A DNA stretch of 64,000 nucleotides, taken from contig JAZDSV010000006.1 of the NCBI GenBank assembly GCA_036784855.1, positions 97,001 to 161,000 of the forward strand, written 5' to 3'. This document shows, one piece after another, positions 1-64,000 of the stretch. Every line of letters begins with the position of its first letter. Position 1 is the stretch's first letter. Under the pieces are notes generated by a model, which was given only the letters and a program-made list of their open reading frames with translations, searched no databases and was not told where the DNA came from. Source of the stretch: Aphelidium insulamus. Lineage: Eukaryota > Aphelidiomycota > Aphelidea > Aphelidiaceae. The position numbers and the translations under genes were made by a program.

Positions 1-1176
1 AAAACCTTTCAAGCCAAATTGCCAAAACTTACACCGCGCTTTCCATCATGGCCCTAGCAATTAATATATGGACATGAACGATCATAGCAGTAACACGGAC
101 CTTGAACCCAACATACTGCAAATCAATGTTTGAAAAGGTATCTGGTCCGTGCCAGTCGGAGGAAATCAATTTGATCAAAACATAGCGGCCGAATTGCGGC
201 TTGGCAAACCGCTGCTGAACTGAGTACCCGAATTGAGAGCTGAGACGGAAGTAAGCAGCGGGAAGCAGCGCCGTGGATGGTATCGTAGTCGGTTTGCCTC
301 GCCGATGTGCCCGCGACCATTCCTTGTACTTTTTCATGGACATGCCGTCGAATGCTCGTGTAGACTCGATGTCAATCGGTTGGCTGTCCACGAATATGAG
401 ACCGTCCTTGCACGGTGCTGTGAACCCTAAGTCGCCATATTACTACGTGATGGAACTGTATGTTCACGCTGCCATATTTTACCTGATGCCGGAGCCTTAA
501 TGACAAACGAAGTCATTGCAAAGCAGGCACTAGATGCAAATGCATCTGGCTTATGCCGCAACAAAATGTTTACATTGCGTCCTCGGACAGAGCAATAGAC
601 CGTCGTATCGTTCCGAAGCACGTTTGCTACCGGATAAGTGGGTCCTGCATGTGTCACTATATGAAATGACAAGTGCATTCGATGATAATTGAGTATGTAT
701 GTGTAAGTGTCAGTGCATGAGGATACCACGTGACAAAGATGCATTACGCACCGTACTCTCCGCCATCGCTCTTGACCACTTCAAATAGCAGCGGTCGCAC
801 CGGCCACGAAGTTGAAATAGATTTTTGTTGGGAGCTGGCAGTGTTGTCCGCACTGGCCCGGTTCTCAGCGTCGGCGTTGCTGTCAACAATCATATCATCT
901 ATAGGAGGTAGGTCGGAGTGCAGAGTGGGTGGACTAATGTGAAATACCAGACGGTGAAGCGTCGGCCACGTCAGACCGAGAGCTGCCATTGGTGCCGTTG
1001 GCGGTGGTGTCCCGCCGTGACGAGCCGGCAACAGCATTACGGGAGGCGTAGTATTGCAGATAGTCAATGGCGACCGCGTTCCGCTGCTCGGCACCATCAT
1101 TGAATTCATCGTCACCGCTGTCTGACGACGAGTCCGTGCCCGCAATGTAGGCAGCCGCGCTGTCGGGAATGCGCAT
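1..1176 (-). CDS. Conserved protein, unrecognised family (3' end off window)
   Basis: Model: join of 977-1176, 752-933, 483-644, 101-426 and 35-53 on the minus strand, continuing left of base 1. Introns are 43, 107, 56 and 47 nt; a further donor (GTGTAAG) begins at 34. Phases agree throughout, giving at least 296 residues. The N-terminal 120 residues are acidic and low-complexity (SSSDSGDDE). After that the text is dense and looks conserved: PLLFEVVKSDGGEYGPTYP, VRGRNVNILLRH, FVIKAPASGFTAPCKDGLIF, RAFDGMSMKKYKEW, then FGRYVLIKLIS and NIDLQYVGFKG. The last words recall beta-sandwich (DOC or discoidin-like) domains that end in an 'IDLQYVGF' strand, but I cannot name the family. The first 43-nt intron uses a weak donor (GTCTGA), also seen in the NAP1 gene. 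Confidence that this is a real gene is high; function is unknown. Confidence 0.75.
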
Positions 1177-1299
1177 CGTTGTGTTTGTGCCGAAATTTAC
1201 AGATGGGTGTCACAAGCAGGCTCACGTGGTTTGCAAATTTCCTGTTTGGAACAATATAAATAAATGAATAATATATAAGTATAATATATATATATATGT

Positions 1300-2243
1300 T
1301 TATAGTACACTGGCATCGCTGAGAATACGGTGCGTTAGAATGGCTTCCCGCGTCAAGTGTCGGTACGGGCAGCCGCTCTCGGAATCGGCAAGGAGTGATA
1401 GCTCACGGCGCAAACGAAAATCAGAGCAGTTTTGACACTGTGCCATATCGCACTTGCTTTCAAACTCGGCGCCAGGCGGTAGCACATTCTCTTCCAACCA
1501 TAGACGCTCCAGTTGGCAGGATGTGTTGTTGAGCTCCGTTGGATTGTCGGGAATTATTTGGATCTGCAATGATTAGCTTCATCAATGGTATTGAAGCACA
1601 AGCATCTAGCCGTAAACATACATTGAGACAACAGATAGGGTATATATACATACACCGAGACATATATATATATATATATATATGCCTTGAACCATATAGT
1701 ACCAGTATCACGTACCATGATGAGATGACCGCAATAGGCACCGCCAACAGTCAAGTTGAAAATTCGCACTGTGACCGTGGCCTGGATGGCATAGTCCTTC
1801 AGCACCACCTGTGTGCCATCTAGGCGACAATGTAATCGCGTCGCACTTCCCTTGCGCCACTTCAGTAGCATGGCCTCTTCGAACGCCTTGTCCACCACCA
1901 GCACCGTGTCCTTGGAGCCGGTATGCTGCGCGGACCCTTGAGACAGCAGTACCATTTTGTCGCGCACGTCACCAAGTTGGATATCAGCATTGCTCGTAGT
2001 CACGTCTCCGGTAGTGTCGCGAGTCACGTCACGGCAGTACGTGCGCAGCATCGTGTGATACTGACCAGCAGATGTAGCGGGTGGCGTGGTCTCGCCGGGT
2101 GGAATTACTGCTTCAGGCAGCCGATACAGCTTGCAGTGTGCCTGGTACTTGGCATCGCCTGCCAGGAGCGCGTGTCGCACTCGCAGATCATTCACCAGCT
2201 GCGTCAGCCTGGACTGCGCCGTGGCCCAGTGCGCGAATAACAT
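1300..2243 (-). CDS. Probable secreted or luminal protein, unknown family
   Basis: Two exons, 1716-2243 and 1300-1563, are joined across a 152-nt intron (1564-1715) that carries a (TA)n tract; phase 0. The first in-frame ATG is at 2243. The open frame continues upstream for a few hydrophobic codons without an ATG, so a short 5' exon may be missing. The N-terminus (MLFAHWATAQSRL) is hydrophobic and ends in A-x-A/Q, like a signal peptide. The C-terminal third is Cys-containing (ESKCDMAQCQNCSDFRLRRE, then GCPYRHL), compatible with disulphides. About 263 residues. There are no transmembrane segments after the start. I do not recognise the family. Confidence 0.6.
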
Positions 2244-2848
2244 CAGTATTGAGATGCTGAATGAGTTGCCCAACAAATGTGTATTATATTGCCTGAATTA
2301 ACCTTTTTACATTGGGCCCCTGGAAATTGTGCCAAAGAGTACTATTACCAACTCATGTAACAGAAAGGCCACAGAAACTTGTATATAAGCATTCAATGTG
2401 TGCAAATATTAAATATATTCAAGTATACACGCATATTCAAGCATTCAAGTATAATGGTGACCCCTCAAACTGCTTGGATATCTGCACGAATAGGGTCCCT
2501 TTTTGTATTACGGAAGTTACCAGGCTGTAATGCTTCATATACTCCCGCTAGAGCTCTGTTACTAGGTGATATGTAGTCTTTCAGTGTGAAGGAAAGCTCC
2601 ACTGATGCGTGCTTAAATGCTTCCACCATTGAACATGAAACGACCAATACAGTGTTCTCTGTTGTAATTAATATGTATATAGAGCACCATAATTTCTATA
2701 TATTGCCTTCAAGTGAAGGAAAGCCGCACTATGTGTGTGCGTGTGTGTGCTTGTAGCTTCCATTGTATTTAATGACCAGTAATGCAGAGAGCACAGAACA
2801 ATCACAGCAAGCATCATTTGCCATCTTTGCGCGCGCAGCTGTGAGTGA
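2244..2848. other. Intergenic region between two divergent genes
   Basis: This is the shared upstream region of the secreted-protein gene (minus strand) and NAP1 (plus strand). It is AT-rich, with short TG/CA runs near 2728-2760. The short open frames show no conserved words or plausible splice structure. No RNA gene was seen. Confidence 0.5.
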
Positions 2849-4541
2849 ATGTTATCCGCAGCCACTGCCGACAAGCCCGCACCCGCCTCTGCCGCACCCT
2901 CCGCCTCCGCCTCCTCGTCCATCGCACCAGCCAGTGGTGCAGGCAAGTGCTGTCATGCTGTCTGCGTTGTTGCTGTTGTATTAATGCTCTGCGCAGTCGA
3001 CATCAAAAGCGCGCGATCTTCCTCGTTCAACGCGCCCACACCGGCCAACACCCCGTCCGCCGCATCTGCCGCGTCCAGTGCGCTGCAAAAATTTTCTCTT
3101 GCCAGTGAGAAGGGAGGAGTGCGTGGTGGTGCTGCAAGTAGTTCAGACTCATTCTCGGCCGCCACATCTCGCGCACAGCAAGCTCCATTCGCAATGCCCG
3201 CCAACATGCCAGGTACCTTAATATAATATCTATATATATATATATATATACTAATGTCTTTAAAGCGGATATTGCCGCTGCCATGGCACAGAATCCCCAG
3301 ATGATGCAGGCGCTGCAGGGGCGCCTGGAGGGACTTGTCGGCAAGTCTAGCGGGTACATCGAGTCGCTGCCGGCACCCGTGAAGCGTCGACTTAATGCAC
3401 TGAAGCAGCTGGTGCACACCCAGGCCGACCTGGAGGCCAAGTTCCGTCTGGAGGTGCTCGAGTTGGAAAAGAAGTATCTGAAGATGTACTCGCCGCTCTA
3501 CAGCAAGGTCTGATCTACTCTGTAGTATGCCGCTGTCTAATACGTCACTCTTATTTCTATCGTGCAGCGCTCCTTGATTATCCAGGGCAAGTATGAGCCG
3601 ACGGATGCCGAGTGCGAGGTGGAAGACTCTGATGTCGACGATGATGAGGCCGAGGAGGATGACGATGGCGCCAAGGCGGACGCAGAGACTGCGCAGCCCT
3701 CCGTTCCCGCACCGTTCGACGAAAACGTCAAGGGCGTGCCCGAGTTTTGGCTGACAGTGTTCAAGACGTCGCCCATTCTGGAGCAGCTGATCACTGAGCG
3801 TGACGAGGGGGCACTCGTGCATCTGATTGATGTGCGCGCCAGCTACGCCGACTCGGACCTGGAGTTGAACCTGGAATTCGAGTTTGCGCCGAATGACTAC
3901 TTCACCGACGCCGTGCTGACCAAATCGTACCAGCTGAAGAATGAGGTGGACCCCGACTTTGAGGTAAATTCATTCAGTACGATTCATGCATATCTTATAA
4001 TACCTTGAAGGATATTACATTTGGTCGCGCCACCGGCTGCACCATCAACTGGAAACCGGGCAAGGACCTGACAAAGACGGTGGAGATGCGCAAGCAGCGT
4101 CACAAGAGTTCGCAAAAGACGCGCATTGTGAAGAAGACCGTGCCGGCCGAGTCATTCTTTAACTTTTTTGAGCCGCCCACACTGCCCGATGACTTTGACG
4201 AGGAGGAGGACGAGGAGCAGTTGGACGCGTTCGAGGACGCTCTAGAAACGGACTATGAGATTGCGGACCACTTTGTGGAGGCCATCATCCCGCGGGCCGT
4301 CGACTGGTTCACCGGCAAAGCGCTGGACAACTATCAGGATGACGATCAGGAAGACGACGACGATGAGGAGGACGGTGACCACGACGGATACTCTGACGAA
4401 GACGACGACGACGACGACGAGAGTGATGACAGTGACAAGGGAACCGCAAATGCAGCATCTGCGCGCAACAATAACACCAGCACGCAGAATGCCGTCGCTG
4501 GCACCGCTGACAAGCCGGCGCCCGAATGCAAGCAGCAATAG
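2849..4541 (+). CDS. NAP1: Nucleosome assembly protein 1 family histone chaperone
   Basis: Exons are 2849-2942, 2997-3212, 3266-3507, 3568-3963 and 4011-4541, giving 492 residues. The NAP domain covers about residues 110-410: the long dimerisation helix with LEKKYLKMYSPLYSK, then GVPEFWLTVFKTSPILEQLI, LEFEFAPNDYFTDAVLTKSY, a GCTINWKPGKDLT-like earmuff region, SFFNFFEPPTLPDD and YEIADHFVEAIIPRAVDWFTGKA (in two parts). The acidic C-terminal tail (poly-D/E) is typical of NAP1 and binds H2A-H2B. The start is the ATG at 2849, directly preceded by an in-frame TGA. Intron 1 (2943-2996) has a GC donor (GCAAGT), is 54 nt long and stop-free, so retention would keep frame. The second intron contains a (TA)n tract. 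Nuclear and cytoplasmic histone shuttle. Confidence 0.95.
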
Positions 4542-4590
4542 CGGCCTCAAGTTGGCACACGCTCACGCTCACAGTACACTCGCACCTGCA

Positions 4591-4593
<3 letters not shown>

Positions 4594-4631
<38 letters not shown>
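4594..4631. repeat. (CA)n microsatellite
   Basis: About 19 CA dinucleotides lie between the NAP1 stop and the BUD31 start, probably in the NAP1 3' UTR. Confidence 0.95.
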
Positions 4632-4632
<1 letters not shown>

Positions 4633-4713
4633 CACAGTCAATACAAGCATATTGCAGTATTTCTGTACAAATATTGTGTATACTTGTAATGTGTATCTGA
4701 TCCACATTCAATC

Positions 4714-5272
4714 ATGCCAAAGATCCGCCGCAGCCGGACAAAACCGCCGCCGGAAGGCTGGGAGCACGTGGAGCCGACCCTGATGGAGCTGGAGCGCAAG
4801 ATGCGCGAAGGTGCGTACTGCTTGCGTGCGTGCGTGTATGGCAGCCAGTGTAGTGACGTGGCGACGCAGCCGAGAATAAGCCGCACGACGGCCTGCGCAA
4901 GAACGAGTCGCTGTGGCCGATATTCCGGCTGCACCACCAGCGGTCGCGCTACATATATGACCTGCACTATAAGCGGAAAGCCATCTCCAAAGAGCTGTAC
5001 GACTACTGCTTGAAGGAGGGCTACGCGGACGCCAACCTGATTGCCAAGTGGAAGAAGGTTCGTGTCCATGTAATCTGTACTTATCTCTTCGTGTCCCATT
5101 AACTCTTCTCTCCGTGCAGCCCGGCTACGAGAATGTGTGCTGCGTGCGGTGCATACAGACCAAAGACACCAACTACGGCACCACTTGCATATGCCGCGTG
5201 CCGAAAGCAAAACTGGAGCAAGACCGGCTGATCGAGTGTATTCATTGCGGCTGCCGTGGCTGCGGCGGTTAA
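4714..5272 (+). CDS. BUD31: G10/BUD31 spliceosome protein
   Basis: Exons are 4714-4810, 4870-5057 and 5120-5272; introns are 59 and 62 nt. The product has 145 residues, against 144 in human. Nearly the whole length matches the G10 family: [87 protein letters not shown] and the Cys-rich zinc-binding end with [18 protein letters not shown] and [12 protein letters not shown]31 is a core component of the activated spliceosome. It fits a genome this rich in introns. Confidence 0.98.
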
Positions 5273-5430
5273 GCGCGGCTCTCCTTTTGCATCATATAAA
5301 AGCGCCTATATGTCTTATATACCATATGTACGTATACATATATACAAATGCAATATGCGCAAGTGTGCAGTGGATGGCTGAATATGATCATTATTGCTGC
5401 TGTCATAGTTGCCAGTGAGAGCGGTTGCGC

Positions 5431-7073
<1,643 letters not shown>

Positions 7074-7676
7074 TTTGTACTGTGCTTGGCTTTTTACACC
7101 AGGGTTTGTCTAATACTATAGTATTAGAGCTCGAAATTACAGAGCCTTTACACAAGGGCTTTATGGACTGCTACTGAAAAAGCCTTATATTGAACCACCT
7201 CCTGCTAACATCATTCTTATTCAATTACTATCGTTAGTAATGTAGATAATATGTACTACCTTGCTCCGTACTCCCATTGCATACTTGATGGGGGGATTTT
7301 TCACATATTTCACACACACAAATCCATGCCGTTAACCAATGCTTCAATGAGTGACATATTAGAACGACCTCATTACTCTCTCAGTAATGCTAACAGATTA
7401 TCAACAAGCGCCAATTCCGTGCATTCTGGGCGTCTGTGAACACACTTATACAGTATGCAATTGCATGCTTATATGACACAGCACAGCATAACTAGCTATA
7501 TAGCCTTTGTGGCCTTTGTAGTGTCCCGTGTGCATTGAACTTGTACATATGTATGCAGCTTGTAGTGCCCATGTGAGAGTTGTTTGTGGCGACTACATGT
7601 CCAGTCAGCCCACGCACACACTTCATACCTTCCACCACACTATACCATACCATACCACACCACCACACCACACCAC
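7074..7676. other. Intergenic region between RVB1 and the AIP-like gene
   Basis: Divergent upstream region. The 70 bases before 7677 are a pyrimidine-rich run of CACACCAC-type repeats, probably 5' UTR. The open frame of the AIP-like gene extends 31 codons upstream of 7677, but those codons are repeat-like, so I treat them as untranslated. Nothing else was recognised. Confidence 0.5.
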
Positions 7677-8885
7677 ATGCCCTCCACGCAGCTGCCGGTG
7701 CCCATTGTAGAGGATCGCGGCATACTGAAACTGTTGCTGCAGCCTGGCGACCCATGTAAGCCATTCCCCCGGTGGCAGCGCGGCTCCAAGGCCACATTCC
7801 ACTACCGCGTCTACTCCATCCCCTTCAAAGACACCACCAACGCCGACGACTGGTTCAAGGGCGGCCAGAGTGTGGTGCGGCTGGATCTGGCGGCAGATGA
7901 CGCCGCCACCGCCCACAGCCACGATCCCTCGCAGCCGCCGGACCGCGTGGACCCTAATCGCCGCATGCTGGTGGGGGACTCGCGGCGCTGGGACCGGGCG
8001 CCGTTCGAGCTGCGCATGGGCCGTGGCTTCAGCTGCCAGATGATGGAGCTGGCGGTGCGTACGATGCGCGTGGGCGAGCAGGCGCGCTTCTTTTGCCTGC
8101 CGTCGTACGCCGAGTCCTACATCCAGCTGGAGGCGACGTTGCGTGAGGAGCGTCGGCGTCGGTGTCGACACCCGCACTCACACGCCCATGATGAAGATCA
8201 TCACGGTGATTCCCATGCGCATCACCGGTGTGCCGCGCACGGGATGGACGCGGCCAACGAGCGCGATCTGTACGACCTGTTTGGGTGTTCGCTGGAGCTG
8301 CAGGTGGAGCTCTTGTCCGCCGAGGAGCCTGGCACGTACACGCAAGAGCCGTGGGAGATGGGTGCGGCGGAGCGCGTCAAGGCCGCTGTGGACCTGAAGA
8401 GCGCCGGCAATGCACTGTTTGCGTCGCGCCAGTACGCCGAGGCCATTCAGCGGTACAAGCGGGCGCTGGGCATGCTGGAGCCGCTGGAAAGGCGCGGTGC
8501 ACAGCCGCCTGGCGCACCAGATGATATCGGCACGACGATACCGCAAGAGGTGACGGCCACGGGTCTTGCATGCCGACTCAACATGGTGGCCTGCTTCCTA
8601 AAGACTGAACAGCACGATTTGGCCGTGCAGCTGGCCACCATTGTGCTGGACAGTCCGGCCGGTGCGGACAATGTAAAGGCACTCTTCAGACGGGCACAGG
8701 CACGGCTCCGTATTGGACGTGATCTGGAACTGGTCAAGGCAGATTTGGACCGCGTCTGCAAATTGGCACGCTCGAGAGGCTTGCCTGTACCAGCTGAAAT
8801 GGTCGACGAGCTGCGTCTCTACCACGAAAAGATGGCCTTGGCTGACACCCGGCACCGGCAAATGTATGCCAACATATTTCAGTAG
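7677..8885 (+). CDS. AIP: AIP-like immunophilin/TPR co-chaperone
   Basis: Single-exon gene of 402 residues. The N-terminal half resembles the FKBP-like domain of aryl-hydrocarbon-receptor-interacting protein: GSKATFHYRVYSI, FELRMGRGFSCQMMELAVRTM, VGEQARFFC. The hinge LLSAEEPGTYTQEPWEM is a close match to the AIP signature PGTYxQxPWxM. Three TPR motifs follow (residues about 235-385): SAGNALFASRQYAEAIQRYK, LNMVACFLKTEQHDLAVQL, NVKALFRRAQARLRIGRD. A His-rich insertion (HPHSHAHDEDHHGDSHAHH) sits between domains at about residues 163-182. Family members bind Hsp90 through the TPR. The peptidyl-prolyl isomerase residues are likely absent, as in AIP. Orthology to AIP versus another FKBP-TPR protein is inferred from the hinge motif. 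Confidence 0.8.
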   Translation: MPSTQLPVPIVEDRGILKLLLQPGDPCKPFPRWQRGSKATFHYRVYSIPFKDTTNADDWFKGGQSVVRLDLAADDAATAHSHDPSQPPDRVDPNRRMLVGDSRRWDRAPFELRMGRGFSCQMMELAVRTMRVGEQARFFCLPSYAESYIQLEATLREERRRRCRHPHSHAHDEDHHGDSHAHHRCAAHGMDAANERDLYDLFGCSLELQVELLSAEEPGTYTQEPWEMGAAERVKAAVDLKSAGNALFASRQYAEAIQRYKRALGMLEPLERRGAQPPGAPDDIGTTIPQEVTATGLACRLNMVACFLKTEQHDLAVQLATIVLDSPAGADNVKALFRRAQARLRIGRDLELVKADLDRVCKLARSRGLPVPAEMVDELRLYHEKMALADTRHRQMYANIFQ

Positions 8886-8914
8886 AGTAGAGTTATACAA
8901 ACGATGTTCTCTAT

Positions 8915-8937
8915 TCTCTCTCTCTCTCTCTCTCTCT
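8915..8937. repeat. (TC)n microsatellite
   Basis: About 11 TC units lie in the 85-bp gap between two convergent genes. Confidence 0.9.
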
Positions 8938-8970
8938 ATCCCTCTAGACACACATCACCACACCACCAAA

Positions 8971-11028
8971 CTACAAGTCCTGCACGAATGCACTCGAGTC
9001 TACAGCGGGCGAACTGCCACTGCCGGCGGGATCGACCTGGTTGCGGCGGTGCGACGAAGTTGACGACTTTTTGCTCTTCTTCACCGCCTTCATGGCCGGC
9101 TTGACGGATGTGAGCACCTGCAGCCGCTCGCTCATAAAGTAGGGCCGGGTGTCGCTGCCGTCGTTGCGCTCGCAGTCCTCGCAAAAGCACAGGAATATCG
9201 TGTCGATTGTCATGTCGTACACGTACATGAACACACCAGCCACCACGTACGCAAGCGCCATAATCACCACCACGGAGGCGGCAATGTAATTCAGCGGATT
9301 CTCCGCGTAATAGTACTTTAGCCAGTAGTAGGCACCGCACCCCGTTAGGCACACCACCGACACCTTGCTCAAGAACAGAATGAATCCGGCCACGGCATCC
9401 ACCGCTACCAGCCTGACTGCATTACGAACCAGCAGCTGGAAGGCCTGCTTGGCCGACTGACAGAATGGCGTGCCGTAGATGGCCATCTCAATGTATGCGT
9501 TCTTGTTGATGAACTTGAACACGCGCTCCACACAGGCAAAGCAGCACTGACAGCATGCCAGCACACCTTTGGTCAGCTTGTTGTTGGCACCTCCGGCGCG
9601 ACGCAACTGCCGCTCCACCATGAACAATGCGAAGCGAATGGCGCGCACCACGGCGATCAGAAGGGATCCGAGGGCCACCGAGCCCAGATTGTACCTGATG
9701 GTGCGCCACAGCGACCGCAACACTGGTCGTGGCGGCAACGCATTCTTGTCACGGCACCAGTACCTGGGACTGATTAGACACTACTCTCTACTTTTAGCAC
9801 GTAGTGGCATACCAGGTGGCAACAGCGCCGGCCAGTGTGCACTGATTTATGCCGCTGATGAATTGCTGCGCCCAAAACAGCCCAAACAAATGGTACCACT
9901 GCAAATACTTTAACACGTCCATGTCAAACTGCTGGTCGGCAATAGAGGGAGAGCCGGATGCCGACGCCAAGTACAGCTCCACCACCACCCAGAACGCAAA
10001 CAGCACCAGCATCGCCGTGAACCCGGTGATGGGGAAGAGCAGCATCGCGGGCATCGAGCGCACCACAGTGGAAGCCTCCTTGACAATCTGGATGGCGACA
10101 CGCAGCCGACTCCGCAGTGCCACCAGAATCAGGTCAAACACGGCGGCCAACACCACGGCCACGATGAACATGCCGAAAAAGGTGCGCTCTTCACGTGCCG
10201 TGGAGTCGGTCTCGACGCCGGCGCTCAGATTAGCATCCACCTTGTCCCGCCACGTGAAATACATGAACACGGCAAATCCATTGAGTGCCAGCAGTGCCAC
10301 CATTATCACGGACCTGTGGGTTAACAATATATCGGGAAAAGACAAGATTGAAAGCTATAACCACACTATATGCACCAATTATGTATAGACATGTACACGT
10401 ATACACTACACAACTATGCACTACATCTACACATACACGTACTACACAACTAACTACAATACATACCACACAAAGAAGCCGGCAAAGTAGCGCAGGACCA
10501 GCAGCCAGAGCATGCAGAGCGCGGCCGCAATACCGGCAAACGCCAGGAACCACCGCCACGTACGCGCAAAGTCCCCGACTACCTGCCGCGCCGTCTCCTG
10601 GCCGCTCATGATGGCCAGCGCCGCGTTGCCGCCGATACCCGTGGCAGCCGCAATTGTGGCGTTTGCCTGGATCAGCGCCGTCAGATTGCTGTAGTCTGCG
10701 GGGAAACAGCGGTAGAGGACGGGAGTGCTCTTGTACACGAACAGCGGACACTCGCCCGCGGCCACCAGCTGCTGCATCTCGGCATCGTCCGCCGGCTGTT
10801 TGTTGCGCGCGCAAATCACGTCGGCGTAGGTGGCGGGGACCGCGGTCTGTGCGGGACACTTGTCCACGCAGACCTGGACGGCGTCCGCGGAGAACGGGTT
10901 CGTGAAGTAGAGATACGGCCGGCTGGTCAGGTCTTGCTGGCCGGCCGCCGAGTTGTCCCGGCCACACGACTGATTAAAAGAGTCGGTGGGGTATCTGCGG
11001 GTGCGTGTGGGGGTAAGTGCTATATCAT

Positions 11029-11063
<35 letters not shown>

Positions 11064-11233
11064 CATATCACGTACACTAGGGCCACCGGGTCACCCGTGG
11101 AGAAAGCCTGCCACGACAGAACCGCCCAGCCACCGCAAAATATCACAAACAGCAGCAGGAAGAAAATGTCGCGGCAAGATCGATCCGCCACCGGCCCCCT
11201 GAACTCGGGATCGTACTCTACTCTACGACCCAT
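8971..11233 (-). CDS. Choline-transporter-like protein (SLC44/CTL, PNS1 family)
   Basis: Minus-strand exons are 11076-11233, 10467-10994, 9813-10313 and 8971-9763; introns are 81, 153 and 49 nt. The product has 659 residues. It begins MGRRVEYDPEF, followed by the family motif CRDIFFLLLFVIFCGGW (TM1). A large extracellular loop has paired cysteines (CGRDNS, CVDKCPAQ, CFPADY). About nine further TM segments carry the CTL signatures WYWCRDKN, SLWRTIRYNLGSVALGSLL, KNAYIEMAIYGTPFC and YYYAENPLNYIA. The C-terminus is Ser/Lys-rich and cytosolic. Exon 1 splices at GTACGT in phase 2 to give DPVALVYPTDSFNQSCG. Family members move choline or ethanolamine across plasma or mitochondrial membranes. Confidence 0.93.
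11028..11063. repeat. (CA)n/(TA)n compound microsatellite in intron
   Basis: About 10 CA units followed by about 8 TA units, inside the first intron of the CTL gene. Confidence 0.9.
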
Positions 11234-11467
11234 ATGCGTGTGCGTGTATGTGCGCGTGCGTGATACTTGGGTGGAGCCTCGTGGAATTTGCGCCTGCGAG
11301 GAATGTGTGTGCAGCACAACGAAAGCGGGGACGAAATTTGTTATGGCGCCAGTTGGTTCCGTGGCGCAACCTAACAATTTGCCTGGCAACGATCCCTTGC
11401 CGATCTATGTATGTGCATGTGCAAGTAGTGTAGAGGAATGCAACATGGTGCATACGTCTATATTAAA

Positions 11468-12007
11468 TTATACACTAGGTAATGCCAGCCAGTCCTCCGC
11501 TCCGAGTTGTGCGGCTTCAAAAGCGCGATCAATATCTCGTGGATTCTCAAAAAGCTTCACCAAGTCGAGCCATTCAACATAACTTTCCACTTCCCCGGGT
11601 ATCGGTATCGGTGATATCATCGCAGCAGCGGTTCTGGCTTTAGCGGCCTTACGTTCGGCATATTGAGAGGTTTCGTAATTGACGTAGACTTGGCGCTGTT
11701 CTTCAATAAATATGTTGCTTGACTTTGTATCGCCGAGCAAATATGCTTGTCCAGCGATGAATGCGCGATAAAGCTGCTTCTGCGCATCAGCAGGCAAATT
11801 ATACGATTTCCGGCTGCTCGCTGGCGCGCTTGGATATCCATTCAAGTTGTAGGTTGGCAACGACGCGTCCGGGCCAGTCACAAAATGCTCCATATGCGAC
11901 GAGGCTTCGTCCACCGATGCTCTTGTTGGGGGCGCTGCAGCGCTACGGCACAGCAATGTACCCAACAGCGCGGTAGCCTTGATCAAGGCGGAGCGCGTGA
12001 TCTTCAT
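11468..12007 (-). CDS. Small secreted protein, unknown
   Basis: Intronless frame of 179 residues from the ATG at 12007. The N-terminus MKITRSALIKATALLGTLLC is a basic-plus-hydrophobic signal peptide, with likely cleavage near SAAA. The mature part is polar with no Cys pairs and no TM: it contains MEHFVTGPDASLPTYNLNG, QKQLYRAFIAGQAYLLGD, YVEWLDLVKLFENPRDIDR and ends GAEDWLALPSV. The frame is open 25 codons further upstream, but that extension would bury the signal peptide. No family recognised. It could be a secreted or vacuolar protein. Confidence 0.65.
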   Translation of the reverse strand: MKITRSALIKATALLGTLLCRSAAAPPTRASVDEASSHMEHFVTGPDASLPTYNLNGYPSAPASSRKSYNLPADAQKQLYRAFIAGQAYLLGDTKSSNIFIEEQRQVYVNYETSQYAERKAAKARTAAAMISPIPIPGEVESYVEWLDLVKLFENPRDIDRAFEAAQLGAEDWLALPSV

Positions 12008-12795
12008 TTCAGGTTCGTGAGAGAATATGATTAACCGCGGATAGAAAAAATGGAAAAACGGAGTGACCGGTGATAAATCCACTGTCTTTTGGGCGTGGTG
12101 TCCAGTTGGAGACTCTGACTCACATGTGGTACGCTTCCATTAGTGTTGTGTTCATTTACCCGTGCAAGTCATTGATGATTTCACATATAATGCGGTCAGT
12201 CACAAGTTGTCCCAATTAATTATCTGTTCCCATCTCATACACACACATGTTTTGGCCTAACGCTACCAAAGGTACTTTGTTTCCTACTTCTGTTTCCTAG
12301 CACTATGTATCAAAGTAATAATGGTTGTGCCACTTTTTATATACGTATATAGCTGGTAATGTTCAGTCCATTTACTTTTCTGGAAGCTACATTAGGTGGT
12401 GGAAAGCACTAATTGCGCGATAGCTTCCAATTGCCCCTAACATTTAGATATACGATGCTCACATTCATTTTTTGGAGCTCTATGTATGACCGGTGTCTAT
12501 GCTCCCATTGCTTTCGCTTTAGAATTGTAACTTTGATACGGCGAGCGTAGCTGTACGCGCTGATGCATCGTCCAATACACATCAAATAAGTACTAAATGC
12601 CTCCATGCATTATGAATCGTACATATTATGGTTCACGGTATGTAGACGGACTAGCATTTATGCGTATAATGGATATTACACGGTTCTGCTGTAAATTGTG
12701 TACGTAACGATGTGTGATGATTAGATGATGTATAGTGTGGCCAGTCAGTGTTTGCCCGCACACTGAAAACACCCACAGCAACAATTGCGGGGGAA
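12008..12795. other. Intergenic region between a secreted-protein gene and GLDC
   Basis: Divergent upstream region. It is AT-rich, with no conserved open frame, tRNA-like cloverleaf or repeat family that I could recognise. Confidence 0.5.
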
Positions 12796-15700
12796 ATGCT
12801 TGCGCTCGCTTGGCGCCCGCTCCGTGCTACCGCTGGATGGCGCACGCGGCTCGCTTCACACCGCCGCAGACATGCTAGTAGTAGTACTAGTACTAGTGCG
12901 CCTGATGCACCAGCCACGAGCATATTTCCCCCGCTGGACACGTTCCCCCGGCGCCACAATGGACCCAGCGACGCCGAGGTCAGCGCCATGCTTAAAGTGT
13001 GCAAGGTTTCGTCGTTGGAGGAGGCGGTTTCGCGCGCCATTCCCAGCCAGATTCTGATGAAGAGCGGTCTGGCGCTGACGGAAGGCGTGGGCGAGAAGGA
13101 GCTGCTGTCGCGGCTGCGTGTGATTGCCCAAAAGAACAAGGTGTTCAAGTCCTACATTGGCATGGGCTACCACGACTGTGTGGTGCCAGCCGTCATACAG
13201 CGCAACATTCTGGAGAATCCGCAGTGGTACACTCAGGCACGTTGCTTATCGCGATATGTATACTGCATGTATACTGATTGTATCCAAATTGACCCGTGAC
13301 AGTACACGCCGTACCAGCCGGAAATTGCGCAGGGTCGCCTCGAGTCTCTGCTCAACTTCCAGACCATGGTGGCCGACTTGACGGGAATGTCAATTGCGAA
13401 TGCATCGCTGCTTGACGAGGGTACCGCCGCTGGTGAAGCGATGCTGATGTGCTTTGCCGCCTCGAAGCGACTGCGCAAAACATTCTTCGTGGACAAGGAC
13501 GTGCACCCGCAGACTATTGCGTGTGTAAAGACACGCGCCGAAGGCTTCGACATGAATGTCATTGTGGGAGACTTGGCTGCGTTTGACTTTGACGCCAACA
13601 AGGATTCGTTGTGCGGCGTTCTAATTCAGTATCCCACCACAGACGGCCGCATCCTGGACTATGAGCCGTATGTCAAGCGGGCGCACTCCATCAACGCGCA
13701 GGTATGTGTAAAATATGAGTATAACTGCATAGTAATGCTAATTTATCCCAGGTTGTTTGCGCCACAGACTTGTTGGCGCTGACGGTGCTGAAGCCGCCGG
13801 GAGAGTTTGGATGTGACATTGCGTTTGGAAACAGCCAGCGCTTTGGTGTCCCGCTCGGGTTCGGCGGACCTCATGCAGCATTTTTTGCGTGCAAGGACGA
13901 GCACAAGCGTCGCCTTCCCGGGCGTCTAGTCGGCGTGTCGAAAGATGTGTCGGGCAAGACGGCGTACCGACTGGCGCTACAGACTCGTGAGCAGCACATT
14001 CGCCGCGAGAAGGCCACAAGCAACATTTGCACGGCGCAGGCGCTTCTGGCCAACATGTCTGCCATGTACGCCATCTACCACGGGCCGGATGGACTGCGCC
14101 AGATCGCCACTCGCGTCCACAACCTGACTGTGATTCTGGCAAATGCGCTGACGGAAATTGGCCTCCACGTGAAGAATGACACCTTCTTTGACACGCTGGC
14201 AATCGATTTGAAGTACAGCGCGGACGAGTTCATCATCAAGGCCGAGTCGGCCGGTATCAATGTGCGCAAGTTGGATCTGCGTACGGTGTCGGTGTCCCTG
14301 GACGAAACCGTGACCAAGGATGATTTGTTTAATCTGTTGAAGCTGTTTGCCGCTCCGTCCACCGACCAAAGCTTCCACGTCTCGGAGATGAAAAAGCCTG
14401 CTCTGCCCGACGTTGACGCCATTGCCGCCGCGCTGAATATCTCATTTGACGCCCCGCACGGTATACCCGATAACTTTCGGCGCACTTCGGCGTTCATGAC
14501 GCATCCACGCTTCAATATGTTCCACTGCGAGACGGAAATGCTGCGCTATATCTCGCGTCTACAGGCCAAGGACTTGTCGCTGGCGCACGCAATGATCCCG
14601 CTGGGCTCGTGCACAATGAAGTTGAACGCCACCACAGAGATGATCCCGGTCACATGGCCGGAATTTGCCAATATTCACCCGTTTGCTCCTCCGTCTCAGG
14701 CGGAGGGGTACACCACCATGCTGCAAGAGCTCGAGTATTCGCTGGGTGAAATCACTGGATTTGATGTCAGTGTACAATGATTTCTGGATATTGTATTAAC
14801 ACGGATATAGGCCGTCTCACTGCAGCCAAACAGCGGCGCGCAGGGCGAGTATGCCGGCCTGCGTGTAATCCGTGCATATTTAGAGTCCATTGGTGACAAG
14901 CACCGTAAGTAATGTATCCATACTCTTGATATGACTTGTAACTGATGATTGCCAGGAAATGTCTGTTTGATACCCGTGTCGGCCCATGGAACTAATCCCG
15001 CGTCGGCGTACATGGCCGGCATGGAAGTCGTGGTTGTCAAGTGCAATGAGCGCGGCAACTTGGACATGGAGGACTTCAAGGCAAAGCTGGAGCAGAACAA
15101 GAACAACCTGGCGGCAATGATGATCACCTACCCGTCAACATATGGATTTTTTGATGAGGGCGTCGAGAAGGTGTGCCGCATGGTGCACGAATACGGCGGC
15201 CAGGTTTACTTGGACGGGGCAAATTTGAACGCTCAGGTCGGACTGTGTCGCCCGGGTGACTACGGCGCAGATGTCTGCCATCTGAATCTGCACAAGACCT
15301 TTTGCATTCCGCACGGTGGCGGCGGACCGGGAATGGGACCCATAGGAGTGTAGGTTGACATCACTTACTGCCACAGACTATCTAGTGTATCTTTTCTGTA
15401 GCAAGACACACTTAGCACCGTTCTTGCCCGGACACCCGGTGGTCAAGACTGGCGGTGATCTGGCTATCGGGCCGATTAGTGCTGCGCCATTCGGATCTGC
15501 GAGCATTCTCTCGATATCGTGGGCATATATCAAGATGATGGGCGGCGCCGGCCTGGTCAAGGCGACACAACTAGCGATCTTGAATGCAAACTACATGGCA
15601 CGGCGCTTGGAGCCGCACTACAAGATTCTCTTCACCAACAAGAATGTACGCTTATTGACTAACTCTGCCCTTAATACACTCCGACTGATACTGCGGCAAT

Positions 15701-16169
15701 GCAGGGATTCTGCGCACACGAGTTCATTCTGGACATTCGACCGTTCGGTGAGTTCGGAATCGAAGCTATTGACGTGGCCAAGCGCCTGCAAGACTACGGA
15801 TTCCACTCGCCGACCATGTCGTGGCCCGTCGGCAACACACTGATGATCGAGCCTACGGAATCCGAGTCCAAGGACGAACTGGACCGATTCTGCGATGCAA
15901 TGATCGCCATTCGCGAAGAAATCCGTGAAGTTCAGTCTGGCAAGCAGCCGCGCGACAACAATGTGCTGAACAACGCACCGCACCCCATCGAAGTGGTGCT
16001 GAGCGACTCGTGGGACCGGCCATATGCACGTGAAAAGGCCGCCTACCCCGTCAAGTGGCTGCGCACCGGCGCACGCGGCAAATTTTGGCCCAGTACCCAG
16101 CGTCTGGATGACACGTTCGGCGACAGGAACTTGATATGCTCCTGCCCGCCTCTGGAAGACTACAACTAG
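12796..16169 (+). CDS. GLDC: Glycine dehydrogenase (decarboxylating), P-protein, mitochondrial
   Basis: Exons are 12796-13236, 13303-13701, 13752-14765, 14811-14904, 14956-15349, 15402-15645 and 15705-16169, giving 1016 residues (human 1020). The start [20 protein letters not shown] is an arginine-rich mitochondrial presequence. Family words follow in order: [98 protein letters not shown], the PLP-lysine region [20 protein letters not shown] and [10 protein letters not shown]. The enzyme decarboxylates glycine and passes the aminomethyl group to H-protein. The first intron has a GC donor (GCACGT, 13237-13302). Confidence 0.98.
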
Positions 16170-16275
16170 CCGCCGTGCGCACACGCATCCATATGTGTGC
16201 TGACAGTGGGACAAATGTGATATGCGCCTGGATGCTTTTAATAAAGCGTGTGATCGCCCAGTGTTTGGACTGCAC

Positions 16276-18648
16276 ATGAATCATCATTCCGCGCTGCTGG
16301 CAGTCGGCTGCGTGCTGCTCCTGGCGGACGTCCTCTTCTTCTGGCTGCGTCGGGGTAACGACTACAATGACTGGGATGCGGTGGAGTATGTATCGTGCAC
16401 GGTACAGCTCGATACCGCCAGCAGTGGTGCGTACACAAGCATTTACGGTCTGGTCCCTGACTGACATGAGACACCGGATGCAGTTCCGCCGCCGCTCTCC
16501 GTGTCGCGTCTGGAGAAAAGCATTGCCCTAGAGAGGCTGCTGGAGCAGAATTGGCGCTTTGATATCTTGCGGGGAGCCGCCAGCCAGGCCAGCATTAGCA
16601 TTCCGCGGCCGACCGAGTTTGCATATGTCACGCTGCTGTCCTCAGACGAGTTTCTGCCGGGCACGCTGGCCGTCGTAGAGTCGCTTCGTCTATCCAGAAC
16701 ACCGTACGACATAATTGCCATGGTCATGCCGCACATATCTGTTCGGTCGCGAAGTGTTCTTGCGCATTTGGGCGCGGTTGTTGTACAAGTTGGTGGCATT
16801 GCAAACCCTTTCGCAGACCGTATGCGCTCCCCGAGACAACTATTCAACTTTAGCAAGCTTTACGCCTGGCTGTTTATTCAGTACAAGCTTGTCATTGCTC
16901 TGGGTGGGTCCTTCTCCGTGTTCAGAAGAATTTACTTATATCTTTTCTTGCAGACAGCGACGTTCTTGTTGTGCGCAGTATCGATCACTTGTTCCGCACA
17001 GAGCTGGGTAATCTTAGTAATACATCGTGCACTTCAAGTATCAGTATCTGATAAGCCACACTAGGAACGGATCCTCTGGCTGCCGTGGTCAATTACAACA
17101 GCCCATTTTCAAACTCTGTCAATATGACAGTATTCAACTCGGGCATGATGGTCATTAGGCCGTCGGAGGAAACCTTTCACGACATGAAACTGTATTTCAA
17201 GCGAATTGTATCGTACAATGGCGGCGATCAAGGCTTCCTGAATGGCTACTTTGCCAACTGGACCCGGCTCGATATCGGCTACAATGTAAACAAGCTGGTG
17301 TACAAGTATGATAATGCCATGTGGCCACGAGAAGCTGACAGCATTCATTGTCTTCATTTTTTACGAACGAAACCTTGGTACGACCCAACCGATCAGGTCG
17401 AAGTATCGCGCATAGCTGAACTCAGTGATTTCCCCGAGGACTACAGCGCTCTGACTGACCAGTGGAACCGCATTCTACTAGTTTATAAGTTGCGGCATCT
17501 TTCACGCATACGTTTGCCGCCTCCGATCATTCGATGTCGGAGCAGTTCCGATGTTGATGATTCCCAGCCAGAATTGTGTTTTGAAGTGTATTCCAACTTT
17601 TTGGCCGATATTTTCCGCGCTGATTCTCCGAACGGCGATGAACGGGTTTCCGAATCTGGACTTTACATTTCGCTAGTCACACAAATCAGCCGCGAGAGAA
17701 TATATCGACTTCACGAACTGGCCCGCGAGTGGCAAGGCCAACTGTCGGTGGCAGTTTGGACCACGCGAGAGGAACTCAGACACACTGTGAGAAGTATCTT
17801 ACTGTCAGTGCAGCCTTCCGATCGTATGCGAGTGCACCTCGTTGTGCAAGACGCGCCTCAGCCGTACCCCATAAACATGTTGCGCAATATTGCGCTGGAA
17901 CATGCGAGGACAGACATGGTTCTCGTTCTCGATGCCGACTTTGTACTACCGCGGGGCCTCTATCGCAACTTGACAACCATAACCCGTTATCAAAAGACGC
18001 TAAACTACACACGTGATGGACACGTCTTTGTGGTGCCGGCATTCGAGATTAATCGAGACGCGATATCACGTTATGCACCTCCCTGCAGTGCTTCGTGGGC
18101 TGTGGCGCCGACTACTGCGGACACGAGCCGATGCCTGCCGTTTCCAGCTCAACCTGCGGAGGCAAAGCAATATCTGTCTAGCGGCTTGATCAAACCATTT
18201 CATTACCCGTTCAAAGGACATGTGCCGACGAATTCTACGCAGTGGGCAGAGAGCGACATACCATACTACGTCCAATGGGAGGAATGGTTCGAGCCGTACC
18301 TGATCCTGCGTCGATCACAGCTGTGGCACAGGCCGTTTAATGAAGAATTCGTCGGTATGGTAGTTTTTAGAAAATCAATTTAGCACTAACACGGCAGATC
18401 GAGGACACAACAAGGTGATGTTCACCTTTGAATTATATGTGCGAGGGTTTCAATTCGTCGTGCTGGACGATGCGTTTTGTGTGCATCGTTATGAAAACGA
18501 CTCTAGTGCACTTTTGCCGCTGCCTCCCATGAAGGCCCATTCTGCATTGTACAACAAGAAAGTGGAACAGCTTCGGACACAATTCGGCTGCGCTGCCGAG
18601 GATGAAACCTGTCCAAGCAGCACAGCGCGCACGGACCGTTTCTTGTAG
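16276..18648 (+). CDS. LARGE-type bifunctional glycosyltransferase (GT8 + GT49)
   Basis: Exons are 16276-16426, 16484-16903, 16954-17007, 17065-18354 and 18398-18648; 721 residues. It is a type II membrane protein with a TM segment at about residues 6-23 (ALLAVGCVLLLADVLFFWL). The N-terminal GT8 domain has FAYVTLLSSDEFLPGTLAV, the DxD motif in LDSDVLVVRSIDHLF and VFNSGMMVIRPS. The C-terminal GT49 domain has RVHLVVQDAPQPYPINMLRN, the DxD in MVLVLDADFVLPRGLYRNL, YYVQWEEWFEPYLILRRS, FNEEFVDRGHNKVMF and VLDDAFCVHRY. Animal LARGE alternately adds xylose and glucuronate to matriglycan; the substrate here is unknown. It should act in the Golgi lumen. Only 106 bp separate its start from the GLDC stop. 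Confidence 0.9.
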
Positions 18649-18855
18649 TTTAGTTCTTATGTTATGCCCACATATACTAGAGTCATTTGCATTTCCCAAT
18701 AGCGTCAATATGCAGTTGAATATTTTTAACTGTTGACGATGGTCTTAATTTTTTCCGTAGCAAAAAATTTAGCGTCGTACGATCAAGGCGGAATGAAGAA
18801 AACAATCGTGCACGATAAGCGCACCGTTTGTTCACGAAGGAAATTGTTGGCGGCA

Positions 18856-21800
18856 ATGCTGTGGACAAGATCATCGCCGGCCATGTACAGCTTGGCGCGG
18901 TATCGATATTGCTCTGTGGGCAGCCATGCGCATCAATTATTCCCGCGACTGATGGCTACGAGTATCTCACCAGTGCCGATATCGCGGGTGCTGGTCCTCG
19001 GCAGTGGCGGCCTGTCAATCGGTCAGGTGAGTGCACTAGTGGGCAACACGCTATTGATATCAGGACACTGCATAACACTGCGGACGTTTAGGCCGGAGAG
19101 TTTGACTACTCGGGATCTCAGGCGATCAAGGTAACAGTGCTGCCGTCGTGTCAGATGGAGGACTCTCATGATATTTCAGGCTCTCAAGGAGCAGAATGTT
19201 GGCTCAATCCTGATCAACCCCAACATTGCCACGGTGCAGACTGGCAAAGAACTGGCTGACTCTGTGTATTTTCTGCCGGTTACGGCCGACGATGTCGAAC
19301 AGGTCATTCGCAAAGAGCGTCCAGATGGAATTATGCTAGCATTTGGTGGGCAGACTGCTCTCAACTGCGGCATCGAACTTCACAAGCGTCGAGTGCTTGA
19401 AAAATACGGGGTTCGAGTTCTTGGTACCCCAGTTGAAACCTTGGTAATGAGCTGAATTTTATCAACAACCACGCTGACCATCGATCTCGCAGATCGCCAG
19501 TGAAGATCGGGACTTGTTTGCCAAAGCACTGCAAGAAATCGATATTCCAATCGCCAAGTCCACCGCAGTCAACAGCGTAGATTCTGCACTTGACGCGGCC
19601 GCCGAAATCGGCTATCCCGTTATTATCAGATCGGCATTCGCGTTGGGAGGCCTTGGATCTGGTTTCGCCAACTCGGCGGCAGAACTGGAAAAGTTAGCAT
19701 CTGCCTCCTTGTCTCTCAGCCCGCAAATTCTGGTCGAACGGAGTATGAGAGGGTAACTGCTGCGTTGGTGTAGCCAACAGGTTTTTAAATTGTTTCGGCA
19801 GTTGGAAAGAAATTGAGTATGAAGTCGTCAGGGACGGAAATGACAATTGCATCACCGTGTGCAATATGGAGAACTTTGATCCCCTGGTATGTATAGTATA
19901 AGCCCGGTTGATTATTACTGAATAATACAGGGCGTCCATACTGGTGACTCGATAGTGGTGGCGCCGAGTCAGACTCTTAATGACAAAGAGTACCACATGC
20001 TGCGAACCGCGGCCATCAAAATCGTTCGTCATATGGGGGTTGTTGGCGAGTGCAATGTGCAGTATGCTCTCAACCCAGAGTCAATGGAATATGTCGTCAT
20101 TGAAATGAATGCCCGGCTTTCGCGATCCAGTGCTCTTGCGTCCAAGGCGACGGGTACGCCATTGTTGTCATTGCGATTGTATGCCGAATGAAATTGCTAG
20201 GCTACCCACTAGCATTCGTTGCAGCCAAAATTGCTTTAGGAGCAACATTGCCAGAAGTAATAATAACCTTGCTTTTATTTGTTCACCATTTTTTACATCA
20301 TGATGCAGATCACTAATTCGGTCACAAAAACGACTAGCGCCTGCTTTGAACCCAGTTTAGACTATGTGGTCACGAAAATTCCACGATGGGACCTGGCAAA
20401 GTTTAATAACGTGTCGAACAAGATTGGCAGCTCAATGAAGAGCGTTGGCGAAAGTATGGCCATCGGCAGAACGTTTGAAGAAAGCTTACAAAAGGTGAGT
20501 GTTTTCATTGATTTGACGACGATAATTAAGCTCATGCAGGCAATCAGACAAGTCGATCCCTCATACGACGGCTTCCAAGCCAAAGAATTTGAAGATCTTG
20601 ACGAGGCGTTGAGCAAACCGTCGGATCAGCGGTTGTTCGCTGTAGGAAAAGCCATGCTGGACCGAGACTACTCGGTAGATCAGCTGCACAATATTACCAA
20701 GATTGACAAGTGGTTTCTCTACAAACTAGAAAATATACGCACCATGCAAAACACACTACGATCGCACACTCTGCAAACTTTGCCCGATTCCACTCTGAAG
20801 GAAGCCAAGCAAATTGGATTCTCGGATTCACAGATTGCCAAGCTGATCGGTGCTGCCGGCGGCGAGCTGGCTGTAAGGGCAAAAAGAAAGGCCGCATCAA
20901 TTATTCCGTTCGTAAAGAGGATAGATACACTGGCGGGAGAAGTGCCAGCTGCAACAAATTACTTGTACACCACATACAACGCCACCTCTGACGACCTCAC
21001 ATTTAATGAACACGGTATCATGGTTCTGGGCAGTGGAGTGTATCGCATTGGCTCATCCGTCGAATTTGACTGGTGTGGCGTCAGCACAGTGCGCGCACTC
21101 CGCAAAATGCAGTACAAGACTATCATGCTCAACTACAATCCGGAGACAGTGAGCACGGACTACGACGAAGTGGATAGGCTGTACTTTGATGAGTTGTCGC
21201 TGGAGCGAGTGCTGGACGTGTACGAAAAGGAATCGAGCAGCGGTGTCATCATGAGTGTGGGTGGCCAGTTGCCGCAGAACATTGCACTGAAGCTCTCGGA
21301 AGCTGGAGCCACAGTGCTGGGCACTGATCCGCGCGATGTGGACCGCGCCGAGAATCGATGCACGTTTTCGCAAATTCTCGACTCTGTTGGGGTGGCCCAG
21401 CCAGAGTGGCAGCAGTTGACCGATGTGGATTCTGCGCGTCGATTTGCAGATAAAGTCGGGTATGGCCACCGGTGACCATTCGCAATTGCACGTCTCACCA
21501 ATACACAGCTACCCGTGTCTGGTGCGCCCATCTTACGTTCTTAGTGGCGCCGCAATGAATGTCGCCTACGGACCGCACGATCTGGATCGGTACCTGTCAA
21601 TGGCGTCTGCAGTGTCTCCCGAGTATCCAGTGGTCGTGACAAAGTTCATTCAGGGCGCAAAGGAAGTTGATATCGACGCCGTGGGTCGTGATGGCCGTGT
21701 CGTGGTGCACGCAATCTCGGAGCATATTGAAGAAGCTGGCGTGCACTCTGGCGACGCCTCACTCATACTGCCACCGGCCAATCTGTCTCGCGATGTGATG

Positions 21801-22820
21801 CACAGGTTGCGGCAAGTCACCGACAAGGTAGCCCGCGCTCTGAATGTCACCGGACCGTTCAACATGCAAGTCATTGTCGAGCCCAGCGGACAGCTGCGCG
21901 TTATCGGTATGTACCAGTAATTGCTTTTTCTAAATTCCTTCGGCGCTGTATACGCGATGATAACTGTATGGAATTATGCCACTAATGCTTCCCCGCAGAG
22001 TGTAACTTGAGGGCGTCGCGGTCCGTGCCATTTGTGTCCAAAGTGCTGGGAATCAACTTTATCGATGTGGCCTGCCGAGCCATAATGAAGCAACCGCACT
22101 CGGCATCGGAATCAACCGACCTGATGACCGACAAGCAATACGGCTTCAGCGCAGTCAAGGTGCCACAATTCTCATGGACACGACTCGCCGGCGCCGACCC
22201 AGTGGTCGGGGTGGAGATGGCCTCGACGGGCGAGGTAGCTTGTTTCGGCTACAACCCACACGAGGCGCTCTACACGGCCATGCGGTCCGTGAATGGCTTC
22301 CGCGTTCCCCTCCCCGGAGAGTCGGTTTTACTGTGTGGCAGCGAGGTATATATTCTCAAGTGTCGGATAATCGCCATTCTAACGTCATTTGTGTCAGGAC
22401 CAGGCAGAGCAGCTGGCCGCCATAGCTGCCACCCTGCAACAGTTGAATATTGCGGTCTTTATTCCAGAACACGCCTCGCCCTACCTGCGCATCGCGGGTG
22501 CCCAACAGTTGCAACCACTGTCTGGCAGTCTGAAATCGCTGCTAGCCCAGCTCAACGCCAACAACATACAGCTGGTTATGCACACTGGCCGGCCAGTGGA
22601 TGGATCTGTCACCACCAGCAGCATCAACTCGGATGCCGACTATCTGCTGAGGAGGGGCGCGGTGGACTGCGGCCGGCCACTGATCAACAACCTGCGCGTG
22701 GCCGAGATGTTTGTGGATGCAATGCGGAGGATGGAGGGCACAGCAGCTCCGGAACAGCGCGCCGCCCTCGCATGCCGCAGCTTTGACGAGTGGAGGGCAT
22801 GCGTGCCACTTGCCGGCTAA
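18856..22820 (+). CDS. CPA2: Carbamoyl-phosphate synthase large chain, mitochondrial (CPA2/CPS1 type)
   Basis: Twelve exons: 18856-19026, 19092-19130, 19180-19443, 19493-19752, 19802-19886, 19931-20153, 20201-20256, 20309-20494, 20540-21459, 21509-21906, 21999-22345 and 22398-22820. All phases fit, giving 1123 residues. The N-terminus [20 protein letters not shown] looks like a mitochondrial presequence; an in-frame ATG at 18793 is an alternative. Two ATP-grasp halves are complete: [45 protein letters not shown], then [38 protein letters not shown] and [13 protein letters not shown]. An MGS-like allosteric domain ends the protein. There is no glutaminase domain, so a separate small subunit (CPA1) or free ammonia must supply nitrogen. 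Words such as [11 protein letters not shown] match the arginine/urea-type enzyme better than CAD. Role: citrulline and arginine synthesis. Confidence 0.95.
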
Positions 22821-23000
22821 TGGTATCTACGCCAATAAATATACCGGGGGGTGCGCACACATACATACAGTGAGAGAGACAGAGAAAGCGACAGAGAGTG
22901 ACAGACAATACAGATGCAATACATTTCCCACTTGCACCACCACTGCGGCCATGCCGGTCTCGGCGCGGTTGCAGCGACCGCCAGCAGCATAGACCGCATC

Positions 23001-23780
23001 ATGTATGGCGGCGAAGATGCCGGACTGCTGGGTGCAGACGACACGGAGGAGGACCCGTGGAGTGTCTTGCACGAGGAGCCTGTCAGCGGCGCCAACGACG
23101 GTTACGGTCAGTCCCCCCTATTCTAATGACCACCGCGCACTGCATCATGCTGCATGCACATCGTAGACATCCAGCAGTGGGCACCGCAGCTGGGGCGAGT
23201 GGTGGCTGCGGCGGCAGCATCTGCGGACGAGACACACGACGACATTGGCGATGACAGTGAGTGTGCACTCTGCTGTACTCATCAGAGCTGACGCATTGCG
23301 AGCACAGCCGGCCGCCCACCGCTCACACTGGCTGATATCACGGCCGGACTGCACGCACGGCCGGCACACCCGCTCTCATCATCGCTGATCGATCCGTTCG
23401 CCGATCCAATGCACCAGCTGCACTTTTGCACAGACAGTACCGCGGCAGATCTCGCATCGGCCACGGCGCGCACCTGGGAGTGGAGGTGGCGTGATGTGAG
23501 TGTGTTGGGTGGTGGAGGCAATGATGGTGGCGAACATGGTGGTGGCCGTGGTGGTCGTGGCTCACGTACGGAGCAAGTCGTAGTGACACGGCTGCGCCAC
23601 CTGGTACATAGTGCGGCGGCTAATCCTGCATCGGCCGGCACCGATGGCAATACCGCAACAGGACGCAACACCAGACACTTTATGGACGTGGATAGTATCG
23701 ATGCCGACTATGTTCGCGCGCGCCTGGTACTTGGTGATTCCTTGCTACCTGGCGACGAGGCTGATGCCCCGGCGCATTAG
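23001..23780 (+). CDS. Unknown protein with Gly-rich insertion
   Basis: Exons are 23001-23106, 23167-23256 and 23308-23780; introns are 60 and 51 nt with consistent phase. The product has 222 residues from the ATG at 23001, or 251 from the in-frame ATG at 22914. The first part is acidic (GEDAGLLGADDTEEDPWSV). A central stretch RTWEWRWRDVSVL is followed by a Gly-rich run (GGGGNDGGEHGGGRGGRG) and then TEQVVVTRLRHLVHSAAAN. No TM or signal peptide. I do not recognise a family. The Gly-rich run looks like a loop grown inside a small domain. Confidence 0.6.
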
Positions 23781-24325
23781 ATGTCTGTCATATAATATCT
23801 GCATATGTAAGCAAATATGCACTGCGGCAATATTTGCCTATAAGACAGCGCGTATATGAGTTCATCAAGAGTTCTGCCAAGGGTTCAGGCTGGTTTTTTT
23901 TCCGTGCGTTGTTGTTCCAGGCACCATCCACACAGTGGAACATTTAGTGATATTGCTACATACATAACCCCATAAACCATCGGACTCTTTATATATCAAA
24001 TACATCGGACTCAGTGGGCCGCAGATGAATAGTAATTGCTTGCTTGAACGCATCAAAATTGATATTGATACAATAGATACAAGCTGAGTGCAAGCTGTTC
24101 AGAGTTGTGGTTACAGTAAAAGGGATCCTTGTACCTAGGCACACTAACACAGCGTGTATGTATGTAGGCATTAGTACTTGGTACAATATTATAATGTTAG
24201 TGCGTGGTGCAGCCGCCAATTCCCGTCATTTGCTGTTTCTGTGAGCTCTGCTGATTGCATACTGTGAAGGAGCCTTGCACACAGTTATAAAATCTGTTGT
24301 CCACTGTTTCATACGAGCAGCAGCA
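23781..24325. other. Intergenic region upstream of NME7
   Basis: AT-rich, 545 bp, between two plus-strand genes. No open frame with conserved words and no RNA structure recognised. Confidence 0.5.
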
Positions 24326-25960
24326 ATGGTGCGTCCATCGTACACACTCTGGCATTCATGCACTCTGGCATTCATGCACCGTATGTATGTAGGCAGCCGC
24401 CACACACAGCGATACAGATACCCAGCCGCTGGTGGTGGATTGTGAGTGGTTTGATGCACAGACCACGCTGCACAAGCCGCTCCGGCTCTTCTTCTACCCG
24501 CACGATGACACCATTGAACTGGTAAGGCGCCCATATTGTGGCATCAATGGAATTACCTAAGCCGCCATGGATAACTGTGTGCCGCCGTAGCATGATGTCA
24601 AGTTGCGGCGGCTGTTCCTGAAGCGTTCGGCGCGGCCCGACACATTCCATGTGGGCCTGTTGCGTGTCGGCACAGCAGTCAACATCTTTGGCCGGCAACT
24701 GAACATTACCGCGTACGGCGATGAGTACACTCGGCATCGTCTCTGCTCCGTCCTGCAGTCGTATGTGCTACATATACACACATATACACATGCATTATAT
24801 ATGTATATATATATATATATAGATATATATTGGATTGTATATAGACATCTTGCTAATGGTTGCATGTAGTGCATTGGTGGCCGTGCCTGTTGACGGCGTT
24901 GCCGATCTGTTTGCCAGACTGGGACAGCGTCATTTCCAGCTGCGGCGGCTGAGAATGGCGCCGCCCAGTGCGCTGTCTCAAGTGTTTTCCACATTCCCCA
25001 TCTCGTCCAAATCTCCCGGTGCATTGAGTGTGCCTGCGCAAGGAAAAGTTGTGCTAGCCGAGGTTACTCGCGACGATGCTCTCACTGAACTGGCACAGCA
25101 ATGTGCAGAATGTGGTACGCATATATCTGATACATATCGTAATATCTGATCATATATCGTAATTTCTTACCCGTGCAGTGGCCGTGTTTGCGCAGACACC
25201 CTCAAATGATGAAGAGGCCGACAGACGGCTGGACTTGGTGTTTAATGGCGCCAAACAGATCTCGCGCACAGCTACTACTGGCGGGTCCTCCACGCTGGCC
25301 ATCATAAAGCCGCATGTCATGGCTGCTGGTGTGTACTCTTACTGCGTATTACGAGCATATTATTCAATTATGACAGATGACCACATGGCCCGTGTTGGAT
25401 ACATTGTTCAACGCATTCTCGGCGCTGGGTTCCGCATTGAAGATGCGCAGCTTGTCAAAATGGACAGAGATCATACCGCCGAGTTCCTGGAGATCTACAA
25501 GACTGTTGTGCCCGAATATCATGTATGTCCATTAAATTAAGCTCTTAAACATATTTATATAATATATATATATATATATTATAGATTACGTATGATATAC
25601 CTAACGTAAAGGCAATGGTTGATGAGCTGGTGTCGGGGCCGTGTTTAGCAATGGAGATCTCCGGTGGTCCGGATCCGCCCGCAGAACTGCTTGCCGAACA
25701 GGGCGCTTCCAACAACCCGACAGTGACGGCATTTCGGTTGTTGTGCGGTCCGTCTGACCCTGCGCTGGCCAGACAGGTGCGTCCCGATGGTTTGCGTGCT
25801 CGATTTGGGGAAAGCCGAGTGCAAAATGGATTGCACTGCACGGACCTGGCCGATGACGGGCAGCTGGAGGTATCTATATACATATCCAGATACATAGAGA
25901 GAGACCATGCTAAGTCTACGTGTGCAGGTCGACTACTTTTTTCGCATATTGGGACAGTGA
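24326..25960 (+). CDS. NME7: NME7-like protein (DM10 plus two NDK domains)
   Basis: Exons are 24326-24328, 24393-24521, 24591-24760, 24870-25114, 25179-25328, 25377-25522, 25585-25869 and 25928-25960; 386 residues (human 376). Exon 1 codes only the initiator Met: ATG is followed at once by the donor GTGCGT. The frame upstream of exon 2 is closed by the acceptor TAG. The DM10 domain (residues 13-95) has CEWFDAQTTLHKPLRLFFYP and FGRQLNITAYGDEYTRHRL. The first NDK domain is degenerate and lacks the catalytic His segment. The second NDK domain is complete: LAIIKPHVM, GPCLAMEIS, RLLCGPSDPALARQ and the active-site region VQNGLHCTDL. The end VDYFFRILGQ matches the family. NME7 belongs to gamma-tubulin ring complexes and axonemal microtubules, so it implies a flagellum or centriole. 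Confidence 0.92.
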
Positions 25961-26022
25961 AGAGGAAACAGACTTAAGATAATAACGAGTGTATTACCAG
26001 CCTTTGATTCATACATATCATG

Positions 26023-27641
26023 TTATGTTCGCTTTGCAATGGCTTCGGCGCGCTGCATTGTGGCGAACGCAGCTTCGGGTATCAGGTGGGCTGCAATACG
26101 CCTCTCCGCAAACCACCGCCCGGCCATGGTGTCGACGCATTTTTGTGCGCTGATGGTGTCGGCAAACAGCACGAAAATGTTCACAACGCCGTCTACCACC
26201 TTGATGAGGAGGTCTTGCACCGCACCATGCTTGCTGCACTCTTCCCGAATCTCCGCGCCCAGATCGTCGTCCACCTCATTCACGTCCACCATGTTCTTCA
26301 TCACCATGACACGGGACGCAATAGGTGCAATCTGCTTCACGGGCGGCTGTTGCTGTTGCTGCTTTGCAGGTGAAGTCTGGGCCGACAGAGGGTTATTGTT
26401 CCGTCTGGACAAGTCGGTTCCGCGTGATGTCGCAGACATTACGGATGCTGGGGCCGACGTGGCGCTGCCGGCATCGGACATGGCCGTCGATCGTTCGGCA
26501 CCTGTCAGTCCAGCACCTGCGGCAGCCGCCGACTGCGAGGCCGATCTCTGTGAGCGAGTGTCATCCACGACGCTGCCCTTGCTCGTGGTCACCTCTACCA
26601 AGCTGTTAAATTTACAAACATAATGGGTCTGCAAGTACGTACCGGCCGCGTCGACAGCCTTGCTGATGGCGCTGGCGATCTCCATCACGTGCTCGGGCAC
26701 AACGGGTTCCAGCGGCGGCAGGGATGACATGCCCTCGGGGAGCGGGTACCCCACCAACGCCTTCATGACTTTGAGCTGCAGGCCACCCAGCTCGAACCCA
26801 TTCATGGCCATCACGGCATTATGCACATGGTTGGCATTCTCAAACTCGATGAAGCCGTAGCCGCGGTGTTTGCGTGAGACGCGGTTCGGCGGCAGGCTGA
26901 CGGCGCGCACGGCACCGAATGCCGCAAACACCTCCTTCAGACTGGCCTCGTCGACACCCTCGTGGATGTTGGCGATGTAGATGCGGGATTTGGGTGCCGG
27001 CGGCAAACTCTTGAACGACTCTTCCGGATAGCTGCTCTGCCGGCTCACCTTTAGCGGTCTGCATGCGATAGTTAGTTAATATATGGATATGTATAGACAA
27101 TATAGCGAGCATACCGCCCGCCGAGAACAGCGCCGTCCATTTGCTGTATGCAGAGTACGGCAGCCTCTGGCACCTCATAGTCCACAAAGCAGAAACCTTT
27201 ATGATGGCCCGTGGCCGAGTCCAGCGTCATGGTGGTGGAGCGTAGCGGGCCAAACGCGCTGAATATGGTGCGAATATGCCGCTCGGTCACGTCAAAGTTT
27301 ATGCCGCCGACGTAGGCGCGTGAATGGATGCCCAGATTCTTGAGTGCCTGCTCCTGCTGCGCGCGCACCGCCTCCTCCTCCATGCGCTTCTTGTACTGCA
27401 CATCAGCATTAGTTTATATAAATACATATGCACATATGCGCAGAGAGTGAAGTAACCAACAGACCTCGGAGCTGATCTTGGCCGCGTATTGCTTGGCGCG
27501 CTCTAGGCGATTCTTTTGTTGCTGGTTCAGTGCACCAGACGAGGCGCTGAGTGACAGGACCCAGTCGGGCAGTTTGACGCGAGCAGCCGCAGCCTTGGCT
27601 GCGGCGGGCGCTGTCGACGGCTTCTCAGTGGGATTTTGCAT
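26023..27641 (-). CDS. PUF60: PUF60/FIR-like poly(U)-binding splicing factor
   Basis: Minus-strand exons are 27465-27641, 27115-27395, 26643-27058 and 26023-26594; introns are 69, 56 and 48 nt. The product has 481 residues. RRM1 (about 84-160) has RAYVGGINFDVTERHIRTIF and HKGFCFVDYEVPEAAVLCI. RRM2 (about 177-255) has RIYIANIHEGVDEASLKEVF and HRGYGFIEFENANHVHNAV. After a Ser/Gln-rich linker, the C-terminal UHM-type RRM has MVMKNMVDVNEVDDDLGAEI, EECSKHGAVQDLLIK and the RWF signature in AGRWFAERRIAAHL. The UHM binds U2AF-like ligand motifs during 3' splice-site recognition. Its 3' end converges with NME7, 62 bp apart. The last intron uses acceptor GGTAG at 26595 and is stop-free and 3n. Confidence 0.93.
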
Positions 27642-27903
27642 TGCGCTCCCTGTGATTGTGATCGCAAGGGGCCATGAAAGTTAGCCAACCGTTTTCGCAT
27701 ATACTCAACATAGCTAGAATGCGCATACAGAGGAACCAGTGCAGCACACGGCCTTTCAGTTACATGAATGCAATTATATGTGAAACACCGGGATAAGAAG
27801 CTCTCAACGAACCAACGAAGTCCAATGCTTATCAACTGCTTCTATTTAAATACTTGAACAACCATCAACAACGACAATACACACAACAACCGCACAGAAA
27901 TAT

Positions 27904-30883
27904 TCAATGAGCACCATCGGTATCAACTGCTCCAAGCCGCTGAATGGCGCACAGTTCCTATCCGAACGGTCAGCAATACAATAATAATAGCTTTCTTCCG
28001 CTTTACGTACATGCTCCAATTTGCGCAATATTCGTAGTCCGGTGGCAGCGTGGTCTGACCTGTCGGCGCACACAGTATCGACCCACTCCTTCAGGCGCTG
28101 CAATTGTTTTTGAGCTCGGTCCAGCCGATTATCCACTAAGGACCGGGGTTGTGGGGCGGCGTGGCTGGCATCGCTGGTAGCCACTGGCTTCTCCATAGTC
28201 GCCTTGACCGCGGCGGAGCTCAGCAATTTGTCCACCCAGTTCACCAGTTCCTTCTCATCGTCGGCAGTAAACTTTGGCGGCGTGCGCTGGCCCGGATAGC
28301 TGTCCATCAGGGAGCTGCGCCGAGTATGAAGGATCGGGATTATTGAGCGGGCAGAGTGCAATCGGCTGTGCTGGCCAGTGGCAGCTGTATCACGTTCATC
28401 GGCCAGCCGTTCATACCCGTCAGGGTGTTTAGAGAGTGGAGATTCCAACTCGGACCAGTCTACAGACGCCGCTGATGGAGTCTCTGGGCGGCTACCGGCT
28501 ACGTGGACTTCAATATCCGACAGACTGATGGCGGCGGAGAGGCACGAGTCAATTTTTTCGCTCTTCGGCAGACCAAACGTGGATTTTGTAGGTGTTGTGC
28601 TGCGGTCTGCATTATTTTGCACCGCGTCATTCGTTGATGTCGCAGACTCAAAGGTTGCGCCAGAGAACATTGGCTGCTCGACAACGTATTTACTGGCCTT
28701 GGTGTCATCAGTAACGTTGTCAAGAGCAGTTTGAGGTTCGCGGTGTACAACAGTACTCTCAAACGAAGTACTTTGTCGGGCAGAGTAGTAGCTTTGCGAC
28801 CCATCATCAAGCAGGTCATCATCGTCGGGTTGCGCCGACGCTGGCCTCTCCACTTCTGGTGGCGCTTCAACGGTGCATATCTTGTCCAGGCAGCCCTTGA
28901 GATTTAAAGCATTCGATCGATCTTTGATTTTCAGTGAAACTAACACTGCCTTCACCTCTCTACTGGACCTGGCCGCAACATCTCCGCCAAACAAGTGCAT
29001 GTTAACTTGGTACCATCTTGAGGGTGCGGTCGTGTCAACATCAGCATCCCGCGGATCGGGCTGAATTGTGTACGGGAATGACGGCGGGACAATTTGTGCG
29101 TGGAATAGTGTGCGCCCTGTGACTGGAATCGCATACACAGTTATCAAGCCTCCATCACCTGCCGGATCCGCGTAGATATCCATGCGACAGTGTCCCATAG
29201 GCGCCCACGCTGACTTGTCCGCATTCCAATAGTACACCTTGCACGGGGTGTTGAATAGGAGGTTGCCCTCGGGAGCCTTGTTACCGTCTGTCACCCTCGC
29301 ATGAGTGGAGATTGTATCCCCGCCAGAACTAGCGCCATCCAGAGCGAGCAACAATCGGTCTTTAAGATCGTGACTGGGCGCGGAAATGTTGTAGAGTAAT
29401 GATGCGCCAACTTTGAGCTGGATAACGTTTTCCAGTCCGCAACAATCGGGCATTGCTTGCACACTTATCATGGACAGAGGAATCGGCGGATGCAGTATGC
29501 TCAAAATAGGACCGTCAATCCGCTTATGCTTCTTTGATGGCTCCACAAGGACGCGTTCACCGACGAGCAGTGCATCGGAGAGTAAGAACAAGTGCAGTGG
29601 ATGAGGCGATACCAAAAAATCTTTCGCATGCGACACGATATGCTTGAATTCAGCCTCCAGTAACAATCTTCTGTTTCCATCATCAATTCGTACATCCAGT
29701 GGCAATCCTTTGCCCTGTATATTTAAGTTGTAGCTTGAAATAATTATAAAAGTGCATACCTTGCGGTTTTTCCCTTCATAGTCTGTGGCGTGCTTGAATG
29801 TTACTTGTGCATCGAGCTCCCGTAACCGCTCCGCAGCGTCATCCTGCCCCTTTTCAACGTCTATTTGCTTAACGGCCGTGTGTGTCGTGGCAATCAGCTC
29901 ACGCACGGCATCATTGACGCGCTGATCGCTCATCAGCGCTGAGCAAGCACTCCATTTCTAATCCATTAATCATAGCTTATGTGACAAAAATCCCCGCATA
30001 CCCCAAATATTAGCGGATACTTTATCAGTCGATGCAAAGGCTTGGCCAGGGCCCACTCGAGCGACCAGCTGAATGCGACACCAGGGTGCTGGGCACGACG
30101 TTCGGCCAACACATCCGTCCAACATGCGGCAAAATCAGCGTCATCCATCAACGACTTGAGAGTCTGAACATTGACGGCCAGCGCGTGTGAATATCTTTGA
30201 TGTAGCGGGAATACGTCGGGGAGCTATAAGATATTAGTTTCGCAATAACTGATATACAACAACGATACCGCGGACTGAAGGGCCGTGACCAGCTGCAAAA
30301 AAGTCGAACTCTCATCAGCGTCTGCACTGTGGTTCGACGGTGGCTGCAGCACAGTATCACACAGTTGCCGGTGCGCGGCGCGAATCTCGGCAAACATGGC
30401 AAATAGCGCGCGCCACCGCAAAACAGTGTCCATGGTGGCGGCATGGCGCGTCACACTGCTAGAGCGCGCCGGCCGCTTGGTGGTCACGCGCCGCAATAAT
30501 GACGGTATGGAGGCGTGGCCGTGCTTGGCGGCCCGGCGCTGCCGGTCCACATAGGCAGTGCACATCTCTTCGCACAGTGTCTGCCTCGTTAGCCACTTGA
30601 TATCCACACAACACATGTGTGAGTGTACCTCTAGCTCCTCCAAGTCCTGGATGAATATCTTCTCAGTCTCGTGCAGCTCCATCCACACCAGGCGCCACGT
30701 AGACGCGCTTGAAGAGCCGGCAGTGGGTGCCAGCACCACACCGCCCATCCCGTTGTAAGTACCGGCCGATACCGCAAGCGATTGGCGCACATTAGTCAGA
30801 TGGAACAAGAGGTCCCGCTGGAGACTCTGGCAGTTGGACAGGCTGCGGTGTCGAGGTCTGGCGGACGCCGCAGATGATAACAT
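27904..30883 (-). CDS. Rho guanine-nucleotide exchange factor (DH-PH)
   Basis: Minus-strand exons are 30629-30883, 30269-30580, 30002-30223, 29760-29921, 28011-29714 and 27904-27957. Every intron is phase 0; about 902 residues. DH domain: ELHETEKIFIQDLEEL (CR1), VLRWRALFAMFAEIRAAHRQ, LPDVFPLHQRYSHAL, LAKPLHRLIKYPLIF (CR3). PH domain: LEAEFKHIVSHAKDFLV, HLFLLSDALLVGERV, LLYNISAPSHDLKDRLLLAL. The middle 300 residues are Ser/Thr/Asp-rich and low-complexity. A C-terminal helix follows (NWVDKLLSSAAVKATMEKP, then NRLDRAQKQLQRLKEWVDTV). The junction after YPLIFG is tentative because the text between CR3 and the last DH helix looks short. The final 53-nt intron gives KLEHELCAIQRLGAV, more helix-like than read-through. 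Activates a Rho/Rac/Cdc42 GTPase. Confidence 0.82.
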
Positions 30884-31471
30884 ATTGATGAGGAAATTAT
30901 TATTTGCAGGCGGACGACGCGGGCTTTGTTGTTGCTGCGCCGTCCGATCGCCCCTGTGACCCCTTAAATATTACGTTAATCACGTCGCGGAAATCTGTAT
31001 CGCGTGTCTTCTTTCTGGCTATATATGCAATACATGGGCCACATTGGGTCTGGCCTGCAAGCTGTAAGCAGTATATAGCGGGTTGATTATTCGTTAAATG
31101 TGCATCCTTTACTATAATCGCGCTAACGGGTATCTGTGCGACCCTTCCACCACATGAGCTTGTGTTAATTCTCCTGTAATACTATAGGCATCGAGCAGAA
31201 GGTACAGATCGATTATGATCATCACTAGAATGATGGATGGGACACAGCTTTAGACATCGCTGGCGTGAATGAAGCGCCAGAGACGGTGGATCCGTGCACA
31301 ATTGATCTGGCGTTCTGAAAAAAGTGACACCACCACGGCAGAGAATGTGTGGGGCACAGAGTGTAGAACGCAGTCTTTCTTGAAAGACAAATTGCAGGTC
31401 AAGCCAGCTCTTTATGTGAAATTTTATGGGTCAAGGTCAAGGGTTACGGTTCGGGTCCGCCAGCATAATAC
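30884..31471. other. Intergenic region between RhoGEF and DAHP synthase
   Basis: 588 bp. Several short open frames on the plus strand have no recognisable words or consistent splice sites. Nothing else was recognised. Confidence 0.5.
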
Positions 31472-33086
<1,615 letters not shown>

Positions 33087-33254
33087 GGCTGGTTGAAGAT
33101 AATCTCGAGAGTGCACGCGATCGTACGAGCGCAACGATTGTGACTGCTGACTGTTCGACGCTTTCCTTTCCTTCTTTCCGCTACATAGTTCACGCGTGGC
33201 TTCTTCACATATTATTTTATTTACTCAAATATCTTCATGTATGAACATCAGTAT

Positions 33255-34401
33255 TTATTGTAGACGCAACCATTGCAGGAGCCTCGTGGCAACATGCTTG
33301 GTAGCCACGGGACACAGAACAAAGGCGTGCGGCAGATCGTGTGGACAGAGCACGATGTCTGCATTTGTACTCAACAAGTCACGCATACGCTGCCAGTGTC
33401 GAGACGGTGCCCAGCCGTCACCACGAGCGTAGTAGAAGGCAAGCCTGGCAGAATTGTCTCGCATCCATGCAATGTCTGCATCGCTGAACGCTCCAATGTC
33501 CACCATCTCTGTGCGCGCTAGCTGGACGCAGTTTCTGGCCACGCGACAGTGCACCAGTTGGGCGGTGACAGCGGCCATGTCACGCGACTGCCCGGTGATG
33601 GCTCCAATGAGCATAGTCACTACAGCCCGTGGTGTCCACGATAGCACCCAGGCAATGCCAGACAGTAGACACTGGCCGGCGGCGGTGAACAGCGGCCGCA
33701 ATCGTCGGCCATTGTGAGTGCCGGCAAAGTCTTCCAGTGCCGGGAACAGACTGATCACTCGCTCAATTGGATATCGAGGTCTCATTTGGGCCACCTGGAC
33801 CGTAAATAATTGTTCTATACATACATATATGGTGCATGCTATCACACGTACAGATAGTACAGAGATGTACCTTGTGAGCAATATACGCTCCGACAGAGTG
33901 GCCGACCAGGTATATGTGTTGATAGTCGGTCCGCTTGTGCAAGCTGTCCAGTATGTCTAGCTGATGCTGAATCTGGCCACGCAGAGAGTGCGGCGACGAT
34001 AGTATATCGCCACTGCTGTCCAGGTGGTCGGATTGATCATCATCATCGCGGCGGTGACCTCGATGCCAGCCGATATACAAATCGTACGAATGCCGGTGAG
34101 AAGGGCTGCTGCTGGCACCATCTGCATCGAGATCCCCGATGTCGGCCAGCGACTGAGCTAGCGTGTCTGCCAGCGGGGCATAGTACTCGGCCAGGCCGGG
34201 ATTGCCGGGAATCAAGACTACTAGAGTGCGATGTGTGGGCCAATGGTCACCGCCGACAGATGCGTCCGGCCTCACTGCCCAGTGCAGCACGGGTATCGAT
34301 GGTCCCGCGGCTTGCTTGTCGCCATAATGCGCCCTGTTGCCACCACCACGAATGGTCACGCTAATCCTCGATACAGTGTTGCGCAATCGTGGCCGGGTCA
34401 T
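33255..34401 (-). CDS. LDAH: Lipid-droplet-associated hydrolase (LDAH family)
   Basis: Exons are 33871-34401 and 33255-33794 (76-nt intron); 356 residues. The alpha/beta-hydrolase family landmarks are TLVVLIPGNPGLAEYY (oxyanion strand), the nucleophile elbow in IYLVGHSVGAYIAHK (Ser), the acid in YYARGDGWAP (Asp) and a C-terminal His in PHDLPHAFVL. The central hydrophobic hairpin after LFPALEDFAGTHNGRRL matches the membrane-associating segment of LDAH. The Asp/His-rich insertion near residues 110-135 is lineage-specific. It is thought to bind lipid droplets; the physiological substrate is unsettled. The gene converges with neither neighbour and sits 168 bp from DAHP synthase. Confidence 0.88.
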
Positions 34402-34452
34402 TGTCGTTAAATGTATTTACAATGCATGCATGCATATGTACAGCTAAATACA

Positions 34453-34483
<31 letters not shown>

Positions 34484-34743
34484 ATACATCTAGCCCTTGC
34501 TTCCCCGTTCTTCATTAAGTGATGGATAAGTACCAGGCACTAGAGCTCCATGTTGCAGTATAGCATACGGCACAAGAGAACGAACTCGATAATTATATCA
34601 GCGGTGCGCGAATACATTAAGCAGACAGTGGCGAGACAATTGGGGGAACCGAAGCTCTGCAATTCACGCTGCAATTGTCTGCACTTGTCTGCACGTACAC
34701 ACACTCGTACACACACACCTCTGCACACACACAGCATCCGCGT
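34402..34743. other. Intergenic region with (TA)n tract
   Basis: Divergent promoter region of LDAH (minus) and the Cox9-like gene (plus). A (TA)n run occupies about 34453-34479, and a CACACA-rich 5' leader precedes 34744. Confidence 0.7.
34453..34479. repeat. (TA)n microsatellite
   Basis: About 13 TA units upstream of the Cox9-like gene. Similar tracts in introns occur near 1662-1683, 3228-3251, 6650-6670, 24797-24822, 25560-25581, 58729-58748, 58943-58980 and 63513-63537. Confidence 0.9.
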
Positions 34744-34971
34744 ATGGCGCCCGTAATCTACCACAGCTACAGAAAGTTCCTACTGCGCCAGATCGGCTAC
34801 TCGTTCGTCGTGGCGATGGGCGTTGGCAGCGCATACTGGCACCTGCACGCCGTGCCCAAGGTGGAGCGCCGCAACCTGGTCATGAGCCTTATTGAGGAGG
34901 AGCGCAAGATGAAGCAGATGGCGCTCAAGATGGCCGAGATGGAGTTGCCGGCGCAGTACTCGGTCGAGTAG
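34744..34971 (+). CDS. Cox9/COX6C-like cytochrome c oxidase subunit
   Basis: Intronless frame of 75 residues, the length of COX6C. It starts MAPVIYHSYRKFLLRQIGY, followed by one TM helix (SFVVAMGVGSAYWHLHAV), then the fungal Cox9-like pattern VPKVERRNLVMSLIEEERKM. The N-terminus is short and basic, with no cleaved presequence. These subunits are single-span proteins of the inner mitochondrial membrane that stabilise complex IV. Alternative: another small mitochondrial membrane protein of similar layout. Confidence 0.7.
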   Translation: MAPVIYHSYRKFLLRQIGYSFVVAMGVGSAYWHLHAVPKVERRNLVMSLIEEERKMKQMALKMAEMELPAQYSVE

Positions 34972-35227
34972 TCGGCGTCTGGTGTGCTACTGGCCATGGT
35001 GTGCTACTGGCCACCACGGCTTCTCCACATAAATGCCTTCTTATCTCCCGTGACTTGATGCATGCAATGTATCTACACCGCTGTATGGATGTTGTATGTA
35101 TCTCGTAAGTATCTGTACTATAAGGATAGCTGTACCACGTAATCACATGTCACCTGCTGAGATCATGTATGTGTTGTCTGTATTGTTAGTGTATTGTTGT
35201 ATTGTCAGTGCTGCACCCCGCCCAAGA

Positions 35228-36955
35228 CTATGCACGACGGCGGTACAGGCGCCACGCATACATGGACATGGTGAGGGTGCCCACAGCCACTCCAGCCACA
35301 GCGCCGCCCAGACCCGCGTTGAACCAGCGCGTTTGGCGTTTCCACTGTCGCACCACGGTCGAGTAGGGCAGCTGCGTGAACGACACCATGGTGTACAGCG
35401 GGATCACCATGTTGGGCATGAGGCGGTGCAGCCAGGACTCAATTGTTTTGCGCACGCGGTAGTGCCAGCTGAGCACGGTGGACCGCATCTCGACATAGTT
35501 GTACATGGCCAGGTCCACAATGGCCACGGCGTCGTGGTGTCGCACCTCGGTGTAGCTATCAAAAAATAAGATTGACCACTCATAATGTATGCATATGTCA
35601 GTACATACTCTTTCAGACGGGACACATCCAGCAAACCGTCCGGGAGTAGTCGCGCTCCTATTGGCCGCGGGATCAGGTGGGCGTTGACTGTGCCGCCATA
35701 CAAGATCTGGTCCAGCACCAGACAGTCCTCGAAGCCACAGTTCATTCCCTGACCATCTGCATCGATGTTGGTAAGGTATGTTGGCACATTGGCAACAGCG
35801 TACAAAAGGGCACCATGGCGTGTGCAGCATCTCCAATAATCACGGCATTCTGGCCATAGTGGTACGGCGAGCACTGGCAGCGGTGAGACACTTTCAAGCA
35901 TTAAATATCCATCGCTACCTTGACTGAGACCAGTGGTCCGACCGGGTTGGACAGCACCGCGCTAGTCAGGTAGTCGCGGCCAAACGTATCAATGGAGTCG
36001 GGAAAGTACATTTCAAAGAAGGACAATACGTCTGCCGGCGTGCGCAGCGTCTCAAACTTCTCGAACGGCATGAATAGCGTGCAGGTGAAGGATTTGTCCG
36101 GGTTCGGCAGTGCAATCATCATGAATGCGTGGCGCGGCCAAATGTGCAAGTGCTGCGAGTCCATTGCAAACTCCGTGTCTTCAATAGTGCTTTCGGTGTT
36201 TTCTTTCAGTTTGGCGCGCGCCGGCATGGTCAATTCCATGTAGCCGTGTGCAATGTACTTTTGCGAGTAGTTCATGCGTGTGCGGCGCATCAGTTCACGG
36301 CGCATTGCAGAGTAGGCACCGTCCGCGCCGACAAACAGGTCAGCCGTTATAGTGATCAGTTGAGAGGTGGTCCTACAACGATAAAGTGAGATACATATGA
36401 TACATGTTGGACATACGTACCTGTCACGAAACACCGCCGACTTCTCATCCAAGCTGACCTCCACCAGCTCGTGTTCAAAGTGCAGCTCCACGCCGTCACA
36501 CCGCGCCGCCTCATCCAGCAAAATCTCATTCAGACGCCGCCGGTCCACCGAGTTTATCGCCTAATGCATTATACACAGTGACCCACATGGTGATTAAAGG
36601 ACCAACCTCGCCAAACACTCCGTACGGCACCTCGGTCAGCTTGCCGTCCACTCCGTGCAGCATACGGCCGCGCATTGGCAACAGCATGGGCGCCACCTGG
36701 TCAAACACATTCGCGGCCATTAGCGCGGCGATTCCACGCGCCGACAGCGCCAAGTTGATGCTGCGGCCGCGCTGCTCCGGCTCTCCGCGCAGATCTGTCA
36801 ATATGAATCGTGTGTGAGTACATGGATGCAAGTGTGTACGGGTGTGTACCTCGTCGCAGCTCATAGAGGCGCACGCGTTCACCGCGACGCGCAAACAGAA
36901 TGGCGGCCAGCGAGCCGACCAGTCCGCCGCCCACAATCACAATTTCGTTGGGCAT
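35228..36955 (-). CDS. KMO: Kynurenine 3-monooxygenase
   Basis: Minus-strand exons are 36850-36955, 36607-36794, 36421-36560, 35919-36372, 35804-35873, 35609-35756 and 35228-35555; 477 residues. FAD-binding motifs: the GxGxxG-like [20 protein letters not shown] at the N-terminus, [16 protein letters not shown] (family signature), [16 protein letters not shown] and [20 protein letters not shown]. The C-terminal segment [20 protein letters not shown] followed by LYRRRA is the tail anchor for the outer mitochondrial membrane. The enzyme hydroxylates kynurenine with NADPH and O2. Its product leads to quinolinate and NAD, the branch controlled by ACMSD, also in this window. Confidence 0.96.
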
Positions 36956-37651
36956 TGCACAGCGTCACACTGGCTTGCCAGAACACATATGCCACAATGT
37001 TAATGCACGGTAGCATCTGCATTGCCATAATATTTGCTTCCAAGTGAGAACATCATCTCTTAATAGTCATAGTTCACAGAGGTGTATATTATAGTTAAGG
37101 TCGTCGGGTCCAGCTGTTCTCTAATCTGGGCCGCCGTGCTTCGTAGCACCACATGCATACTTTCAAGAGAGGAAGGAAGCCACCATCGACACCCTATCTA
37201 TACTGTATATAGTCCGCAATGATGTTTCACAATATACTTTTAGTTACTTTATGGAGGTAAACAGTATTGCCCAGCCACATCCAGGTCGTCCGTATGTGAC
37301 CCGAGAGCGGCGAGGAAAAGCGCGCAAGCACCACACATAGGGCTTCAATAGTTGATTAAAAGATTGATTTGACGGCGCCGAAATATCATAATTTAAGGGG
37401 CGGCATTTGGCCCAGGCATCGGCATTTCATGGAGTGGCGGGCAAACGGCCCTGATGGTTGAACACCGCCACACTGATTTCAACGTCACGGGTGCGATAAT
37501 AGCGCCACGTGGCTAATGATGAAGTATGTAGTGTGTCATCACAACATACAAAATTCAACAACGACAACACTGATTATTGGCACATGTTTTCTACTGAATG
37601 ATGGCCGCTTAGTATCAGCGGGTTTGTGCAATGCAGCTGTACTGCAGCGTA
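36956..37651. other. Intergenic region between KMO and RAD23
   Basis: About 700 bp. Short open frames only; no conserved words, RNA gene or repeat recognised. Confidence 0.5.
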
Positions 37652-39130
37652 TTATTGCTGGTTGGCCGAGTCAAACAAGTAATTGGCGGCTAGCATCTCA
37701 TTCTTATCACACGCCAAGTACGCCTCAATTGCCATGGACCTGTCGAATCCCAGTGCGGCCAGCTGCACAGTAACGCTCAGTCAGGTGATAGTGTACATTA
37801 TATAAGGTGATTAAGAAGATGAATGATACGAACCCTCTCAACAGCTGCCTGTTCTTCCGCGGTCAGGTGGATAACTTGAGCACCGGGTGGCAGTTGGTCG
37901 CCGCCTTGTTGATCGTTATTGCCGGCACCCCGTGCACCGCCAGCCATCAGCAGCTGCATGAATGCTTCTGGGTTCTGGCCGATACGCTGTTATATGCAAG
38001 TTAACGACCGACAACGAATGTCAGTCCAGTCTCTAATTGCATACCTGCAACAGTTGCGGATCTGACTGGCCAAGGGTTTGCAGCAGTGGTTCGACCAAGT
38101 GCGGCTGCTGCTGCACCAGCTGACGGATCTGTTCAAACTGGGGGTTGTTCATCAGTGCGCCCAGTCCGCCGGCACCACTGTCATCTTCCTCTCCACCGGC
38201 CTCATAGTCACCTTCTTCGTCGCCATTAGTCGCCGCTGTGGATCCATTATCTGACGTTTGTACTCCTGGCGCTTGCAGTTGTTCCGGTATGCCCTGAGTG
38301 CGCACACAACAAATAAGATTACGAGCAACCATCACCGCCACAACTTGCCGACATGAGGTACTCCACGGCACGGTCAGGGTTGTTGAAGGCGGCGCGCAGA
38401 GCCCGCACGACATTGTCCCGCTCAAAGCCCATCTCCATCAAGTTGCTCACGGCGGTTTCGTACTGCGCGCCGCTGACTGCACAGCATGGCGGGTAAGCTA
38501 AATTTGGATATGGTACCCTCCTTGCCAAAGTCTGATGCAGGGCCACCCGAGGTGACAGTTGCGGTAGTTTCTGGAGCCGGTGATGCAGCAGGAGCTTGAG
38601 CAGACGTGGGCTGAGCAGTGACCGGAGCAGATGCTGCCACTGGCGCTGGAGCAGGGGACGACACGGCAGCAACTGGTGCAGGCGCAGATGGAGCTGCAGT
38701 GGAACTAGATGCTGCAGCTGGAGCCGCTTTAGGCTGAGAGTTACAGCAGCAGGTAAGCATGTAATCGCGATGAGTATGACACACGGCCACTCGCCTTGGT
38801 CACCATCAGCACGAGAAAATCGCCGTCCTTGAGCGCATAGTCACCCAGGGTCTTGGTGTCATCCAGGATTTTGCCTGCAATGCGTGTCTAGCGGCTATCT
38901 ATGGAATAGGCGGTGCGCATACCGGCAAAGATGAGCTTCTGGTTGGCGGCCGGGTGTCCGTGATCCGCCTCCAGCTGCTGCTTGACGGACAGAACCTGCA
39001 CGCCATCCATATGTCAGCGCCCATCATTAATAGCACTCTCCACTAGGGAGCGGCGGTGACGGACCGTCTGCGTGGCCTCTGCGTCGAGCGACAGCGATTT
39101 CTGCTGCAAAGTTTTAACCGTGAGCTTCAT
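37652..39130 (-). CDS. RAD23: RAD23 UV-excision-repair / ubiquitin-receptor protein
   Basis: Minus-strand exons are 39065-39130, 38923-38995, 38795-38874, 38517-38733, 38349-38476, 38045-38293, 37834-37986 and 37652-37762; 358 residues. Domains in order: ubiquitin-like ([44 protein letters not shown]), an Ala/Pro/Thr-rich linker, UBA1 ([32 protein letters not shown]), XPC-binding ([28 protein letters not shown]) and UBA2 ([25 protein letters not shown]). It links Rad4/XPC and ubiquitylated cargo to the proteasome. Two of its seven introns (38734-38794 and 38294-38348) start with GC donors (GCGAGT, GCAAGT). The frame and domain continuity require both. Confidence 0.96.
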
Positions 39131-39755
39131 GTTGTTGTTGTGTGTGTGATCGGCCGCTGTCGGGGATGACTATCTACGTACTCTGACATGCTGCCTTGTA
39201 CATGAGAGAATATAAATCTCGCTTACAATTTTAACTTACGCCCTATATATGCTATTTATCAGTTTGCCGCGCTTGTTTTGCCCTTGCTGCCGATTAATAT
39301 GGTTAGCATTGTGTATCACGGAACGTGGAGCGAGTTTATTTCATTTGATGGTTTATCTGGACGATGAAACTTTGCTAACCTCCAGTGGGAGTTATGCAGT
39401 CATCAAGTCATTGCCTTGCTTAAAGTATAGACACGCCAGACCGCGGTTAATAATAGAGAAGTACTGTAGCTTTGCATACAGCTAGAAGGACAGCTTGTAC
39501 CGTGTTCACACCAACTTCAATTTACATACCATATTGCGTCACAAGCTACTAAAAACATGAAGTGAAGCGAATTAAGCGGTGGCTATGTCCTTACAGACAT
39601 CATACGATACTGTAATAGTAGCCACAATGTGTTCTAGCACGAATACTTAAAGTATGCGTACGTACATATGTACAGGGCTGTAATAATATGCATTATTGTT
39701 GATTACTACTGTACTAGTAGTATAGCTACATACATTTTGACATTAGTGCATATGT
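39131..39755. other. Intergenic region
   Basis: About 625 bp, AT-rich, between the divergent RAD23 gene and a 12-TM protein gene. No conserved coding or RNA feature seen. Confidence 0.5.
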
Positions 39756-42416
39756 ATGTACATACATAATCAGCAAAAGTGTCCACGGCGGCGACTAATT
39801 GGTCCCACGGCCGCCCGATCGAGACGGGCCGACAGGGGCAACCGATCAACCCAAAGTGGGCCACAAAATACGGCGTTGAACAAGCCTGTGCGCGCAGACG
39901 CAGAATTGGCCGCGAGCTACATGTCGGCCTCCATTCGTGACGCTGGTGGTGGCCGGTCCGGTGATGAGTCGGCGGCTGCGTGCACAGTCGTGGCTGACGG
40001 CGGCGCGGATGAAGAGGCCGTCACTCCTACCGACAGCGTGTCTGCGTCTTGGCCCCGGCGGCTAAAAGAGTTTCTTATTCGGTGCTGCCTGGGCGGCGAT
40101 TCTGATATTTGGACCGTTGAGAACCAGATGTCGCGGCTGCATCTCACCTTCTACGACTCAAAGATTGAAGATGCGTACATCTGGCATATCAATAAGCGGT
40201 GCGTATGATTAATAATGTACTTGTACTCTTACAGAGTACCTGTAGATACCTCATTGCCAACCGGTATCTATCGGTATTTATCGCGGGTATGTACTGCATG
40301 TTGGTCGCGTACAATTGGCTTGTGGAGTCGGCCACGCGCTTTCTGTACTATCTGCCGTTCAATATCGCCATGATCGTGCCAATGTTGTTGGGTGCCGCGC
40401 TGACATATTCGCGCGTCATTGACGAGTACGTGATCTACCGCAACTACCACAGGATACTGGCCGGCTGCTTGTTTATGTCAAGTCTGGCGTGGATATTTGG
40501 GCAGCCGTTGGTGCTGCTGCTGCTTGGCGATCCGCTCATATTTGACCCCATACACTCTATCTGCATGTTCTTCATCTTCATCATGGCCGTCACAACGTTT
40601 CGACTGGCCGCAATATCCGCCACCTGCTTGCTGTGCATTCAAGTGGTCACCTGTGTACTTGGATTAGTCATTGCCGAACCGCACAGCTGTGGCAGCCAGC
40701 TGCTATCTTATCTGGCCAACGATTTCTACTCTGTGGCGCTGTGCTACATTTTTGCTCTTCTAGGTTAATTTACTGCATATGTGCTGCCATACTTGCGTTA
40801 ATATTCATTTTACTGCACAGGCGCGTACACCAAGGAGCAAATGATGCGGCAGTGTTTTCTTGTGCGGCACTTTCAGCGGGAAGAGGCTAATATACTGGCG
40901 TCCAGCAGGATGCGCTTACAGCTCACAGAGGCTGGCATGAAGGCATTAAGGCACCTGTCGTCACAACAAGACATGAAGAGCGCCAAGGAGCGCATGCGAA
41001 AGATATCCACGCTGCGTCTGTCCAGCTCCGCCCTGTCGCTTGCCAGTAGCAGCTCAGCCACCAAAACACTTGTGCGACTGTCGTCAATGCCGCAGATTCC
41101 GAACGCTGCCACAGACCCGGAAGCCGCTTCTGTGGCTCCATCAACTTCACCGCCATCCGATCGCGACTCTGTAGATTCGGCGCAGGTTTTGGGATTCCTT
41201 AGGCGGCACGCGGTGGACATCGCCGTCCAGTCTCCTCCCGCCGCCAACATTACGGAATCGCCGTTTTTTAAAGTGGATCGCGGCACATCTCCTGGCCCTG
41301 CGGTTGATTATGGCAACTCTGAAGGAAACCTGGGCACTGAGCCATCCACGGTCGACTCGGCCGAGGATGATCACGGGCTGTTTGTGTCGCTGTTATCGGA
41401 ACTCCCCGTGTGGCTTCACGATCTACCAAACATTTTCCATGCCGAGTGCCGACGAAGCCTGCGCGACAACATTTTCAACTTTATACGATATCGAGTGTGT
41501 ATGCACTCTGGTGACCCCGACATGGAAGAGGCGTTCATCGAATTCTATAATCCTCGTGCGGTTGCCAATTTCAAGATTACTCTATCCTTTGTACTGCTGG
41601 GCAGCTTATTGGTGACGGGACTAAATTACCTAACGAACAAGACTGAAACTTTTGACTTGATTATTCGGTTGGGGTATGTAGCTCGATCTCTTGTGTTGTG
41701 ACTCTGATAACTCACGTACTAGATACCTGCCCATGGTGGTCGTGGTAGGAATGTTGGTGATCAAGGTGAAGCGCATATACGGATTTCCAATGCGCACTCA
41801 AATCACCATCATGGTCGGGCTGTATTTCGTGTGCTTGGGTTTTGCAATGTTGGCCTTCAACGCGCACGCCGCGCTCCGTCACACTTTCTCCCTGATCGAT
41901 CCAGAGGCCACGCGACCAACGCTTAACATTCCAACCAGCGCTACAGGTGGCCGCACCTTGCCCGCCTGGTTGCCCGATTCCCCGTTTGACACCAAAGCCA
42001 ATTTTGATATGACGTTTGCCAGCCACGTTGACACGTCGGCTGGCAGCGCCGCGCAGTCCAACAATGGCACCAAGATCGACTCGCCGTACACGGACGACAA
42101 GGGGCGGTTGATCGCCATGTACTTGCAGCAAGAGGCGTCATTCATGAGCTCCTTCACCACCCTGATCATCTACTGCTTTCTGGCGGCGGGCTCTTCCGGC
42201 ATGCGTCTCGGCTATTATTTGTTGTTTGAGGTGGCATTTGCCCTGTCTGTGATTGCAACAGCCATATTCTCCAGTTCCGTGTCCGGGTTCGACGGTCAGC
42301 GCGTGAGAATCGTTCTTTTTGTTCTGGCCACATTGATGTCGGCGACGTGGATAGCGCGCCCGTTGGAGTTTGAGATGCGCAAGTGGGTGGGCATGAAGAG
42401 GAACTACCAACTCTAG
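39756..42416 (+). CDS. Polytopic membrane protein with two 6-TM repeats, unknown function
   Basis: Exons are 39756-40198, 40237-40763, 40821-41673 and 41723-42416; introns are 38, 57 and 49 nt. The product has 838 residues; an in-frame ATG at 39921 is an alternative start. Each half begins with a soluble word followed by six hydrophobic helices: LHLTFYDSKIEDAYIWHINK precedes TM1-6, and EEAFIEFYNPRAVANF precedes TM7-12. Between the halves lies a cytosolic linker of about 230 residues (KEQMMRQCFLVRHFQREEAN, then Ser-rich). The loop between TM9 and TM10 is long (about 100 residues) and probably luminal. The layout resembles the membrane part of adenylyl-cyclase-like proteins, but no cyclase, kinase or transporter signature is present and the protein stops after TM12 (MRKWVGMKRNYQL). 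Family not recognised. Confidence 0.8.
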
Positions 42417-42496
42417 ACTTTTAACCAGTACTACATTAGACACAGTTTTTCATTCACGCATGCGATGTTTATTTCTTTCTTGGTCCACTGCATTTC

Positions 42497-44385
42497 TTAG
42501 TGGTCAGGTGTCAGAAGCAATTGTCCAGACGGAGTGGCAGGGACGATTCCGCCCTGTGCTCGATCAAATATGGTAACACCTCGAATGATGGTCTTGTCAA
42601 CAACTCCAGCCAGCGTAATGCCAGAGTAGGGAGTGACTTTGTTCTTGAACAATATCTTGGCCGGATTTACCTATACAATTGGATGATCACCCTTTGTGAT
42701 CGGAGCGCCAACATCACTCACCTCAAAAGTGGATTCGGGATCCCAAATAACAATATCAGCGTCATATCCCACTTGCAACAGTCCCTTTTTACCCTGACAC
42801 CCGACCTTGGTAGCTGTAGCAGTGCAAATCCATCGCACCAATTGTCCCAGTCTGTACATTCCAGTATTAAGAATCAAAAGCTAAATCGTCTTAGCCTTAC
42901 GAGACACCGCGCTTTTGTCCAGCAGTCCACAGGATGGGCAAGCCATACTGTACCGACGCTATTCCGCCCCAAGCCTCCATGAAATTCCCCGTATCCATCA
43001 CCTTAGTGTTCAACATGTCAATACACTACATATTACCACATCACACACCTTCAAATCCGGAGTACACGGCGAATGATCAGACACTACGTAGTCAATGGTG
43101 CCATCCATTAGTCCGCGCCACAAAAGCTCGCGATTTTCGGCATTGCGGATCGGCGGACAGCATTTGAACTCGGTGCGCCCGGCCGGCACATCCTCCGCAG
43201 CAAAGAACAAATAATGAAAGGTGGTCTCCACCGATATTGGCACACCTCTCGCCTTGGCTGCCTTGATGGCCGACAGCGCGTCGGCGGACGATAGATGCAC
43301 AATGTGGCACGGAACGCGGTACTCTTCACACAATGCAATCACCAAATCGATAGCGTCATTCTCCAGCTGTTTTGGTCGGGATGCTACAAATGTTGAATAA
43401 GCCGATTCGTCCAGCTGGCCGTCCCCTGACGTGGCAGCCGCAGGTGAATGCATGCAATTGCAGCTCATGGTCTCGGCATGAAACATGAGGAACGATCCCG
43501 TGCCCTGTCAGTTATCGTACGTATTTGGATACGGCATACAATATGTTCATACCTGTAGTTGCTGCAGCGCCAAACGTATTTCCGGCTCGGTGACAAACTG
43601 GAACTCTTCCACGCCGCTTTCGATCATGAAACACTTGAAGCCGCGCGCCCCGGCCGCAACCATTCCGCGCAGTTCTGTCTGCAGTGTAAGGGTAAGGTTG
43701 TGCGTAGACTCATGGGCACAAGCAGCGAAGTGTTTTAGGTGATGGCAAGGCATCCAATTGCCAATACATAGGTCACTCCATTACAGTATATATATACACC
43801 TACGTACCTGGTTGTCGGGCACAACGCCTCCATACAGCGCCACGTCGCAGAAGCACTGTCCCTTTGCAGCGGCGGCTTTGACCTGCAGGTTGGCCACCGT
43901 GGTGGTTGGTGGAATGGAATTGAGCGGCATGTCCACTATCAGAGAGCAGCCTCCTGCCATCGGTGGTCATCAGTGCATCTTGATGCATGCGCATACGTAG
44001 ATACCGGCAGCGGCAGCGCGCGTGGCAGTAGCAAACCCTTCCCAGTCGGTGCGGCCCTGCGTGGCCACGAGTCAGTCGGGGACGCACAACTAAATCATCC
44101 ATGTCCTCACAGGCTCGTTGACGTGCACCTAAGTAGCAGTATACGTGAGCAGTTGGATGCATCTGGGTGTCCATGGCATACATGAGCGTCCACGACGGCC
44201 GGCATCACAATGTGCGTGCCGGCCTCGATCCAGGTGGCGCGCGCGGCCAACAGCTCCTCCGCGAAGGGAGGCCGATGGATGGCCGCTATCTTGCCAGTGT
44301 CCGCGTCCACTTGCAGCAATGCCTCTGCCGGCACCTCGGCATCGCTGCCACCCAGCAGAACGCGCTGGCCGTGCACAAACATCAT
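42497..44385 (-). CDS. DAL1: Allantoinase
   Basis: Minus-strand exons are 44182-44385, 44111-44128, 44005-44056, 43808-43953, 43553-43678, 43049-43504, 42901-43001, 42722-42851 and 42497-42670; about 468 residues. Exon 2 is only 18 nt (VHVNEP). Metal site and family words: DAHVHVNEPGRTDWEGF, GARGFKCFMIESGVEEF (with the lysine expected to be carbamylated), SFLMFHAE, CHIVHLSSADAL, YVVSDHSPCTPDLK and GYDADIVIWDP. The substrate-loop words identify allantoinase rather than dihydropyrimidinase or DHOase. It hydrolyses allantoin to allantoate in purine degradation. The exact start is uncertain: the first ATG in frame is 44385, and an upstream exon is possible. Confidence 0.93.
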
Positions 44386-44728
44386 GCACACACACTGTCA
44401 CTGTATCGCCGGGGGCCGCAGGAGGCCAACTCACTGAAGCGGGCGGCTCACTGCATGCACAAGGTATACAGACGGCCCCCGCTTTGACAGGCATCGGGCA
44501 TTGGCCGGATGGAGCCTCCTGTCATGGTCGCCAAGCAGCTGGAAATAGCGCGCGTATCCAGCTTGCCTTTCGTCACCCCCGCGCGCCAATGAAGTCGAGC
44601 AGCCGCGCTACGACGCCGCCCCGGCACTCAAGCAGTGGTCCAGGTGTTGCCAGCGTCACGTCACACCAGGTGCTGCCAGCAACACGTCTGCCTCGCCGCG
44701 CCCCTCACAGAGCGCTGGGATATCACGC
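44386..44728. other. Divergent promoter region of allantoinase and kinesin
   Basis: 343 bp with GC-rich stretches. A long plus-strand open frame through here begins at a GTG and is not supported as coding. Confidence 0.5.
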
Positions 44729-47725
44729 ATGGCGTCTGCGTCTTCCCTCGGCGCCACCTTGTCGTCAACATCATCCATGGCGGCACTCACAGCCAGCGGT
44801 CGCGGCACAGGCGCCACCAAACGCGAGAACGTGCTGGTGTCGGTGCGGGTGCGACCGCTGTCCACCACCGAGATGCTGTCCAACCAGCAAATCATCTGGG
44901 ACGTAGTGCCCGGCGAGGCCGGACGCATTGCCATGAACCAGGAGTGGCGCGACAGGCTGCGCAAACCCTCGCTGGGCACCGAGTATCAGTACGGTGCGTG
45001 ACCGGCTATACCTTGCATTGCATGAGGTCTATAACACGGGGTGACGCAGACTACGCGTTTGTCGGTAGCGAGAATGAGGACATCTACCGGCAAAGTGTCT
45101 CGCAGCTGGTCTGGTCCGCCATGGAAGGCTACAATGGTACTGTCTGTGTCTGCGCTGCTATCTTATCCTCTGACCGCGCACTAGGCACCGTGTTTGCGTA
45201 TGGTCAGACCAGTTCCGGCAAGACGTACACTATGATGGGCGATCAGGCGTGTCCCGGTGTCATTCCCCGTGCCATCGACGAAGTGTTTGCCTACATCCAG
45301 GAGGTGTGTCTATAGATGGAAGCACTATATATGTATATGCATGCATGCTAAGTAAGCTGTAGAATAGTAATCAGCGGGAATTTCTGTTGCGAGTAAGCTA
45401 TCTGGAGATTTACAACGAGTCCATTCGCGACTTGCTGGCACCCGAAAGCACTGACATCAAGCTGCACGAAGACAAGCAGGTATGATAGCCATCAATATGT
45501 ATGATGGCTTGATTGCTAATGTTACAGCGCGGCATATACGTGAGTCCGCTTCGAGAAGACATTGTAACGAATCCAATGCAAGTGCTGCGCATCATCGAAG
45601 ATGGAGAGGGTGGGTTAAGGCTTATCTATACAAATACCTATGTCTAACAACACTCAGCCAGCCGCCACGTGTCCACCACAGACTACAACGAGCACAGCAG
45701 TCGGTCACACACCGTATTCCAGCTGATCATTGAGAGTCGGGAACGTAACGCCAACAGTCCCGCCATGCTTCGCTCCCGCACACACGCCAAAGTGCCATTC
45801 GGCCCTCCCGTGCGGATATCTGCCCTGGTAAGGCGCTCAGTTTAAATTTACCTAAACTGGTGTATTAATGTTGTCGACAGAACTTGATTGATTTGGCGGG
45901 GTCGGAGAAGGCGTCCACGTCGGCCGACCGACGACGCGAGGGCGCCTACATCAACAAGTCGCTGCTCACATTGGGCACCGTGATCTCGAAGTTGACCGAG
46001 GATCGCACCGGTCACATTCCATTCCGAGACAGCAAGCTGACTCGGCTGCTTCAACCATCGCTGCAGGGCAACGCCCGCATATCCGTCATTTGCACCGTCA
46101 GTCCCGCTATGAGCAACCAGGAGGAGACTACAAACACGCTCAAATTCGCCCAGCGCATCAAGAAAGTAATCACGGCCGCCGGGACCACGGAGCTCATTGA
46201 CGACAAGGCTCTGCTGCAGCAGTATCGTGGCGAGATCGATGAGCTGCGCAGCAAATTGCAAGACCTCTCCGTCAAGGACGAAGAGACGCAGCATCTGGCC
46301 GCCGAGAAGAACCGTTTGGAAGGCGAGTTGCATCAGCAGCAGTTGGTGCGCACGGCACTCAAGGAGCGTATCGACCACCTGACGCGACTCATTCTAACCA
46401 GCTCGAGTTTCAATCCTTCTGCCGCCGCTCTGGCAGCCCGCAAAGCATTGGACGATGGCGGTGCCGATATGGACAGACTGCATATTTCACCGCGACTGGC
46501 AACGCACCGAATGTCGATGCAACCACAATCCACAACTGCCACCAGCAGCAAAGAGGTACTTACATTATCCGTTCCGTGTGGTTATGTATGCTGATATCAC
46601 TTGTAGGCAGAGGATGAGTTAAGGTTGGCGAGGGCGCGGTTGAAGTTTGCGGATGAAGAAAATGTGCGGATGAAGGAAGAAATAACTACAAAAGATGAGC
46701 AGATACAGCAGCTATCGAAAGAGGTGGAGGAAATGCGCGCGCAACAGTCACATTCCGAACAGCAAACAGCCGACGAACACCGACATACAATACAAGAGCT
46801 GCGCACGGAACTTCAGCGCCTCGCGGCCAACGACGAGGCGCGCGTTATGTTGCTTGCAGAGCAGAAGCAGAAGTTACAGCAACTGGAGATGGAAAATCAG
46901 AGACTGCAAGCCACCTCGCCTGTCAATCATTTGGTGGACTTGAGCGACGTGGCCCAAATGTCTCTTGTCACGTCATCGCAGGTAGACCCGGACCAGTTTG
47001 AGAAGTTGGCGCACCAATGCGACTCTATGCGAGAGAAGCTCAATGAATTGGAGTCAAAGTTGGCGGACAGGGAAGCTGAAATTGCGCGATTGATTGCGGC
47101 TCAGCAGCAGCAATCTGCCATCACTGGAGACAAACCAGTGAAGCATGCAACGACGACACTGAGCTCACTGCCTGAACCGCCAAACATTGATGAAATGTTT
47201 TCCACTTCTGTGGTATCTCCAAATGCAAAACTATTGTCATCGCTACTCCGGCCGGCAGCTGAACCCGCCGCCAAAAGCGAAAAGACACGCAACGTTGGCA
47301 CATTTCCCAGCCCACCACCGCCACTGGCCATGCAGTACCGGAGAAACGGATCACTTAGCACACCCGAATCCGATGCGGCCATAAAGTCGTTGGAGGACCG
47401 ACTGGTGGAGGAGAGGGCCCTGCGACAAAAATCTGAGCACGCCAAGACGCAAGACATTGACATGCTGGAGACTGAATTGATGGTTACCAAGGCCGAACTG
47501 AGCATCTCGAACCTATTTCGGCTCTATTCGGCCGGCGCCACCGGATCAAATAGTAGCAGTCGGCGCGGGTCTGCGCGTGATGGTCCACAACCTGGTTCCA
47601 CGCTGACACCATCGCGGCGGGGCAGTGACCACCGGGAGTTGGATGGCTTCCTGCTAGCCACTCCGGAATCAAGTCCCCGGAAAGCCAACGACGAATTAAA
47701 GGAGCTTTTAGACAGCATGAAATAG
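44729..47725 (+). CDS. Kinesin-7-like (CENP-E/Kip2 group) motor protein
   Basis: Exons are 44729-44993, 45050-45136, 45185-45303, 45375-45479, 45528-45609, 45658-45827, 45881-46555 and 46607-47725; 873 residues. The N-terminal motor domain (about 35-390) has VLVSVRVRPLS, P-loop AYGQTSSGKTYTMMG, LRVSYLEIYNESIRDLL, switch I NEHSSRSHTVFQL, switch II LIDLAGSEKAS and the neck-proximal NTLKFAQRIKKV. Long coiled coils follow (residues about 410-660), then a Ser/Pro-rich tail ending ANDELKELLDSMK. The neck immediately after the motor and the YLEIYNE context suit kinesin-7, but group assignment is by eye. Likely roles are spindle or microtubule plus-end transport. Confidence 0.92.
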
Positions 47726-47951
47726 ACGCCATTTTGGACTATAAGCAGGCTTGGAATAGCTGGGATACTGCTTGACATGTATGTATGTAAAGATCACTAT
47801 TCACCGACCACAGATATACTGCATGTTTAAGCATCGCACCCATTGCTTCATTCCAGTCTATATGTATATTCTGTAGATTCTTTGCAATGGAGGCTTCACA
47901 GTAAGTAATAACACCCAATTAATGCCACCTTAATGAGAGCCACATCAATTG
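47726..47951. other. Short intergenic region
   Basis: Contains ATGGAGGCTTCACA followed by a strong donor (GTAAGTAA) at about 47887-47901, which could be a 5' exon of the next gene. No acceptor downstream restores its frame, so it was not joined. Confidence 0.35.
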
Positions 47952-50095
47952 ATGCAATCGTTCCAAGACCGGCGGCTGGCGGATTTGCCGGTGGAGCTGC
48001 TGGCCGACATTGCCACGGCGGCAGATGAGCGTGCTGCCAACAGCTGCTCCACTCTCGATCTGAGGCAAGTGTGTGTGCATGCGGATGAAGCCGCGATAAC
48101 CTTGCGTTCGGTAGTCACAACCAGCTGACGGTGCTGCGCTTTGACCGACTGCGCAACTACTGCAACGTCACCCTGCTCAACCTGAGGTACGTCACGATGA
48201 CACTGCTGCACCGTTAGCGGTATGGCTGATACGTCTGGTGGTTCAGCCATAATAGACTCTCGCTGCTGGACGGCGTGGGGCGGTTCATGCCGCATTTGCG
48301 GACGCTAGCACTGAGCGGCAACGAGCTCACGGCAGACGCTGTAAATGGCAGTGGCGTGGCGCAATGCGTGCAGCTATCATCACTGCTTCTGGCCAACAAT
48401 CGGCTGGAGCGCTGGCCCGAGTGCGTATCATCGCTGCCGGGGTGTGTTCCAACGGAATGATGTTCAGGCTACCGTGACTAACGTTTACCAGTCTGGAGAC
48501 ATTGTCCCTGGCGTGTAATCAACTGAGCGCCGTACCAGCTGAAGTTGGCTCGCTGCAATCTCTGCGTCTCTTGTCGCTGGCACACAACCAGTTGGCGGAT
48601 GTGAATGTGGCCGCCCTGAGCCAATGCCGCCAGTTGCAAATGATCTCCATGCACGGCAACCGGATGAGTATGGAGCAAGAGCTGGACGTAATGTGCTTTA
48701 TGCGTTCCCGGAACATGACAATGTGCAAGTGTTGAAGTGGTGGTAATACTGTCGCTTTATTAATGTATCTTCTTTGCAGGTGTCAGCAAACTGTTGCTGC
48801 CAAATGATTTATATCGCAACAAGCGTGCTTCAACCGCAGTTATACCACCAGTTACCAATGCGGCAGCTGCTACGCCGCCTGTGCAGCCAAAACAACAATT
48901 GAACCCAGTGGAGACGGCTGGTCCCCCTGCGCCTACCGACAAGGCCTCACTGTCGTCCTCTTCATCAACCGCAGACACACTTGCACCTTCATCGTCGCTG
49001 GATGCACCAGTCACAAATAATACGGCGACCAAATCTCGGCGCAGGCGCTCCACAGTGTCTTCAATGCGCACCGACAAGGATCTGCCACCTCCACCTGTAG
49101 ACACTGTGGCCTCGCCCATCACCGCTGATATCGGTCTACCGCCGTCCACAGATCAAGTCGGCGTATCGCCATCTATTATCGGCGATGGCGCTGCAAGCGT
49201 ATCAGACGTGTCCACATTGGGCGAACAGACGGTCGAGTCGTTGCGCACAGCCATACACGAAATCAGCTTTGACAGCCGAGACGACATCATGCAGGCATAC
49301 GAATCCACCTCCACCTCATCGCTCAACAACCTATCACAAACGGATCAGCCTCCGCCGCCTCCATCGCAAATATCCGCCTCGCATCCAGCACCGATGGACA
49401 CTATACTTCTATCACCCGAAACTGTATCCCCGACCGTGCCGCCACAGCCTGCATCGCCGCTAGTTGCCGGCACATCTCCATCACTACCGCAGTCACCGCT
49501 CCCACAAACGAACAGGAATGCAGTGCCGGCAATCGGCGAGTCAACATCCGCTCCACCTCCACCTCCTCCGGCCTACACTGTTGCACGGTCGATTGCATCA
49601 GACTCGCTCGGAGGCAGCATTGACACGTTGTGTGTTGCATGCCGGCTGCCAATAACTATCGGGGGATTTGCCACGGCTTTCGGGTACTTTTGGCACGACG
49701 AGTGCTATCGGTGTTCGGTAGGTTTTTGTTCAGCTGCATGTACGCTGCACATAATCTAAACTGTGCAGCGATGTGGCAAAATAATAACCAGCGAAGATGT
49801 GTTCATGAGCGATGCGGTAGGCGATGCGCCCGACATATACGACCAAATATGCCACGACTTGCTGGTCACGCTGCACACGTGCGTCACTTGTGGCCAACTG
49901 ATTGACGACTTGCGCTTCATATCCATCGGCGATCGGTACTACCACAGTGAGCATCTGCAGTGCAAGCTGTGTGCACGGCCGCTCAATGTCAGCGATGGCA
50001 CAGTAATTCGGCCCTTCCTGGACGGATTGATATGTGATTCGGACATGTGTTTACAACGGCGCACGCAGCACTATGCATCAACATCACTGCAGTGA
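47952..50095 (+). CDS. LRR-LIM protein
   Basis: Exons are 47952-48064, 48115-48186, 48247-48441, 48492-48728, 48787-49717 and 49769-50095; 624 residues. The N-terminal 200 residues are leucine-rich repeats (STLDLSHNQLTVLRFDRL, TLLNLSHNRLSLLDGVG, LRTLALSGNELT, LSSLLLANNRLERWPE, LETLSLACNQLSAVPAEVG, LRLLSLAHNQLADVN). A 280-residue low-complexity Pro/Ser/Thr linker follows. The C-terminus has two LIM zinc fingers: CVACRLPITIGGF...CYRCSRCGKII and CVTCGQLIDDLRF...LQCKLCARPLN. The first intron uses a GC donor (AG|GCAAGT, 48065-48114) exactly inside the LDLS-HN repeat word. Probably a cytoskeletal or signalling scaffold; I do not know a named protein with this order. Confidence 0.85.
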
Positions 50096-50211
50096 ATAGA
50101 TTTTGTGAATTTTGATCATACGGCGACCAGCACCGTCTTATTCAAGTATGTAGGAAGAAAATGCCTTGGATTGTGTCATGGCCTTCTAATTACAGCATCA
50201 GAGAAAAAAAA

Positions 50212-51124
50212 ATGATGCTTCGGAGCGCCTTGTCGTCGTCGCGGCTGGCCGTGGGTGCCCGCGCCGCTACCAGGTCGGCCTGGCTGCACACGTCTGCTCC
50301 ACGCATGTACTCGGACAAGCTCTTTATGGTACGGGGCCGTGCAGTATCCAGGCCTGCCTCCGTCACTCATGCACCCCTATTTTGTGTAGCACCGCGACAC
50401 TCCCGACAACAACGCCAGCACCCCCTTCAAGTTCAATGAGGAGAATATGCGACGGGTCAAGGACATTGTGGCCAAGTACCCTCCGCAGTACAAGAAGGCG
50501 GCCGTGATCCCGCTGCTGGACTTGGGTCAGCGCCAGCACGGCTTCACCAGTCTGTCCGTCATGAACCACGTGGCGCAATTGCTGGAGATGCCGCCCATGC
50601 GCGTATATGAAGTGGCCACATTCTACACCATGTTCAATCGGTACGGCTGTGGATGTGCTACATGTATACATCGTTGGCTAACAGACCAACTAGTGAGCCG
50701 GTCGGCAAATATTTTGTCCAGGTGTGCACAACTACTCCGTGCGAGCTGTGCGGGTCGGGCGCGATTGTGGACGCTATCAAGGCACATTTGGGCATTGGAA
50801 TGGGTGAGACCACGAAGGACAAACTGTTTACGCTGGTGGAAGTAGAGTGCCAGGGCGCGTGCGTAAATGCGCCAATGGTGTGCATAAACGACGACTTTTT
50901 TGTACGTTCATATCGATTATACAGACAACTACTGATAATGCGCATGATTCCAGGAGGACTTGACACCCGAGTCGGTGGTGACCGTGCTCAAGGAGTTGAA
51001 GGCGGGCAAGAAGCCCAAGGTCGGCCCAATGAGCGGGCGAATGAACTGCGAGCCAAAAGGCAAGCTGACGTCACTCACATCGGAAATCCCGCCCGTTGGA
51101 AGCAATGTGCGCCCCGACCTATGA
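50212..51124 (+). CDS. NDUFV2: NADH:ubiquinone oxidoreductase 24-kDa subunit
   Basis: Exons are 50212-50328, 50390-50640, 50694-50901 and 50954-51124; 248 residues (human 249). The N-terminus [20 protein letters not shown] is a mitochondrial presequence. Core words: [52 protein letters not shown]. The 2Fe-2S (N1a) cysteines are in [11 protein letters not shown] and [12 protein letters not shown]. Its place is the matrix arm of complex I. Two in-frame ATGs lie side by side at 50212 and 50215. Confidence 0.97.
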
Positions 51125-51474
51125 GTGGGTTAGCGCACAGTGCCACACTAAATTCACGTGACATTACTTTATTGTATGTGCTGAAGTGCTTTTCAGATAC
51201 TCTGTACGCGTATCTGAAGAATCATGACCGCGATTACGCTGTGGCATTGCCTTGCGAATTGATGCATTAGTAACTTTTGCCTGCAGCTGAGCAGCGATAG
51301 TAAGGGCCCTCTGCAAACGTCCATTATGAACGCTTTTCTTTCTATTCCGGACAAGGAAAACCTTTTTCTTTCTGCAAGAAGAAGGTTTGGGAAAGGAAAA
51401 AAGAAAAGGCGCACAACCCTGTGTGACTGCTGCCTCGCAGTGCAAAAAGTCATTCCAACCACCAAGTGACCAGC
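51125..51474. other. Intergenic region upstream of SMC1
   Basis: 350 bp between two plus-strand genes. The purine-rich AAGAAAAGG stretch near 51340-51410 is the only notable feature. Confidence 0.5.
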
Positions 51475-54400
51475 ATGCTAGTACGTTTGGAGTTGGAAAA
51501 CTTCAAGTCCTACTCCGGGCACCATGTCATTGGGCCGCTGACCGAGTTTTCCTGCATTATCGGTCCCAATGGTGCCGGTGAGTGGTGACTCGCATTTTGC
51601 CGCATGTTTACCCGCGCCGCTGCCAGGCAAGTCGAATGTCATGGATGCCATTAGCTTCGTGCTGGGTGTGAAGTCGTCCCAGCTGCGCTCCACTACGCTT
51701 CGTGAATTGGTGTACCGCGCCGGTCGCATGAATTTGGATGACGAGGGCAATGCCCTGGCTGGACCCGCCACCGTTGCATCCGGAACGGCACTACCCACGT
51801 CATGCTACGTGATGGCAGTTATATTGGATCGAGACGGCCAGGAAGTTTACTTCAAGCGCAGGCTGGTGACTTTGTTGCGTCTAGTGGCCTACATTGCTGA
51901 TGGAATGCAGTGTTACATCTTCTGGCGCGAGCGAGTACCGCATTGACGACACGGTGGTTCCATATTCTCGGTACAATGAACGCCTGGAGGCGTTAAATAT
52001 CATGGTGAAGGCGAGGAATTTTCTCGTATTCCAGGTAATTGACCATATATATTGTACAGTCTTAACTCAACTCCTTTCCAGGGAGATGTAGAAGCGATAG
52101 CGTCTCAGTCGTCACGCGATCTGACTAAGCTCATTGAACAAGTTAGCGGGTAAGCTCACATAAAATTTATTTCATGTTGTCAAACTTTATGCAACAGCTC
52201 CGATGAACTGAAGGGCGAGTACGATTCGTTACGAGAGGCACAGGAAAGGGCGGCCGAAAATTCAACGTTCAATTTCAATAAGAAACGCGGGATTTTGGCG
52301 GAAATGAAGCAGTGCAAAGAGCAGCGTGAAGAGGCGATCAAGTTTGAAAACATGCTCAAGGCTAGGGTGAGCCTCAGTGGTTTTCAGATTATAATCGCCT
52401 TCTTATCACTGTGAAGGACGACCTGCTGGTGCAACACATGGTGTGGAAACTGTACCACGTGCAAGAATTGATGAACCGAGCTGCGGTCAATATTGAAAAA
52501 TGCAACAATAGCTTGGAGCAGGAGCAAGAGACACAGAAAAGTCTGGAAACAGATTTGAACGATTTAAAACGCAAGCAAGCACAACTGCAGAAAGAAGCAC
52601 TCAAGGCGGACAAAATCGTCTCTGAAAAACAAAAGCTCATCAACAATAGGGTTTGTAGTGTGCGCTCTACATTCCGTCTGCTAACTGCAATCAATCGGCA
52701 GGGTGGAGAACTTCTACAAATCGAAGAGCAGATGTCTCATTTGTCCAAGAAATTGAAAACAGTCGAAGATAGCTGTTTGCGCTTGAAAGCCGAGAAGGCT
52801 AAAGTGCAAGAGGAGATTTCCACGCTCACTGAACAAATTGATGCCGTGAAAGCAGCTGCCAACATATTGGACGGTATGTGATAAAATTGTAGTGATTTTA
52901 CATACCTAAAATACATTAGAGCAAATGCGACAGACAGCAAGAGATAGTAACAAGGTCGTACTTTCACAAGATCAGCTGCACGAATACTCCATGCTGTTCG
53001 TTAGCTTATATTCTTTGATGCCCAGACTCCACTCATCTCGGCTAATTAGGAGAGAGAAAGCGAATGCGCTGTTGATCAATGAGAAGCAGCAGCTCAAAGA
53101 TTTATCACGGCGCCAAACTACGCTTACCGAAGAGATGAGCCGTGTGCAGGAAAAATTGGCCGAAGCGGATCGCCGTAGATACAAACGACTAGAGGACGGG
53201 AAAGCAGCGACAGACAGTCGCGCAAGAGTATGTTGGTGAATGGAGTCTGTGGATACGTATGATAATTTGCGATAGCTAAATGATTCGCTTGTCGCACTAT
53301 CTGACGAACTGGCCGGGTACAGAAAGCAACTGGACAATGTGTCTCAGCGCCGAGCACACATACTACAGAAGGAAAAGGAAACTGAGGAGCAGTTAGCGCA
53401 GATCTACCAAGAGCTTAGTCAAGCGAGATACGATGAAAGAGAATCTGAACATCAGACAAGACTTCGCGAAGCTCTCGATACTATGAAACGGGTTTACTCT
53501 GGCGTTCATGGCAAGCTAATTGACTTGTGCAGACCTAGTCAGCGAAAGTACGACGTCGCCGTCTCGATTGTTCTGGGAAAGCATTTGGATGCGATTGTAG
53601 TTGATAATTCGCAAACAGCTATTGAGTGCATTCAATTTCTGAAGGAACAACAGATTGGCTTGGCCACTTTTCTTCCGCTCGATTCTCTGCAAGTAAAACC
53701 GATCAACGAAAAGTACCGTCAAATTGCCAAGGGTGCACGTCTTGCCATTGACGTATTGCAATACGACACGGTCATTGAGCGTGCGGTAGAGTACAGCTGC
53801 GGCAATGCAATCGTGTGCGACACGCTGCAAATTGCTCGCCATGTCTGTTTTGACAAGCAGCAAAAGGTCAAGGCAGTCACTCTGGACGGCACTGTAATTC
53901 ACAAAGCGGGGATGATAACTGGCGGAACTACTGACAGTCTGACTACGGGGTCCCGTCGTTGGGAACGTAAGGTGCTGGAGCAAATCAGTGTTCGAAAATC
54001 GCAGCTCGAACAGCAACTAGGCGACTTGTCGCACGAAAGACGTAAGCTGGCTAGCGACCAGGTGCTTCGCGATACCATCAGAGACTTGGAGTCCAAAATC
54101 GAAATGACTCGGGAAGATATATTGACAGCTGAGCGCCGCGCTGCGAGCATCCTTTCAGAATTAGAATTTGTTGACAACGAGCGTGCCCAATGTCTGGGGC
54201 GGATCGCCGAATCAAAAAACTCGCTGGAGGATATCACCGCCCAACGCACAGCAATTGAGACAATAATTCACCAACGTGAAGGCAAAATTTTCGATTCGTT
54301 TTGCAAATCAATCAATGTCTCCACTATCGATGAGTATGAGACCCAGCAGCTTCGTCTGCACAGCAATGAAAACGATAAAAAGCTTCGATTCGCCTCGCAG

Positions 54401-55877
54401 ATTTCGCGCTTGGAGAATGAGTGAGTTCCCTTTGAATATGTTCTTGAGCGCTATTAAATAACGCCCAGGCTACAATTTACCCGCGATCAGCTGGCAAAAG
54501 CCGAGAAACGAGAAGAGTCTCTGAACAAGCAAAGGTTTGCTGATACGGCAGCTTTGCAAAAACTGCAGAGCGACAAAGACAGTCTAGTGGAGCAGAACAG
54601 GCTGGCGCACGACGAAATAGCAAAGTTGAGGAAGGCGAATTCGTCGGCGGGTGGACCGACAAACAAGCTCGGCGCACAAGTTTCCACCCTGAAATCCATG
54701 CTGCACACCAGTAATCAAACAATCGATCAAGCGATAAAAAAGCTTGCCGGCCTTGTACGTTCAGTGCTGTTGAACACGTATTCGTCCTTTAAATCTTGGC
54801 AGGAATCGCTACTGGAGAAATTGAGTGCGGACAGAACCAACATCATCCGCCGATGCAAGCTGGAAGAGATAACCATTCCTCTGCTGAGCGGTGGCCTGTA
54901 TGACCAATCTATGATGGAGACCGAAGTATGAGATGTTTACGTCTTATTGCGTGCCCTGACCTTGCCCCGCCATAGCAAGGATCTATGTCTGTTGGGGCCA
55001 CTGATACCGCCATGGATACTGGAACAATCAACGGACAAGAGGACTCGTTGCAAGTTGATTTCAGTCAACTTAACGACGAACTGAAAGAGGTTCGAGCGCA
55101 CAATGCCATTTTTCTGGACTCATCACTCATAGAATCAAAACCCGGAAGCAGTCGAGGCCGACTTCAATGAACAAATTGCGAACGTTACCGCCGAGATTGA
55201 ACTGATGCATCCCAATTTGAAGGCAAATGAGCGTCTGGACGGCGTGGAGGCTCGCATGAAGGAGACTGCTGACGAATTTGAAAAGGTGCGCAAAGAGGCA
55301 AAGGTTCTTCGCGACCGGTTCTTGAAGGTGAAGCAACAACGATATGACCGCTTCAATAAGGCGTATGCGCACATATCCACGCGGATCGACGAGATATACA
55401 AGGAGCTCACCAGAAGTGCCACTCACCCATTGGGCGGCACTGCGTACCTCACATTGGAAAACAGCGAGGTAAGTGGCCGAAATAGGATATGCCACATTCT
55501 AACGCGGTGCGTAGGAGCCGTACTTGGAGGGAGTAAAGTACCACGCCATGCCACCGATGAAAAGATTTCGCGACATGGAACAGCTGTCTGGCGGCGAGAA
55601 GACGATGGCTGCGCTCGCGCTGCTATTCGCTGTGCACAGCTACCACCCGTCGCCATTCTTTGTGCTGGACGAGGTGGATGCGGCACTGGACAATGCCAAT
55701 GTGGCCAAAATTGCCAGATACCTACGCAGCCACGCAGCAGCCGTATTCCAGTTTCTGGTCATCTCGCTCAAGAGCAGCCTGTATGAGAGCAGCAATTCAC
55801 TGGTGGGAATCTATCGCGATCTGGATGTCAAGAGCAGCGCTGTGCTCACACTCGACTTGACCAAGTATGAAGAGTAG
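51475..55877 (+). CDS. SMC1: Cohesin subunit SMC1
   Basis: Fifteen exons: 51475-51577, 51627-51861, 51911-52034, 52082-52149, 52198-52366, 52417-52650, 52702-52873, 52920-52995, 53050-53227, 53276-54420, 54469-54754, 54803-54925, 54976-55089, 55133-55468 and 55515-55877; 1241 residues (human 1233). N-terminal head: MLVRLELENFKSYSGHHVIG, Walker A IIGPNGAGKSNVMDAISFVL, VYRAGR. Hinge: YDVAVSIVLGKHLDAIVVD and TLDGTVIHKAGMITGG. Long coiled coils flank it. C-terminal head: signature MEQLSGGEKTMAALALLFA and Walker B PFFVLDEVDAALDNAN. The donor of intron 2 is ambiguous: a GC donor at 51862 gives VYFKRSVTSSGASEYRI, while a GT donor at 51874 adds four residues. Confidence 0.97.
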
Positions 55878-55955
55878 TCTCCGCTGCCAAACTATCTGTC
55901 ACTATATAAATGTATCGTTGTGGTTTCCAGGAATATACAATTCCACTGTGTGTGT

Positions 55956-57689
55956 TTATTGCGCGGCTCTGTTGTTGTTGTTGTTGTCGGTGCTGTGCAC
56001 AGCCGCGGCGGCCACAGACAACAAGGACACCACGCCCACCGTGACACAGTGTGCCCACGTAAAGTACATGACCAGTTGCCCCGCGGCATCCCACCGCTCG
56101 CTGAGGGAGAATGTGAGCTGGAGCAATGCTAGCAGTAGTTGCAGCACTGGCAATGACCACATCTCGCTGGCCACCAAGCAGAGACGATTGTACGGCTGGG
56201 CAATCTACGCGCCGACCGAGAATTATTGTCAACACTATTTTATAGCGTGCTTTCCATGTAAATACCATGTTGCGATAGTCGCCAACTTTGAGGGAGAGTG
56301 GCAGCTTGGCGAGAGTGTGCCGTCGCTTCTCGGCGCCGTTCAAGTGAACTTTTAAGTACGCGCGGAACAAAAGAGTCTGCAGCAGCGAGACCAGGAGCAG
56401 CAGCACAGCCACGCTTCCCCGGACGGTGAGCGGTAATAGCACTTGCCTGCACGATTGTGAATACTGTGTTTGGACTCCATGAGACGGCGCACCATTTGGC
56501 AAACACCTCAGTGTAGTCCATGCTGACCAGATAGAGCCAATACCAGCCAAGTAGCGGCGACAAGAGTGCAAATCGTGGCAGTGAGCGCTGCTTCCTCAGC
56601 TGTCGGTGAAGCGAGCCGCGCATCCATGCCGGCAACACCAACAAGGACGCATACATGGCCACCAGGAAGCTGATGGCCACTTTCAATCTTAACGGCGATA
56701 CCACCAGCCCGTCGACCCTGCAGTTTACGCACACTCAACTGTTAATATGTGTGCAGTCGGCAACTCACAGCTGGCCGTCCACGCCGGCAGTGATGAGCAG
56801 GTCCGTGGCAGAGGCGGCTGTTAGTCGGTGCAGCCGGGCAAAGTCGGCATTGAAGTAGAGCCATCCCGCCTGTCCCGACAGCACGGCCCACACCACGCTG
56901 AATATGACGGTGAATGTTGCCACAGCCGCGGCCAACTGTTGCGTGGACCAGCGTGCCGGTGCGTGCATCAGCCACACGGCGCCCGCCAGGCTGCGACTGT
57001 TTGCACGGCGAGCGTGTCAGCAACCTCTAGCACCCCGAGACACACCGCTGGACACGCACCATGTGGACAGCACGGCCGCTACCAGCAGTATCGACGCCAC
57101 GATGGTGCAAGTGTAGAGCACGGCGTCGTCCCGGCGGCACGCGGCCAGCACGCCGACACTCAGGCACGCGGCAATCAGCGCCGGTGCCAGTGCCGTCAGC
57201 CACGTCCACTCGCCAAACCAGAACACGGCCGTCGCTGTGCCGGGCATCGGCGGCCTTGCCATACGCACCTGCGATGCGGTCACTTACCCGCGTATGTGTA
57301 TGTAGCAAGTCCATTTACCGCACTGGGGACCAGCTCCACGGACGCCAGTTGCGCCACGGGAACTTGTGTGTCGGACGCGGTGCCATCTCTCGGCGACGGC
57401 TTGATGCTGCCACACACACACAGAGAGAGATGTCAGCGGGATGGTGCGGTACATGCCGCGTACTACACGCACCTCAGCGCGTCCAGGAGCTCGTTGGGCG
57501 GCAGTGCGGCGCGGTGGATGAGTCTGCGCGCGCAAGAGTTAGTGGTGGCCCATGTAGCATGGCATGGCCCATATGTTTGTACCCAGCCAACAGACGCTCC
57601 TCCACGCGCAGCCAGTGCGCATTGATGACGCGCAGGTAGCTGTAGGCGCCGCACAACGCCACCGTCAGCACCTGTGTCATGCTGCTCAT
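55956..57689 (-). CDS. Polytopic membrane protein, unknown family
   Basis: Minus-strand exons are 57583-57689, 57473-57523, 57319-57406, 57060-57268, 56769-56996, 56447-56717, 56266-56376 and 55956-56204; all phases agree, 437 residues. About nine hydrophobic segments: MTQVLTVALCGAYSYL; FGEWTWLTALAPALIAACLS; LYTCTIVASILLVAAVLST; TFTVIFSVVWAVLSGQAGWL; LKVAISFLVAMYASLLVLPA; LLSPLLGWYWLYLVSMDY; and two near the C-terminus (LPVLQLLLALLQLTFSL, CVTVGVVSLLSVAAAAV). The tail is poly-Asn. Words such as NAHWLRVEERLLAGLIHRAA, SLKVGDYRNMIAQPYNRL are specific but unfamiliar. Intron 6 (56377-56446) has a GC donor (GCAAGT). The gene converges with SMC1, 78 bp apart. Confidence 0.75.
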
Positions 57690-57699
57690 TGTCGCGGGC

Positions 57700-57812
57700 A
57701 CTGTTCGCTGTGTCTCTGTAGTGTCTCTACAGTGTCTCTGCGCGGGGCTTCACGGATGGGTGTATGCCTGTGAAGGGGTGTATGCCTGTGGGTGGGTGTA
57801 TGTCTGTGGTGT
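57700..57812. repeat. Short tandem repeats in a divergent promoter
   Basis: Three copies of a TGTCTCT-type unit (about 57710-57740), then three copies of a GGGTGTATGYCTGTG unit (about 57765-57808), between the start of the unknown polytopic gene and the RUS-like gene. Confidence 0.8.
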
Positions 57813-57843
57813 GCACGGTGCGGCGTGACGGCGAAAAGTCCCA

Positions 57844-59915
57844 ATGTGTGGACTAGCTGCGCCACACAGGCAGCCTGAGGAGCGTGCAGGGGTTGCTGGA
57901 CATGAGCAGCTTATCACAGCTATGCCAGATATGCCGCGGCGTGTTGGCGCACTGTTTCCACCACACGGAGCAGCGCGGGCAATGCAGCAGTTCCGTTTGT
58001 GCTGCCCACGGCCACGGCTGCCATTGCTGTGCGGGCGGCCCTGGCGGACATGCGGGCCCAAGATGCCATTTTGCACGGCTGCCGGGCCACCGTCCAGCCC
58101 GGCAGACAGCACTGCTGCAGAGTCCATCACGTTGTCGTCGCCACCGCCGCCTCCCTTCACTGTCACCGAGCAAGTGTTTGGCCGGAGCAGACTGTACACT
58201 GTCGGCGCGGGCACAGGGTTCGACGACAGCTCGCGGCTCAACTGGCGCTGGCAGACGGGCGGCCGGTGGGACCGGGTGCCGATGCTGGCCAGCGTGGTGT
58301 CGTCGCTGCACGCCGCATTCCTGCCCGTGAACTATCCGCGCTCAGTGCACCGCTGCTACGTGCGGTTCCACGTGTGGCAGGCGCTGGAGACTCACGTGGC
58401 TGCTGTGGTCGGCGTGCTGTGCAACCAGGCCATGCTGGAGAGTCTGGGACTGTCACAGGGTGCTGCCACTGCCGGCGCCGTGGCCATTCAGGTCTGTGCA
58501 TGGAGTGTACTGAGTATATATCTGTATATATAGCTATATATATCTATATAGATGTCATATATGTGTACATATACACGTACATATGTGCATTGATATATGT
58601 ATATGGATGTATGTGTATTATTGTCTAACTCTTCAGTGGGTGCTGAAGGATGGGATCGCCGAGATCGGCAAGCTGCTCTTCATTAAGCGCTTTGCCAGAA
58701 GCTTCGGTAAGGGCAGTTATGCCACATATGTATATATATATATATATGTATATATGTAACATAAATAGACAGCCATCCAAAGACGTGGAAAGCCATTGGC
58801 GAGGTGCTGACCACGGTGGGATCTGGACTGCAGCTGTGCACCTTGCTCGTGCCACCGCACATGTTTCTGGCACTGGCCGCCACTGGCAACATTGCCAAAA
58901 GCATATCTTGGGGTCTCTGGGGCGCCACGCACATGGCAAGCATGTATATATATATATGTATGTATATATATATATATATGTGTGTGTGTATATGCAGAAC
59001 TTAGTGGCGATTTAAACAGCGCAGTGTTTTGTGCGCAACTTTGCCCGAGCCAACAATGTCGGCGATCTGACGGCCAAGAGCGAGGCACAGGGTGCGGTCG
59101 CACAGATATCGGGCTGGCTGGCCGGTATTGCGCTCATATCCTACTCGCACTCGGCCGCCTTTCTGTTCGCCGCCTACTTTGCCTATGTGCCGCTGCACTT
59201 TGTCGCCACGCGGTCCCTGATCGAGTCTGCGGAATTTGAAGTGCTCAACGAGGCCAAAGCAACTCTGATCATCAGCGAGTTGGTGGCACTACCGTGCACA
59301 ATGCTCACTGAAATCTTGCACTCACGCCCACATTCATAGATACCTGGCGAGTGGCAATGTATTGTCGGCGGCCCAACTGCGACCCATGGAGCGCTTCTTT
59401 GGCGAGTATATTGACACTCGGCGCACACCGCTTCCACTACTGGCACTGGGCACCACGATCGACCGTGCCTTCCGCTCTGGCCACGGCATCCGCTTGGCCA
59501 TGCAGGCAACACCGCTAGGAAAACTTTCTCATCGGCGACAATGGCGGCACCATGCACATTGTCTTGCGCGGAGATGCCAACGGTCTGTTCAGAACGCTGA
59601 TCACACGATAGCTGACCTGACACAATAATTACGTAGCGCGCGACATTCTGAAGGCGCTGATGACGGCCACGAGGTACCACCGCCTGCTGTCCGACAGTCA
59701 AGCTGCAGGCGGCATAAAGACTAGCGCCGACCCGCCAACTCTGTTACGGGAGAGCCACTCGTGGACCTGCTCGCACTTTGATGACTTTGCCGCCAAGCTT
59801 GCCGCGCAGGTGTGCACTGACCTGTCATTCGCTGCGACGCTGAGACTGACACACGCAGACCTGGGAAACGGACTCGGTGGTATTTAACGACGCGGGTCAT
59901 AGAGCTCACTGGTAG
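57844..59915 (+). CDS. RUSF1: RUS family protein (DUF647, RUSF1-like)
   Basis: Exons are 57844-58491, 58637-58706, 58769-58935, 59025-59278, 59340-59505, 59519-59582, 59637-59809 and 59859-59915; about 532 residues. DUF647 words: LHAAFLPVNYPRSVHRCYVR, HVWQALETHVAAVVGVLCNQ, AIQWVLKDGIAEIGKLLF, TWKAIGEVLTTVGSGLQLCT, FVRNFARANNVGDLTAKSEA, SEYLASGNVLSAAQL, ENFLIGDNGGTMHIVLRGD and RDILKALMTATRYHR. Several hydrophobic helices suggest membrane association. The intron at 58936-59024 has a GC donor. Between 59505 and 59519 the conserved frame changes across 13 bases (GC...AG), treated here as a break or micro-intron. The N-terminal start is uncertain (57844 or 57922). Cellular role is unsettled in fungi. 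Confidence 0.85.
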
Positions 59916-60201
59916 CATAGATGCACAACAGTTGCTTTGTGGAATTGAGTGCACTGCATGTCTGGTATAGAGTGCACACATATGCAGGATATATGTGTAG
60001 TATGTGTGTGTGTATAAATTGTATGCAGTGCCAGCGATTGTTGCCGTGCCAACCCGCGAATGCCACACCAGCCGACTGTCTGTGCACGTTCACACGGTTG
60101 CACACAATTTTGTTGAAGCCTGGCGGTGGCGGTTGGAGAGGTGTCCCCCACGCATACATAGACGCGCATACATCCACAGATACATACACGGATACGCACG
60201 G

Positions 60202-61738
60202 ATGAAGGAAGAGCTGCTGGACGCGGGTGTGGTTGCCACGCCGTCGACACCGCTTCAAACTGGCGCCACTCGACGAGAGCGCTGCCTCAAGGTGGATCTG
60301 CACACGCACATCCTGCCAAAGGTGCGTAGGTGTGTATCGCCGTGTGCATTGCACGCCAATAATCACGGCAGCACTGGCCGGTCTGGCCCGGAAAGTGCAG
60401 CTACGGCGGCGCGGATCTCGGCTGGACCCGCTGGCGACAACGAGCGAACAACGATGATGGACAGAGAACGCACCGGACCGTCGAGTGCAATTGCGCTGGT
60501 CGCCCCAGGCGCGATGCCGCAGGATTTAGCGAACGCCGTCCCGGTGTCGGCGTGCAGAAGTGCTCAGCACCGTGCCAGTGATGTTGCCTGTTGGTGCGTG
60601 TGCGTTATATAGTGCATCCTGGTAGCTGTGTGTGCTGACCTGTGCGTGCAGCTGTCGGGGCGAGGCAGAGGATGCGCTGGACCTGCAACGCGGTTCGGCA
60701 TGACAGTCATATTGCTGAAGTGGTCGGGAGAATCCTCAACGCTTCATTGGTCTTTGGCACTGTCTCCCATGGTACGTACCGTGCGTGTGCTTTATACACT
60801 CGCGCTCGCATGTGACCGCTATCCCTCACTGCCTGTCTTATACTGCTTAATATGGCGCCGCGGTCTTGCCGGTTCCGGAAACTGCGACGGTGCGTCACTG
60901 AGCTGGGTGACGCCCGGCGTACCGCAATCGGCTCTTGCATATCAACCGCACCGGAACCCGGACAATCCGGCGCTTGAACCGCTTCTGGCAGGCATGCTCG
61001 CAATGTTTGCGTGGTTATTTTGTAGTATATATTTACATTAATAGGCCGCCGAAGAACTGGGCGCCGCCATATTTGTGCACCCGTGGGACATGGAAATGGG
61101 TGGCAGAATGGCCAAGTACTGGATGCCGTGGCTTGTTGCGTGAGTGGCGATATATTATGAAGTTCATAATTTTGTGTATATTTTGATATCATGCTACTTT
61201 GTATGATATACACATTACCTAAGTATTCAACTTCACACTTGGCAGAATGCCTTGTGAGACGACGCTGGCCATATGCTCCATGATGTTTGGTGGCGTGCTA
61301 GAGAGGCATCCGCGGCTGCGAGTCGCATTTGCGCACGGCGGCGGTTCATTCGCCGGCACTGTCTCCCGCATTGAACACGGTTTCCAGGTGAGACCGGACC
61401 TGTGTCAGGTCGAGACCAAAAAGAGTCCACTGTCGCAAGTGGGAAACATTTGGGGTATCCATAGCACTTTGCTGTTATAAGATTGAATAACAGCCATGTA
61501 CACAGTTGACTCGCTGGTGCACGATGCCGACACATTGCGATTTTTGATAAAGAAGATGGCACCGGGTAGAGTGATGCTGGGCAGCGATTATCCGTTTCCG
61601 TTGGGCGAGCACCGTCCGGGCGCACTGATAGAGGAGCAGATGCCAGAGTTGGATGATGAAACACGCAGAGGACTGCTGGGCGGCAATGCGTGTGCGTTTC
61701 TCGGTGTGGACCCAACTCTATTTGCGCCGAGAAAGTGA
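60202..61738 (+). pseudogene. ACMSD: 2-amino-3-carboxymuconate-6-semialdehyde decarboxylase gene with a shattered frame
   Basis: Intact parts: exon 60202-60321 ends LKVDLHTHILPK (the metal HxH motif); exons 61045-61139, 61246-61454 and 61494-61738 read IFVHPWDMEMGGRMAKYWMP, WLVAMPCETTLAICSMMFGG, FAHGGGSFAGTVSRIEHGF, VMLGSDYPFPLGE and end LFAPRK. In between (60372-61040) the same family's words are present and in order, but they hop between frames: HWP, LARK, YGG, RLDPLATTSEQR, MMDRER, HRTVECNC, WSPQAR, QDLANA, VGVQ, VLSTVPVM, EDALDL, DSHIAEVVG, ENPQRFIGL, RRCVTELG, PGV, HIN, RNPDNPALEP. The acceptor near 60853 also looks broken by one base. The enzyme diverts the kynurenine pathway away from quinolinate and NAD. 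Called a pseudogene provisionally: local assembly error is a serious alternative. Confidence 0.75.
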
Positions 61739-62097
61739 AGCTATCAGTAAATGAATGGCATGTGACATGCACCAAGTTGTGATTAGTACATATTTGTAGT
61801 GAGGGGCTCGAGCCCTTCACTACAAATCCTCTCAATTCAATTCAATTCAAAACTCAATTCAAAAGCAATACAAATTCACTCGAGCATCCTCTGAGTGCGC
61901 CAATGTTTGAAAGCTGCAATCATTTTGCAAGGGGTAGATGAAGTTTATTAAAGTGAGTCAATTACTGCCGCGCGGCCAGTGCCATAGCCGTCTCATGCGC
62001 CACAATAAATGAGAGTCGCTGCCACACTCGCTGAATGCTGACGGAAGCTGTAAAAAACGGAATAATAGTCCGGGACACCCCATAACCACAATCTGAC
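61739..62097. other. Intergenic region with a palindrome and an ATTCA-rich run
   Basis: Contains the 36-nt palindrome at 61792-61827 and short tandem TCAAT/ATTCA repeats at about 61831-61865. No coding feature seen. Confidence 0.7.
61792..61827. repeat. 36-nt near-perfect palindrome
   Basis: The left arm is matched by its reverse complement with a single mismatched pair. The centre is CTCGAG at 61807-61812. It starts 54 bp after the ACMSD stop codon, so as RNA it would form a strong hairpin in the 3' UTR. It could also be a dyad for a DNA-binding protein. Confidence 0.85.
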
Positions 62098-63064
62098 ATG
62101 GCGCCGCCAACGCTGCTATTCGCGCAGTCCAGGTGGTTCCGCTCCGCCGAGGAGAAGCTGAGTGTCGCCATGGAGCACAATGACACCTATCCGTTCACCC
62201 GGGTGTCGGCCGTGAGTGCGTTGCATGTGGTTGGATGTTTTAGCACAATGTCCTCAACAAGACGCTCACCCGATAGACTTGGAGCTGAGTCGGGCACCCA
62301 CGGCATTCACCGCGTGGGCCGTGCTGTCGGTGGCCAGTGCACTGGCAGTGATCATCATTGCCTCCACGGACGACGGCCAGGACTCGGATGCCATGCGTCA
62401 GGCACGCGCATGACTGTTCACTGCACTGCCATCATTACAGTCACCAATGCCGGGACGTCTCCTAGAGCTGGTTCGTGCTGGCGGTGGGGGCACTGGCAGG
62501 CTGTCTAGCTGCAACATACAGTGCAAGGCACCGATACGCATATGTGCTGGACACGGTGTCGCACGAGTACGAGTACGTGTACGCGCTCCCCGGCAGTAAG
62601 CGGCGAGAAACATATGTCCGCGGCCCGTACCACAACGTGTACATTCGGCTGCGCAAGGAGACCACGCACGGCACCAAGCGCTACTATCTGGTGCTGAATG
62701 GATACCGGCTGGACGGGCTGCGCATTTCTGGCTCCTCTGGCCACGTTCATGTTAGTTGTGCAGGTTTCTCTTCTGTCGTGGTGTTCTGTCGATGTCTGTC
62801 TGGCGCTGCACATACACTGGCAAAACTATCCACCTATACTACCCATATACTGGCAACTATCTACCGCTGTCTGACTGCGCTGCCACTGCTGTAGGAGATG
62901 CGCAGACTTGGACAGCAGATTGCCGCGCGGCTAAACTTGAACTTTTTTGACGTTGGCAACTCGTCGGAGCATCGTACGTGCCTGCCGGTACCGTGTCTCT
63001 TAGTCATCTAACCATTTATCTGTATGCAGACCAAATACGGCACACTCGCCCCGCCAAGTGGTGA
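62098..63064 (+). CDS. TMEM249-like protein (CatSper eta-subunit family)
   Basis: Exons are 62098-62211, 62262-62401, 62466-62750, 62895-62973 and 63030-63064; about 217 residues. Recognisable family order: EHNDTYPF, then TM1 (FTAWAVLSVASALAVIIIAS), TM2 (WFVLAVGALAGCLAATYSA), a domain with GPYHNVYIRL and KRYYLVLNGYRLDGLRIS, then MRRLGQQIAARLNLNFFD and HHQIRHTRPAKW. This matches the layout of TMEM249. The exon 1-2 join is one base out of phase: a donor preceded by one more G would fix it. Intron 2 has a GC donor (GCACGC). In mammals this subunit belongs to the sperm flagellar CatSper Ca2+ channel, so here it suggests a zoospore flagellum. Confidence 0.75.
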
Positions 63065-63151
63065 CATGTTCTAATAATGATGATGATGTCAATAACAGCC
63101 ACATACATCTATTATGTGCGTGTGCGTATCTACTTGTCGTCATCGCGCCGT

Positions 63152-64000
63152 CTACTTTCTCTTCTTCATCTTGCCGGTGCTGCCCTTCTTGTGCTTGTTG
63201 CTGTTTGCCTCGCGCTGCTTCTTCTCCTGCTCCTCTATGCGTATGAGTTCCTCGGCAATCTTGGCCGACATTTCGTCCTCTTCCTGGTTCTGTGCGGTGC
63301 TGACACGGCCCAGCTCTGCCTCGACACGCTTTGCTTCTTCCGCGCGCCGTGCCAACTCTGCCTCATGCTGCCTGCGCTTCTCCGCCATCAGTAGCTGCCG
63401 TGCCTGCGGGAATATCTGCTCTCCCCTGCGTACATTATTAACGTTGTATGTGAATGACATACAACAATACACGGCAACATAATACATCATCCACATATAC
63501 TATACACACACATAAATATATATATATATATATATATCATATACTTATACACAGGTAGGACACACCATCCAGGTTTCAGCGCCTCGGCAGCGCGCACAAC
63601 ATCGCCGATTTCCTGTTCCAGCGCCGTCTCGCCCAGCTGAAATTGCTTCCACATGTCCTCACTGATGGAACCGCTCCGCACCAGCGACTGCAGCATCTGC
63701 TTCTGCTCCGACATGTCCAGCGCCTTGTCAATGTCAAAAATGGCGCGTCGCATCAGCGCCTGGCCCAGCTGCGGCAGCGGCACGTCTTCCAGCGCCTGCA
63801 GCCGTAGAAACTCTTCCTTGTGCCGGTTCTCGGCCAACCACGTGAAGTTGGCCACCACGGGGTCCCACTGGCCGTCGGCTATGTGATTACGGTTAGTGGC
63901 AGCGTCGCTGTGAACACATCCACTACATCCACAGCCACACAGGGACACGTCCAGTACAGACACAGCACACTGCACACACGTACGCAGCTTGGGCAGGTTG
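63152..64000 (-). CDS. SEC66: Sec66/Sec71-like ER translocon subunit (5' end off window)
   Basis: Minus-strand exons are 63984-64000 (continuing right), 63566-63878 and 63152-63425; introns are 105 and 140 nt, and the second carries a (TA)n tract. At least 200 residues. Sec66 family core: PQLGQALMRRAIFDIDKAL, LQSLVRSGSISEDMWKQF, ALEQEIGDVVRAAEALKPGW and GEQIFPQARQLL. A charged coiled coil then ends in a Lys-rich tail (NKHKKGSTGKMKKRK). Sec66 works with Sec62/Sec63/Sec72 in post-translational import into the ER and is characteristic of fungi. The N-terminal TM segment lies outside the window. Converges with the TMEM249-like gene, 87 bp apart. Confidence 0.88.

Follow-up and report, generated by a model that had tools for sequence, protein, structure and literature searches.

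The window analysed here, a stretch of 64,000 bases, contains a gene for ACMSD (2-amino-3-carboxymuconate-6-semialdehyde decarboxylase) whose middle exons are broken by numerous changes of reading frame. We are highly confident that this frame-hopping is an assembly artefact, namely uncorrected single-molecule sequence lying within an ordinary gene. Roughly 600–720 bases in the middle of the gene would be essentially uncorrected, with an error pattern resembling that of single-pass PacBio reads. The pattern found is of the artefact type: the indels form one block that runs across exon–intron borders, most of the errors are insertions, hardly any are substitutions and the flanks are clean.

The gene occupies positions 60202–61738 of the window on the plus strand, with its ATG at 60202 and its TGA at 61738 as determined by three-frame reading. 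The window itself covers positions 97001–161000 of a contig of 534,198 bases, and the locus is distant from either contig end. Exon 1 (60202–60321), which carries the HTHILPK motif, read clean in three frames and showed no frame change in its aligned part, from 60262 on. Exon 2 (60372–60589, with an approximate 3′ end), exon 3 (60652–60771, with both borders approximate) and exon 4 (60856–60996, placed by three-frame reading) lie within the noisy patch. Exon 5 (61045–61139) is clean by three-frame reading and family alignment. Exon 6 (61246–61454) and exon 7 (61494–61738, ending in the TGA and preceded by an acceptor that may end at 61493 or 61505) are likewise clean by family alignment, the latter also by three-frame reading. 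In these two clean C-terminal exons the Amidohydro_2 profile (PF04909) matched above its cut-off. Together with the alignment to 16 and to 28 homologues, this match places the locus in the ACMSD family. Three-frame reading also located the HTH, HPWD, HGGG and DYPFPLG motifs, all of them in the clean exons, and these motifs presumably have a role at the metal site. At exon 4, no AG was found immediately upstream and no GT at the end given by the family alignment.

Homologues were scored among the 7998 candidates with the most shared words, and the matches listed, at least 120 of them, were 47–59% identical. Those with names among the matches listed included proteins of Thamnocephalis, Calcarisporiella, Endogone and Amoeboaphelidium; among the aphelid proteins were P0009 from Amoeboaphelidium (357 aa) and P0011 from Paraphelidium (312 aa, 80% query coverage). 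P0001, the top-scoring protein hit, was rejected as a close relative, its score being due to an internal repeat, and a comparison of P0001 with the genome under study returned the ACMSD gene alone. A search of the same genome for a second ACMSD copy or haplotig found none, the sole match being the locus itself. The locus is best explained as an ordinary single-copy gene with a noisy patch in its middle.

From 60372 to about 61000, three-frame reading found conserved ACMSD words spread over all three frames, and it reproduced the words, their order and their frames as given in an earlier note on this DNA. Its description of exons 1 and 5–7 as clean was also borne out, for exon 1 by the family alignment from 60262 only. 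The DNA was then aligned to a family profile with introns and frame changes allowed and a penalty charged for each frame change. With 16 homologues, 21, 16 and 11 frame changes were obtained at penalties of 10, 14 and 18, respectively, and with 28 homologues, 21 and 13 were obtained at penalties of 10 and 14, respectively. All detected changes fell within 60381–60982, an interval that we take, irrespective of strand, as the extent of the noisy patch; neither the aligned part of exon 1 nor exons 5–7 contained any. As assembled, the reading frame of the gene is therefore not intact, with 11–21 frame changes in exons 2–4. The true edges of the patch lie between 60321 and 60381 on one side and between 60982 and 61045 on the other. 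Against the family profile, the patch scored 192.2. Its 60 dinucleotide-shuffled versions averaged 30.0 (sd 3.3) and reached 39.5 at most, and its reverse strand scored 28.9. With a score so far above the shuffles, the frame-hopping is present in the sequence and is not a product of chance.

The direction of these shifts determines how they can be explained. Because a shift of +2 equals a shift of –1 modulo 3, a series of frames alone can be misread as a series of losses, and the distances between anchor words decide the matter. From HWP to ECNC the net change was 0 bases, and from ECNC to VLSTVPV it was +11. The latter interval is gap-free among the 16 homologues, so the +11 is measured against a gapless stretch. 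Exon 3 showed a net change of +3, two intervals in exon 4 showed +5 and +2, and an interval in the clean exon 5 showed 0. One further row, with a net change of 1, was left out because its anchor had been misplaced. Net gains between anchor words are the opposite of the "mostly single-base losses" that had been read from the frame series.

Such a gene could in principle stay functional by way of numerous very short introns or of programmed ribosomal frameshifting, and the gene does contain short introns. However, the surplus per anchor interval is 0–11 bases, far under the 45–62 bases of the introns fitted in GLDC, another gene of the window. Ten to twenty programmed frameshifts in a single gene would also be without any precedent known to us. 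We regard this explanation as having next to no chance of being correct.

To quantify the errors, we fitted an error channel at the level of single bases, where any true base can be lost, changed or trailed by additional ones. Codon weights came from the family profile and from the codon usage of GLDC in the window. The best fit for the noisy patch was 7.9% insertions, 2.1% deletions and 0.45% substitutions, so that insertions exceeded deletions about 4-fold and deletions in turn exceeded substitutions. For the clean ACMSD exons, the fit returned 0 for all three rates. On a grid of rates, the points lying no more than about 2 log units below the best fit covered insertions of 6.5–11%, deletions of 0.5–4% and substitutions of no more than 3%. 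Fitted separately, exons 2, 3 and 4 gave insertions of 8.5%, 5.8% and 7.9%, deletions of 3.6%, 2.2% and 0%, and substitutions of 0%, 0% and 3.9%, respectively. The log-likelihood of the full model was 120.6; it fell to 71.7 without insertions, a cost of 49, and to 112.6 without deletions, a cost of 8. Over about 476 bases, the fitted rates correspond to about 35 surplus bases and about 10 missing bases.

The estimator was tested by corrupting the clean exons 5–7 in silico, with three runs per case. PacBio-like input returned insertions of 7–9% and substitutions of no more than 0.5%. Deletion-only input returned insertions of 0 in all three runs, which indicates that the estimator does not create false insertions. 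Input that simulated neutral decay contained 15% substitutions, and the fit underestimated these at 5–10%. Deletions of 2% were missed in two of the three PacBio-like runs. Given the missed deletions and the underestimated substitutions, the small fitted rates are rough.

The error rates bear directly on whether ACMSD is a true, recently inactivated pseudogene whose indels are real mutations, as the earlier note had allowed. Indels at the DNA level would yield identical frame-hopping, no second copy was found in the genome, and a parasitoid could dispense with an enzyme of tryptophan breakdown. In neutral decay, substitutions are expected to outnumber indels. The patch shows the opposite, with about 10% indels and about 0.5% substitutions, and the latter value stands below the 5–10% fitted for simulated decay. 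The detected indels are moreover limited to exons 2–4, with none in the aligned parts of exons 1 and 5–7, and end abruptly inside the gene, whereas neutral decay would spread them gene-wide; the flanks gave rates of 0. ACMSD proteins are also present in the aphelid relatives Amoeboaphelidium and Paraphelidium. A young pseudogene is accordingly disfavoured, and we consider it improbable, though less so than any of the other alternatives.

The nature of the surplus bases was examined within the same model. The best-fitting composition of the inserted bases was 17% A, 43% C, 30% G and 11% T, which gained only 1.7 log units over a uniform composition. When the surplus was restricted to a single base, T-only, A-only, G-only and C-only models reached 88.1, 91.9, 107.8 and 113.6, respectively, compared with 120.5 for the mixture. 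Allowing insertions to favour a repeat of the base before them did not improve the likelihood of the error model on the patch. The deletions in the patch fitted better as A-only, with a log-likelihood of 126.7 against 120.6 for uniform deletions, from about 10 deletions in all. This preference may stem from a peculiarity of base calling or from the small sample size.

These results also address RNA editing, in which the DNA would be as assembled and the transcript would be restored to frame by insertion of bases, as in Physarum, or by their removal. The conserved words are uninterrupted between shifts, as they would be in an edited functional gene. In Physarum insertion editing, the DNA lacks bases that are later added in the RNA. 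Insertion editing alone thus requires a DNA deficit, mostly of one kind of base, whereas the patch bears a net surplus and the model without insertions loses 49 log units. The suggestion of Physarum-like editing is contradicted on this point. Editing of the kinetoplastid type would show a surplus or deficit of T only; the T-only surplus falls far short of the mixture, while a T-only deficit alone fits nearly as well as the uniform model (118.7 and 120.6, respectively). The surplus bases are of mixed type, and editing would have to remove about 35 bases, add about 10 and handle the splice-site damage at exon 4 as well. RNA editing in general appears to us extremely improbable. Its most specific form, in which a nuclear aphelid ACMSD transcript would be mended by removing about 35 and adding about 10 mixed bases, perhaps favouring the restoration of A, is slightly less credible again, and we know of nothing similar in which mixed bases are both removed and added.

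The rest of the assembly served as a control. In GLDC (12.7–16.4 kb of the window), the same aligner placed 2 frame changes over 1000 matched codons at a penalty of 14, and both touch a single intron edge with the appearance of a GC donor. At a penalty of 10 there were 5 changes, the extra three lying in one weakly conserved stretch and disappearing at 14. The intron that follows the NPQWYTQ exon of GLDC, at window positions 13237–13302, probably has a GC donor; otherwise the aligner needs four extra bases.

Upstream of ACMSD, at window positions 58100–59887, lies a RUS-type gene in which PF04884 (UVB_sens_prot) matched in one exon. Its introns are rich in TATATG repeats, and it is clean by eye.

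Beyond the window, 74 pairs of adjacent matches, drawn from 39 loci of the CCT, HSP70, DHC_N2 and kinesin families, were scanned for faults; the DEAD family was left out for its short domain. In 73 of the 74 pairs, the DNA exceeded the family length by at least 30 bases, an intron-sized surplus. The exceptional pair was in a DHC_N2 dynein heavy chain (L044, on the minus strand of contig C106 near 90080), where one frame change falls in an A run without an intron-sized gap. This change could be either a true mutation or an error left over from long-read assembly. One kinesin, whose matches contained numerous stops, proved on direct reading to be intact, with short introns. No second dense noisy patch was found in GLDC or in the 39 loci of the four families. 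Going by these loci, dense patches are rare in this assembly.

An uncorrected stretch of read within an ordinary gene remains our preferred explanation, and the published error rates allow it to be compared with known platforms. In raw PacBio reads of E. coli, insertions amount to 9.42%, deletions to 3.86% and substitutions to 1.27% (PMC6588853). The rates in the patch follow the same order, and their magnitude is nearly equal. For PacBio RS II, a substitution:insertion:deletion ratio of 6:55:39 is given in an excerpt of PMC9713900, and against this ratio the patch is richer in insertions. The better fit of A-only deletions is likewise unexpected under plain random error. For ONT, the same excerpt emphasises a deletion bias in homopolymers (PMC9713900). 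By this comparison, such a bias would suit the single change on contig C106 and not the insertion-rich patch. The previous suggestion of uncorrected long-read deletions in one patch of the assembly is thus supported as regards uncorrected errors, while the errors themselves are mainly insertions.

The patch probably arose where consensus building or polishing failed locally, owing either to thin coverage or to a gap bridged with one read, and the real ACMSD gene would then keep an open frame. The published Aphelidium insulamus genome is described, in the portion of the report available, as 18.93 Mb in 274 scaffolds with 52.05% GC, obtained from Nanopore data at 9.6-fold and Illumina data on amplified DNA at 95-fold coverage, with polishing by Racon and Pilon (PMC10608142). 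The assembly analysed here comprises 17.95 Mb in 169 contigs. As far as that description extends, the published project combined Nanopore and Illumina data with no PacBio, so either the present assembly is a different one or the attribution to PacBio is wrong.

GLDC also indicates the lineage of this genome. Among the matches listed, its closest named relatives were two Amoeboaphelidium species, at 72 and 71% identity, followed by Paraphelidium at 68%. This proximity to Amoeboaphelidium suggests that the genome is probably that of an aphelid and not of a true fungus, and the description of ACMSD as a fungal nuclear gene is therefore doubtful. Aphelids are considered sister to Fungi (PMC10608142).

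The noisy patch most likely reflects faulty sequencing rather than a new biological phenomenon. A seemingly polished contig may hide a few hundred unpolished bases, which can make a conserved gene seem lost. The patch should not be taken as evidence that ACMSD was lost in this lineage, which lies near the origin of fungi. Even where raw reads are lacking, a family alignment combined with a base-level error model tests the sign of the shifts and helps to distinguish read error from decay or editing.

Compared with known systems, the locus shares with the ACMSD family an exon 1 (from 60262) and last three exons that align, and it differs from the family in that exons 2–4 are closed in the assembly. 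With insertion editing in the mitochondria of Physarum it shares a spacing of a few tens of bases between frame changes, with the conserved words in between left intact; here, however, the surplus bases are mixed and the gene is of nuclear type with introns. Its likeness to unpolished sequence of the PacBio CLR type is found in errors that are dominated by insertions, poor in substitutions and about 10% in total, that ignore gene structure and that leave genes broken by frameshifts. It differs from such sequence in extent, as only about 600 bases are affected here, in a genome that looks good at nearly all other sampled loci.
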